Positions 1 through 42,988 of a stretch of DNA of 42,988 nt are shown here, piece by piece. Below the pieces are notes generated by a model that had not been told where the DNA came from, made no database searches, and was given only the letters and a program-made list of their open reading frames with translations. Within the stretch, counting starts at the first letter, position 1; every line of letters starts with the position of its first letter. Origin of the DNA: Polyangiaceae bacterium (GTDB lineage: Bacteria; Myxococcota_A; Polyangia; Polyangiales; Polyangiaceae); the NCBI GenBank assembly GCA_029261965.1, contig JAJDAH010000348.1, forward strand, positions 1 through 42,988, given 5' to 3'. The position numbers and the translations under genes are program-made.

Positions 1-56
1 AGCGGGAGTGCGGGAGCGGGAGTGCGGGAGCGGGAGTGCGGGAGCGGGAGTGCGGG
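1..56. repeat. 14-bp tandem repeat, four copies
   Basis: Four head-to-tail copies of the 14-mer AGCGGGAGTGCGGG fill the first 56 bases without a mismatch, and the array breaks down into GAGGG. It begins at base 1, so more copies probably lie to the left of the window. No coding role is visible. Such arrays change copy number by slippage. Confidence 0.95.
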
Positions 57-73
57 AGGGAAATGGTGCCCCC

Positions 74-149
74 CGAAATCCAACTGAGCGTTGGATTTCG
101 CCCCACATGGGCATCCACGCCCCCCAAAATCCAACGCTCAGTTGGATTT
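74..149. repeat. Pair of mutually inverted 23-bp hairpins (BIME/REP-like)
   Basis: Two palindromic hairpins lie 27 bases apart. The first (74-100) has 11-bp arms CGAAATCCAAC and GTTGGATTTCG around the loop TGAGC. The second (127-149) has arms AAATCCAAC and GTTGGATTT around the loop GCTCA, so its 23-bp core is the exact reverse complement of the first core. The flanks are also alike (runs of C before each, CACATG after each). Two hairpins in opposite orientation are the layout of bacterial interspersed mosaic elements. They lie just past the 3' end of the ExbD-like gene and could also act as an RNA-stabilising or terminating structure. Confidence 0.85.
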
Positions 150-206
150 GAGGGCACATGTTTTTTTCGCGGCGCGCTCGAGCGGGCGTCCGCGACGGGG
201 AACGAG

Positions 207-1235
207 CTATTCGACGCCGAACGAGACGTCCGCAAAAAGTGGCGCGCGGCGGTTGCCGCCGGACATGCGGTTGCCGCCGGACATGCGGTCGTCGCCGGAC
301 ATGCGGTCGTCGCCGGACAGCGCGTCCATTGCGGAGACAATCAGCTCGAACGGGGCCGTTCGGTGGGCGGCGAGGGTGACCTTGTCATCGTGTTGGACGG
401 TGGACTTCAGCTTCAAGGCGCACGCTCGGAGGGCGGCGAAGTCGTGCCGGCCGTGGTTCAGCGGCAGGGTGACCTTTTCGCCCGCGCTTGGGCCACACCC
501 TGGGCCCAGTGCCATGCCTCTCGTGCGCACGATGAATCCTTCCGCGGTGGCGCTCACTCGCAAGTGCAGGCTCTCGCGGGGATCAGGCAGCGGCGCCGAA
601 AGGCGTGCGAGGCTCGAGATCAACGTTGCCAGGTCGCCGTTCGGAGTGCGGACCAAAAAATGATGCCGTGACCGCTCGGCCCTGCCGGCGGAGAACATCA
701 CCTCGGTGAGGATCCGATAAGGCACCCGCCGGTCGATGACGAGCAACACGTCCGGCGTCAGAGGCGATTGCCGAAGCGCTTCGATCAACGGCAGGACGGT
801 CAGGTCATTCTGTCCGGAACGCTTGAACGAAACGTCGAGACCGAATGAGTATTTTTCCGGAGCCGGGAGCGGCACCGGGGCCACGGCGGAATTCACGACG
901 CCAGCGGCGCGAAGCGAGACGGTCACGATCGGCGCTGCCACCGGCGGCCGTGGCTCTGCCGCGTGGCTCGAAGCCAGTTCGATACCGCGCAACCAAACCG
1001 GTTCGTCGCTCTGTGCAGGTCTGGCTGGTCGACCCGCCGGCGAATGAGACGTAGCTGCGGGCGCACAGCCAGACATCGCAGCGACGCACACTGCTCCCCA
1101 CGACAGACAAGAGCACAACTGACGAGTGCTCCGTCGCCTGGTCCGCGTCCTTTGTGTCCCGGACGCCCCATCGGGCTGTGCAATCACGAGTGCATTCCAG
1201 GAGATTGGTACAACGCGCCGAACACGTTGCATCAT
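207..1235 (-). CDS. ExbD/TolR-like lipoprotein with an internal hexapeptide repeat
   Basis: The 342-aa product has a basic N-terminus, a hydrophobic stretch ending in the lipobox-like MSGC (Cys near residue 57), and then two weakly similar halves. Each half resembles the periplasmic fold of ExbD/TolR biopolymer-transport proteins: the first has LLVIDRRVPYRILTEVM, the second VTLAAHRTAPFELIVSAMD followed later by LFADVSFGV. Known ExbD proteins work with ExbB-type motor proteins, but no ExbB gene is nearby, so transport is only an inference; a periplasmic stand-alone protein is equally possible. Four six-residue units (consensus MSGDDR/MSGGNR) sit between MDALS and the last strand and are encoded by an 18-bp tandem repeat. 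The start is uncertain: ATG 1235 is used here, and GTG 1187 would also leave a basic N-region before the hydrophobic segment. Confidence 0.7.
   Translation of the reverse strand: MMQRVRRVVPISWNALVIAQPDGASGTQRTRTRRRSTRQLCSCLSWGAVCVAAMSGCAPAATSHSPAGRPARPAQSDEPVWLRGIELASSHAAEPRPPVAAPIVTVSLRAAGVVNSAVAPVPLPAPEKYSFGLDVSFKRSGQNDLTVLPLIEALRQSPLTPDVLLVIDRRVPYRILTEVMFSAGRAERSRHHFLVRTPNGDLATLISSLARLSAPLPDPRESLHLRVSATAEGFIVRTRGMALGPGCGPSAGEKVTLPLNHGRHDFAALRACALKLKSTVQHDDKVTLAAHRTAPFELIVSAMDALSGDDRMSGDDRMSGGNRMSGGNRRAPLFADVSFGVE
250..321. repeat. In-frame 18-bp minisatellite, four units
   Basis: Four 18-bp units lie end to end. Units 1 and 2 are identical, unit 3 differs from them at two positions, and unit 4 also departs in its last bases. 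The unit length is a multiple of three, so copy-number change would add or remove six residues of the ExbD-like protein without a frameshift. Confidence 0.92.
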
Positions 1236-1290
1236 ATCTCATGGGACCCGTCCGTCCTGCGAGCGCAGCTCCAGGCCAACTCGTAGCGGA

Positions 1291-1378
1291 TCCATGTCGT
1301 GCGCTCCCACGTGGGAGCCGAGTCCCGGCAGGAACGGCTGCCGCGCTGGATGTCGTGCGCTCCCGCGTGGGAGCCGAG
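1291..1378. repeat. Two copies of a palindromic interspersed repeat
   Basis: Two same-orientation copies of a roughly 30-bp element lie 56 bp apart, downstream of the RCC1 gene and upstream of the ExbD-like gene. The cores are GCTCCCACGTGGGAGC (1303-1318, a perfect 16-bp palindrome) and GCTCCCGCGTGGGAGC (1359-1374). Both are preceded by ATGTCGTGC and followed by CGAG. A third copy lies at 4241-4274, beyond the other end of the RCC1 gene. The rest of the 1236-1436 gap holds nothing I recognise. Confidence 0.88.
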
Positions 1379-1436
1379 CCCGTCGTTGCGGTGGTGCAGC
1401 CACGGTCCTTCGCTCGGTGCCCTGAGGCAGCTCGAC

Positions 1437-4175
1437 CTACCGCGGAAGCAAGAACAGCGGCGTGGGCGTGAACGCCGCGACACCGAAACCTACCGTCGGG
1501 TCTTGGGTCGGCGTCCCCGTCTCGCCGGATTCGTTTTCGCCCCAGCCCCACGCGGTGCCGGTGTCGTCCAGCAGCATGACCTGCACCTCACCCGGGCGTA
1601 GGTCTGCTGGCGTCACTCCCGCCAACGCGGCGATGGTAGCCGGCAGATCCAGGCACGGTTCGAGCGTGCCGCAGGTGGTGCCGCTCGGATCTTGGCCGAG
1701 CTCGCCTTGGGAGTTTCGGCCCCAGGCAAGAACGGACCCGCCCGGTCCAAAGGCGTAGACGGTGCGGTGGCCACCAACGATGTGGGTGACGCCGGTCAGG
1801 GGCCCGGTGTTGGTGGCGTTCATGACGACGGCGGGTGTCCGCTGATCGGCGCCGCCACCCATTCCGTCGCCGAGCTCGCCGAAGTCGCGCCACCCGAAGG
1901 CATACACCTGCCCGCCGATGCGCACGGCCGAGTACGACTCGCCCGCAGCGAGCTGATTGACCGCGCCCAAGAAGTCCTGCGTCGCGGTGCACGTGGTCGG
2001 GTCGGCGCCGATATTGCAAACCCGCCGCGGCAGCTGGTTGCACGAGTTCCCGCTGGCGCAAGTGTCCTGCGGCGTCGAACCGAGCTGCCCGTCGGTCGCG
2101 AGGCCCCACGAGTACACGATGCCGTTCGTGTCTCGCGCGAGCAGGTGGTCTTCGCCCGTCACCACCTCGACGATGTTGGATAGTGCAGCGCTGCCCGTGT
2201 TGTCCTGCACTTGAACGGGAACGTTCGAGTCGGTGAAGCCTCCGATGCCCAAGTGCCCGTAGCGGCCGAGACCCCAGGTCCAGACGTTGCCGTTGCTGTC
2301 GAGCGCGACCGACAGGGCGATACCCACGCCGATCCACTCGATGGTCACGCCCCCGGGCAGCGCGGAGAGGTCGACGGCGACCGGGACCGTGCTCGGGTTG
2401 TTGGAGCCGTCCCCCAGCTGCCCGTTGGCGTTGCTACCGAACGCCCAAACTGTGCCGTCGTTTTCGAGCACCAGGGTGTGAAGCTCGCTACCCGCGATCA
2501 TCCGAACGTCCATTCCGTTGAAGACGCCGTTCAGGATGGGTGTGGCTCCGGACGCGACGTTGCCGTTGAGGTCCGAGCGCGCACCCACGCTCCAAACGCT
2601 TCCGTCGCTCATGCGGACGAACGAGTGCGCAGCTCGGGCGGGGAACACTCCGGTGACCGTGAGCCCAAAGGGTCCATAGGTCGCCACCGGAGTCGTCTCG
2701 TCCGCCTCGAGGCCCTGACCAATCTGTCCTTCGTCGCCCGTCCCCCACGCCCAGAAGGCGCCGTTGGCGGCTCGGGCCACGCCGTGGTCTTGAAACGCCT
2801 CCATGTCGGCGACCCCCATGGGGATCGTGACCTGCACCGGCAAGGTCTGATCACTGCCGCCGCCGAGGCCGAGCTGGTCGAACTCATCCGCGCCCCAGGC
2901 CCAGAGCGTCCCGTCGTCGAGGATCGCGTAGCTCTGCTCGCCACCTGCGCGAATCGCCTGGATCTGCCTCGAGCCGAACGCCGAAGTGTCGACCAGCCCC
3001 GGCAACTGAACGTGTCCGAGAACGCCGCGGCCGAGTTGCCCCCGGTCGCCGCGTCCCCACGCCCACAAGTCACCGTTTTGGTCGAGCGCTAGGTTGTGGT
3101 GCAGCCCCGCGGCAATCGCGACGATTCCCGACAGCTGCGTGCCGGCGCCGGATGGACCGAATACCGGCACCACTGTCGTGACCTGCGCTTCGCCGTCGCG
3201 ACCGAGCGCCGACCGGTCCGATCCGAACACCCACACCGTGCCGTCTTCGGCCAAGGCCAACGAGTGGTCGGCGCCACCCTCCACGGTCGCGAAGGCGAGC
3301 CCCGTCGGGACTTGGCTGACATCGACCTGCACGGGTAGGGCACGGTCGACGAGGTCGTTGACGCCGAGCTGCCCACCGCCGTTGGCGCCCCAGGCCCACA
3401 GTGCACCCTGACCGTCGACGGTCACGGTGTGGAACCGGCCGCCGTCGATGTCGACGAGCCCGGTCGGCCCCACGAGCATGACTGGGGTGCGCGCCTCGTT
3501 GCCCTGGTCGTCGTTGCCAACCTGGCCGAAAGCGTTGTCCCCCCACGCCCAGACGTTGCCGGAGTCATCCAAAGCCATTCCGTGATCGTCGCCGGCGGAC
3601 ACAGCCGAGAACGTCGTCGCCTCGGTACCCGGCGGGCGAATCGGCACCGTCGCGTTCCCGTCGCGAGCAGCAGGCTGCTGCGGAGTGCCCGTCGCGAGCA
3701 GACCGTGCTCGTTGCTCCCCCAGGTGTAGAGCTCACCGGCGCTGGTCAGTGCAAACGAGGTTCCGAAGGCGGCGCCCAAGAGCCGTGCTCGCGGTGAGAC
3801 GCCGGGAAAAACGGGACCCGAATCGGGCAGGGGTCCAGAGTCTTGCCCCGCGTCGAGGCCCGCGTCGAGGCCCGCGTCGGGCGGCGCTGCATCGACGCCG
3901 CTCTCCGGCCCGGCCTCCGTGGCGACTCCGGCGTCCGCATCAGACCCCGCATCGGGCGGCGGTCCACCATCGGGGCTCGGCGCATCGGGGCGCATCCCAC
4001 TGTCGGGAATCGGCGAGCCCGAGTCCGGGTTGGGTGTGCCCGCTTCGGTGCAGCGAGCACCCACGCAGCCGCCATCGGAGTCGACGCCGTCCGAGCCCGA
4101 GCCGCCACAAGCGTTGGCCACGACGCCGGTAGTCATGAGAGCCACAGCAGCGCAGTTTCGTTTCCACGTCCTCAT
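1437..4175 (-). CDS. RCC1-repeat (regulator of chromosome condensation-like) lipoprotein
   Basis: The 912-aa product begins with a lipoprotein signal (Arg/Lys start, hydrophobic core, VANAC lipobox at about residue 23). An Asp/Pro/Gly/Ala-rich spacer of about 100 residues follows, partly built of GLDA repeats, typical of myxobacterial outer-membrane lipoproteins. The remainder holds about 14 RCC1-type units, each with a pattern like G.. H.. AL...G.. W.WG.N..GQLG. Fourteen units would make two seven-bladed propellers. The family binds proteins or other ligands; a bacterial surface adhesion or recognition role is an inference. ATG 4175 is chosen because it begins the signal peptide and has GGCGGGA just upstream. 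The open frame runs on to 5192, but that extension lies antisense to the next gene and lacks family features. Palindromic repeats flank the gene on both sides. Confidence 0.93.
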   Translation of the reverse strand: MRTWKRNCAAVALMTTGVVANACGGSGSDGVDSDGGCVGARCTEAGTPNPDSGSPIPDSGMRPDAPSPDGGPPPDAGSDADAGVATEAGPESGVDAAPPDAGLDAGLDAGQDSGPLPDSGPVFPGVSPRARLLGAAFGTSFALTSAGELYTWGSNEHGLLATGTPQQPAARDGNATVPIRPPGTEATTFSAVSAGDDHGMALDDSGNVWAWGDNAFGQVGNDDQGNEARTPVMLVGPTGLVDIDGGRFHTVTVDGQGALWAWGANGGGQLGVNDLVDRALPVQVDVSQVPTGLAFATVEGGADHSLALAEDGTVWVFGSDRSALGRDGEAQVTTVVPVFGPSGAGTQLSGIVAIAAGLHHNLALDQNGDLWAWGRGDRGQLGRGVLGHVQLPGLVDTSAFGSRQIQAIRAGGEQSYAILDDGTLWAWGADEFDQLGLGGGSDQTLPVQVTIPMGVADMEAFQDHGVARAANGAFWAWGTGDEGQIGQGLEADETTPVATYGPFGLTVTGVFPARAAHSFVRMSDGSVWSVGARSDLNGNVASGATPILNGVFNGMDVRMIAGSELHTLVLENDGTVWAFGSNANGQLGDGSNNPSTVPVAVDLSALPGGVTIEWIGVGIALSVALDSNGNVWTWGLGRYGHLGIGGFTDSNVPVQVQDNTGSAALSNIVEVVTGEDHLLARDTNGIVYSWGLATDGQLGSTPQDTCASGNSCNQLPRRVCNIGADPTTCTATQDFLGAVNQLAAGESYSAVRIGGQVYAFGWRDFGELGDGMGGGADQRTPAVVMNATNTGPLTGVTHIVGGHRTVYAFGPGGSVLAWGRNSQGELGQDPSGTTCGTLEPCLDLPATIAALAGVTPADLRPGEVQVMLLDDTGTAWGWGENESGETGTPTQDPTVGFGVAAFTPTPLFLLPR
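3838..3890. repeat. 12-bp tandem repeat inside the RCC1 gene
   Basis: Near-identical 12-mers of the type CGCGTCGAGGCC run in tandem here and encode the Gly-Leu-Asp-Ala units of the spacer between lipobox and propeller. The array is in frame and probably tunes spacer length. Confidence 0.7.
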
Positions 4176-4209
4176 TCCCGCCGAGTAATACGGTCTCGGA
4201 AGCTCGACA

Positions 4210-4225
4210 TCATCCATTCGGATGA
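4210..4225. promoter_or_regulatory. Inverted repeat TCATCC-N4-GGATGA upstream of the RCC1 gene
   Basis: The 16-mer TCATCCATTCGGATGA is a 6+4+6 inverted repeat lying 35-50 bases upstream of the RCC1 lipoprotein start. An almost identical 16-mer (14 of 16 bases) lies upstream of the 969-aa MYXO-CTERM gene at 20681-20696. Sharing between two surface-protein genes suggests a common operator, but this rests on two sites only. Confidence 0.45.
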
Positions 4226-4240
4226 CGCCGAGGCCAGAGC

Positions 4241-4274
4241 TGGACGTCGTGTGCTGCCACGTGGGAGCCGAGGC
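4241..4274. repeat. Third copy of the palindromic interspersed repeat
   Basis: The core GCTGCCACGTGGGAGC (4253-4268) with flanks CTGGACGTCGTGT and CGAG matches the copies at 1291-1378, in the same orientation. It lies in the 4176-4436 gap between the divergent RCC1 and small-lipoprotein genes. The rest of that gap is GC-rich, with no gene I can support. Confidence 0.85.
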
Positions 4275-4436
4275 GACGCCGGAAACAAGGGTGTTCGGTG
4301 CCTGATGCTCGGGGGCGCGCGATCGCCACCCCAGTCGAGGGATCAGCGGGCGCGCAGGTCGGGCGATCGGCGGGTTTCCGGGGCACGGGCGGAATGATGA
4401 GCCGTGGAAGCTCCCTTCCGACACCAAGGACTCATG

Positions 4437-5156
4437 ATGAGAATGTTCTGGAATTCTGTTCGTGTCGGCCCGCTTCTCGTCATCATTGGCTGCGGGGGCA
4501 GCCCCGCCGCGCCCGACTTCGTGGCAGAGCCAGAGCCTGACGGTGCCGATTGCACGATCGACACGGCTGGCGGCCGGCTCCTCCCTCTGGCGGAAGGCGT
4601 CCAATGGGTCCATGTGCGGACGGATCTCGAGACGTTGGCAAAGGACGAGAAGAGCCTGGTGGTGGGCCCATTCATGGACATCGGCGGTGAGAAGTCCGGC
4701 CGAATGGGGCACCGGCTCACCACCGTAAAGGACAACGGGGAGACCGTGCGGTACTTCGAGGACACCGGCAACGCCGTGGTCGAACACCGAAAGCAAGACT
4801 TGGCCGGCGCCACGCACCACGACGAATACTTCGTCGACAGCAAAATCCGCGTCGACGAGTCGACAGAGCGACTGCAGCTCGATGCCAGCTACACGGAGAC
4901 CTACGTCGAGCAGTCGACGAACTTGACGACCAACCTCGCGACGACCAAAGACCGTACCGCAGAGTGGCGACTGCGGCGACTGGGCGAGGAGGTTACCGTT
5001 CCCGCCGGTACGTTCTGCACGGTGCGGTTGAGCCGCCAGGTCACTACCGACGGAGAAGTCGGGGACGAGAAGCTGTATTGGTACGCGCCGGGCGTGGGCA
5101 AAGTCAAAGAGCGCGACGGGAACAAGTTGGAGGAGCTCGCGAGCTACACGCCCTGA
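4437..5156 (+). CDS. Small lipoprotein with a beta-rich C-terminal domain
   Basis: The 239-aa product starts with a short hydrophobic signal ending in the lipobox IIGC, then about 210 residues of polar, beta-strand-like sequence. A C-terminal segment reads VPAGTFCTVRL and later WYAPGVGKVKE; similar endings occur in DUF3108/TapB-like outer-membrane or periplasmic proteins of myxobacteria, of unknown function. ATG 4437 is preferred: AAGGA at 4426-4430 is six bases upstream. ATG 4434 and ATG 4404 are in frame but have poor spacing or add sequence before the signal. It diverges from the RCC1 gene and is followed by a hairpin two bases after the stop. Confidence 0.85.
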   Translation: MRMFWNSVRVGPLLVIIGCGGSPAAPDFVAEPEPDGADCTIDTAGGRLLPLAEGVQWVHVRTDLETLAKDEKSLVVGPFMDIGGEKSGRMGHRLTTVKDNGETVRYFEDTGNAVVEHRKQDLAGATHHDEYFVDSKIRVDESTERLQLDASYTETYVEQSTNLTTNLATTKDRTAEWRLRRLGEEVTVPAGTFCTVRLSRQVTTDGEVGDEKLYWYAPGVGKVKERDGNKLEELASYTP

Positions 5157-5158
5157 GA

Positions 5159-5177
5159 GGCTGGCTCGCGGCCAGCC
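5159..5177 (+). terminator. Stem-loop right after the small lipoprotein gene
   Basis: Arms GGCTGGC and GCCAGCC close a five-base loop TCGCG two bases after the stop codon at 5154-5156. There is no T-run after it, so it may end transcription weakly or protect the 3' end of the mRNA. Confidence 0.45.
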
Positions 5178-5261
5178 GCTGGTTCGGCACAAATCGACCG
5201 ATCGCGGTGATCAAAACCGGAACTCCGGACTCTAACGGGGGGACTAGAGAAGGAGGTCGAG

Positions 5262-7514
5262 TTGGCCATTCGCAGCTATTTCATCGGATTCGTCGTTTCG
5301 TTCGGGCTCGTGGGCTGCGGAGGGGGCGGCGGCGGCGACGATGGCTCGGCCGGTACCGGCGGAATGGGGACCGGCGGATCCGGCGCGTCTTCGGGCGCTG
5401 GCGCCATGGCCGGCGCGGCGGGAGCCGGGACGGGTGGCATGGGGACGGGCGGTATGGGGACGGGCGGGACGGGAACCGGTGGCTCCGCCGGATCCGCGGG
5501 AACCGCCTCGATGGTCGTCGGCCCGAGCGGTGGCATGGTGCAGGCGGATGGCGCTCAGGTCTTCATTCCCGCCGGCGCGCTCAGCGGCGACGTCGAAATC
5601 ACCATCGAGAGAGTAGATCCAAGCACCTTGCCGGACCCGGCCAACAGTCTTGGAGATGCATACGACTTCGGGCCGGATGGGACTCAGTTCAGCGCGCCTG
5701 TCACCATCACGCTCCCGTTGCTCGCCGCGCCGGCGAACGGTCAGACCGCGGTGATGTCTTGGCTCGACTCGAGCTCTCAGTGGGTCGACATCGGAAGTGA
5801 GACGTTCGGGTTTCGGGAGATCAGCGCGCAGATCGATCACTTCACGCCGTTCAACCCCCGAGCAGCTGCTGGCAATCCCGCGACGACCCGGTTCGAAGGC
5901 GTGCTGGCCAATGGTGCAAGGCAAGCGGGCACCGACGATCAGGGTTGGGGCGAATACAACATCACCGCGAGCATCGCCACCATCGCCGGCAACGTCGGAC
6001 CTGACGGCATCGGTCGATACCGATTCGCCAATTGGGATACCTACGGCGGTCTGGCGGGCGAGTTCGACATCAGCGGCGGGCAATTCTCGTTCGACGTGCT
6101 CATTCCCGGCGGGCAGCAGTTCGTGACGTTGGAAACCGACGAGAGCACGTTCTTCATGCAGATCAATCGCGGCTGCGCGGGCACCTGCCCGATGGGGACG
6201 AGCTTCTTCAACCTCTCCGTAGCGCCGGGCACGCTGGTCAGCGAGGCGACGGGAGTCAGCACGTACACGACAGACGCCGACACGATCACCTTCGCGGGCA
6301 TGACCAACCCCGTGGGCACTGCGGACTACATGATCCTCGACACGCGACCGATCCTCGGCAGCTTCCCGGTGACTCAGATGGGGACGAACGGCGAATTCTC
6401 GGCGGACATCACCCTCAAGCCCGGCCAGAACATCATTTTCGTGGAGAACGAGGGGGCTGTCGTCCACGTGCTCGACATCACGACGACCGGGGGATGTCCC
6501 GGCGCGAATTGCACGTCTCCGACCTGTGCGACCTCCGTGTCGAGCATACCCATGACGGGCACTCCGCAGTTCGTCGCGACCGGCGGCAACCTCGCAGCCG
6601 TTGCTCTTTCGACGGCGAACATCGTTCAGCTCGTGGACATCACGAACCCGGCAGCTCCGGCTCTCGGCGGAACGGTGCCGATCACGTCGGCATCGGGGGC
6701 TCAACAGATGGCGTTCGCGGGCAGCACGATGTTCATCGCGGACGGCGCGAACGGTCTGCTCGTGGTCGACGTGTCGAATCCCGCGGCTCCCACCCAACTC
6801 GGGAGTTGGGTCCCCAACAGCGAAGCGGCTCTGACCTCGCTCGTGACACCCCCGATCGATTCGCGATCCGTCGTCGCCGGTACGGGAGTCGTCTACGTCG
6901 GCAACAGCCGCGAGATCCTATCGGTCATCGACGTGTCGACGCCCTCGGCTCCGACGATGAGCGGGTTCGTGCGTCAGGCGGAAACCGAAAAGATGGATTT
7001 TCTCGCGCTGAATGGGACGACGCTTTTCGGATCGCGCGACATCAACAAGATCTGCGTGCCGGTGGCGTGTCCGCCGTTCTATGGAATGAGCGCGGTCGAC
7101 GTTTCGAACCCGGCTAGCCCGACGTTCTCTAGCGAGATCGCGACTCGCGCTGGTGCCGCCCGGAGCTTCGTGCTCAAGGGCACCCACGCGCTCATGACTT
7201 CCGGCGCCGCTAACGTCGAAGTCGTCGACGTCGGTACGCCGGGCGCGCTCAGTGTTGCGACGACGTTCGGATTTCCGACGAGCCCGGCGAGGGCGGTGGC
7301 TCTGTCGGGGGACCGCCTCTTCGTCACTGCCGGGACCGCGGCCGCCAACCTCACGGTCGTCGACGCGACGGATCCGACGTCGATGACCGTGACCCACGAG
7401 AACCCACTCGCGTTGCCGAGTGAGCTCCCGCGGACTCTCGCGATCTCCGGCACCCACGCTTTGGTGGGCCGAAACAGCTCGGTGGCGGTGCTCGATATCT
7501 CGGGCTGCCTCTGA
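5262..7514 (+). CDS. LVIVD-repeat surface lipoprotein
   Basis: The 750-aa product has a lipoprotein signal with lipobox LVGC (Cys 19), then a Gly-rich linker to about residue 80 made of GTGGM-type units from a DNA tandem repeat. Residues about 85-150 resemble a ZU5-like beta domain (PSGG.. IPAGAL). A middle region to about 430 is unassigned. The C-terminal 300 residues hold about seven LVIVD-type repeats (for example LVVDVSNPAAPTQLG and LSVIDVSTPSAP), which form a beta-propeller in known members. A surface binding role is inferred. The start is TTG 5262, set by a perfect AGGAGG at 5251-5256, five bases upstream. It converges with the sigma factor gene, with 16 bases between stops. Confidence 0.93.
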   Translation: MAIRSYFIGFVVSFGLVGCGGGGGGDDGSAGTGGMGTGGSGASSGAGAMAGAAGAGTGGMGTGGMGTGGTGTGGSAGSAGTASMVVGPSGGMVQADGAQVFIPAGALSGDVEITIERVDPSTLPDPANSLGDAYDFGPDGTQFSAPVTITLPLLAAPANGQTAVMSWLDSSSQWVDIGSETFGFREISAQIDHFTPFNPRAAAGNPATTRFEGVLANGARQAGTDDQGWGEYNITASIATIAGNVGPDGIGRYRFANWDTYGGLAGEFDISGGQFSFDVLIPGGQQFVTLETDESTFFMQINRGCAGTCPMGTSFFNLSVAPGTLVSEATGVSTYTTDADTITFAGMTNPVGTADYMILDTRPILGSFPVTQMGTNGEFSADITLKPGQNIIFVENEGAVVHVLDITTTGGCPGANCTSPTCATSVSSIPMTGTPQFVATGGNLAAVALSTANIVQLVDITNPAAPALGGTVPITSASGAQQMAFAGSTMFIADGANGLLVVDVSNPAAPTQLGSWVPNSEAALTSLVTPPIDSRSVVAGTGVVYVGNSREILSVIDVSTPSAPTMSGFVRQAETEKMDFLALNGTTLFGSRDINKICVPVACPPFYGMSAVDVSNPASPTFSSEIATRAGAARSFVLKGTHALMTSGAANVEVVDVGTPGALSVATTFGFPTSPARAVALSGDRLFVTAGTAAANLTVVDATDPTSMTVTHENPLALPSELPRTLAISGTHALVGRNSSVAVLDISGCL
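5426..5485. repeat. 15-bp Gly-rich tandem repeat within the LVIVD gene
   Basis: Imperfect 15-mers of the type GGGACGGGCGGTATG follow one another and encode the Gly-Thr-Gly-Gly-Met linker units next to the lipobox. The array keeps the reading frame. Confidence 0.7.
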
Positions 7515-7530
7515 CCTCGGCGACTCGCCG

Positions 7531-8139
7531 CTAGGCCTCGGCGGTCTGTCGAGTGCCGACAGCCCAGCGTTCGAGATTGTCGAGGGTCGATTTGAGTAGC
7601 TCCCCGGAGCTCGTCAGCTCTTCCATTTTGGCTCGGAGCGCGTCCTTCGCGCGGCGTAGCCGACTTCGGACCGTGCCATGCGGAATATCGAGCACCTCGG
7701 CCACCTCTCGGCTCTTGAACCCCTCCCAGTAGTGGAGCTCGATCGCGAGCTGGAGATCGAGTGGGATCGCGCGCAGCGCCTCGAGCAACAGCCGGTCCTC
7801 GTTCTTGGCACCGACCAGCGTGCTTGGAGACGGACCGAGGTCCCGGAGCGAGGACGCGCCGACATCGAGGTCCTCTTTCTTGCTGCGCTTGCGCCAGTAG
7901 CCGTAGAGCTCATTTCGCGCGACCGTGAAGAGATAGGTGCGGAAGCTCGACTGCTTTCGGAAATTGTCCTTACTCTCTACGCACGCGAGGAATGTTCGTT
8001 GGACCAAGTCCGCAACGTCTCGCTCGGCCTTGTTGGCGAAGAATCGATAGATGCTCTCCGAGTGCCGTTGAAAGAGCTGGTTGCCAGCTTCCATGTCGCC
8101 ATCCCGCCACGCATCGAGCAATTCGACGTCCAAAGCCAT
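7531..8139 (-). CDS. ECF-type RNA polymerase sigma factor
   Basis: The 202-aa product has the two-domain plan of an extracytoplasmic-function sigma factor. Region 2 covers about residues 10-85 (RDVADLVQRTFLACVE, then FRTYLFTVARNELYGYWRKR). A linker follows, and region 4 lies at about 115-170 with the helix-turn-helix FKSREVAEVLDIPHGTVRSR. It would direct RNA polymerase to a specific promoter set. About 25 extra residues follow region 4. No anti-sigma gene is adjacent. Instead the gene diverges from a Ser/Thr kinase-ATPase, and the two start codons share the bases CATG at 8137-8140. Control by phosphorylation is a possibility only. GTG 8160 is an alternative start. No clear ribosome-binding site is visible for either start. 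Confidence 0.95.
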   Translation of the reverse strand: MALDVELLDAWRDGDMEAGNQLFQRHSESIYRFFANKAERDVADLVQRTFLACVESKDNFRKQSSFRTYLFTVARNELYGYWRKRSKKEDLDVGASSLRDLGPSPSTLVGAKNEDRLLLEALRAIPLDLQLAIELHYWEGFKSREVAEVLDIPHGTVRSRLRRAKDALRAKMEELTSSGELLKSTLDNLERWAVGTRQTAEA

Positions 8140-11100
8140 GTCAGCCCGGAACGATAGCACCGCGGAGCGTTACCGGGTTCTCGGCGAGCTCGGCACGGGC
8201 GGAATGGGGAGCGTGCGGCTGGTTTTCGACGCTGTGCGCGAAGAGAAGGTTGCCGAGAAGCGCATGCGTTTCGCGCAGCCGGACGCCATCGTCGCGTTCA
8301 AGCACGAGTTCCGGGTCGTCGAGCGACTGCTCCACCCGAACTTGGTGAGGCTCTACGAGCTCGGCGAGGACGACGAGGGACTCTTCTTCACGATGGAGGC
8401 GATCGAGGGAGAGGATCTGGAAGCGCGATGCCGCCGCTCGGGGGCACTCGACTTGGCCGAGCTCGCGCATGCGTTGCCACAGGTAGTCGAGGCGCTTTCC
8501 TACCTGCATGCGAGTGCCGTCGTTCATCGAGATCTCAAGCCCAGCAACGTTCTCGTGAGTGACGAGGGGACCGTCAAGCTGCTCGACTTCGGTTTGACGG
8601 CGGATCTTCACGTGTCCGACGCCGACCGACCCGTCGGCGGGACTCCTGGGTATGTGCCTCCGGAGCAAATCCGTGGTGAGCCGCCAATGGCGTCGGCCGA
8701 TCTCTACGCGCTCGGAGCGACACTTTTTCGAGTCGTCACCGGTCGAGACGTTTTTCTCGGTACGCCCCAAGAGATCGTCGCGCAATCGCTCGATGCTGCG
8801 CCTCCGAACGTGGCGACGCTGGTTCCTGATCTCCCGATGGGGGTCGCGGTAGCGATCACGCGCTTGCTTCGCAGAGATCCGACGGCGCGCCCGACTCTCG
8901 ACGAGCTTCCGGAACTCTTGCTCGCACCTCTCGGTGCGCGGAGACCACGCTTGCAGACGGCGGCTCCGCGGTCGGTCGAGATTGTGGGTCGGCACTCGGA
9001 ACGAAAACAGCTGCTCGAGGCGGTCGACAACGACACGCTGGCTGGTCCGGTGACTCTAGTTGGCCCTTCGGGATCCGGGAAGTCGACGCTCGCGGCCTGG
9101 CTAGGCACGGAGCTCGAGCGTCGGGGCGGGGTCCTCTTGCGCGGACGGGGCCGCCCGACCGAACGTGTGCCTTTCAACGCCGTCGACGGCATCGTGGATG
9201 ATCTCGCGCTCATTTTGGGGCGTCGTCGGGAGCTCGCGGACTCGACCCGGGATTTGGCACGCGTCGCCTCTGCCGCTTTTCCGGCGCTCGCGGCTGCCGG
9301 CCAACGCGATGTCGTCATGGAGCGAGTGCTCGCGCTCGTCGAGCAGCGGATGTTCGGCAGTGCCGCGCACACGAGTCACGCCGGATCGCGGCGAGCACAG
9401 TTCGACGCACTCGTGCGGCTGATCGCCGACGCGGGTGGGGGCGTAGCGCGTGTCGTCGTTTTGGTGGACGATCTTCAATGGGCTGACGAGGACTCCGTGT
9501 CGCTCTTGGCACATCTGGAGAGCGCTTGGCCGGACAACGTCGTGCTCGTGCTTTCGATTCGAGACGATGTGGCCGACAGCCCAGGCGCGCGTTGGCTAGC
9601 GGAGTCCCGTGGGGCGCGGCGCTTCGAGCTGCCGGCCCTGGCCGCCGACGAGATCCGGCAGATCGTCTTGCGGTCTGCGCGCTGCACGAGTCCGGATCCG
9701 GCCCTCGTCGAAAAAGCCGTCGTTTCGTGTGACGGGCGGCCGTTTCTTGCCGAAATAGCAGGTCGCACCCTCGACCGAGGTTCCTCTGTCGAGCGCGAGC
9801 AAACTCTAGCGTCGCTTGTCGAGGCTACTGGCTCGACCGGTCGTCGGCTGATGAGTTTGCTCGTTGCCTCCGATGATTGGGCAGGAGTCGGCGAGCTGGC
9901 GGCGCTCGCCGGCCTCACGGTCGGCGAAACCGACAACGTGATTGCCGAGCTCGAGAACGACGGGCTCGTTCGCCGCGATGGCAGGCAGGGCGCGTCGAGT
10001 ACCGTCGATCTCTATCACCACTCGATCCGCCGGGCCGCGCTCGAGGTGCTCGCTCGGGCCGAGCTCGAAACCGCTCACGCCTCCTTCGCCGACGCTCTGC
10101 TCGACGACCATGAGGCTCCGGCTCACCGGTTGGTCCGACACCTGCTCGGCGCTGGTCGCGAGGAGCTCGCGCGGACGCACGCCCGGACCGCCGCGCGTCT
10201 GGCCGAAGGGCGGCGCGCCTACGGGCTCGCTGCCGACATGTACGCCGTCGTGCTCGATGGGGTGTGCCGCGACCGGCCCGAGCTGCTCGAGTCCCGAGCA
10301 CTGGTTCTCGAGAGCGCTGGTCGGTACGAAGAGGCTGCGGTGGTTTGGAGGGATCTGGCTGATTGGGGACGCGCGGCTGATGGAAAGCAAGCAGCGCAAC
10401 GCGTGCTCGACGCGCGTCAGCACGAAGCGATTGCCCTCTTGGCGGCGCACCGAGTGACCGAGGGTTGGCGACGTCTCGACGAAGCGCTCGTTGCCGGGGG
10501 TGATCGCCCAACGGGATCGAGCGGGGTGGGCGGTCTCGCCGCCGGAGCTCGGTTTCTCTTGGGTCCTCGGCCATGGCGCTCGAGACGCGCCCGTCGCCCT
10601 TCGCTCGATCTCGACACTCAGAGGCGGGCACGCCGAGACGTGCGGCTCGGCATGGTGGTGAGCAACTACGATCCGCTCGCCGGGATCCGGATCCTGCAGC
10701 GCGCCCGCCGCGGTTTCGCGGACGCCGGCGCACCCGAGGAGGCGGCGTGGTGCGATTTCATCTTCGCCCACTTCGCTCTTTACCGAGACCCGAAGCCAGG
10801 TCGCGTTCGACTCGCCGAACGCTATAGAGCCTCCGCGGAGACCATCCTGACGCAGAACCAGATCGATACGCCGGCCTTGCGCGCGCTGCCGCCGTTTCTC
10901 GATGGCCTCGCGGCCTTCCGCAATGCCCAGTGGACTCTAGCCAGGCAACAAATCGACGCAGCGGCTGAGCTCATGGAGAAAGCTGGCCACGAAGGCAGCT
11001 TCGAGCACTTGGTGGTGCTGTCGTATCGCTCGCAGCTCGATTTTTCCTTGCAAGACGTCGCGGCTCTCGACGCGGACTTGAGTCGGTGTCGGAGACTCGC

Positions 11101-11755
11101 GGCCGACTGTGGGGACACGGCGCTCCAGGGACGCTTCGTCTTGCAGACTGGCGCATTGCAGTATTTGCGTGGCGAGCTCGAAGAGTGCGGCGACACGATT
11201 CAGGGACTGATCGATACCTATTCTGGCGAGAGGCCGATGATTCAGTGGGCGGCGGCGCGCCTCTACATCCAATTTTTTAGAACACACACTGCCGACCCCA
11301 TCGCTGCGCGCCGAGGCTACGCGGAAGCCATGGGCTGGGCGCGACGATTCAAGATTCTCAATACGATCTGGGCGAACCTGCACGCGACCTTTGGCGCCAT
11401 CATCGAAGCCAACGCGCTCCGTGTTGGCGATCCGGCCGCCTCGGTTCGACAAGTGAAGCGTTTGGCGGACTTTGCAGAAGCAACGATCCCGCTCATGGCG
11501 GGCGGCTCGCATCGAGCTCGCGCCTACGCCGCGGATTCGGTCGATCGTCCCGCCGAGGCCATCGAACACTTGCGCCGCGCTGAGAGTATTTCGGGTCGGC
11601 ATGGCCGAGGCATCGACGTCGCCATCGCCCGCCATCAGTTGGGTATGCGACTCGGTGGCGACGAAGGCGCCGCCCTCGAAGCCGCCGCTCGTGAAAGCGT
11701 CCAGGCGAGTGGCTCGTCGCTCGTCATTCTGGACGAGGACGTTGGCCTGCGCTGA
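8138..11755 (+). CDS. Ser/Thr protein kinase fused to an AAA-type ATPase and TPR-like region
   Basis: The 1205-aa product opens with a Hanks-type kinase domain (about residues 10-275): glycine loop GELGTGGMGSV, VAEK lysine, HRDLKPSN catalytic loop, DFG, and GTPGYVPPE, where the usual APE is PPE. All catalytic residues are present. An ATPase module follows (about 295-520) with Walker A GPSGSGKS and Walker B VVVLVDDLQWAD. The remaining 600-plus residues are Ala/Leu/Glu/Arg-rich helical sequence of TPR character. Such fusions occur in myxobacteria and resemble STAND-type signalling ATPases. No membrane segment is seen, so it should be cytosolic. ATG 8138 is chosen because the kinase glycine loop starts 16 residues later; earlier starts lie inside the divergent sigma gene. 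Confidence 0.94.
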   Translation: MSARNDSTAERYRVLGELGTGGMGSVRLVFDAVREEKVAEKRMRFAQPDAIVAFKHEFRVVERLLHPNLVRLYELGEDDEGLFFTMEAIEGEDLEARCRRSGALDLAELAHALPQVVEALSYLHASAVVHRDLKPSNVLVSDEGTVKLLDFGLTADLHVSDADRPVGGTPGYVPPEQIRGEPPMASADLYALGATLFRVVTGRDVFLGTPQEIVAQSLDAAPPNVATLVPDLPMGVAVAITRLLRRDPTARPTLDELPELLLAPLGARRPRLQTAAPRSVEIVGRHSERKQLLEAVDNDTLAGPVTLVGPSGSGKSTLAAWLGTELERRGGVLLRGRGRPTERVPFNAVDGIVDDLALILGRRRELADSTRDLARVASAAFPALAAAGQRDVVMERVLALVEQRMFGSAAHTSHAGSRRAQFDALVRLIADAGGGVARVVVLVDDLQWADEDSVSLLAHLESAWPDNVVLVLSIRDDVADSPGARWLAESRGARRFELPALAADEIRQIVLRSARCTSPDPALVEKAVVSCDGRPFLAEIAGRTLDRGSSVEREQTLASLVEATGSTGRRLMSLLVASDDWAGVGELAALAGLTVGETDNVIAELENDGLVRRDGRQGASSTVDLYHHSIRRAALEVLARAELETAHASFADALLDDHEAPAHRLVRHLLGAGREELARTHARTAARLAEGRRAYGLAADMYAVVLDGVCRDRPELLESRALVLESAGRYEEAAVVWRDLADWGRAADGKQAAQRVLDARQHEAIALLAAHRVTEGWRRLDEALVAGGDRPTGSSGVGGLAAGARFLLGPRPWRSRRARRPSLDLDTQRRARRDVRLGMVVSNYDPLAGIRILQRARRGFADAGAPEEAAWCDFIFAHFALYRDPKPGRVRLAERYRASAETILTQNQIDTPALRALPPFLDGLAAFRNAQWTLARQQIDAAAELMEKAGHEGSFEHLVVLSYRSQLDFSLQDVAALDADLSRCRRLAADCGDTALQGRFVLQTGALQYLRGELEECGDTIQGLIDTYSGERPMIQWAAARLYIQFFRTHTADPIAARRGYAEAMGWARRFKILNTIWANLHATFGAIIEANALRVGDPAASVRQVKRLADFAEATIPLMAGGSHRARAYAADSVDRPAEAIEHLRRAESISGRHGRGIDVAIARHQLGMRLGGDEGAALEAAARESVQASGSSLVILDEDVGLR

Positions 11756-11958
11756 TGCTCGCTAGAAACATGGCGTGGCCGACGCCAACCGCGGGTTTAC
11801 CTGGGGCGCGGGGCCCCTGGTTCCCGAGGCGGAAGCTCGCTTCATCGAGGGTGTCGACTGTGGAAGGTTCTTCACGGCACGTACATCGTGGGTGTCGGCT
11901 CGGGTGGGCTGGTACGACTGGTACGCAGGTTGCACTTCCTGTCGCAGGAGGCGCAATC
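11756..11958. other. Intergenic spacer
   Basis: These 203 bases between the kinase and the CBS gene carry short GC-rich inverted segments and a direct repeat TGGTACG near 11909-11930. I see no gene or clear promoter. An open frame extends the CBS protein upstream through it, but a strong ribosome-binding site marks the start at 11959. Confidence 0.5.
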
Positions 11959-12432
11959 ATGACGACCATTTCCGACGTTCTCGGCGACAAGAGCCACGAG
12001 GTACTCACCATCGACACCCAGCGGTCGGTCCAAGACGCGGTTGAACGCATGGCCGAGCGTTTGGTCGGCTCACTCGTCGTGCTCACCCGGGGACGGCCGT
12101 GCGGGCTCTTGACGGAGCGACAGGTGATGCTGGAGGTGATCCTTCACGGGTGCGACCCTCGACGGACGACCGTCGGAGAGATCGCGCGACGGGACATCAC
12201 TTGGGTCGACCCCGAGTGTTCACTGGAGCGGTGTATGAGCCTCATGACCGAGCGCCGAACGCGCCAGGTCTTGGTCGGGCATCCCCCAAGGTTGGTGCTC
12301 GGACTCGTCTCGATCGGCGACGTCGTCAAGCGACTCGCCGCCGAGCGCAGTCGCGAGGTGGACCAGCTCCACGAGTACATCCAGGGTGCGGTTGGGCCGT
12401 GGTCTTGGGTTCGACCCGACCGCGCCGTTTAG
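11959..12432 (+). CDS. CBS-pair domain protein
   Basis: The 157-aa product is a stand-alone pair of CBS domains (about residues 8-62 and 75-130), with hydrophobic cores such as GSLVVLTRGRPCGLLTE and RQVLVGHPPRLVLGLVS, the latter followed by IGDVVKRL. CBS pairs bind adenine nucleotides and report energy state, or regulate a fused or partner protein; here no partner domain is fused. The start is well fixed by AGGAGG at 11946-11951, seven bases before ATG 11959; the 68 in-frame codons upstream look non-coding. It ends seven bases before the stop of the convergent zinc-ribbon gene. Confidence 0.93.
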   Translation: MTTISDVLGDKSHEVLTIDTQRSVQDAVERMAERLVGSLVVLTRGRPCGLLTERQVMLEVILHGCDPRRTTVGEIARRDITWVDPECSLERCMSLMTERRTRQVLVGHPPRLVLGLVSIGDVVKRLAAERSREVDQLHEYIQGAVGPWSWVRPDRAV

Positions 12433-12439
12433 GAGCCGA

Positions 12440-12637
12440 TCAGTCGCTGCCCCCGTAGACGAAGTTGTCTTCGTCGACCTCGTCTACGGGAGTGACATCG
12501 CCTAGACAATCGCCGCAAAAGCGGATCTCGTCGTCTTCTGGATCGCCCACGAGCCCCACTGTCGAGCCGCACGTGGGGCAAAAGGCATCAGCGGAGCTCC
12601 CGGCGCTGGGTTGGGGCTGAATCCCATCGGTAGTCAT
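12440..12637 (-). CDS. 65-aa zinc-ribbon-like protein
   Basis: A very small acidic protein with two knuckles, CPTCG (Cys 20 and 23) and CGDC (Cys 41 and 44), the spacing of a zinc ribbon. The tail is Asp/Glu-rich. Function is unknown; such proteins may bind nucleic acid or protein. ATG 12637 is chosen because AGGAGG (complement of 12647-12652) is nine bases upstream; ATG 12646 directly abuts that site and is too close. The last codons form a perfect 11-bp inverted repeat. It diverges from the PilZ gene. Confidence 0.8.
   Translation of the reverse strand: MTTDGIQPQPSAGSSADAFCPTCGSTVGLVGDPEDDEIRFCGDCLGDVTPVDEVDEDNFVYGGSD
12452..12490 (-). terminator. 11-bp inverted repeat inside the end of the zinc-ribbon gene
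   Basis: Arms CCCGTAGACGA (12452-12462) and TCGTCTACGGG (12480-12490) are perfectly complementary around a 17-base loop. They encode the acidic C-terminus and lie where the CBS and zinc-ribbon genes converge, so the structure could terminate transcription from either side. No T-run follows. Confidence 0.4.
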
Positions 12638-12812
12638 GGCGCTCATCCTCCTTGCAGACACGAGGCTCGAGAAGTGCAAGCGCCATACCTCGCCCTCGCC
12701 CTCGCCCTCGCTCCAGCGGCAGTGGGTACGTGCCTTGCACCGAGTGAAGGTCACGTTCATTGCGCCCCGGGGGGCACTCCCGCGTGCGCAGTGTCAGAAA
12801 GAGAAGGTTTCA

Positions 12813-13340
12813 GTGTACTTGGCAAGATCGGCACGACCAGAGTCGCGGGCATGTGCACGGGCACCCCTGGATGCCAGAGTGAAAGTGTTCATCGGGAGCA
12901 TGTATTTGTTCGGACGCGCCCGCGACATCTCCGCGGGCGGGATTCGCATCGTCAGTCGGATCGCGCCGCCGTTTCGACGGGTAGTGAACATTGCGGTGGA
13001 GCTGCCAGACCACCGGTGGGCGGCGGTCGAAGGGGAGCTCGTTCACGCGGTGCCTACCCCAGAGAACGATGGATGGAGTTGGAGCGTCCGCTTCTCACGC
13101 CTGCCGCTAGGGCACCGGCTCCGCGTCTATCTCGCTGACCCGACCGAACGGGCCCCCGACCCGAGCGAGCGCGTCCCCGTCGTGGCTGCCCCGATGCCCG
13201 CTCCCACCCCTGACCCTGCTCCGGCCTCGGCGAAGCGCTACGTCAGCGACAACCAAGCTCTAGCGGCGCTCTACCACGAGACCATGGTCGCCATTCGGGC
13301 TCGGCTCGAGGCGGTGCCGGCTCGCCACAGGCGACGCTGA
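12813..13340 (+). CDS. PilZ-domain protein (c-di-GMP binding)
   Basis: The 175-aa product carries the two PilZ signature motifs: RxxxR as RACAR (Arg 12 and Arg 16) and DxSxxG as DISAGG (Asp 38 to Gly 43). These residues contact cyclic di-GMP in known PilZ proteins, so c-di-GMP binding is likely. The domain ends near residue 105. The tail is Pro/Ala-rich with a final helical segment. PilZ proteins control motility, polysaccharide or development; the target here is unknown. GTG 12813 is chosen because GAGAAGG at 12801-12807 lies five bases upstream and the domain begins directly after. ATG 12636 is in frame but would overlap the divergent zinc-ribbon start and add Ser/Pro-rich, non-coding-like sequence. 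Confidence 0.82.
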   Translation: MYLARSARPESRACARAPLDARVKVFIGSMYLFGRARDISAGGIRIVSRIAPPFRRVVNIAVELPDHRWAAVEGELVHAVPTPENDGWSWSVRFSRLPLGHRLRVYLADPTERAPDPSERVPVVAAPMPAPTPDPAPASAKRYVSDNQALAALYHETMVAIRARLEAVPARHRRR

Positions 13341-13360
13341 GCGACCGAAACGCGTCGCGG

Positions 13361-13399
13361 CTTGTCCCAAAAAGGGACAAGATGGTGCAAATAGGGACA
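13361..13399. promoter_or_regulatory. Two 17-bp operator-like sites (TGTCCC-N5-GGGACA)
   Basis: A perfect inverted repeat CTTGTCCC/GGGACAAG around AAAAA lies at 13361-13381. A second site at 13383-13399 keeps the right half GGGACA and an AT-rich centre but has a degenerate left half. The centres are 20 bp apart, about two helical turns, as for cooperative NtrC-family enhancer sites. They lie 65-103 bases before the sigma54-type regulator gene. The first could instead be a terminator of the PilZ gene, although no T-run follows. Confidence 0.5.
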
Positions 13400-13463
13400 G
13401 AGGGGTCTGGTTCCCGCGAGACGACGTTGGAGACGGGAATATCGGCCTGACGGAAGAACCGAA

Positions 13464-14852
13464 ATGGCAGCAGCAGATCCGAACGGTCCTGAGAGGCGTG
13501 TTCTCGTCGTCGACGATGACGCGGCAACGCGCTCGCTGCTCCAGAAGGTGCTCGATTGTCCCGGGACCACCGTGGCCGTGGCTTCGAGCGCCGCCGAGGC
13601 GATGGCCAAGCTCGACGCCGAGTCGATCAGTGTGGTGCTCACCGACCTAAAAATGTCGGACGCGAACGGGCTCGACCTTTGTCGAGTGATCCTCCGACGG
13701 AGCCCCGACGTTCCAGTGCTCGTCATGACCGCGTTCGGCAGTCTCGAGACTGCGGTCGAGGCGATTCGGGCTGGAGCCTACGACTACATCGAAAAACCCT
13801 TCGACCCGGACGCGCTGCTGCTCGGCATCGACCGGGCGCTCGAGCACTACGAGCTACGTCATGAGGTGCGGCGACTCAAGGTGGCTGTGGAAGGCGCTCG
13901 CGCGTTCGAGGAGTTGCTCGGGACCAGTCCGACCATGCGTCAAGTCTACAGCCTGCTCGACCGCGTCTCGGCGTCGGATGCCACGGTGCTGGTGACCGGT
14001 GAGAGTGGAACCGGCAAGGAAGCGGTTGCTCGCGCGTTGCACCACCGGAGTCGGCGAGCTTCCGGGCCCTTCGTCGCGATCAATTGCGCGGCGCTGCCGG
14101 AATCGTTGCTCGAGAGCGAGTTGTTCGGACACGTCCGGGGGGCGTTCACCGATGCGCGCACGTCGCGGGCGGGACTCTTCGTCGAGGCCAACGGCGGGAC
14201 GCTCCTGCTCGATGAAATCGGGGAAATGCCCCTGGGGCTCCAGCCGAAGATCCTCCGCGCGCTCGAAGAACGAAAGGTGAGACCCATCGGCGCCAAGGAC
14301 GAGGTGCCTTTCGACGTCCGCCTCGTCGCCTCGACGAACCGCAACCTGGAGGTCGCCGTCGAGGATGGGCGCTTTCGGGCGGATTTGTACTACCGCATCA
14401 ACGTGATCACCGTGGAGCTGCCACCGCTTCGGGCGAGGGGAGCCGACATTCTTTTGCTGGCACAGCACTTCCTCGAGCAGGTGGCCGAGCAAGTCGACAA
14501 ACCCGTCGTCGGCATTTCGAGCGCCGCAGCCGCCAAGCTGCTCGCTTATTCTTGGCCTGGCAACGTGCGCGAGCTGCGAAACGCCATCGAGCGGGCCGTG
14601 GCGTTGACGTCCTACGACCGCGTGGCCCCCGACGACCTGCCCCAGAAGATCAGCACCTTCGAAGGCAAACAAGTTCTCGTCGCCGGCACCAATCCGTCGG
14701 AGCTGGTGTCGCTGGAGGAAGTCGAAAAGCGCTACATCTTGGCCGTGATGACCGCGGTGGCCGGGAACAAGTCGGAGGCGGCGCGCATCCTGGGGCTCAA
14801 TCGCAAGACGCTGTATCGGAGGCTCCACGAGTACGGCGTGAACGACGACTGA
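13464..14852 (+). CDS. NtrC-family sigma54-dependent response regulator
   Basis: The 462-aa product has the full three-domain plan. The receiver (about 12-125) has the VLTDLKM aspartate and the YIEKPFD lysine. The AAA+ sigma54-activation domain (about 150-385) has Walker A GESGTGKE, Walker B GGTLLLDEIGEM and the R-finger region. The C-terminal Fis-type helix-turn-helix is NKSEAARILGLNRKTLYRRL. The sigma54-contacting loop reads GAFTDA rather than GAFTGA, a variant seen in some groups. Phosphorylation should trigger oligomerisation and activation of sigma54 promoters. The likely partner is the NtrB/ZraS-like kinase at 15317-16915. GGAAG precedes ATG 13464. Possible self-binding sites lie just upstream. 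Confidence 0.96.
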   Translation: MAAADPNGPERRVLVVDDDAATRSLLQKVLDCPGTTVAVASSAAEAMAKLDAESISVVLTDLKMSDANGLDLCRVILRRSPDVPVLVMTAFGSLETAVEAIRAGAYDYIEKPFDPDALLLGIDRALEHYELRHEVRRLKVAVEGARAFEELLGTSPTMRQVYSLLDRVSASDATVLVTGESGTGKEAVARALHHRSRRASGPFVAINCAALPESLLESELFGHVRGAFTDARTSRAGLFVEANGGTLLLDEIGEMPLGLQPKILRALEERKVRPIGAKDEVPFDVRLVASTNRNLEVAVEDGRFRADLYYRINVITVELPPLRARGADILLLAQHFLEQVAEQVDKPVVGISSAAAAKLLAYSWPGNVRELRNAIERAVALTSYDRVAPDDLPQKISTFEGKQVLVAGTNPSELVSLEEVEKRYILAVMTAVAGNKSEAARILGLNRKTLYRRLHEYGVNDD

Positions 14853-14863
14853 GCCGACTGTCG

Positions 14864-14897
14864 GCCCATTTTGCGCCGCCTGTCCCGAAATGGGGCA
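14864..14897. terminator. Imperfect hairpin between convergent genes
   Basis: GCCCATTT (14864-14871) can pair with AAATGGGGC (14888-14896) with one bulge, between the stops of the sigma54 regulator and the small lipoprotein. It may terminate from both sides. The right part, TGTCCC-GAAAT-GGGGCA (14881-14897), also resembles the operator-like sites at 13361-13399. Confidence 0.4.
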
Positions 14898-14906
14898 CCC
14901 ACGCCG

Positions 14907-15320
14907 CTACCTTTTCGGCGCGGCGGCAGCCACGGTTCGGGTTTTCACCCGGACACAAGTTCCGGACCCGCGAATGGGCGCGCCGCCGGGGTCGGCCACG
15001 AAGCGACAACTGATCGCACGCGTCCCGGATGGGTCGGTCAGCCTCGCTGCAACCCAGCTCTCCACGATGGGCTCGGCGCCCGCCGTCTCGGTCGTCCGCC
15101 GGACTTGGCGGTACCGACCGCGGTACTCCGACCCGTCCGAGAGCGACGTGGCGATCTCGCCGGATCCGAAGTTCATCGCCGTGGACGTCCAAGCGAACGA
15201 AACGTCCTCGAATTTGCCGTCGGTCTCGAGGAGCCGACTCGAAACCGTGCCCGAGCGCACGCAGCCAGCGAGCGCAGCCCCGCAGGCGACGAGGCACATG
15301 GAACTCAGCCATTTGTTCAT
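14907..15320 (-). CDS. Small lipoprotein coupled to a histidine kinase gene
   Basis: The 137-aa product has a clear lipoprotein signal with lipobox LAGC (Cys 20), then about 115 residues of beta-rich sequence (GKFEDVSFAWTSTAMNFGSG, YRGRYRQVRR) with two further Cys. I do not recognise the family. Its ATG overlaps the stop of the upstream kinase gene as ATGA (15317-15320), so it should be translated with the kinase. It may be a periplasmic accessory or a target of that sensor. This is an inference from position only. Confidence 0.85.
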   Translation of the reverse strand: MNKWLSSMCLVACGAALAGCVRSGTVSSRLLETDGKFEDVSFAWTSTAMNFGSGEIATSLSDGSEYRGRYRQVRRTTETAGAEPIVESWVAARLTDPSGTRAISCRFVADPGGAPIRGSGTCVRVKTRTVAAAAPKR

Positions 15321-16915
15321 GCACCGACCAGAAGCAAAGCACGTGCCTCGGCTACCGCCGACATCGCGGTTGCGGGCATCCCTTCGGCGGGTGGGCGCAG
15401 TCCCTGCTCACCTTCATGCTCCCGCCCGCCCAAATCGTCGTCGGCGCCTCCGGAGGGTGCCGAGGATACCGCGCCGTCCGACGGCGGCGTGCAGGCCGGA
15501 AGGAAGACCTCGAAACACGTTCCGGTGCCCGGTTCACTGCTCACCGTGATCCAGCCTCCGTGGTCGGTCACGATGTCACGTGCGATGCTCAGTCCGAGCC
15601 CGGTACCCGCGCCCGATTCCTTCGTGGTGAAGAAGGGCTCGAATACGCGGCCGATCACCTCGCTCGTCATGCCGGAGCCACGGTCTCGCACGGCGATTCG
15701 GATCACCCGACCGTCGATCGCCACGTTGGCCGGCGCCGCATCGAGCGCGTCCACGGTCACCGTCACCGGTGACCCAGAGGTCGAAGCCTGGACGGCGTTC
15801 AGCACGAGGTTGATGAGCACTTGCTGCAATCGAGTCGGGTCGACCTCGAAGTGCGCTTCGGTATTCGGGTGGACCGAGAGCGGCACGCCTCGGCCTTCGG
15901 CGAGCGGGGCCAACCACCCGACGGCTTCGCGCACGATTTGGCTGGCAGGCACGGGGATTTTTTGCGCGGGCGAACGGCGCGAATGCTGGAGCACCTGGCG
16001 GATGATGCGGGTCATCCGCTGGCATTGCTCTCCGATCGTCACCGCGCTTCTCGTCGCTCCTTCCCCCTGGGCGCGCCCGGTCGCGATGAGCTTGGCGTGA
16101 CCCGAGGCGACGTTGAGCGGGGTCCCCAGCTCGTGGGCGATGGCGGACGCGAGCCGCCCCACGGTCGCCAGGCGATCGGTGTGACGCAGCTGTTCGAGGG
16201 TTTCGGCGCGAGCGCGACTCTCGTCCTTCACCTGCTTTCGCGCACTCTCGAGCTCGGAGGCCATCGAGTTCAGCGCTGCGGCGAGCTCGCCGAGCTCGTT
16301 GTCCGGCGTGAGGTGAACCCGCGCCGATAGGTCGCCCGCGCCCAGGCGTCTCGCTCCCTCGATCAGCTCGCCGACCGGTCTGGCGACGACCCAAGAGCCG
16401 AGAAGGACCGCGAGCCCGCCAGCGGACAGCACCATGATCGCGATTGCGATGGCGGTGGTAGCGAGGGTGCGCTCGACGTAGCGGTGCTTCGCGGACTCGG
16501 GCTCACTGATCTCGAGCGCCCACCCCGGCCGACCGGCGAGCGGGAAATAGGTCAGCAGGCGCGACTCGCCCGACGGCAGAACTGTCGCGAAATGCGCGAC
16601 CTCACCCGGTTCGACCTCAGCCAGCTCGGTGGAAGCGGCCAGGGGCTTCGGGCCCTCGGTTGACCCCTGGGCGACGGCGACAACCCGGACCAGTACGCTC
16701 GGCGTTGCCTCGTTCGAGCTGGCGACGACGAGCTCCTCCGCCCCGGCGTGCCCGGAAAGCTTCGCCGCGAGCACCACCGCGATCCGCTCGTGGTCGCGCC
16801 GGATGTCCTCGTCGAACATGCGCCGCTCGCGTTGGACGCGAACGGCGGCAAAGGCGACAGCCACGACGACGACTACGGCGAGGAGAGCCAGGCTGATCTT
16901 TCGCGCGATCTTCAA
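15317..16915 (-). CDS. Membrane-bound sensor histidine kinase (ZraS/NtrB-like)
   Basis: The 532-aa product has a first membrane helix right at the N-terminus (LALLAVVVVVAVAFAAV), a periplasmic sensor region of about 125 residues, a second helix (TTAIAIAIMVLSAGGLAVLL), a HAMP linker, and a kinase core with the H-box AIAHELGTPLN, N-box LINLVLNAVQ, and G-boxes RDRGSGM and GTGLGLSIA. A Gly/Asp/Glu-rich tail of about 60 residues follows. The core resembles kinases that pair with NtrC-type regulators, so 13464-14852 is the best partner; the receiver gene diverging at 17007 is another. TTG 16915 is chosen since it puts Lys-Ile-Ala-Arg-Lys directly before the helix. TTG 16954 is the longer alternative. 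The stop overlaps the lipoprotein start. Confidence 0.93.
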   Translation of the reverse strand: MKIARKISLALLAVVVVVAVAFAAVRVQRERRMFDEDIRRDHERIAVVLAAKLSGHAGAEELVVASSNEATPSVLVRVVAVAQGSTEGPKPLAASTELAEVEPGEVAHFATVLPSGESRLLTYFPLAGRPGWALEISEPESAKHRYVERTLATTAIAIAIMVLSAGGLAVLLGSWVVARPVGELIEGARRLGAGDLSARVHLTPDNELGELAAALNSMASELESARKQVKDESRARAETLEQLRHTDRLATVGRLASAIAHELGTPLNVASGHAKLIATGRAQGEGATRSAVTIGEQCQRMTRIIRQVLQHSRRSPAQKIPVPASQIVREAVGWLAPLAEGRGVPLSVHPNTEAHFEVDPTRLQQVLINLVLNAVQASTSGSPVTVTVDALDAAPANVAIDGRVIRIAVRDRGSGMTSEVIGRVFEPFFTTKESGAGTGLGLSIARDIVTDHGGWITVSSEPGTGTCFEVFLPACTPPSDGAVSSAPSGGADDDLGGREHEGEQGLRPPAEGMPATAMSAVAEARALLLVGA

Positions 16916-17006
16916 TTCTCGGCGCCCTCGATTCCTCGACGCCGGACTTTCCAAAGCAAGCCGCGTACCCGCTGGATGGCGCCGCGGTCACGACTCCGGA
17001 GACGAC

Positions 17007-17669
17007 ATGGCACGAGCGATGCACTGCAACCGAGTCGTGACACTCAAGCCCACCTTGCCCGATCTCAGCCAGCACCGTGGCGTGCCGCTGAACCCGACCC
17101 TGCCCGACCTCAGTCTGCCCGCGCGCCATTTCGACGGCGAATGGCCACCGCTCCGGCGGTTCGCCTCGCCCGTGCCCCGGAGCGCCGCTCGGCTGTATTC
17201 CACCACCTACGGCACTCATCCGGGTCGCATCATTTTGACGGAGGATGACCACGCCCTCCGCACGCTCATCTCGTCCGTCCTGCGGGAGGACGGCTACGAG
17301 GTGACCGAGAGCAAGAGCGGCGCGTGGCTGTGCGCCATGCTCGCAGCTCACTCCGAAGACTTTCCTGCTGACGTCGTCATCACCGACTGGCGCATGCCCG
17401 ATCTCGGTGGCGTGCACGTGCTGTCCATGGCGAGGCGCTTGCCTCGTCGCCTGCCGGTCATCGTCATCACGGCGTTCGGAAGCGAAGAGACCCACCGGCA
17501 AGCTCGCGAGCTGGGCGCGGCCGCCGTCTTCGACAAGCCGCTCGATCTCGACGACTTGAGAACGGCCGTCCTTCACGTTTGGCGCAACCCCACGACCAGC
17601 CCGCGCGTTGAAATGGTGCCCGTCGGAAAGCCGTCGCCCATGCGGCGAGGTTCGTTGCCCCCTCGGTGA
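17007..17669 (+). CDS. Receiver-only response regulator with N-terminal extension
   Basis: The 220-aa product has a receiver domain at about residues 73-195 (IILTEDDHALR, phosphoacceptor in VVITDWRMPDLGG, lysine in VFDKPLD) and a short basic tail; no output domain is present. The first 70 residues are unlike known domains and contain a 17-residue direct repeat (KPTLPDLS, then NPTLPDLS). GGAGA before ATG 17007 supports this start. However, the ATG lies at the edge of a strong sigma54-promoter-like sequence (17008-17023). If that promoter is real, translation must start later, for example at GTG 17082 or 17172. It diverges from the membrane kinase gene, a possible partner. Confidence 0.85.
   Translation: MARAMHCNRVVTLKPTLPDLSQHRGVPLNPTLPDLSLPARHFDGEWPPLRRFASPVPRSAARLYSTTYGTHPGRIILTEDDHALRTLISSVLREDGYEVTESKSGAWLCAMLAAHSEDFPADVVITDWRMPDLGGVHVLSMARRLPRRLPVIVITAFGSEETHRQARELGAAAVFDKPLDLDDLRTAVLHVWRNPTTSPRVEMVPVGKPSPMRRGSLPPR
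17008..17023 (+). promoter_or_regulatory. Sigma54 (-24/-12) promoter-like element
   Basis: TGGCACGAGCGATGCA matches the consensus TGGCACG-N4-TTGCA at all but one fixed position, with the GG and GC dinucleotides correctly ten bases apart. It would start transcription near 17033, inside the annotated start of the receiver gene. A gene for a sigma54 activator lies 2-3 kb upstream. Chance occurrence cannot be excluded. Confidence 0.5.
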
Positions 17670-17682
17670 GCGTTGGGCTCGG

Positions 17683-20592
17683 TCACTCTGGGAGTCGGCG
17701 GCGACGTAGTGCGAGCGCCAGCAGTACGAACGCTGCCCAGCTGCCGGGGGTACGGGTTGGCGACGAGACCGTTCGGCAGCCGCATCCACCGTCGCTCTCC
17801 GGTTCGCTGCCCGTCCCCGCGCCGACACCCGCATCTTGTCCGGTGCCGGATCCCCCGGTGCCCGCCGCGGCTCCAGTGCCACCTCCGACGCCGCCTGTCG
17901 CGGGGCTACCGCCAGTGCTCGCGCCGCCGGATCCTGTCGCGCCGCCCGTGCCTCCGGTTCCCGCCGCGCCTCCAGAACCTCCGGTCGCACCTCCGCTCCC
18001 CGTCGTGCCGGCATTGCCAGCAGTGCCGCCGACACCCGCGGTCCCGGCGTTGCCCGATGTGCCCGCCGCCGCTCCTACGCCCGCGGCGCCGGAGGCTCCT
18101 CCTTGTCCACCCGCCCCGGCGATACCGGCGGCTCCCGCGCTTCCCGATGCACCGCTCGCTCCCGCGCTGCCTGCGTCCATGACGTCGACGCCCGTGCCAT
18201 CGATGGCCACGATGATCGAGCTCTCATCGGCATCGTCCGACGGAATGTCGAGCGCGTCGGCGGCGGCTCCGGCGGCGGTGGGTAGAAACGTGACGCCGAA
18301 GGTGCAGGTTTCGGCGGCCGCGAGAGTTTGAACGGAACAGAGATCGTTGGTGATCGAGAACGGCGGGGCGACGGCGTCGACCTGGGCGAGAGTCCCGATG
18401 ACGAGATCTCCAAGACCGACGTTGTGAATCGTCACGAGTAGCTCCGTGCTCTGGCCGACGGTGACGTTGCCGAACGAAACACTCAGATCCATGGTCGGGG
18501 CGACGGTGTCCTCGACCTCGATTTCGGGACAACCGGGCCCGGTGAGCAGCGCGAGGTCGATGTCCGGGGGGCTGACCGCGTTGGACTCGGCGGCCACGAG
18601 CACGTGCCCACAGACAGTGTCGGTCGAGATCGCGGCCTGATTCACCGTGCTCGTCAGCACCGAGAAGTTCGTATTGGTCGCGGTGCCGACGGGTGCGCCG
18701 GTCAGATCGAGTCGCTGGCCCCGCACGTTCGCCCCTTCGCTCCAAACGACGACAAATTCGCTCGTTACGGGGTTGAAGGTCGCCGAAGGCGTGAGCGCGG
18801 TACCAGGAGCGTCCGAAACCACGAAACCGGTGGTGATAGGCGTGCCGAAGGGCGTGCCGTCGGCGGCAAGCAGCTGGGCTCGAAGGTCGCGCTCGCCCGC
18901 CGGAGCGACGGTGTACTGATACGCGGTGAGGTATCGGGAGTTGATCGTGTCGAAGGCCGCGCCGCCGACGAACTCGCCGACTGGTCCGTTCGAAATCTGA
19001 AAGTTCGTCGTGGCGTTCGTGAAGGGAAGCGTGCCGTCGCCAGCGACGATTTGCCCGAACATGTGAGTGGCGCCACCCCCGCGTTGCTCCCCGAAGGCCG
19101 CCAGGAAACGTCCGTTGCCGGGATCCGCGGTGAGGTCCAGATCGGTTCGTGGCGCCTGGTTGTCGGCGACGAGGAAGCTCGAGCCGACGAGGTTTCCGTT
19201 CGTGTCGACGAGTTGTGCAAAAACGTCGGTAGTCGTTTCACGCCACACGACGAGAAATCTCTGCCGCGACGGATCGGCTTCGACGTGAACGGCGTGCTTC
19301 GGCAAGATGCCGTTGGCTGTCATCGCAATCGGCATGTTCGTCGTACCGACCACCGTGCCGTCAGCGTTCACGAGCTGGCCCACGACCTCTCCGTTTTCGA
19401 GCCAAACAGCCAGGTAGCGCGCCGTCGTCGGCTCGAAGGCGACATCCGGAGTGAACTTGAAGCTGGCGGAGTCGCCGATGGTGATCGGGGCGCCGCTTGG
19501 CGCGCCGGTGTCCGGGTCGACGAACTGCCCGGCGACGTTGTCGCTGGTCCCCAGGCGGTCTTGGAAAATCAGAAAAAAGCGACGGTTGCCGGGGTCGAAG
19601 GTCAAGGCGGGCAAGTGCTCGCCCGGCCCCGCGGTCCCATAGAGATCGAACGCGAGCTCGACTTCGATGCCGCTGGCGTTGGCTTCGATTCCCAGCTCCG
19701 CCAGCGGGATCGCGAGCTCGTAGACCTTGTGCTGATAGCCGACTCGCGACGTGTAAGTGAAGCCGGGCAGCCCCCAACGATCGTCGCCCACGGCCACACG
19801 AAAGGCCTTGGCCCCGCGGGGAGTTTTTGCGTGCACGGTTGCGTAGTCTTTTTTCCCGTCGAACGTGTTGTCGGGGGTGAAATCGAGCGCCACGTACAGG
19901 TTCTTTTCGTCGTTTCTCACCCACCCATAAGTGTGCCCGGAAGGATGACCGGTACCGGTGTTCGACCACTCGCGGAAAAACGGAACCTCGGCGGCCACCT
20001 CGGTCAGCTCGCCGTCGATTTCGAGCGCACCGGTCGAGGAGAAGAGTGAATAGGCGAAGCTCGATGAGTGGGCGGAGAACGGGGCATCCCCGGCACCGCC
20101 GGGAAATCGGAACGGCACTTCGGGGATCCGCTCGCCTTCCATGCGCGCGGTCACTCGAAGCTCGGGCGCCGCGTCGGTGCGGTCGAACGTCAATTCGATC
20201 GTGCGACCGAGAATGTCGATGATGTCGTCGTCCTTCTTGCTGAGCTTGCTGGCCGCCCGAGCGTCGACCCCGCCGATGCGCGCGGCGCCAGCGCTGCCGA
20301 GCAGCACGCTGTCGAGATGCGCGGCTCCGCCTCCTCGCTGCTCGAGGCGCACCTTCGCGCCGCCTTCGAGATGCCCGGAGAGGTCGAGGGTGCGTTCTCG
20401 AAGAAAACGGTCGAACGACAGCGTGCCGACTCGTTTCCAGTCAGCACCTTCCGGTACCGAAACGATGATTTCCCCCTCCGGTGCCATGCGCTCGATGGCA
20501 TTCAGTCCGAGGCTGGTTACCTTCGGCACGTCGGCGGAAACCGGACTGGCGACGACTGCCAACGCGAGAGCGAGCTTCGTGCGATCGATCAT
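17683..20592 (-). CDS. Large MYXO-CTERM-anchored surface protein
   Basis: The 969-aa product has a Sec signal peptide (cut near SPVSA-DVP). A region at about 150-320 resembles CBM9/DOMON-like beta-sandwiches (GHTYGWVRNDEKNLYVALDF). About six repeated units of 55-60 residues follow, with a pattern like Q.VD.DG..VG, probably a propeller. A choice-of-anchor D (ASPM-SPD2-Hydin) Ig-like domain lies at about 700-800, then a 130-residue Gly/Ala/Thr-rich linker. The end has the MYXO-CTERM plan: GGCGC, a hydrophobic helix and RRRR. In known cases myxosortase cleaves at the Cys and the protein is moved to the surface. Ligand unknown. The start is ATG 20592; its ribosome-binding site is weak. Confidence 0.93.
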   Translation of the reverse strand: MIDRTKLALALAVVASPVSADVPKVTSLGLNAIERMAPEGEIIVSVPEGADWKRVGTLSFDRFLRERTLDLSGHLEGGAKVRLEQRGGGAAHLDSVLLGSAGAARIGGVDARAASKLSKKDDDIIDILGRTIELTFDRTDAAPELRVTARMEGERIPEVPFRFPGGAGDAPFSAHSSSFAYSLFSSTGALEIDGELTEVAAEVPFFREWSNTGTGHPSGHTYGWVRNDEKNLYVALDFTPDNTFDGKKDYATVHAKTPRGAKAFRVAVGDDRWGLPGFTYTSRVGYQHKVYELAIPLAELGIEANASGIEVELAFDLYGTAGPGEHLPALTFDPGNRRFFLIFQDRLGTSDNVAGQFVDPDTGAPSGAPITIGDSASFKFTPDVAFEPTTARYLAVWLENGEVVGQLVNADGTVVGTTNMPIAMTANGILPKHAVHVEADPSRQRFLVVWRETTTDVFAQLVDTNGNLVGSSFLVADNQAPRTDLDLTADPGNGRFLAAFGEQRGGGATHMFGQIVAGDGTLPFTNATTNFQISNGPVGEFVGGAAFDTINSRYLTAYQYTVAPAGERDLRAQLLAADGTPFGTPITTGFVVSDAPGTALTPSATFNPVTSEFVVVWSEGANVRGQRLDLTGAPVGTATNTNFSVLTSTVNQAAISTDTVCGHVLVAAESNAVSPPDIDLALLTGPGCPEIEVEDTVAPTMDLSVSFGNVTVGQSTELLVTIHNVGLGDLVIGTLAQVDAVAPPFSITNDLCSVQTLAAAETCTFGVTFLPTAAGAAADALDIPSDDADESSIIVAIDGTGVDVMDAGSAGASGASGSAGAAGIAGAGGQGGASGAAGVGAAAGTSGNAGTAGVGGTAGNAGTTGSGGATGGSGGAAGTGGTGGATGSGGASTGGSPATGGVGGGTGAAAGTGGSGTGQDAGVGAGTGSEPESDGGCGCRTVSSPTRTPGSWAAFVLLALALRRRRLPE

Positions 20593-20680
20593 TTCATGAA
20601 CGAGGGTACCGCCAAGTCATGCCCCAGCGCAGAGTTTGGTAGCAGTACACAGCGCGACCCAGCCCCGCACAGGCGGACCC

Positions 20681-20696
20681 TCATCCAAACGGATGA
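20681..20696. promoter_or_regulatory. Inverted repeat TCATCC-N4-GGATGA upstream of the MYXO-CTERM gene
   Basis: TCATCCAAACGGATGA lies about 90 bases upstream of the 969-aa gene start and matches 14 of 16 bases with the site upstream of the RCC1 lipoprotein gene (4210-4225). It is a candidate shared operator. Confidence 0.45.
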
Positions 20697-20765
20697 AGCG
20701 CCACAGCGGTGACCGCAGGTAGCGACATCGACGCACGGAAGGTGGTCCCGTCGCGGTTCAGCCGG

Positions 20766-20800
20766 CCAGGAGCCAGGAGCCAGGAGCCAGGAGCCAGGGG
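20766..20800. repeat. 7-bp tandem repeat CCAGGAG
   Basis: Four perfect CCAGGAG units plus one CCAGGGG follow each other, then a degenerate TCAGGA. The period of seven is not a multiple of three, and the array lies between genes, so it is non-coding. Length may vary by slippage. Confidence 0.92.
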
Positions 20801-20933
20801 TCAGGAAAACTGGTTCTTTTTCGGAATGTTCTGCCTTTTTGTTGGGGATCCGCGTTTTTGTGATGAACCGATCACCCTCCCCGGTCACTGATCCTGGAGC
20901 CGCCCATTTGCGGCCCGCCCCCCGGAGCTATCC

Positions 20934-21554
20934 ATGAACGTGCCCGCCGCCGAGCAGCCCCACCCGAATCCCAACGGGCATTCCTCTACGGGTGGCTCGG
21001 CGGCCTTTCGAACGTTGACGGCGCTCGCGGCGGGAGGCGGTCTCGTGTTCGAAGGTGTTGCGGTCATCTTCTTTCTTTCGCGCGCGCCGGCGCATCACAC
21101 GCTCGGGAGCACGGCGGAGCTCTTGCCGGTGGTGCTTTCGACGTTGGCGCTCTGCGTCGTCAGTGCCGGAGCTCTGGGCGGCGCGGCGTGGGCGCTCCAC
21201 AGGGCGAAACATCGGATGGCGTCACAGCTGACGGGGCTTCTGGCGGTGACGACAGCGATCGCGATCTGGCAAAGCGTCGATGCCGCCAACGTCATCTTCG
21301 ACGGATCCACGCCGACCGCCCACCCGACGAAGGTCGTCGACACCTACTCGCGCAAGAACAGCGACTATGCCGCCGTCACCTCGTGGCGCCCGGGCGGCGG
21401 AACCATCTCGGTGCGCGTGGACCGCGTCGGCGGATGGAACCTTCGACCCGGTGATCCGGCAACCCTCGTCATTGCAAAGGGAGCCTTCGGGCGGCCCTAC
21501 GCCCTCTCCCTCGAAAAGCGCGCCGCCCAGCCAGCGGCTAGCGAACCGCGCTGA
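20934..21554 (+). CDS. Three-helix membrane protein of unknown function
   Basis: The 206-aa product has a Pro/Asn/Ser-rich cytoplasmic-type N-terminus, three hydrophobic helices (about residues 24-49, 61-88 and 97-115), and a soluble C-terminal half of about 90 residues with beta-like sequence (GGTISVRVDRVGGWNLRPGD, ATLVIAKGAF). I do not recognise the family. The start is supported by GGAG at 20924-20927, six bases before ATG 20934. A 12-bp palindrome ACGAGCGCTCGT lies about 35 bases past the stop. Confidence 0.83.
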   Translation: MNVPAAEQPHPNPNGHSSTGGSAAFRTLTALAAGGGLVFEGVAVIFFLSRAPAHHTLGSTAELLPVVLSTLALCVVSAGALGGAAWALHRAKHRMASQLTGLLAVTTAIAIWQSVDAANVIFDGSTPTAHPTKVVDTYSRKNSDYAAVTSWRPGGGTISVRVDRVGGWNLRPGDPATLVIAKGAFGRPYALSLEKRAAQPAASEPR

Positions 21555-21700
21555 GCGACCACGAGCCAAACGACCACACGAGCGCTCGTATTGCTCGGGG
21601 TTGCCGCGCCACGAAGAGACTGAGAACACGCTGCCATCCGAGGCCCGAGTCCTAGCCGGCCGAAATGGCCTGCTCGCGCGTATGACGTAGAATAGAGAGC

Positions 21701-22810
21701 ATGGCCGCTTGGAAGGCAGCTCGGTGGACCGTGGTCGCTGCGGTCTTGTTGGCGGCTATCGGCGCGTCGGAACGCGCAAGCGCTTGTACCCTGCTCAACT
21801 TCGAGACGCGCATCGTCTCGCGCCTGGTACCGGTCGACGGGCGCGTGGTGATACGGGTCGCTTGTTTCCTTCCGCCATGTCCGACGGAGATCGACGTCCG
21901 TGTCTCGCAGTTCATCACACCGATCCCGGGCACCGTTGAAAGCATCGTCGAGGAGGAAGACGAGCGTCTGTTTCTGATCTGGAAACCCGACGAGGCGCTC
22001 GCACCGGGGACCTACACCGTACTCGCGGACGTGCACTCGCGGCCTTCGCTCCGGGAAGATTTCGAAGTCTTCGATGACTCGACCTCCGCCGACCTTCCGA
22101 CAATCCAACTCGAGCCACGCTCGACGATCGACCCCGTCGGCGAAGTCGCTTGCTGTCCGCTCACGGCTGGTTGTGGCCAACCGTGCTTCTTCCGTCGCGA
22201 GGTCGTGCGCCCCACGGTGTTCGCCCAGTGGAGCTCGCCCGGACCCGTTCTCAGCGGCCAGCGTCTTTATCGATTGCGCAAGTTCGAAGAGTCCGGAGAG
22301 AGCACGACGCCTTGGGACGCTGGCGCGCAACGCGGCTCGGCCAGCGAACGTTTCGGCGAGGCCGTTTTCGATGTGCCGGCAGCCGAATACTGCGTGGCGC
22401 TCGAGGCGATGAACGTCGTCGATTCGACGGTCGAGCGTGGGGAAACGGTCTGCCTCGATGGCCGGACCGGCTTCGCGGAGCTCGGCGAGCGTGACCACAC
22501 GCTCGAGGGTCTCGACAAGCGATCGTGTGAAGCCCCGCCGGAAGGTTATGTGGAGGAGTGGTGCGCGGCGAACGCCCCCGGCTGTGAAGGCGACGAGGGC
22601 CCCTCCTGCGAGAGGGTTCGAGAGACATGCGCGGCCTCGCTGACGGCGGTCGACGACATCTCCGAAGCGGACGACGACGTCTCCGTCGGATGCCACGTCG
22701 CCACTGCCAGAAGTGCGCCGGCAACGATGGCGGCGGCGCTCGCGTTTGCCGTTGTCGCAATGGGCCGTCGCCGCAGGATCGTGAAGGCGGTCCTCAGCGC
22801 AGCGCGCTGA
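21701..22810 (+). CDS. Secreted Cys-rich protein with MYXO-CTERM-like anchor
   Basis: The 369-aa product has a Sec signal peptide (cut near ASERASA-C), a beta-rich region to about 140, and a Cys-rich middle (ACCPLTAGCGQPCF) that probably forms disulfides. A second Cys-rich segment lies at about 280-310. The end carries GCHVATARS, a hydrophobic helix and RRRR, a layout like the MYXO-CTERM sorting tail, though followed by ten more residues. It should be surface-exposed; function unknown. The ribosome-binding site is weak (AGAGAG next to ATG 21701). A strong hairpin spans the stop codon. Confidence 0.86.
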   Translation: MAAWKAARWTVVAAVLLAAIGASERASACTLLNFETRIVSRLVPVDGRVVIRVACFLPPCPTEIDVRVSQFITPIPGTVESIVEEEDERLFLIWKPDEALAPGTYTVLADVHSRPSLREDFEVFDDSTSADLPTIQLEPRSTIDPVGEVACCPLTAGCGQPCFFRREVVRPTVFAQWSSPGPVLSGQRLYRLRKFEESGESTTPWDAGAQRGSASERFGEAVFDVPAAEYCVALEAMNVVDSTVERGETVCLDGRTGFAELGERDHTLEGLDKRSCEAPPEGYVEEWCAANAPGCEGDEGPSCERVRETCAASLTAVDDISEADDDVSVGCHVATARSAPATMAAALAFAVVAMGRRRRIVKAVLSAAR

Positions 22811-22814
22811 GGAC
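22790..22814. terminator. 11-bp hairpin spanning the stop codon
   Basis: GTCCTCAGCGC and GCGCTGAGGAC pair perfectly around the three-base loop AGC, covering the TGA at 22808-22810. It lies between convergent genes (the toxin gene ends at 22830), so it may terminate transcription from both sides. No T-run follows. Confidence 0.6.
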
Positions 22815-22829
22815 TAGAGATTCGTCACC

Positions 22830-23249
22830 CTACTCTCCGATGAGCTCCGTCGCGCTTTTCACCGTGGGATGTGCCGACAGACGACGGTCGAACGTTGCCA
22901 GCTTCATGCGGTGATGCGCCGCGACGCGTGCCAGGTACACGTCCGTGCTTTGCCGGTGCCCCAGTGTTGCTTGCCAGTCTTTCGTGATGGCCGCGGGGCG
23001 CGGTTTGCAGTCCAGATACCTGTGCTTGGCGAGCTTGCACATCGCGCATAGGAGCTCGCTCGCCTCCGCAGGCGATTTGGCTTCCTCGGTGAACGACGGG
23101 TTGGACGAGATCCGTATGAAACCCAGCTCGGTGATCGCGCAAGTGGCCCAACCCTTGCGACGCTGCTTCTCGAACCAATGGCGTGCGACCCCGTGGTGCT
23201 GGTGATTCGGCCACGCGAGCGCGAGCAGCACGTTGACGTCCAACAACAC
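22830..23249 (-). CDS. vapC: VapC-type PIN-domain toxin
   Basis: The 139-aa product is a complete PIN domain with the four acidic residues expected at the active site: Asp 4 (LLDVNVLLAL), Glu 41 (AITELGFIR), Asp 103 (STDVYLARVA) and Asp 121 (LATFDRRL). VapC toxins are Mg-dependent ribonucleases that cut tRNA or rRNA. GTG 23249 overlaps the antitoxin stop by one base (TAGTG), which implies coupled translation. Length and residues look intact, so the toxin should be active. Confidence 0.94.
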   Translation of the reverse strand: MLLDVNVLLALAWPNHQHHGVARHWFEKQRRKGWATCAITELGFIRISSNPSFTEEAKSPAEASELLCAMCKLAKHRYLDCKPRPAAITKDWQATLGHRQSTDVYLARVAAHHRMKLATFDRRLSAHPTVKSATELIGE

Positions 23250-23488
23250 TAGTCGACGCCCTCTTCTCCCATCAGCTCCGCAGCCCGAGTGGCAGCAATG
23301 ATGCGAGCGTTGTCCGAAACGCGAAAGACCGGGAGCGCGCCCTTCTTTTTCGTCTCGTATCTCGAAGGCGCAGCCAACCCCTTTCGAGCGAGATCACTCA
23401 ACACCTTGCCGAGATTCTTGCCACTCGCGTCCGCTAGAGCTTTCGCGGCTTCGTAGACGTCTTGATCTATGGCGAGCGTGGTGCGCAC
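23249..23488 (-). CDS. Ribbon-helix-helix antitoxin of the VapBC pair
   Basis: The 79-aa product starts RTTLAIDQDVYEAAKALA, the strand-helix opening of ribbon-helix-helix antitoxins. A second helix follows (NLGKVLSDLARKGL), then a C-terminal tail that would bind and block the PIN toxin. Start GTG 23488 is chosen because the conserved RTT strand follows directly; the frame is open upstream but that part lacks family features. TTGACA lies 31 bases upstream of the GTG with overlapping TGATGCAC repeats, so the mRNA may be leaderless and self-regulated. Confidence 0.9.
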   Translation of the reverse strand: MRTTLAIDQDVYEAAKALADASGKNLGKVLSDLARKGLAAPSRYETKKKGALPVFRVSDNARIIAATRAAELMGEEGVD

Positions 23489-23490
23489 GC

Positions 23491-23524
23491 GCGATACATT
23501 GATGCACTGATGCACTGATGTCAA
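23491..23524 (-). promoter_or_regulatory. Promoter/operator of the toxin-antitoxin pair
   Basis: On the minus strand a perfect -35 hexamer TTGACA (complement of 23519-23524) is followed, after 17-19 bases, by a weak AT-rich -10 (AATGTAT region at about 23495-23501). TGATGCAC is repeated between the two boxes in tandem, a likely binding site for the antitoxin. Expected transcription start falls within a few bases of GTG 23488. Confidence 0.5.
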
Positions 23525-23614
23525 CCGCCTGAAAGGCCGCCTGGCGACCGAAAGTGGAAGTCCCCACGCAGTGCTGCGGTGCACGCTCGCGTCGGGACAT
23601 GTTCAGAGCGCCGG

Positions 23615-24397
23615 CTACCCCGGCGGCGGAGCGCAGGCCCCGCATGACACGGCAGCCTCGTCGCTCATCACGTAGGACTGAAACAGCGTGTCAGACCCAC
23701 CGTTTCGGCGAAACTCGGGCGAATCGATCGTTCCGCCCTCCCACATGAGCCACGAGCCTTCGTGGATGTTGCCGCTGAACTGGCGCGCTACGACGAGCTC
23801 GCCGTCGGCGGTGGTGAGAAGAAACCCGAGCTCTTCTCCTGCTTGGACGCCGATGCACTCTTCCGCCAGCTCGAAGTAGCCGGCGCCCGCCGTGGCCGGG
23901 CCGAGCGGCGCGCCGCACAAGGTCCTCCCATCGCGAGTCACCTCGGCGATGCGGGTGGCGTCCGGCATCGTGTAGAGGTGAAGAGTCATCGTCGAGGTGG
24001 GATCACAGGTCGTCACATGCACTTCGAGGCCGGCGAGAACTCCATTCGTGTTTACGGTGAAGGATTGGCCGAGCGTCCCGGCGCCGTCGCGACCGGGCGT
24101 TTCGCTCGTCACCCGTCCTGACCCGCCAGCGAGGGTCAGTCCGTCGTCGACGCGCGCTTCGGCGCATGACAACGACGGCGGATCGGCGGGCTCGACGACG
24201 TCGACACCGTTGCCCGGCTTCGCATCTTCGACGCCATCGTCGCCGGCGACTGCGCCTTCCCCAAACCCGCCTTCCCCGAACGCGCCGGGTTCCGGACCAT
24301 CTTCGCCAAAGTCATCGTCGAGGGCGAGCCCTGACGTCGCCCGACCGCCGCAGGCCGTGACCGACAAGAAAACGAGTAAGCAGCATTGCCGAGTCAT
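23615..24397 (-). CDS. Lipoprotein with acidic Gly-rich linker
   Basis: The 260-aa product has a short lipoprotein signal (lipobox TAC-GG, Cys about 16), an acidic Gly/Asp/Glu linker with GEGGFGEGA, and a folded domain from about residue 85 to the end. That part reads like a lectin/jelly-roll-type sandwich (GTLGQSFTVNTNGVLAGLEV, ATAGAGYFELAE) with four spaced Cys. Function is unknown. ATG 24397 is chosen since it begins the signal peptide; the longer frame to 24454 would put a non-signal sequence in front. Confidence 0.85.
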   Translation of the reverse strand: MTRQCCLLVFLSVTACGGRATSGLALDDDFGEDGPEPGAFGEGGFGEGAVAGDDGVEDAKPGNGVDVVEPADPPSLSCAEARVDDGLTLAGGSGRVTSETPGRDGAGTLGQSFTVNTNGVLAGLEVHVTTCDPTSTMTLHLYTMPDATRIAEVTRDGRTLCGAPLGPATAGAGYFELAEECIGVQAGEELGFLLTTADGELVVARQFSGNIHEGSWLMWEGGTIDSPEFRRNGGSDTLFQSYVMSDEAAVSCGACAPPPG

Positions 24398-24454
24398 CCG
24401 TCGGTCCCAAAGCAATTCACATGCCGCTCCGAACGGCACAATATGGCTCAGCAC

Positions 24455-24622
24455 GCGCGCATCCGGAGGTGAAACTGGCCGTGTGGTCAGACACTTTGCG
24501 GACTACGGGGCATGACAACAGCGTGGGTGACCGTAGTGTTACCCTCCGCGGGTGGCACTTTCAGCCTTTCAGTTTTGCACTGAGGCGACGTCCTGTCAGG
24601 CGAGCCCTTTCGCCGGCTGGGG
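24455..24622. other. Intergenic region between divergent genes
   Basis: This 168-base stretch upstream of the CheB-CheR fusion has CTACGG and CCGTAG about 30 bases apart and an imperfect GGGTGAC/GTTACCC pair near 24527-24547, possible operator or leader structure. No gene is seen. Confidence 0.4.
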
Positions 24623-27600
24623 ATGCTGAGCCACATGCCACAGAGTGCTGACCCCTCGTGCGCACCCGAAGGGTTTCCCATAGTGGGTATCGGGGCATCC
24701 GCCGGAGGTCTCGCGGCTTTCGAGACGTTCTTCGCCGCGATGCCGGCTGAGACTGACAGCGGGATGGCGTTTGTGTTGGTTCAGCATTTGGCACCCGACC
24801 ACGAGAGTGTCCTCGCCGATTTGGTCAAACGCTACACTGAGATGAGCGTTCGACTGGTCGAGCATGGGATGACCGTCGAGCCCGGCTGTGCCTACATCAT
24901 TCCACCGAACCGCGACATGGCGCTCTTGAACGGCGCGCTGCAGCTCCTGGAGCAGACCGCACCTCGGGGGCACCAGCTACCGATAGACTTCTTTTTTCGA
25001 TCGCTGGCTCAAGACAAAAAAGAGCAGGCGATCTGCATCGTGCTCTCGGGCACGGGTAGCGACGGAGCACTGGGTGTTCGGGCCGTCAAAGGTGAAGGGG
25101 GCATGGTCATCGCTCAGACGCCCGAGTCCAGTGCCTACGACGGCATGCCTCGGAGCGCGATTGCGACCGGTATGGTCGACTATGTGCTCGAGCCGGCGGA
25201 GATACCCGCTCGACTCATCGGGTACGCGCGGCACGCTTTCGGAGGTGCCCCGGCGCCGACTGCCGCCTCGACTCTCGACACTGACGATACGCTGATCAAA
25301 GTGTGCGTGCTCCTGAGAGCCCAAACCGGTCACGACTTCTCCCACTACAAGGTCAACACCGTCGCCCGCCGCGTCCGACGGCGGATGGCCCTACATCAAG
25401 TGGAGGCACCCACCGAGTATCTGCGATTTCTCCAGAACAACCCTCGCGAAGTCGAGGCGCTCTTTCGCGATCTTCTGATCGGTGTCACGAGCTTCTTTCG
25501 CGACGCCGACGCGTTCGAGGCCCTCGAGGAGACGGTCATCCCGCGGCTGCTCGGAGAAAATCCTGCGGGCGTCGAGCTTCGCGTCTGGGTGGCTGGCTGC
25601 TCGACTGGCGAAGAAGCCTACTCTCTCGCCATGTTGATTCACGAGCAGATCGACATCCTAGACCTCCCAGTCAACTTGCGGCTGTTCGCCACCGACATCG
25701 ACCGTCGAGGCATCGAGCATGCCCGGGCGGGTGTCTTTCCTCCGACCATCTCGGCCGACGTCTCGGCCAAGCGCCTCTCTCGTTTCTTCGAGCAGGACGC
25801 GGATGGAGGCGTCTACCGTGTCAGAAAAAGCATTCGCGACTCGGTCATCTTCTCCGAGCAGGACGTCATCAAAGACCCACCGTTCTCGAGGCTCGATCTC
25901 ATCAGCTGCCGCAACGTGATGATCTACATGGACGGCGCATTGCAGAAGAAGCTCATCCCACTTTTTCACTACGCGCTGAATCCACGGGGCGTCCTGCTCC
26001 TAGGCCCGTCCGAAACCGTGGGCGATGCCACCGCGCTTTTTGCCCCTGTCGATCGCAAGTGGCGGGTCTACGAAAAGCAGGCCGAAGTCCCAGGAGCCGA
26101 TGGGCCGTCGTTTCGCAGCATCGTTTCCGGCTCGACACGCGCCGCCGCGCCGCCTGCAGTGCGTCGCCAGGGACTCCCGACTGAAGACACCATCAGTCTC
26201 GCGCGAGTTACCGAGCAGAGCCTGCTCGACCACTACGCGCAAGCCGCCGTTCTCGTGAATCGACGGGGCGAGATCTTGCACATCCACGGACGCACCGGGA
26301 GCTTCCTCGAGCCAGCACCTGGCGACGCCAAGATGAACGTTCTTACGATGGCGCGCGACGGCTTGCGCCGCGAGCTGTCCACCGGTCTGCATCGCGTGGT
26401 CGGGCGCGAAGAATCCGTTCAGTACACCGGCTTGCGGGTTCGGACCAACGGCGACCACATCTTCGTCGACCTGACGCTGGGGCGCGCCGTGCAGAAGGCG
26501 GATGGCGCGGCGATGACCGATCTATTCCTGATCATTTTCGAAGAACGCCCCCCGACCGAAAGCCGCGACACGGGCGACGCGGACGACGCGGACACGGATG
26601 CAGAGCCGCCCTCCGCAGACATCGACGCGCGGCTCGCCACCTTCGAGCAAGAGCTGCGCGTGAAGGAGGAGTATCTGCAGACGACCATCGAGGAGATGGA
26701 AACCTCGAACGAGGAGCTCAAGTCGACCAACGAGGAAATGCAGTCGGTCAACGAGGAGCTTCAGTCCACGAACGAAGAGCTCGAAACGTCGAAGGAAGAA
26801 CTCCAGTCCGTGAACGAAGAGCTGACGACCGTCAACACCGAGCTACAAAACAAGGTCACCGAGCTCTCGCGGTCGAACAACGACATGAACAACCTACTCG
26901 CCGGCACGGGCGTGGGGACCTTGTTCGTGGACCATCAGCTTTGCATTACTCGTTTCACACCCGCGACCACCCAGGTCATGAATCTCATTCAATCCGATGT
27001 GGGGCGGCCGCTGGCGCATACCGTGTCGAACCTCGTCGGGTACGACCAGCTGGTCGAAGACCTTCAGACGGTGCTCGAAAACTTGGCACCGATCGAAAGG
27101 GAAGTGGAGACGAAAGCCGGTAATTGGCAACTGATGCGCTTGAGGCCCTACCGCACGCTCGAAAACGTGATCGAGGGCGCGGTCATAACCTTCGTCGACA
27201 TCACCCGTCAAAAGCGCGCGGAGCTTGCCACAGAGCGAGCTCTTACCCTCGCCGACACCATCATCGACACGGTCCGCGAGCCGATGCTCGTACTCGACGC
27301 CGACCTGCGCGTCGTTCGTGCGAATGGATCGTTTTGCCGGGTCTTCGCGGTCTCGAAAGCCGAGACCGAAGGCCATTTGGTGTTCGAGCTGGGTAACCGG
27401 CAGTGGGACATCCCCGAGTTGAGGCGCCTGCTCGAAGAGATCGTTCCCAAACAGAATTCGTTCGATGACTTCGAAGTGAGCCACGAGTTCGAGTCGATTG
27501 GAAGGCGCATGCTCATGCTCAACGCTCGACTCGTTCGCCCTCGAGACAAAGACGGCGAGCTCGTGCTTCTGGCCATCGAGGACGTGACGCCCCCGGACCC

Positions 27601-27625
27601 ATCGAGCCGGCTGGGCGATGCATGA
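24623..27625 (+). CDS. CheB-CheR-coiled coil-PAS-PAS fusion protein
   Basis: The 1000-aa product starts with a CheB methylesterase domain (about 15-210) with its triad visible: Ser 26 in GIGASAGG, His 55 in VQHLAPDH, Asp 147 in SGTGSDG. A CheR methyltransferase domain follows (about 225-490) with VWVAGCSTGEEAYSLAM for SAM binding and DLISCRNVMIYM. A long Glu-rich heptad coiled coil (about 670-750) leads to two PAS domains (about 755-870 and 875-990). Such fusions add and remove methyl groups on glutamates, and the PAS part senses. Unusually there is no receiver and no kinase domain; the kinase is in the next gene. ATG 24635 is an alternative start. Confidence 0.96.
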   Translation: MLSHMPQSADPSCAPEGFPIVGIGASAGGLAAFETFFAAMPAETDSGMAFVLVQHLAPDHESVLADLVKRYTEMSVRLVEHGMTVEPGCAYIIPPNRDMALLNGALQLLEQTAPRGHQLPIDFFFRSLAQDKKEQAICIVLSGTGSDGALGVRAVKGEGGMVIAQTPESSAYDGMPRSAIATGMVDYVLEPAEIPARLIGYARHAFGGAPAPTAASTLDTDDTLIKVCVLLRAQTGHDFSHYKVNTVARRVRRRMALHQVEAPTEYLRFLQNNPREVEALFRDLLIGVTSFFRDADAFEALEETVIPRLLGENPAGVELRVWVAGCSTGEEAYSLAMLIHEQIDILDLPVNLRLFATDIDRRGIEHARAGVFPPTISADVSAKRLSRFFEQDADGGVYRVRKSIRDSVIFSEQDVIKDPPFSRLDLISCRNVMIYMDGALQKKLIPLFHYALNPRGVLLLGPSETVGDATALFAPVDRKWRVYEKQAEVPGADGPSFRSIVSGSTRAAAPPAVRRQGLPTEDTISLARVTEQSLLDHYAQAAVLVNRRGEILHIHGRTGSFLEPAPGDAKMNVLTMARDGLRRELSTGLHRVVGREESVQYTGLRVRTNGDHIFVDLTLGRAVQKADGAAMTDLFLIIFEERPPTESRDTGDADDADTDAEPPSADIDARLATFEQELRVKEEYLQTTIEEMETSNEELKSTNEEMQSVNEELQSTNEELETSKEELQSVNEELTTVNTELQNKVTELSRSNNDMNNLLAGTGVGTLFVDHQLCITRFTPATTQVMNLIQSDVGRPLAHTVSNLVGYDQLVEDLQTVLENLAPIEREVETKAGNWQLMRLRPYRTLENVIEGAVITFVDITRQKRAELATERALTLADTIIDTVREPMLVLDADLRVVRANGSFCRVFAVSKAETEGHLVFELGNRQWDIPELRRLLEEIVPKQNSFDDFEVSHEFESIGRRMLMLNARLVRPRDKDGELVLLAIEDVTPPDPSSRLGDA

Positions 27626-27630
27626 CGAGC

Positions 27631-27652
27631 TGCCGAGCGTTTTCGCTCGGCA
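27631..27652 (+). promoter_or_regulatory. Intercistronic stem-loop between the CheB-CheR and hybrid-kinase genes
   Basis: TGCCGAGCG and CGCTCGGCA pair perfectly around the loop TTTT, five bases after the first gene's stop and 24 bases before ATG 27676. It may set the ratio of the two proteins, by RNA processing or partial termination. It argues that the second gene begins at 27676 rather than at the ATGA overlap. Confidence 0.55.
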
Positions 27653-27675
27653 ACCGCGGAAAGGATACTCGGGGG

Positions 27676-29424
27676 ATGTCGGACAGGGAGTCGCGCAAAT
27701 CAGAAGACGGGGTTCGAGAGGAGCTGAGTCTTCGATCGCGGGCGGAAGCCCGTGCCCGGGAGACGGCGAGCGGCGACTCGGAGTCGCTCTCGCCCGAGCA
27801 AGTACGGGGGCTGATCCACGACCTGCGCGTTCATCAAATCCAGCTCGAGATGCAGAACGAGGAGCTGCGCCGCGCCCAACTCGCCTTGGAGGCTTCTCGA
27901 TCTCGGTACTTCGATCTCTACGATCTCGCCCCGGTCGGCTACCTGACCGTCAGCGTCATTGGGCTGATCACCGAGTCGAATCTACGAGCCGCGTCGATGC
28001 TCGGGGTGGCTCGAGCGAGCTTGATTGGTCAGCCGCTCACTCGGTTCATTGCGTCGGACGACCAGCAAGTTTACTACCACTGGCACAAGAAGCTGGGCGC
28101 CGGGCCAGTGCCCGCAGTGTGCGAGCTGCGAATCGAGTCGGACGGTGGCGCCGAGTCGTGGGTCCGCCTCGAGGCGACGTTGGCCGACGAGGACGAGCCC
28201 AGTTTTCGTGCCACGATCAACGACATCACCGAGACCCGGACGCTCCAGCTCAACCTGGCGCAGGCGGACCGGATGGTGGCCATGGGCGTTCTTGCCGCTG
28301 GAGTCGCACATGAAATCAACAATCCGCTGACTTACGTCATCGGCAACCTCGAGGAGGTGGCCGCGGAGCTCTCGCGTCTAGAGACGATCGTCGAGCCGGC
28401 GGTGCTCGCGGGGCTGTTGGAGCGCTGCGCGCACGCGGCCGACGGCGCGGCTCGAATCAAAGTGATTGCGCAGGGGCTCGGTCATCTTTCACGAGTCGAG
28501 GAAGAGCCTTCGATGGTCGATCTGAACGAGGCCATCGAGCACGCCGTCAGCATCTCCGCGTCTGAAACGAAGTTCCGGGCGACCGTAGTCAAGAACCTGC
28601 AAAGCGTGCCGCCGGTCTGGGCGTCTGACGGAAAGCTCTCTCAGATCTTCTTGAACTTGCTCGTCAACGCTGCTCACTCGATCGAAGAGGGGGCGGCGGA
28701 TTCCAATCGCATCACGATACGCACCTGGTCCGACGAAGAGACCGTGTTTGCGGACGTCTCCGACACTGGCTGCGGGATCCCCCAGGAAGATCAGCACAAG
28801 ATCTTCGAGCCGTTTTTTACCACCAAGTCTGGGGAGCGCGGCACCGGCCTCGGGCTAGCCATCTCGCGTGGAATCCTTTTGGACATGAACGCTGACATTC
28901 GAGTCGACAGCGAGGTCGGCAAAGGCACGCGTTTCACGGTTCGTGTCCCTCGCGGCAAGGCGGCAGCGTCGCTTTCTGCGCGTGCTCCGCGAGCCGTGCA
29001 ACCGGCGCAGCCGGTGAAAGGCGGCCGAATCCTCCTGGTCGACGACGAAGCGTTCCTGCGCTCGGCCATCCCGAGGATGCTGCGGGCTCACGAAGTCGTC
29101 GCCGTCTCTTCAGGCAGAGAGCTGATGGAGCTCCTCCAGACTGACACCGCGTTCGACCTCGTGCTGTGCGACCTGACCATGCCGGAAATGTCCGGCGTCG
29201 ACATTCACGCCTGGCTCGAGCAGCACCTGCCCGAGCTCGGCAAGCGGCTCATGTTCATTTCCGGTGGCGTGTTCACGGAGCGAAACACGCGCTACCTCCG
29301 GGAGCATCCCGAGCTCATCCGAATCAACAAGCCGTTCAACACCGGAGACCTCACGAGGCTCGTGGAAAAGGCCATCGCCGCGTCTCGCGGAGGTGAGGCA
29401 CTCACGTCGCAGTTGGTCGACTGA
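27676..29424 (+). CDS. PAS histidine kinase-receiver hybrid
   Basis: The 582-aa product has an N-terminal coiled segment (EMQNEELRRAQLALEASR), a PAS domain (about 75-200), a DHp helix pair with the H-box GVAHEINNPLTYV, a HATPase core (N-box LNLLVNAAHS, DTGCGIP, GTGLGLAIS) and a C-terminal receiver at about 455-575 (LLVDDEAFLRS, LVLCDLTMPEMSG, IRINKPFN). No membrane helix is seen, so it is cytosolic. It probably takes its signal with the CheB-CheR-PAS protein encoded just upstream. ATG 27676 is preferred (AAGGA ten bases upstream). ATG 27622 overlaps the upstream stop as ATGA but adds 18 residues read through a hairpin. It converges with the minus-strand operon, ten bases apart. Confidence 0.94.
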   Translation: MSDRESRKSEDGVREELSLRSRAEARARETASGDSESLSPEQVRGLIHDLRVHQIQLEMQNEELRRAQLALEASRSRYFDLYDLAPVGYLTVSVIGLITESNLRAASMLGVARASLIGQPLTRFIASDDQQVYYHWHKKLGAGPVPAVCELRIESDGGAESWVRLEATLADEDEPSFRATINDITETRTLQLNLAQADRMVAMGVLAAGVAHEINNPLTYVIGNLEEVAAELSRLETIVEPAVLAGLLERCAHAADGAARIKVIAQGLGHLSRVEEEPSMVDLNEAIEHAVSISASETKFRATVVKNLQSVPPVWASDGKLSQIFLNLLVNAAHSIEEGAADSNRITIRTWSDEETVFADVSDTGCGIPQEDQHKIFEPFFTTKSGERGTGLGLAISRGILLDMNADIRVDSEVGKGTRFTVRVPRGKAAASLSARAPRAVQPAQPVKGGRILLVDDEAFLRSAIPRMLRAHEVVAVSSGRELMELLQTDTAFDLVLCDLTMPEMSGVDIHAWLEQHLPELGKRLMFISGGVFTERNTRYLREHPELIRINKPFNTGDLTRLVEKAIAASRGGEALTSQLVD

Positions 29425-29434
29425 ACAGCCAAGC

Positions 29435-32317
29435 TCATCGAGCGCCAATGGCGGCGCCGGCGGCGGCGACATCGCACTCGGGATCGTCGAGCAACTGGCG
29501 CACCTTGGACAACAGACCGAACGCGGTGAACGGCTTGTGCAACACGGCCGTCTCGGATGCTCGGATTTCTCCGAGCGCGGCGGCATTTTCTGTGTACCCG
29601 GTCATGAACAATACTTTGAGGCCGGGGCTGGCGGCGCGGAGCGTTTCTGCAATTTCCGGCCCTCCTCCTTTGGGCATCACCACGTCGGTGATCAGGAGAT
29701 CGATGTCAGCTTCGTGGCGTCGGAACTGGTTCAATGCCTCGGCGCCGTCGCTGGCCTGGATGACTCGATACCCGCGCTTCTCGAGGATCCGCACGGCGGC
29801 GGCGCGCACGAGCGAATCGTCTTCGACCACGAGCACGGTCTCGGCGCCGCCGAGCGCGTCGCTGCTCGGCGCGACGGAGCCTTCTCGCTCGCGTGACTCG
29901 TTGGCGCGCGGAAGCCAGATTTCGAAACACGTTCCCTCGCCCGGCGCGCTTTCGACCTGGACGTCGCCGCCCGCTTGCTTGACGAGACCGTAGACGGTGG
30001 ACAGGCCGAGGCCGGTCCCTTCGCCTGGCGCCTTGGTGGTGAAAAACGGTTGGAAGAGATGCGCTTGGACCTCTCGAGACATGCCGACGCCGTCGTCCGA
30101 CACACGCAGCACGACGTGATCGCCGCGTTTCGACTGTTCGCCGGCAACGTTCGCGGTCTCGAACACGAGCCGTCCGCCCCGCGGCATGGCGTCGCGGGCG
30201 TTGACGGCGAGGTTCATGACGACCTGCTCGAACTGTCCCGGATCGATGAAGACCGGCCAGGGGTCGTCGGCCAGGACGGTGACGAGCTCGATGTCCTCAC
30301 CGATCGTTCGCCGCAGCATCTTGCTCGCGTCGGGAAGGAGGCGATTCAAGTCGACGACGCGAGGCTGAATGGGCTGCTTGCGCGAAAACGCCAGCAGCTG
30401 TTGCGTCAGACCCACGGCGCGTCGAGCCGCACGCAAGACCTCGTCGATGTCCCTTCGCCGAGGGTCGTCTTCCACCATGTCTTCCTGGGCGAAGGTGGCA
30501 AAGCTCGTGATGGCCGTGAGCACGTTGTTGAAGTCGTGGGCCACGCCGCCGGCGAGGCGGCCGATGGCTTCCATCTTCTGAGCTTGCCGCAGCTCGTCCT
30601 CGAGCAGTCGACGCTCGGTGACGTCGGCGGCGATGATCAAACACACCTTCTCCGTACCGATGTCGACGCGCGTTCCAGTCGCCTCGACGCGGCGAGTGGT
30701 TCCGTCGGCCCTTTCGACGCCGAGCTCGATGAGAGCTGCAGCGCCGGTTTCGACGATCTGGCGAAAGTGCTCGAACGCCCGGTCCCGGTCTCCCGGCGTG
30801 ATGAACTCGGAAAAGTGTCGGCCCGACATCTGATTCTCCGCCAACCCGACGATGGCCCGGCCTTGACCGTTGATCTCACGAATCACACCTTGGTCGTCCA
30901 TCGAAATGATGGCAGAGCTCGCATTGTCCACGAGCGCTCGATACCGGCGTTCGGACTGGGTCACGCGCAGGAACGCGCGCGTCACGGCGATGGTCTGGCT
31001 CATCTGCACGCCGACGAGTCGAAGGAATGTCGCCGCGTTCGCATCGACCGAGCGAGCGCCGACGAAGAGGGCCCCGAGCGCATCACCGCCGGCCGAGAGC
31101 GGCACCACCTGGGCGGAGGCGACTCCCGCACGCAGGAGCAGCTCTTTCCACGGTTCGCCGACGAAAGTGGTCTGACTCCCCTGCTCGATCGCCTCCTCGA
31201 GGAGGTCCGCCCGACCGAAGAAACCGTGGACCTCGGAGTCGTCGGTCCCCTCGTAGCCGATCGAGCACAACAGTCGGATGGCGTTGGCGTCGTCGCGAAG
31301 GTACATCGCCCCGTGAGAAATCCCGGCCGCGTCCAAACAAGCGTTGAACACCTCGACGAGCACGCGCTCGGTTTCGTTGCCGCGCACCAGAGCATCCGCC
31401 ATCCCACCCAGGAGCACGAGCTGAGCCGACTGGGTCGCCACCTGGCGCTCCAATCCACGATTCGCCGCGGCTTGTCGTTCGAGTTGGCGGAGCAGCCTTC
31501 GCGTGTGCTCGCTCGCCACTTCGGAGGGCCCGGGCGCTGGAAGTGGCAACGGCGCTCCGAGCGCCTCGCGTAGGGCCGCGGACACGCTCGAGAAGTCCGG
31601 GGACTTGGTGACCAGAGCACTCGCCCCGACCCTCCGGGCCAGCTTCTCGTCGTCAGGCTCGGCGTAAAACGACGAATGCAAGATCACCGGGACGTCGGAA
31701 AGATCGGGGCACTTGCGCAGGGCGGCGCACAGCTGAAACCCGTCGAGATCGGGCATGAGTACGTCGCTCACGACCGCGACCGGCCGATGGCGACGCGCCT
31801 CTTCGACGGCGGTCGCGCTCCCGAGGCAAGTGACGACACCGTAGCCTTGCAGCCCGAGCTGGATTCGTCCGAGCTTGAGATCGACCGCATCGTCGTCGAC
31901 GACCAGCACCTTGCCGGAGCCTCGTGGTGGAATGGTCGCCAATGGCGCGAGAGCAAGGAACGGACGAATGGCAGCGATGAGCTGCTCGGGCTCGACGGGC
32001 TTGATGAGAGAGCCCGTGAAGACGGCGTTGACGGCGTCACCCTGCTCGAACCGGCTGACGAAGCCCGAGACCGCGAGAATGGGCAGCTCCGCCCCCCCGG
32101 GGAGGGCGCGAAGCCGGCGAGCCACGTCGACTCCGTCCGCATCGGGCAGAAGAAGATCCACGAGAGCGACATCGACGACCTCTTCGCGCGCCAGACTCAG
32201 CGCCTGGCTCGCGTCTTCGGCCTCGAGCACTTTCCACCCCTCCGCCCGGAGCGTCACGCCGACCATCTTGCGCGCGATCGGGTTGTCCTCCACGACCAGG
32301 ATGCGGGGCGTGCTCAT
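29435..32317 (-). CDS. REC-REC-GAF-PAS-histidine kinase-REC hybrid
   Basis: The 960-aa product begins with two receivers (about 5-122 and 135-250; VALVDLLLPDADG and VVSDVLMPDLDG), then a coiled segment, a GAF domain (about 300-450), a PAS domain (about 455-575), a kinase core with H-box GVAHDFNNVLT and GTGLGLSTVYG, and a last receiver (about 840-955, LLITDVVMPKGGG, VLHKPF). All three phosphoacceptor Asp and conserved Lys residues are present. No membrane helix. It is the last gene of the eight-gene operon; its ATG overlaps the upstream stop as ATGA (32314-32317). With three receivers it can act as both phosphate donor and sink. Confidence 0.95.
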   Translation of the reverse strand: MSTPRILVVEDNPIARKMVGVTLRAEGWKVLEAEDASQALSLAREEVVDVALVDLLLPDADGVDVARRLRALPGGAELPILAVSGFVSRFEQGDAVNAVFTGSLIKPVEPEQLIAAIRPFLALAPLATIPPRGSGKVLVVDDDAVDLKLGRIQLGLQGYGVVTCLGSATAVEEARRHRPVAVVSDVLMPDLDGFQLCAALRKCPDLSDVPVILHSSFYAEPDDEKLARRVGASALVTKSPDFSSVSAALREALGAPLPLPAPGPSEVASEHTRRLLRQLERQAAANRGLERQVATQSAQLVLLGGMADALVRGNETERVLVEVFNACLDAAGISHGAMYLRDDANAIRLLCSIGYEGTDDSEVHGFFGRADLLEEAIEQGSQTTFVGEPWKELLLRAGVASAQVVPLSAGGDALGALFVGARSVDANAATFLRLVGVQMSQTIAVTRAFLRVTQSERRYRALVDNASSAIISMDDQGVIREINGQGRAIVGLAENQMSGRHFSEFITPGDRDRAFEHFRQIVETGAAALIELGVERADGTTRRVEATGTRVDIGTEKVCLIIAADVTERRLLEDELRQAQKMEAIGRLAGGVAHDFNNVLTAITSFATFAQEDMVEDDPRRRDIDEVLRAARRAVGLTQQLLAFSRKQPIQPRVVDLNRLLPDASKMLRRTIGEDIELVTVLADDPWPVFIDPGQFEQVVMNLAVNARDAMPRGGRLVFETANVAGEQSKRGDHVVLRVSDDGVGMSREVQAHLFQPFFTTKAPGEGTGLGLSTVYGLVKQAGGDVQVESAPGEGTCFEIWLPRANESREREGSVAPSSDALGGAETVLVVEDDSLVRAAAVRILEKRGYRVIQASDGAEALNQFRRHEADIDLLITDVVMPKGGGPEIAETLRAASPGLKVLFMTGYTENAAALGEIRASETAVLHKPFTAFGLLSKVRQLLDDPECDVAAAGAAIGAR

Positions 32318-32683
32318 GAGTGAGGCTGGTCCAAGAGCGCACGGATGACGCCCGGTAGCGTCAGTGCGTCGACGGGTTTGGTCACGTAGCCGTTGCAGCC
32401 GGCAGCTCGAGCCACTTCTTCGTCGCCCTTCATGGCGTAGGCGGTGACGGCCAGGATGGGCACGTCGCGGAATCGTTCATCGGCCTTGAGCCGGCGTGTC
32501 AGCGTCAGCCCGTCGATGCCCGGCAGTTGGAGGTCCATGAGAACGAGTCGGGGCTCGAAACCATCGAGGACTTCGAGGGCCTCCTCGGCGTCGGCCGCCG
32601 TCCGGACGTCGTAGCCTTCGAGTTGCAAGAGCACGCGAGCCAGCTTCAGGTTCGCGGCGCAGTCGTCGACCACGAGGATGCGC

Positions 32684-32694
<11 letters not shown>
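32314..32694 (-). CDS. Single-domain response regulator
   Basis: The 126-aa product is one receiver domain: acidic pair in LVVDDCAANLK, Asp in LVLMDLQLPGIDG, Thr in AVTAYAM, Lys in YVTKPVD. The sequence resembles CheY-like/DivK-type receivers that relay phosphate between hybrid kinases. There is no output domain. GTG 32694 lies inside the end of the upstream gene (11-bp overlap), and the stop overlaps the next ATG by four bases. Confidence 0.95.
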
Positions 32695-34605
<1,911 letters not shown>

Positions 34606-34609
<4 letters not shown>

Positions 34610-35475
34610 CGATTGCCCCCCGCGTCCTGAAAACACTGCTCGACCTCGCTCAGCAACGCCGACGGATCGATGGGCCGAAACAAAAAACGCATCGCGCCGA
34701 GTCGCCGTCCCTCTTCCGCGAGTGCCTGCTTCTTGCTCGTCGACGAAATGATCACGAACGGCACCGCCGCTAGCCGCGCGTCCGCTTTGACGCGGCGGAT
34801 CAGGTCGAAGTCTTGCTCCCCTTTCATGTGCAAGTCGGAGAGGATCAGATCGGGGAGAAAATCCTGAAGCAGCTCGATCGCTCTCTCGCCGCTGTCGGCG
34901 CTGACCACGGCATAGCCCGAGGGCTCGAGAGTGCTGCGCAGAACCTCCGCGTTTGCCCCCACGTCGTCGACGACGAGCACGGTGAGGTGGCGATCGAGCC
35001 GGCGCACTGCGAGACTTTTCTCCTCGCGCTGGGCGCCCCCCGGTGTTTTGCCCGAACGCCGATGGACGGGAAGGTAGGCTTCGATGCGAGCGACGAACGA
35101 GCGGGGATCGAGCGGCTTGGCGATGTAGCCGTCGAACCCCGCCGACAGAATCGCGTCCCGATCCCCGACCATCGCGAGCGCGCTGACCGCCAGTATGGGG
35201 GGACGAGGCTCGGAACCCGCCTTGAGCAGTCGCGCGAGCTCGAACCCGTCCATCCCTGGTAGCTGGACGTCGCAGAGGATCAGGGAGATCCGCTCCCCTT
35301 CGGTCCGGGCGAGCTCGAGGCCCGCGGCGCCGTCGGTTGCGGTGACGACGTCGTAGCCGTGTGCATCGAGCAGATAGCGCATCAGCTCGAGGTTCGCCTC
35401 GTTGTCTTCGATGACGAGGACTCGGGGCGGATGTTCACGCTCGCTGGGGCTCGACGTGGCTAGCTCGTCAGGCAA
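34606..35475 (-). CDS. Tandem-receiver protein (REC-REC)
   Basis: The 289-aa product is two receivers in series (about 18-135 and 163-280). The first is canonical (LILCDVQLPGMDG, YIAKPLD). The second keeps its Asp (LILSDLHMKGEQ, Asp 214) but has Arg 267 (FLFRPID) in place of the conserved Lys, so phosphorylation or switching may be altered. No output domain. TTG 35475 is the start, set by GGGAGG six bases upstream; it overlaps the preceding gene by eight bases. Confidence 0.93.
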
Positions 35476-38400
35476 GGCGCGCCTCCCGGACGTTGCCTCG
35501 CGGCAACGCGATCCAAAACCGACTGCCCTTCTCCGGCTCGCTCTCGAACTCGATCACGCCACCGAGCAACCCGGCGAGCTTCTGACTCAAGTGCAGACCC
35601 AGGCCCGTGCCCTCCTTGCGCGGTTGACCTTGTTGCCCCACCTGCTCGAAGGCGGTGAAGAGTCGTTGCTGCCCGCCCGGACGAATGCCGATGCCAGTGT
35701 CCGTCACCGAGAGCTCGAGTACCCCGCAGCCGTTTTCACTGCGCTCGGCGAGGTCGATGGTCACCCCACCCTTGTCCGTGAACTTGATGGCGTTGTTCGC
35801 CAGGTTCAAGAGGATCTGGGTCAGCGACCGGCGGTCCGTGAGGAGCTCGACGGACTCGGCGAGCTGGTTGACCTCGAACGCCAGGCCCTTGGCCGCTGCC
35901 ATCGGCGCCAGGGTGCTCGAGACTTCGTCCAAAACGCTCGCTACGTCGACGGATTCGAAGCTCAGCTCGACTTTGCCGGACTCGATCTTCGCCAAGTCCA
36001 GGAGGTCGTTGATGAGCGACAAGAGATGCTTGGCACTGCTCTCGACAGTGGTCAGCTGCTTTCCCTGGTCGGTCGTCAGTGGGCCGGGCAACTTCATGAG
36101 AAGCGTCCCCGTGAAGCCGATGATGGCGTTCAGCGGTGTGCGGAGCTCGTGCGACATGCTCGCCAAGAAACGATCCTTGGCGCGGCTCGCGCTCTCGAGC
36201 TCGACGTTTTTTTCCTGCAAGGTCTCTTCGAAGCGTTTCCGGTCGGTGACGTCGCGCGCGGCGGCGAAAACGCCCTGCAGCTTGCCGTCGCGGTCGTTGA
36301 ACGTCGTCGCGTTGTAAGAAACGACGGTGTCGAGCCCGATCTTGGCGCGCGCGGTCAGTTCGTAGTTCGTCACCTTGCCCTGTTGCAGAACGAGCTTGAT
36401 TCCACGCTCGGCATGCTCGGGATCGGTGAAGTACTGCTTGAAAGGCGTGCCGATGAGCTCTTCACGCGTGCGCCCCGTGAGCGCCTCCATCTGCTCGTTG
36501 ACGTCCGTGATCATCCCGACCGGATCGGTGGTCATCAGCGCGTCGATGTTCGATTCGATTAGCGATCGAGTGTAGAACTGTTGGTCGCGCAGCTGCTGGT
36601 CGAGTTGGGTTTGCTCGGTGATGTCGCGGGCGGCAGCGAGGATGCCCTGGGGTTTGCCCGCCGCATCGGTGAAGACGCCCGCGTTGAACGACACCATGAT
36701 GCGGCGCCCGTGCCGGGTGACGAGCACGAGCTCGTAGCCGAGCACACGGGCCTCTTCGATCGTCTGTTCGACGCCGGCGCGGGCGAGCTCGAGGTCGGTG
36801 AAGTACTCGGCGAACGCCGAATTGATCAAGTGTCGCTTGCTGTAGCCCGTCAGGCGACTCGCCTCGGCGTTGACGTCGGTGATGACGCCGTCCGGCGCGA
36901 TGGCGAACAAAGCATCGGCCGAAGCCTCGATCAACGACCGGTTGTAGGCTTGCTCCTCTGCGAGTTGAGTCTGCAGTCGGCTCTGCTCGTGGATGTCGCG
37001 GGCCGACGCGAATATTCCCGAAATTTCGCCGGCGGCGTCGCGAAATACGGAGGCGTTGAACGAGACGTTGGCCTTGCGACCCCGTTGCGTGGAGAGCACG
37101 AGCTCGTAGTTCGTCACGATGCCCTCGGCGAACGTCCGTCGCACGCCTTCGTCGGCTTTTTCGGGCTCGGTGAAGTAGCGCTTGAACGGCGAGCCGATCA
37201 GCTCGTCGCGCGCATGCTCGGTCATGCGGCACATCTGCTCGTTGACGTCGGTGATGAATCCGTCGGGATCGACGGTGATCAGCCCGTCGACCGAGGACTC
37301 GATCAGCCCACGCAAGTAGGTCTGCTGCTCGCGCATCTGCTCCTCGAGCCGCGCGCGGTCGGTCACGTCTCGAGCGGAGGCGAAGACACCCCGGATCTCT
37401 CCGTCGGAGCCCTTGAACACCGACGCGTTGAAGGACACATGCAGTAGCCGGCGTCCTCGCGCAACCAGCGTGAGCGCGTACTCGGTGACCAGCCCCTCGT
37501 CGAGGGTCTGCTGGACACCCGCCGCTGCCTTTTCCGGCTCGGTGAAGTAGTCGGAGAACGGCGTACCGAGGATCTCGGCGCGACTGTATCCGCACATGCG
37601 GCAGAGCGTTTCGTTGACGTCGGTGATGATCCCTCGTGGGTCGACCGTGATGAGCCCGTCGACGGAGGCCTCGATGAGTCCGCGGTTGTACTGTTCGGAT
37701 TCGCGTAGCTGCGTTTCGAGCTTCTTCTGCTCGGTGATGTCACGCGCGGCCGCGAACACGCCTTGCAGATTCTGCGCGGCGTCTCGAAAAGTCGTCGCGT
37801 TGTAGGAAACCACCGTCGACCGCCCCGCCTCGTGGCGAGCGGTCAGCTCGTAGTTCGTCACCTTGCCCTGTCGGAGAACGAGCTTGAGACCCTCTTCGGC
37901 GCGCGCGGGATCGGTGAAGTGCTCCTTGAAGAGCGACCCGATCAACTCTTCCCGCGAACGACCCGTCAGCGCCTCCATCTGCTGGTTGACGTCGGTGATC
38001 GTCCCGAGCGGATCCGTCGTCGCGAGCGCGTCGATGTTGGCTTCGATCAACGAACGGGTGTGCGCCTGGGAGCTCTGAAGCTGGACCTCGAGCTTCTGCT
38101 GGTCGGTGATGTCGCGGGCGGAGGCGAAGATCCCGCGCACGCGGCCCGCGGTATCCTTGAAAATCGCGGCGTTGAACGAAACCGGGACGGGCTCGCCGTC
38201 GGGGACGCGAAGCTCGAGCACGTAGTTGCGGACCGCGCCCTCCCGAAATGTCAACCGAACCCCGTCGGCCGCCCGCTGCGGGTCGGTGAAATATTCCGGG
38301 AACGACGAGCCGATCAGCTGCTTGCGCGAGCGGCTCACCATCAAGCCCATCGTGTCGTTGACATCGGTGACGTTCATCGACTCGTCGACCGTGACGAGCC

Positions 38401-39997
38401 CATCGACCGACGCTTCGATCAGCCCACGGTTGTAGGCCTGCTCTTCCGAGAGCTGCTTCTGCAGCTTCTTCGGCTCGGTGATGTCGCGGGCAGACGCAAA
38501 AATGCCGCGAACACTCCTGTGCTCGTCCTTGAATATCGCCGCGTTGAACGACACGAGCATCTGTTCGCCACCCTTGGTCTCGAGGGTGAGCTCGTAGTTG
38601 GTCACCGCGCCCCGATCGAGCGTCGTGCGAACGCCCTTCGTGGCGCGCTTGGTGTCGGTGAAGTAGTCCGGGAACGATGTGCCGATCAGCTCCTCGCGCG
38701 AGTAACCCGACATCCGGCACATCGTCGCGTTGACGTCGGTGATGCGGAGCAAGGGGTCGACGGTGATCAGCCCGTCGAGAGAAGCCTCGATGAGGCCGCG
38801 ATTGTAGGCTCTCTCGTCCGCGAGCTGTTGTTGGAGCTGCGCTTGCTCGGTGATGTCGCGCGCGGAAGCGAAGATGCCGCGAACGTCACCATCCGCCCCC
38901 TTGAAGACCGACGCATTGAACGAAACTCTCAAGTTCCGGTCGTCCCGCGTCGACAGAGTGAGCTCGTAGTTGGTGACGACACCCTTTTCGAAGGTCTCGT
39001 TCACGCCGGCCGTGGCGAGGTCGGAATCCACGAAGTATTCGGCGAAAGGTGTTCCGATGAGCTCCTCTCGCGAGTAACCCGACATGCGCGCCATCTGTTC
39101 GTTGACGTCCGAGATGGCGCCCGCCGGGTCGACCGTGATCAGGCCGTCCACCGACGCCTCGATCAAGCCGCGGTTGTATTGTTCGGACTCGCGGAGCTGG
39201 ACCTCGAGCGCCCTCTGCTCGGTGATGTCGCGAGCGGCGGCGAACACGCCCTGTAGCCGGCCCGAAGCGTCCTTGAAGATCGAAGCGTTGTAGGAGACCA
39301 ACGTTTCCGCGTTGCTCTTGGCCCGCGCGGTCAGCTCGTAGTTGGTGACGGTTCCCTCTCGGAGCACGAGCTTGATGCCTTCTTCCGCGCGTTTGGAATC
39401 GGTGAAGTACTGCTTGAAGGGAGATCCGATGAGCTCGTCGCGCGAGAAGCCGGTGAGGCGCTGCATCTGCTCGTTGACGTCGGTGATGACACCGAGCGGA
39501 TCGGTGGTCATCAGCGCGTCGATGTTCGACTCGATCAGCGAGCGCGTGTAAAACTGCGTGTCCTTGAGCTCCTCGGTGAGGCGGATCTCGTTGGAGATGT
39601 CCTTCGAGATCAGGAGATAGCCGTTGAATTGCCCGGCAGCGTCGAGACGCGGCGTGATGACCACGCTCGCCATGAAGCGCGACCCGTCTTTGCGCACGCG
39701 CTCGAAGGTGCCGCTCCATTGGCCCTCGCCGCGCGCCTGCTCGAACGCCTGCTGCGGCTTGCCGTCGGCCACGTCCTCGGGCGTGTGCAGTAAGGTTGCT
39801 TTCGCCTGGCCGACGACCTCCGACGCGGCGTAGCCGTAGTTGCGCCGTGCCCCTTCGTTCCAGAGAATGATCGTGCCTTCGACGTCCTGGGCGAGAATCG
39901 AATACTCGGTCGAAGACTCGAGGATGTTGCTGATGAACCGGATCGCCTCGACGGGATCGCCGATGGCTTTGCTGTCGAAAAGTGTGGCTCCGTTCAC
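35468..39997 (-). CDS. Ten-PAS histidine kinase
   Basis: The 1509-aa product has a divergent first PAS (about 22-140), then nine similar PAS units of 124 residues each (about 152-1267), then DHp and HATPase domains (H-box SMSHELRTPLNAIIGF, LLNLANNAIKFTDKG, DTGIGI, GTGLGLHLS). Units end in FA(A/S)ARD(I/V)T, and most continue into a short coiled linker. Two PAS types are visible: A (NIDALMTTDP, VVSYNAT, GVFAAARD; units 1, 5, 9) and B (SVDGLITVDP, VSFNA, GIFASARD; units 2-4 and 6-8, with unit 8 mixed). No membrane helix or receiver. PAS ligands are unknown. GTG 39997 starts 12 bases after the upstream stop, with only a weak ribosome site (GAGAAAG). Confidence 0.95.
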   Translation of the reverse strand: MNGATLFDSKAIGDPVEAIRFISNILESSTEYSILAQDVEGTIILWNEGARRNYGYAASEVVGQAKATLLHTPEDVADGKPQQAFEQARGEGQWSGTFERVRKDGSRFMASVVITPRLDAAGQFNGYLLISKDISNEIRLTEELKDTQFYTRSLIESNIDALMTTDPLGVITDVNEQMQRLTGFSRDELIGSPFKQYFTDSKRAEEGIKLVLREGTVTNYELTARAKSNAETLVSYNASIFKDASGRLQGVFAAARDITEQRALEVQLRESEQYNRGLIEASVDGLITVDPAGAISDVNEQMARMSGYSREELIGTPFAEYFVDSDLATAGVNETFEKGVVTNYELTLSTRDDRNLRVSFNASVFKGADGDVRGIFASARDITEQAQLQQQLADERAYNRGLIEASLDGLITVDPLLRITDVNATMCRMSGYSREELIGTSFPDYFTDTKRATKGVRTTLDRGAVTNYELTLETKGGEQMLVSFNAAIFKDEHRSVRGIFASARDITEPKKLQKQLSEEQAYNRGLIEASVDGLVTVDESMNVTDVNDTMGLMVSRSRKQLIGSSFPEYFTDPQRAADGVRLTFREGAVRNYVLELRVPDGEPVPVSFNAAIFKDTAGRVRGIFASARDITDQQKLEVQLQSSQAHTRSLIEANIDALATTDPLGTITDVNQQMEALTGRSREELIGSLFKEHFTDPARAEEGLKLVLRQGKVTNYELTARHEAGRSTVVSYNATTFRDAAQNLQGVFAAARDITEQKKLETQLRESEQYNRGLIEASVDGLITVDPRGIITDVNETLCRMCGYSRAEILGTPFSDYFTEPEKAAAGVQQTLDEGLVTEYALTLVARGRRLLHVSFNASVFKGSDGEIRGVFASARDVTDRARLEEQMREQQTYLRGLIESSVDGLITVDPDGFITDVNEQMCRMTEHARDELIGSPFKRYFTEPEKADEGVRRTFAEGIVTNYELVLSTQRGRKANVSFNASVFRDAAGEISGIFASARDIHEQSRLQTQLAEEQAYNRSLIEASADALFAIAPDGVITDVNAEASRLTGYSKRHLINSAFAEYFTDLELARAGVEQTIEEARVLGYELVLVTRHGRRIMVSFNAGVFTDAAGKPQGILAAARDITEQTQLDQQLRDQQFYTRSLIESNIDALMTTDPVGMITDVNEQMEALTGRTREELIGTPFKQYFTDPEHAERGIKLVLQQGKVTNYELTARAKIGLDTVVSYNATTFNDRDGKLQGVFAAARDVTDRKRFEETLQEKNVELESASRAKDRFLASMSHELRTPLNAIIGFTGTLLMKLPGPLTTDQGKQLTTVESSAKHLLSLINDLLDLAKIESGKVELSFESVDVASVLDEVSSTLAPMAAAKGLAFEVNQLAESVELLTDRRSLTQILLNLANNAIKFTDKGGVTIDLAERSENGCGVLELSVTDTGIGIRPGGQQRLFTAFEQVGQQGQPRKEGTGLGLHLSQKLAGLLGGVIEFESEPEKGSRFWIALPRGNVREARLA
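36197..39544. repeat. Nine tandem 372-bp coding repeats (PAS units)
   Basis: The DNA that encodes PAS units 1-9 of the ten-PAS kinase repeats with a period of about 372 bp (124 codons). Equivalent motifs recur at matching spacing, for example the GTTGTA segment near 38431, 38801 and 39173. This arose by duplication and stays open to unequal recombination. Confidence 0.88.
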
Positions 39998-40009
39998 AGT
40001 GTTTCTTTC

Positions 40010-41908
40010 TCAGGCTCCGAGGGTGGCGCTCGAGCGCGTGCGCGGCGCCGGCGGATGGCTCAGCGCCTCACGAACCGCTTCGATGAGCGCTGAGGGCGTA
40101 AACGGCTTCTGCAGAAAGACCGCTTCGCTGCGCGAGAGCCGCTCGATCGCGTCGTTCTCGGCGTAGCCGGACATGAATGCCACGCGCATGTCCGGCTGAG
40201 ACGTCGCGAGACGGTCGTACAGCTCGAGTCCGTCGATGTGCGGCAAGATGACGTCGGTCAGCATGAGGTCGATCGACTTGCTCGACGTTTCGCACGCCAG
40301 AATGGCGTCGCCGGCGTGTGTGGCCGCGAGCACGTCGTAGCCTTGTTTCTTGAGGGTGCGCTGGCACGCCAAGCTCACGATCGGGTCGTCCTCGACGAGC
40401 AAGATGGTCTCGTGGCCTTGGGCGGGTACGCGCGCCGGCAAGATGGTCACCGTCGAAGGTCGTTCGTCGGTTCTCGGCAGCAGGATCTCGAACGTCGTTC
40501 CCCTGCCAACCGTGCTGTCCACCTGGATGTGGCCGTCACTCTGCGTGACGATTCCGTACACGGTCGACAGCCCGAGCCCGGTCCCGTGACCCTCACTTTT
40601 GGTGCTGAAAAACGGCTCGAAGATGCGGGACTGGGTTTCCGCGTCCATGCCGTCGCCGGTGTCGGAGACGGCGAGCGAAACGTAACGACCGGGCGACACG
40701 CTGTTTGCGTCGGAAGCCTCGTCCACGTCGACGTTGCGGGTCCGAAGCTTGATTTTTCCTCCGCGCGGCATCGCGTCGCGGGCGTTGACCACGAGGTTCA
40801 TGATCACTTGTTCGACTTGCGTCGCGTCCGCCTCGACCGACCCGAGGTCCGAACAGCTCTCGGATTCCAACCTGACGTGCTCACCGATCACTCGTCGGAG
40901 CATCTTTTCGAGCTCGCCGACGACGGCGCCGAGGTTCACGATCTCGAGGCTACGCACCTGCTTTCGACTGAAGGTGAGCAGCTGGCTGACGAGCCCCGAA
41001 GAGCGTTTGGTCGCGTCGATGATGACTTGGATGTCGGCGCGTGCCGGGTCGTTCTCGTGGAGATCGTCGATCAGCAGCGAGGCGTAACCCTGGATCACGG
41101 TGAGCATGTTGTTGAAGTCGTGGGCGACGCCTCCGGCAAGCCGGCCTACGGCTTCCATCCGCTGAGCCGTGCGCATTCGCTCTTCGAGGTTGTGTCGCTC
41201 GGTTTGGTTTCGCACGATGAAGACGACCTCGTCCTCCCCGTACCTCGAGCAGCGAGACTCGAGCCATCGCTTGGGCGGTCCTTCGAGCTCGACTTCGGCG
41301 GTCCCTGTGCCGCCCCCGTCGAGCGCATCGTGGATTGCGGCGAGCACCCGCTCCGCCATTTCCGGGGGTAAGAGTTCTCGAACGTTTCGGCCGACGATCT
41401 GGTCCCGGGGAAACGGGTAACCGTCAGCGGCGCCGAGCAGATCCAAGTATTGCCCGTCGCGATCGAGGCGCACGATGGCGTCCGGAATCGTGCGGAGAAG
41501 CGCCTCGGTACGACTTTCGCTCGCCGCGAGATCTCGCCGGAGCGAGCTTCGCTCGATGGCGCTCCGGACCGCGAGTAACAAGACCTTCGAGTCGAGCGCC
41601 TCTTTCACCAGATAGTCGAGCGCGCCCTCTTTCATCGCCTCGACGGCGAGCTTCTGGTTCCCCTGGCCGGTGAATACGACGACCGCTCCGCCCCCTCGCA
41701 CCAGCTCTCGAAGCACATCGATGCCCTCCGCATCCGGAAGGCGGTAGTCGAGCAGCACGCAATCCGGCCGGACTTGCTCGAACAGCTGTAGCCCATGCTC
41801 GGCGCTGTCCGCTTCGGCGACTCGGTAGTGCCCCTTCAGCGCCCGAACGACCGCCTCGCGATCGATCTCGTTGTCGTCGACGACCAGCAAGGATTGTTGT
41901 CGAGTCAT
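40010..41908 (-). CDS. REC-PAS-histidine kinase-REC hybrid
   Basis: The 632-aa product has an N-terminal receiver (about 6-120; CVLLDYRLPDAEG, YLVKEAL), a PAS domain (about 135-245), a kinase core with H-box GVAHDFNNMLT, N-box IMNLVVNARDAM and GTGLGLSTVYG, and a C-terminal receiver (about 510-622; LMLTDVILPHIDG, FLQKPF). It is cytosolic. The kinase core is close in type to that of the 960-aa hybrid at 29435-32317. ATG 41908 overlaps the upstream stop as ATGA (41905-41908). Confidence 0.96.
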   Translation of the reverse strand: MTRQQSLLVVDDNEIDREAVVRALKGHYRVAEADSAEHGLQLFEQVRPDCVLLDYRLPDAEGIDVLRELVRGGGAVVVFTGQGNQKLAVEAMKEGALDYLVKEALDSKVLLLAVRSAIERSSLRRDLAASESRTEALLRTIPDAIVRLDRDGQYLDLLGAADGYPFPRDQIVGRNVRELLPPEMAERVLAAIHDALDGGGTGTAEVELEGPPKRWLESRCSRYGEDEVVFIVRNQTERHNLEERMRTAQRMEAVGRLAGGVAHDFNNMLTVIQGYASLLIDDLHENDPARADIQVIIDATKRSSGLVSQLLTFSRKQVRSLEIVNLGAVVGELEKMLRRVIGEHVRLESESCSDLGSVEADATQVEQVIMNLVVNARDAMPRGGKIKLRTRNVDVDEASDANSVSPGRYVSLAVSDTGDGMDAETQSRIFEPFFSTKSEGHGTGLGLSTVYGIVTQSDGHIQVDSTVGRGTTFEILLPRTDERPSTVTILPARVPAQGHETILLVEDDPIVSLACQRTLKKQGYDVLAATHAGDAILACETSSKSIDLMLTDVILPHIDGLELYDRLATSQPDMRVAFMSGYAENDAIERLSRSEAVFLQKPFTPSALIEAVREALSHPPAPRTRSSATLGA

Positions 41909-42339
41909 TTTGTCGGGGGGAACGCGACGACGCGCCAGTAGTGGCCGAGCATCGAAACCAGGTTGAGAAACCCTTCGCCGACTTGGCCCTTGACCATGTA
42001 TCCGGCGATGTTCAGGTGGTAGCTATCCACCTTGTCCTGCTCGCTCTTCGAAGTCGTGAGCACGAAGACGATCGAATCCCGGAGATCGGCGTCCGCTCGA
42101 AGCTCCTCGAGAAACTCGAGCCCGTTCATGCGCGGCATGTTCAAGTCGAGCAGGATCAAGAAGGGTCTCGAGATGCCTCGATCCTCGGGGGCGCGGCGAA
42201 GAAGCTCCAAAGCCGCCACCCCGTCCTCGGCCACCACGATCGGATTGGCGATCCGTTGTTTCTTGAAAGCTCGCCGTATGGCCTCGACGTCGACATCGTT
42301 GTCTTCGACGAGCAGCACCGTGATGGTTTCACCATTCAT
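41905..42339 (-). CDS. Rcp1-like single-domain response regulator
   Basis: The 144-aa product is a receiver of the Rcp1 type that often accompanies phytochrome-class kinases: LLVEDNDVDVEAI, a phosphoacceptor in LILLDLNMPRMNG, VLTTSKSEQD, and a divergent Lys region GYMVKGQVGEGF. No output domain is present. ATG 42339 is chosen because it overlaps the upstream stop by four bases and begins the receiver strand; the longer frame to 42396 reads Arg-rich sequence. The matching kinase is encoded just upstream. Confidence 0.94.
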   Translation of the reverse strand: MNGETITVLLVEDNDVDVEAIRRAFKKQRIANPIVVAEDGVAALELLRRAPEDRGISRPFLILLDLNMPRMNGLEFLEELRADADLRDSIVFVLTTSKSEQDKVDSYHLNIAGYMVKGQVGEGFLNLVSMLGHYWRVVAFPPTK

Positions 42340-42988
42340 GTTGATTCTCCACACGCGTCGAGTCCGACGGAAGCGACGCCATCGGTACCGATCCACGTAC
42401 GTGGCCAGGTGAATCGAAACGTACAGCCTCGACCTTTCGATTCGATTTCGACGTGGCCTCCGTACCTCTCGACGAGCTTCTTCACGAGAGCCAGACCGAC
42501 GCCGCTGCCGTCGGCGGGATTTCTGGTTTTCAGTCGGTGAAACATTCTGAAAACGCGGACCTGATACTCGGGCGCGATGCCTGCCCCGTCGTCGATGACG
42601 CGGAACTCCACGCGGTTGCCGATCGGCATGACGCGCACCTCGATGCGCCCCTCGGGGCGGTCGTGGTGCTTGATTGCGTTCGAGACGAGGTTGAGCAGGA
42701 CCTGCTCGAGCGGGAGTCTGGGCGTTGTCAGATCGAGATTGTCGTCGGGGAAAGCGACGGTGAAACCCGCCGGCGGCGCCACCACGTCGTGAACCGATTG
42801 CAGGAGGGCAGCCGTGCCGAAGTCCTCACTCTTCTCGTCGGTGCGTCCCGCCCGGGAGTATTGGAGCAGCTCGTCGAGAAAACCCTCGAGACGGCGTACT
42901 CGTTCCTGAAGCGTCGAGAGGTGGGTCGCCGACTCTTCGGGAAGCTCGTCAGCGACGTCCTCGGCGATCCAAGTGGCCAGGTTTTCTA
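42336..42988 (-). CDS. Histidine kinase, C-terminal part (cut by window edge)
   Basis: Only the last 217 residues are in the window; the gene continues to the right. The visible part opens with ENLATWIAEDVADELPEES, the second half of the phytochrome-class DHp helix pair, then RRLEGFLDELLQYSRAGR and a HATPase domain (LLNLVSNAIKHHDRP, DDGAGI, GSGVGLALVKKL). The H-box itself lies outside. This class often pairs with Rcp1-type receivers, and such a gene follows directly with a four-base overlap. The sensor part cannot be seen. Confidence 0.93.
   Translation of the reverse strand, partial: ENLATWIAEDVADELPEESATHLSTLQERVRRLEGFLDELLQYSRAGRTDEKSEDFGTAALLQSVHDVVAPPAGFTVAFPDDNLDLTTPRLPLEQVLLNLVSNAIKHHDRPEGRIEVRVMPIGNRVEFRVIDDGAGIAPEYQVRVFRMFHRLKTRNPADGSGVGLALVKKLVERYGGHVEIESKGRGCTFRFTWPRTWIGTDGVASVGLDACGEST

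Follow-up and report, generated by a model that had tools for sequence, protein, structure and literature searches.

A head-to-head ECF sigma factor and Ser/Thr kinase gene pair with both start codons in one CATG: a probable sigma promoter in the first kinase codons

The gene pair and its start codons

The window analyzed here is a whole stretch of 42,988 nucleotides (contig JAJDAH010000348.1, assembly GCA_029261965.1) from a Polyangiaceae bacterium, whose genome comprises 9.59 Mb in 480 contigs. On its reverse strand, positions 7531 to 8139 encode an ECF-type sigma factor of 202 amino acids with ATG 8139 as the favored start. The protein consists of sigma2 and sigma4 domains only (Pfam Sigma70_r2 and Sigma70_r4_2) and has Pfam and NCBIfam sigma70-ECF matches over its 202 residues, i.e., it is an ECF (group 4 sigma70) factor. 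On the forward strand, a Hanks-type Ser/Thr kinase gene extends from 8138 to 11755, encoding 1205 amino acids if it starts at ATG 8138 and more if it starts upstream. The kinase domain (Pfam Pkinase, residues 12-257), in which the HRD and DFG motifs are legible in translation, is followed by an AAA_16 domain (residues 282-460) and a long C-terminal part. The most hydrophobic 19-residue stretch of the kinase (1.73, at residue 425) lies inside the AAA domain, and therefore the protein has no clear membrane segment as judged from hydrophobicity.

The first-pass annotation had reported that the start codons of a sigma factor gene and a divergent kinase gene share one palindrome. This is confirmed, and both identities are borne out by Pfam. 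Read directly, the CATG at 8137-8140 contains the kinase ATG (8138-8140, forward, opening a frame of 1205 codons) and the sigma ATG (8139-8137, reverse, opening a frame of 202 codons), giving a gene overlap of 2 bp. However, frame length by itself proves little about such an overlap in GC-rich DNA. In a scan of all CATG sites, frames of at least 200 codons opened in both directions at 3 of the window's 141 sites; for 104 related loci, the count was 130 of 3092. As such sites are not rare, the case for the overlap has to be made by homology.

Matches to the sigma factor were found in 77 of the 317 genomes searched within the window's class (E <= 1e-28). In this search, up to 10 candidates were scored for each genome, and 59 places were taken from its list; the 105 family loci analyzed are a lower bound, and more loci exist. 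Left out of the counts were L035 (judged to be the same place as L124), L097-L122 (short-flank copies of searched places) and L182 (a 100-base placeholder). Loci L001-L034 and L038-L053, which have short flanks, were used only for the sigma2.2 controls and for the short-flank counts of kinase linkage.

In 55 of the 105 family loci, a start codon stands where M1 aligns, more often than at any other position counted. The window has an ATG there, whereas two loci lack any start codon close to M1. Because of this family position and of the promoter predicted below, ATG 8139 is favored and is the likely sigma start. The window also offers GTG 8160 upstream of it and, downstream, TTG 8133 (codon 3), TTG 8121 (codon 7) and the ATG at codon 16. 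The GTG (8158-8160, reverse strand) was judged an unlikely start, as its TG is also the TG of the predicted extended -10 element. On the kinase side, codons 2-12 contain no ATG, GTG or TTG, and residue 12 is the first one covered by the match to the kinase domain. Therefore, the kinase start is ATG 8138 or one of two in-frame codons that the frame scan places within the sigma gene (8081-8095, forward strand), namely ATG 8093 and TTG 8081. The in-frame stop upstream of them ends at 8071.

If the sigma factor started at one of the downstream codons and the kinase at 8138, the genes would lie at least 4 bases apart and would not overlap. The TTG codons at sigma codons 3 and 7 provide for such an arrangement, in which one assigned start is wrong and the genes merely abut, and in one survey every divergent overlap exceeding 60 bp, 75 in all, was ascribed to a mispredicted start (PMC2478687). 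However, the overlap here is 2 bp, unlike the long overlaps described in that survey, and the kinase offers no start from 8138 on to its domain. On the sigma side, start codons occur at position 3 in 2 and at position 7 in 15 of the 105 loci, compared with 55 at position 1, and the start-type TTG codons at position 7 would be Leu codons of the kind expected from conservation. We therefore consider a wrong start improbable, and the 2-bp overlap appears well supported, even if it is not strictly forced.

A predicted sigma promoter within the kinase gene

To compare promoters, the upstream regions of the family were aligned by start codon, taking the start nearest to M1 regardless of promoters. 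The set comprised 99 regions, i.e., the 105 loci minus two that were too short and four near-duplicates (at least 70% identity over 150 nt). A TAnnnT hexamer ending 5-14 nt before the sigma start was found in 66 of the 99 regions, compared with a mean of 2.7 and a maximum of 6 in 30 shuffles; the other 33 have no TAnnnT at this distance. The modal gap between hexamer and start is 6 nt (17 sites), and the expected transcript start therefore coincides with the start codon. A TG stands one base before the hexamer in 39 of these 66 regions, and also in the window, as in an extended -10 element. Across the family, a TAnnnT at this position looks like the signature of a leaderless mRNA.

In the window, the predicted extended -10 element of the sigma gene is TGCTATCGT (8159-8151, reverse strand), which carries the family hexamer as TATCGT, 11 nt before ATG 8139. 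This hexamer is the sole TAnnnT within 261 nt upstream of the sigma gene. The Shine-Dalgarno energy at ATG 8139 is -2.5 kcal/mol, whereas random 20-mers average -3.3 kcal/mol, so that a Shine-Dalgarno signal is absent. Leaderless genes with a TANNNT signal approximately 10-12 nt before the start were predicted in an earlier survey, which detected them in 8 of the 33 delta-proteobacterial genomes it covered (PMC3160421). The window's sigma gene resembles the genes described there in the signal, in its position and in the missing Shine-Dalgarno sequence. Unlike them, it has its signal within a divergent neighbor's coding sequence, in kinase codons 5-8 and ahead of the kinase domain.

The sigma promoter is thus probably located inside the kinase gene. 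The earlier proposal was that each promoter lies inside the other gene or that both mRNAs carry antisense leaders, and its first part appears to hold for the sigma gene. The second part is not supported, since the spacing of the -10 element places the predicted sigma transcript start approximately 0-5 nt before ATG 8139. As the gap of 11 nt in the window exceeds the modal 6 nt, the mRNA more likely has a leader of a few bases than no leader. A consensus scan of positions 7900-8400 detected no sigma70 promoter with a recognizable -35 element. A two-block motif for ECF autoregulation upstream of the sigma genes was also sought and discarded, as the top dyad occurred in 19 of 101 regions and in 15 to 20 regions in five shuffles.

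For the kinase gene, the forward strand contains no TAnnnT from 7977 to 8138, and none stands 5-14 nt before the starts 8138, 8093 or 8081, i.e., these starts do not have the leaderless signal. The Shine-Dalgarno energies are -0.3 kcal/mol at 8138, -4.3 at 8093 and -3.2 at 8081 (random 20-mer mean -3.3), and all three fall short of the strongest 25% of random 20-mers (-5.0 kcal/mol). Since there is neither a -10 motif nearby nor a good Shine-Dalgarno sequence, an antisense leader, as had been suggested, is possible for the kinase mRNA. For the 89 kinase genes of the loci, up to six candidate starts each were examined, and in 33 genes a TAnnnT precedes one of these starts by 5-14 nt. Control positions gave 1-5 of 89, but they lie inside genes, where base composition differs from that of upstream regions. 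Such a signal is therefore common across the loci, while the window's kinase gene has none.

One way to account for this is that the kinase has no usual -10 element nearby and is read by forward transcription passing through the antisense strand of the sigma gene, for instance from near 7971 or from the forward-strand upstream gene that ends at 7514. Position 7971 carries the single forward-strand TAnnnT from 7300 to 8170, and the lack here of the start-proximal motif that 33 of the 89 kinase genes have, well above the controls, also speaks for this origin. However, 56 of the 89 kinase genes likewise have no motif, and other promoter types may serve them. We regard transcription through the sigma gene as a tentative possibility, which would be compatible with the explanation preferred below. 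Far less probable is a single symmetrical promoter for both genes. Bidirectional promoters of this kind are reported to occur commonly among prokaryotes (PMC12825309; PMC10268837), but the forward strand has no TAnnnT in the 7977 to 8138 interval, and a common -10 element at 8151-8156 would be located downstream of the kinase start. Overlapping opposed -10 elements upstream of both genes, which characterize such promoters, are not found here, and this candidate was rejected.

Kinase linkage and the sigma2.2 region

Linkage to a kinase gene recurs in this sigma family, with varying orientation. Of 58 family loci with flanks of approximately 1.5 kb, 31 contain a kinase domain, whereas among 18 loci of other ECF factors only one does (Fisher p 0.0002, a rough value because related sequences are not independent). 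The family also differs from other ECF factors in the sigma2.2 region. Position 52, the Glu of the QE in the DxxDxxQE motif, is acidic in only 5 of the 105 family loci, compared with 12 of 17 control ECFs (p 2e-9, rough for the same reason). The 17 control rows derive from 18 loci, as tblastn at 1e-3 gave no match for L024. The acid is replaced by Arg in 60, Gln in 25 and Lys in 5 of the 105 loci. A Thr follows at position 53 in 95 of the 105 loci, and this Thr is also found in 9 of the 17 controls. Position 48 is acidic in all 105 family loci and position 45 in 63 of them. The window's sigma factor keeps both D45 and D48 and has R52-T53, giving QRT.

In the ECF43 group, a kinase phosphorylates a Thr in a sigma2.2 region from which the DxxDxxQE acids are lost, according to the descriptions in PMC13147305 and PMC8999054. 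As in EcfP/PknT of Vibrio parahaemolyticus and EcfK/PknS of Xanthomonas citri, the window's ECF sigma factor is linked to a Hanks-type Ser/Thr kinase gene, which here meets the sigma gene at its start codon. The likeness may extend to sigma2.2: one acid of the DxxDxxQE motif is absent and a Thr stands next to it (QRT in the window, QATE at the motif of EcfK as given in PMC13147305), with the putative equivalence of Thr53 and T51 of EcfK taken from the motif description in that paper. In contrast to ECF43, where uncharged residues typically replace the DxxD acids, D45 and D48 are present in the window. The window's kinase further differs from those of the ECF43 systems in carrying an AAA domain and in having no clear membrane segment by hydrophobicity, and the two genes, unlike ECF43 pairs, overlap head to head. 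Because the acid at position 48 is kept in every family locus and the window retains D45 and D48, we do not file the family under ECF43. For the same reason, the sigma factor may be active without phosphorylation. We read the pair as a kinase and its substrate sigma factor, similar to EcfP/PknT in logic but outside ECF43.

Five other groups, ECF59, ECF61, ECF62, ECF217 and ECF283, are proposed to be kinase-regulated (PMC8999054). Compared by description only, the window's sigma factor resembles them in being kinase-linked and in having kept its acidic motif at least in part, a feature which PMC8999054 ascribes to the groups outside ECF43. The examples in the table of PMC8999054 are from Planctomycetes and Nocardioides, whereas the window comes from another lineage.

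Arrangement across the family and interpretation of the overlap

The nearest kinase domain is divergent in 31 of the 105 loci, tandem downstream of sigma (sigma to kinase) in 17, convergent in 13 and tandem upstream (kinase to sigma) in 11, as found with a kinase profile built from the analyzed loci themselves. Distances were taken to the outermost stretch that matched this profile in a frame, and may be off where stretches merged. No kinase domain was found within 2.5 kb in the other 33 loci, 12 of which have less than 2.5 kb of sequence on one side; in one of the 33, L057, a kinase gene abuts the sigma gene with its domain more than 2.5 kb away. When flanking genes were compared with L057, nothing matched beyond the pair and shadow frames. 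The best relative of the window's kinase among 20 chosen genomes, with 35 candidates scored per genome, is in G020 (41% identity over residues 8-1205), where it stands in tandem with a sigma factor 57% identical to that of the window.

Conservation of the head-to-head overlap had been proposed as a check, and the support it gives is weak. When the kinase start nearest the domain is used, the window alone overlaps among the 31 divergent pairs, the other 30 having gaps of at least 46 nt, and the closest kinase relative in the 20 genomes is in tandem. Nine other pairs (L059, L066, L088, L141, L142, L144, L145, L160 and L164) overlap only if a more distant kinase start is chosen. Two of them, L059 and L160, have the distant kinase-frame ATG in one CATG with the sigma ATG as in the window, and the exact overlap may thus recur. 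Nearer start choices exist in both, namely one in L160 (GTG, 46 nt) and four in L059. A kinase start supported by a -10 element could be assigned in 16 divergent pairs, with gaps of 22 to 1561 nt, and in 12 of the 16 the gap is between 22 and 91 nt. In L059, this start is 22 nt from the sigma gene and not at the CATG. Going by these comparisons, the head-to-head overlap is not a family rule.

These data bear on whether the overlap itself regulates the two genes. From the geometry alone, a mutual expression switch is possible. In such an interlock, RNA polymerase at the sigma promoter would block the kinase start region and kinase transcription would cross the sigma promoter, so that the genes pace or repress each other. 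The location of the sigma -10 element within the kinase coding sequence makes interference physically possible, and the CATG arrangements in L059 and L160 also favor this view. However, it is opposed by the gaps in the other 30 divergent pairs and in the 16 pairs with a -10-supported start, by the position of that start in L059, and by the tandem or convergent orientation of the nearest kinase domain in 41 other loci. We therefore consider an interlock unlikely, and infer that the overlap reflects local compaction or rearrangement and not a conserved regulatory device.

The explanation we prefer, with a probability of roughly 0.6, is that of a partner pair in which an ECF sigma factor is encoded next to a kinase that probably controls it by phosphorylation, with the sigma core promoter in the first kinase codons. 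The linked Hanks-type kinase would phosphorylate the sigma factor, possibly at Thr53. Head-to-head packing would place the sigma core promoter into the first kinase codons, before the kinase domain, and the sigma mRNA would begin close enough to ATG 8139 to carry no antisense leader. The arrangement is a compact form of known kinds. It offers a concrete reason why divergent genes can share start codons, since a core promoter is all that a near-leaderless message requires, and the partner gene's first codons can accommodate one. In addition, a kinase-linked ECF family with a change in sigma2.2 allows a direct test for phosphorylation-activated sigma factors outside ECF43. A bolder version of the partner-pair explanation is that the embedded promoter, crossed by kinase transcription, acts as a cis switch that fires only one partner at a time and thereby sets the ratio of the kinase to its substrate. 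The sigma factor would then belong to a Polyangia-type group, as yet undescribed, of ECF factors that are activated by phosphorylation and have a Glu-to-Arg/Gln change beside a conserved Thr; this version is speculative and seems improbable to us.

Several observations were made beside the pair itself. The kinase gene of L160 (G283:C439) is truncated where its contig ends. In L059 (G131:C431), opposed -10-like hexamers overlap upstream of the sigma ATG, forming a candidate symmetrical promoter. The window's genome contains three more sigma paralogues, L055, L065 and L069 (57, 50 and 49% identical). All three have a kinase domain no more than 2.5 kb away, which is divergent at L055, convergent at L065 and in tandem downstream of sigma at L069. 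As no more than 10 candidates were scored per genome, the true copy number may be higher in family f29 of the class (G274-G302), where 24 of the 29 listed genomes have at least 10 sigma matches.
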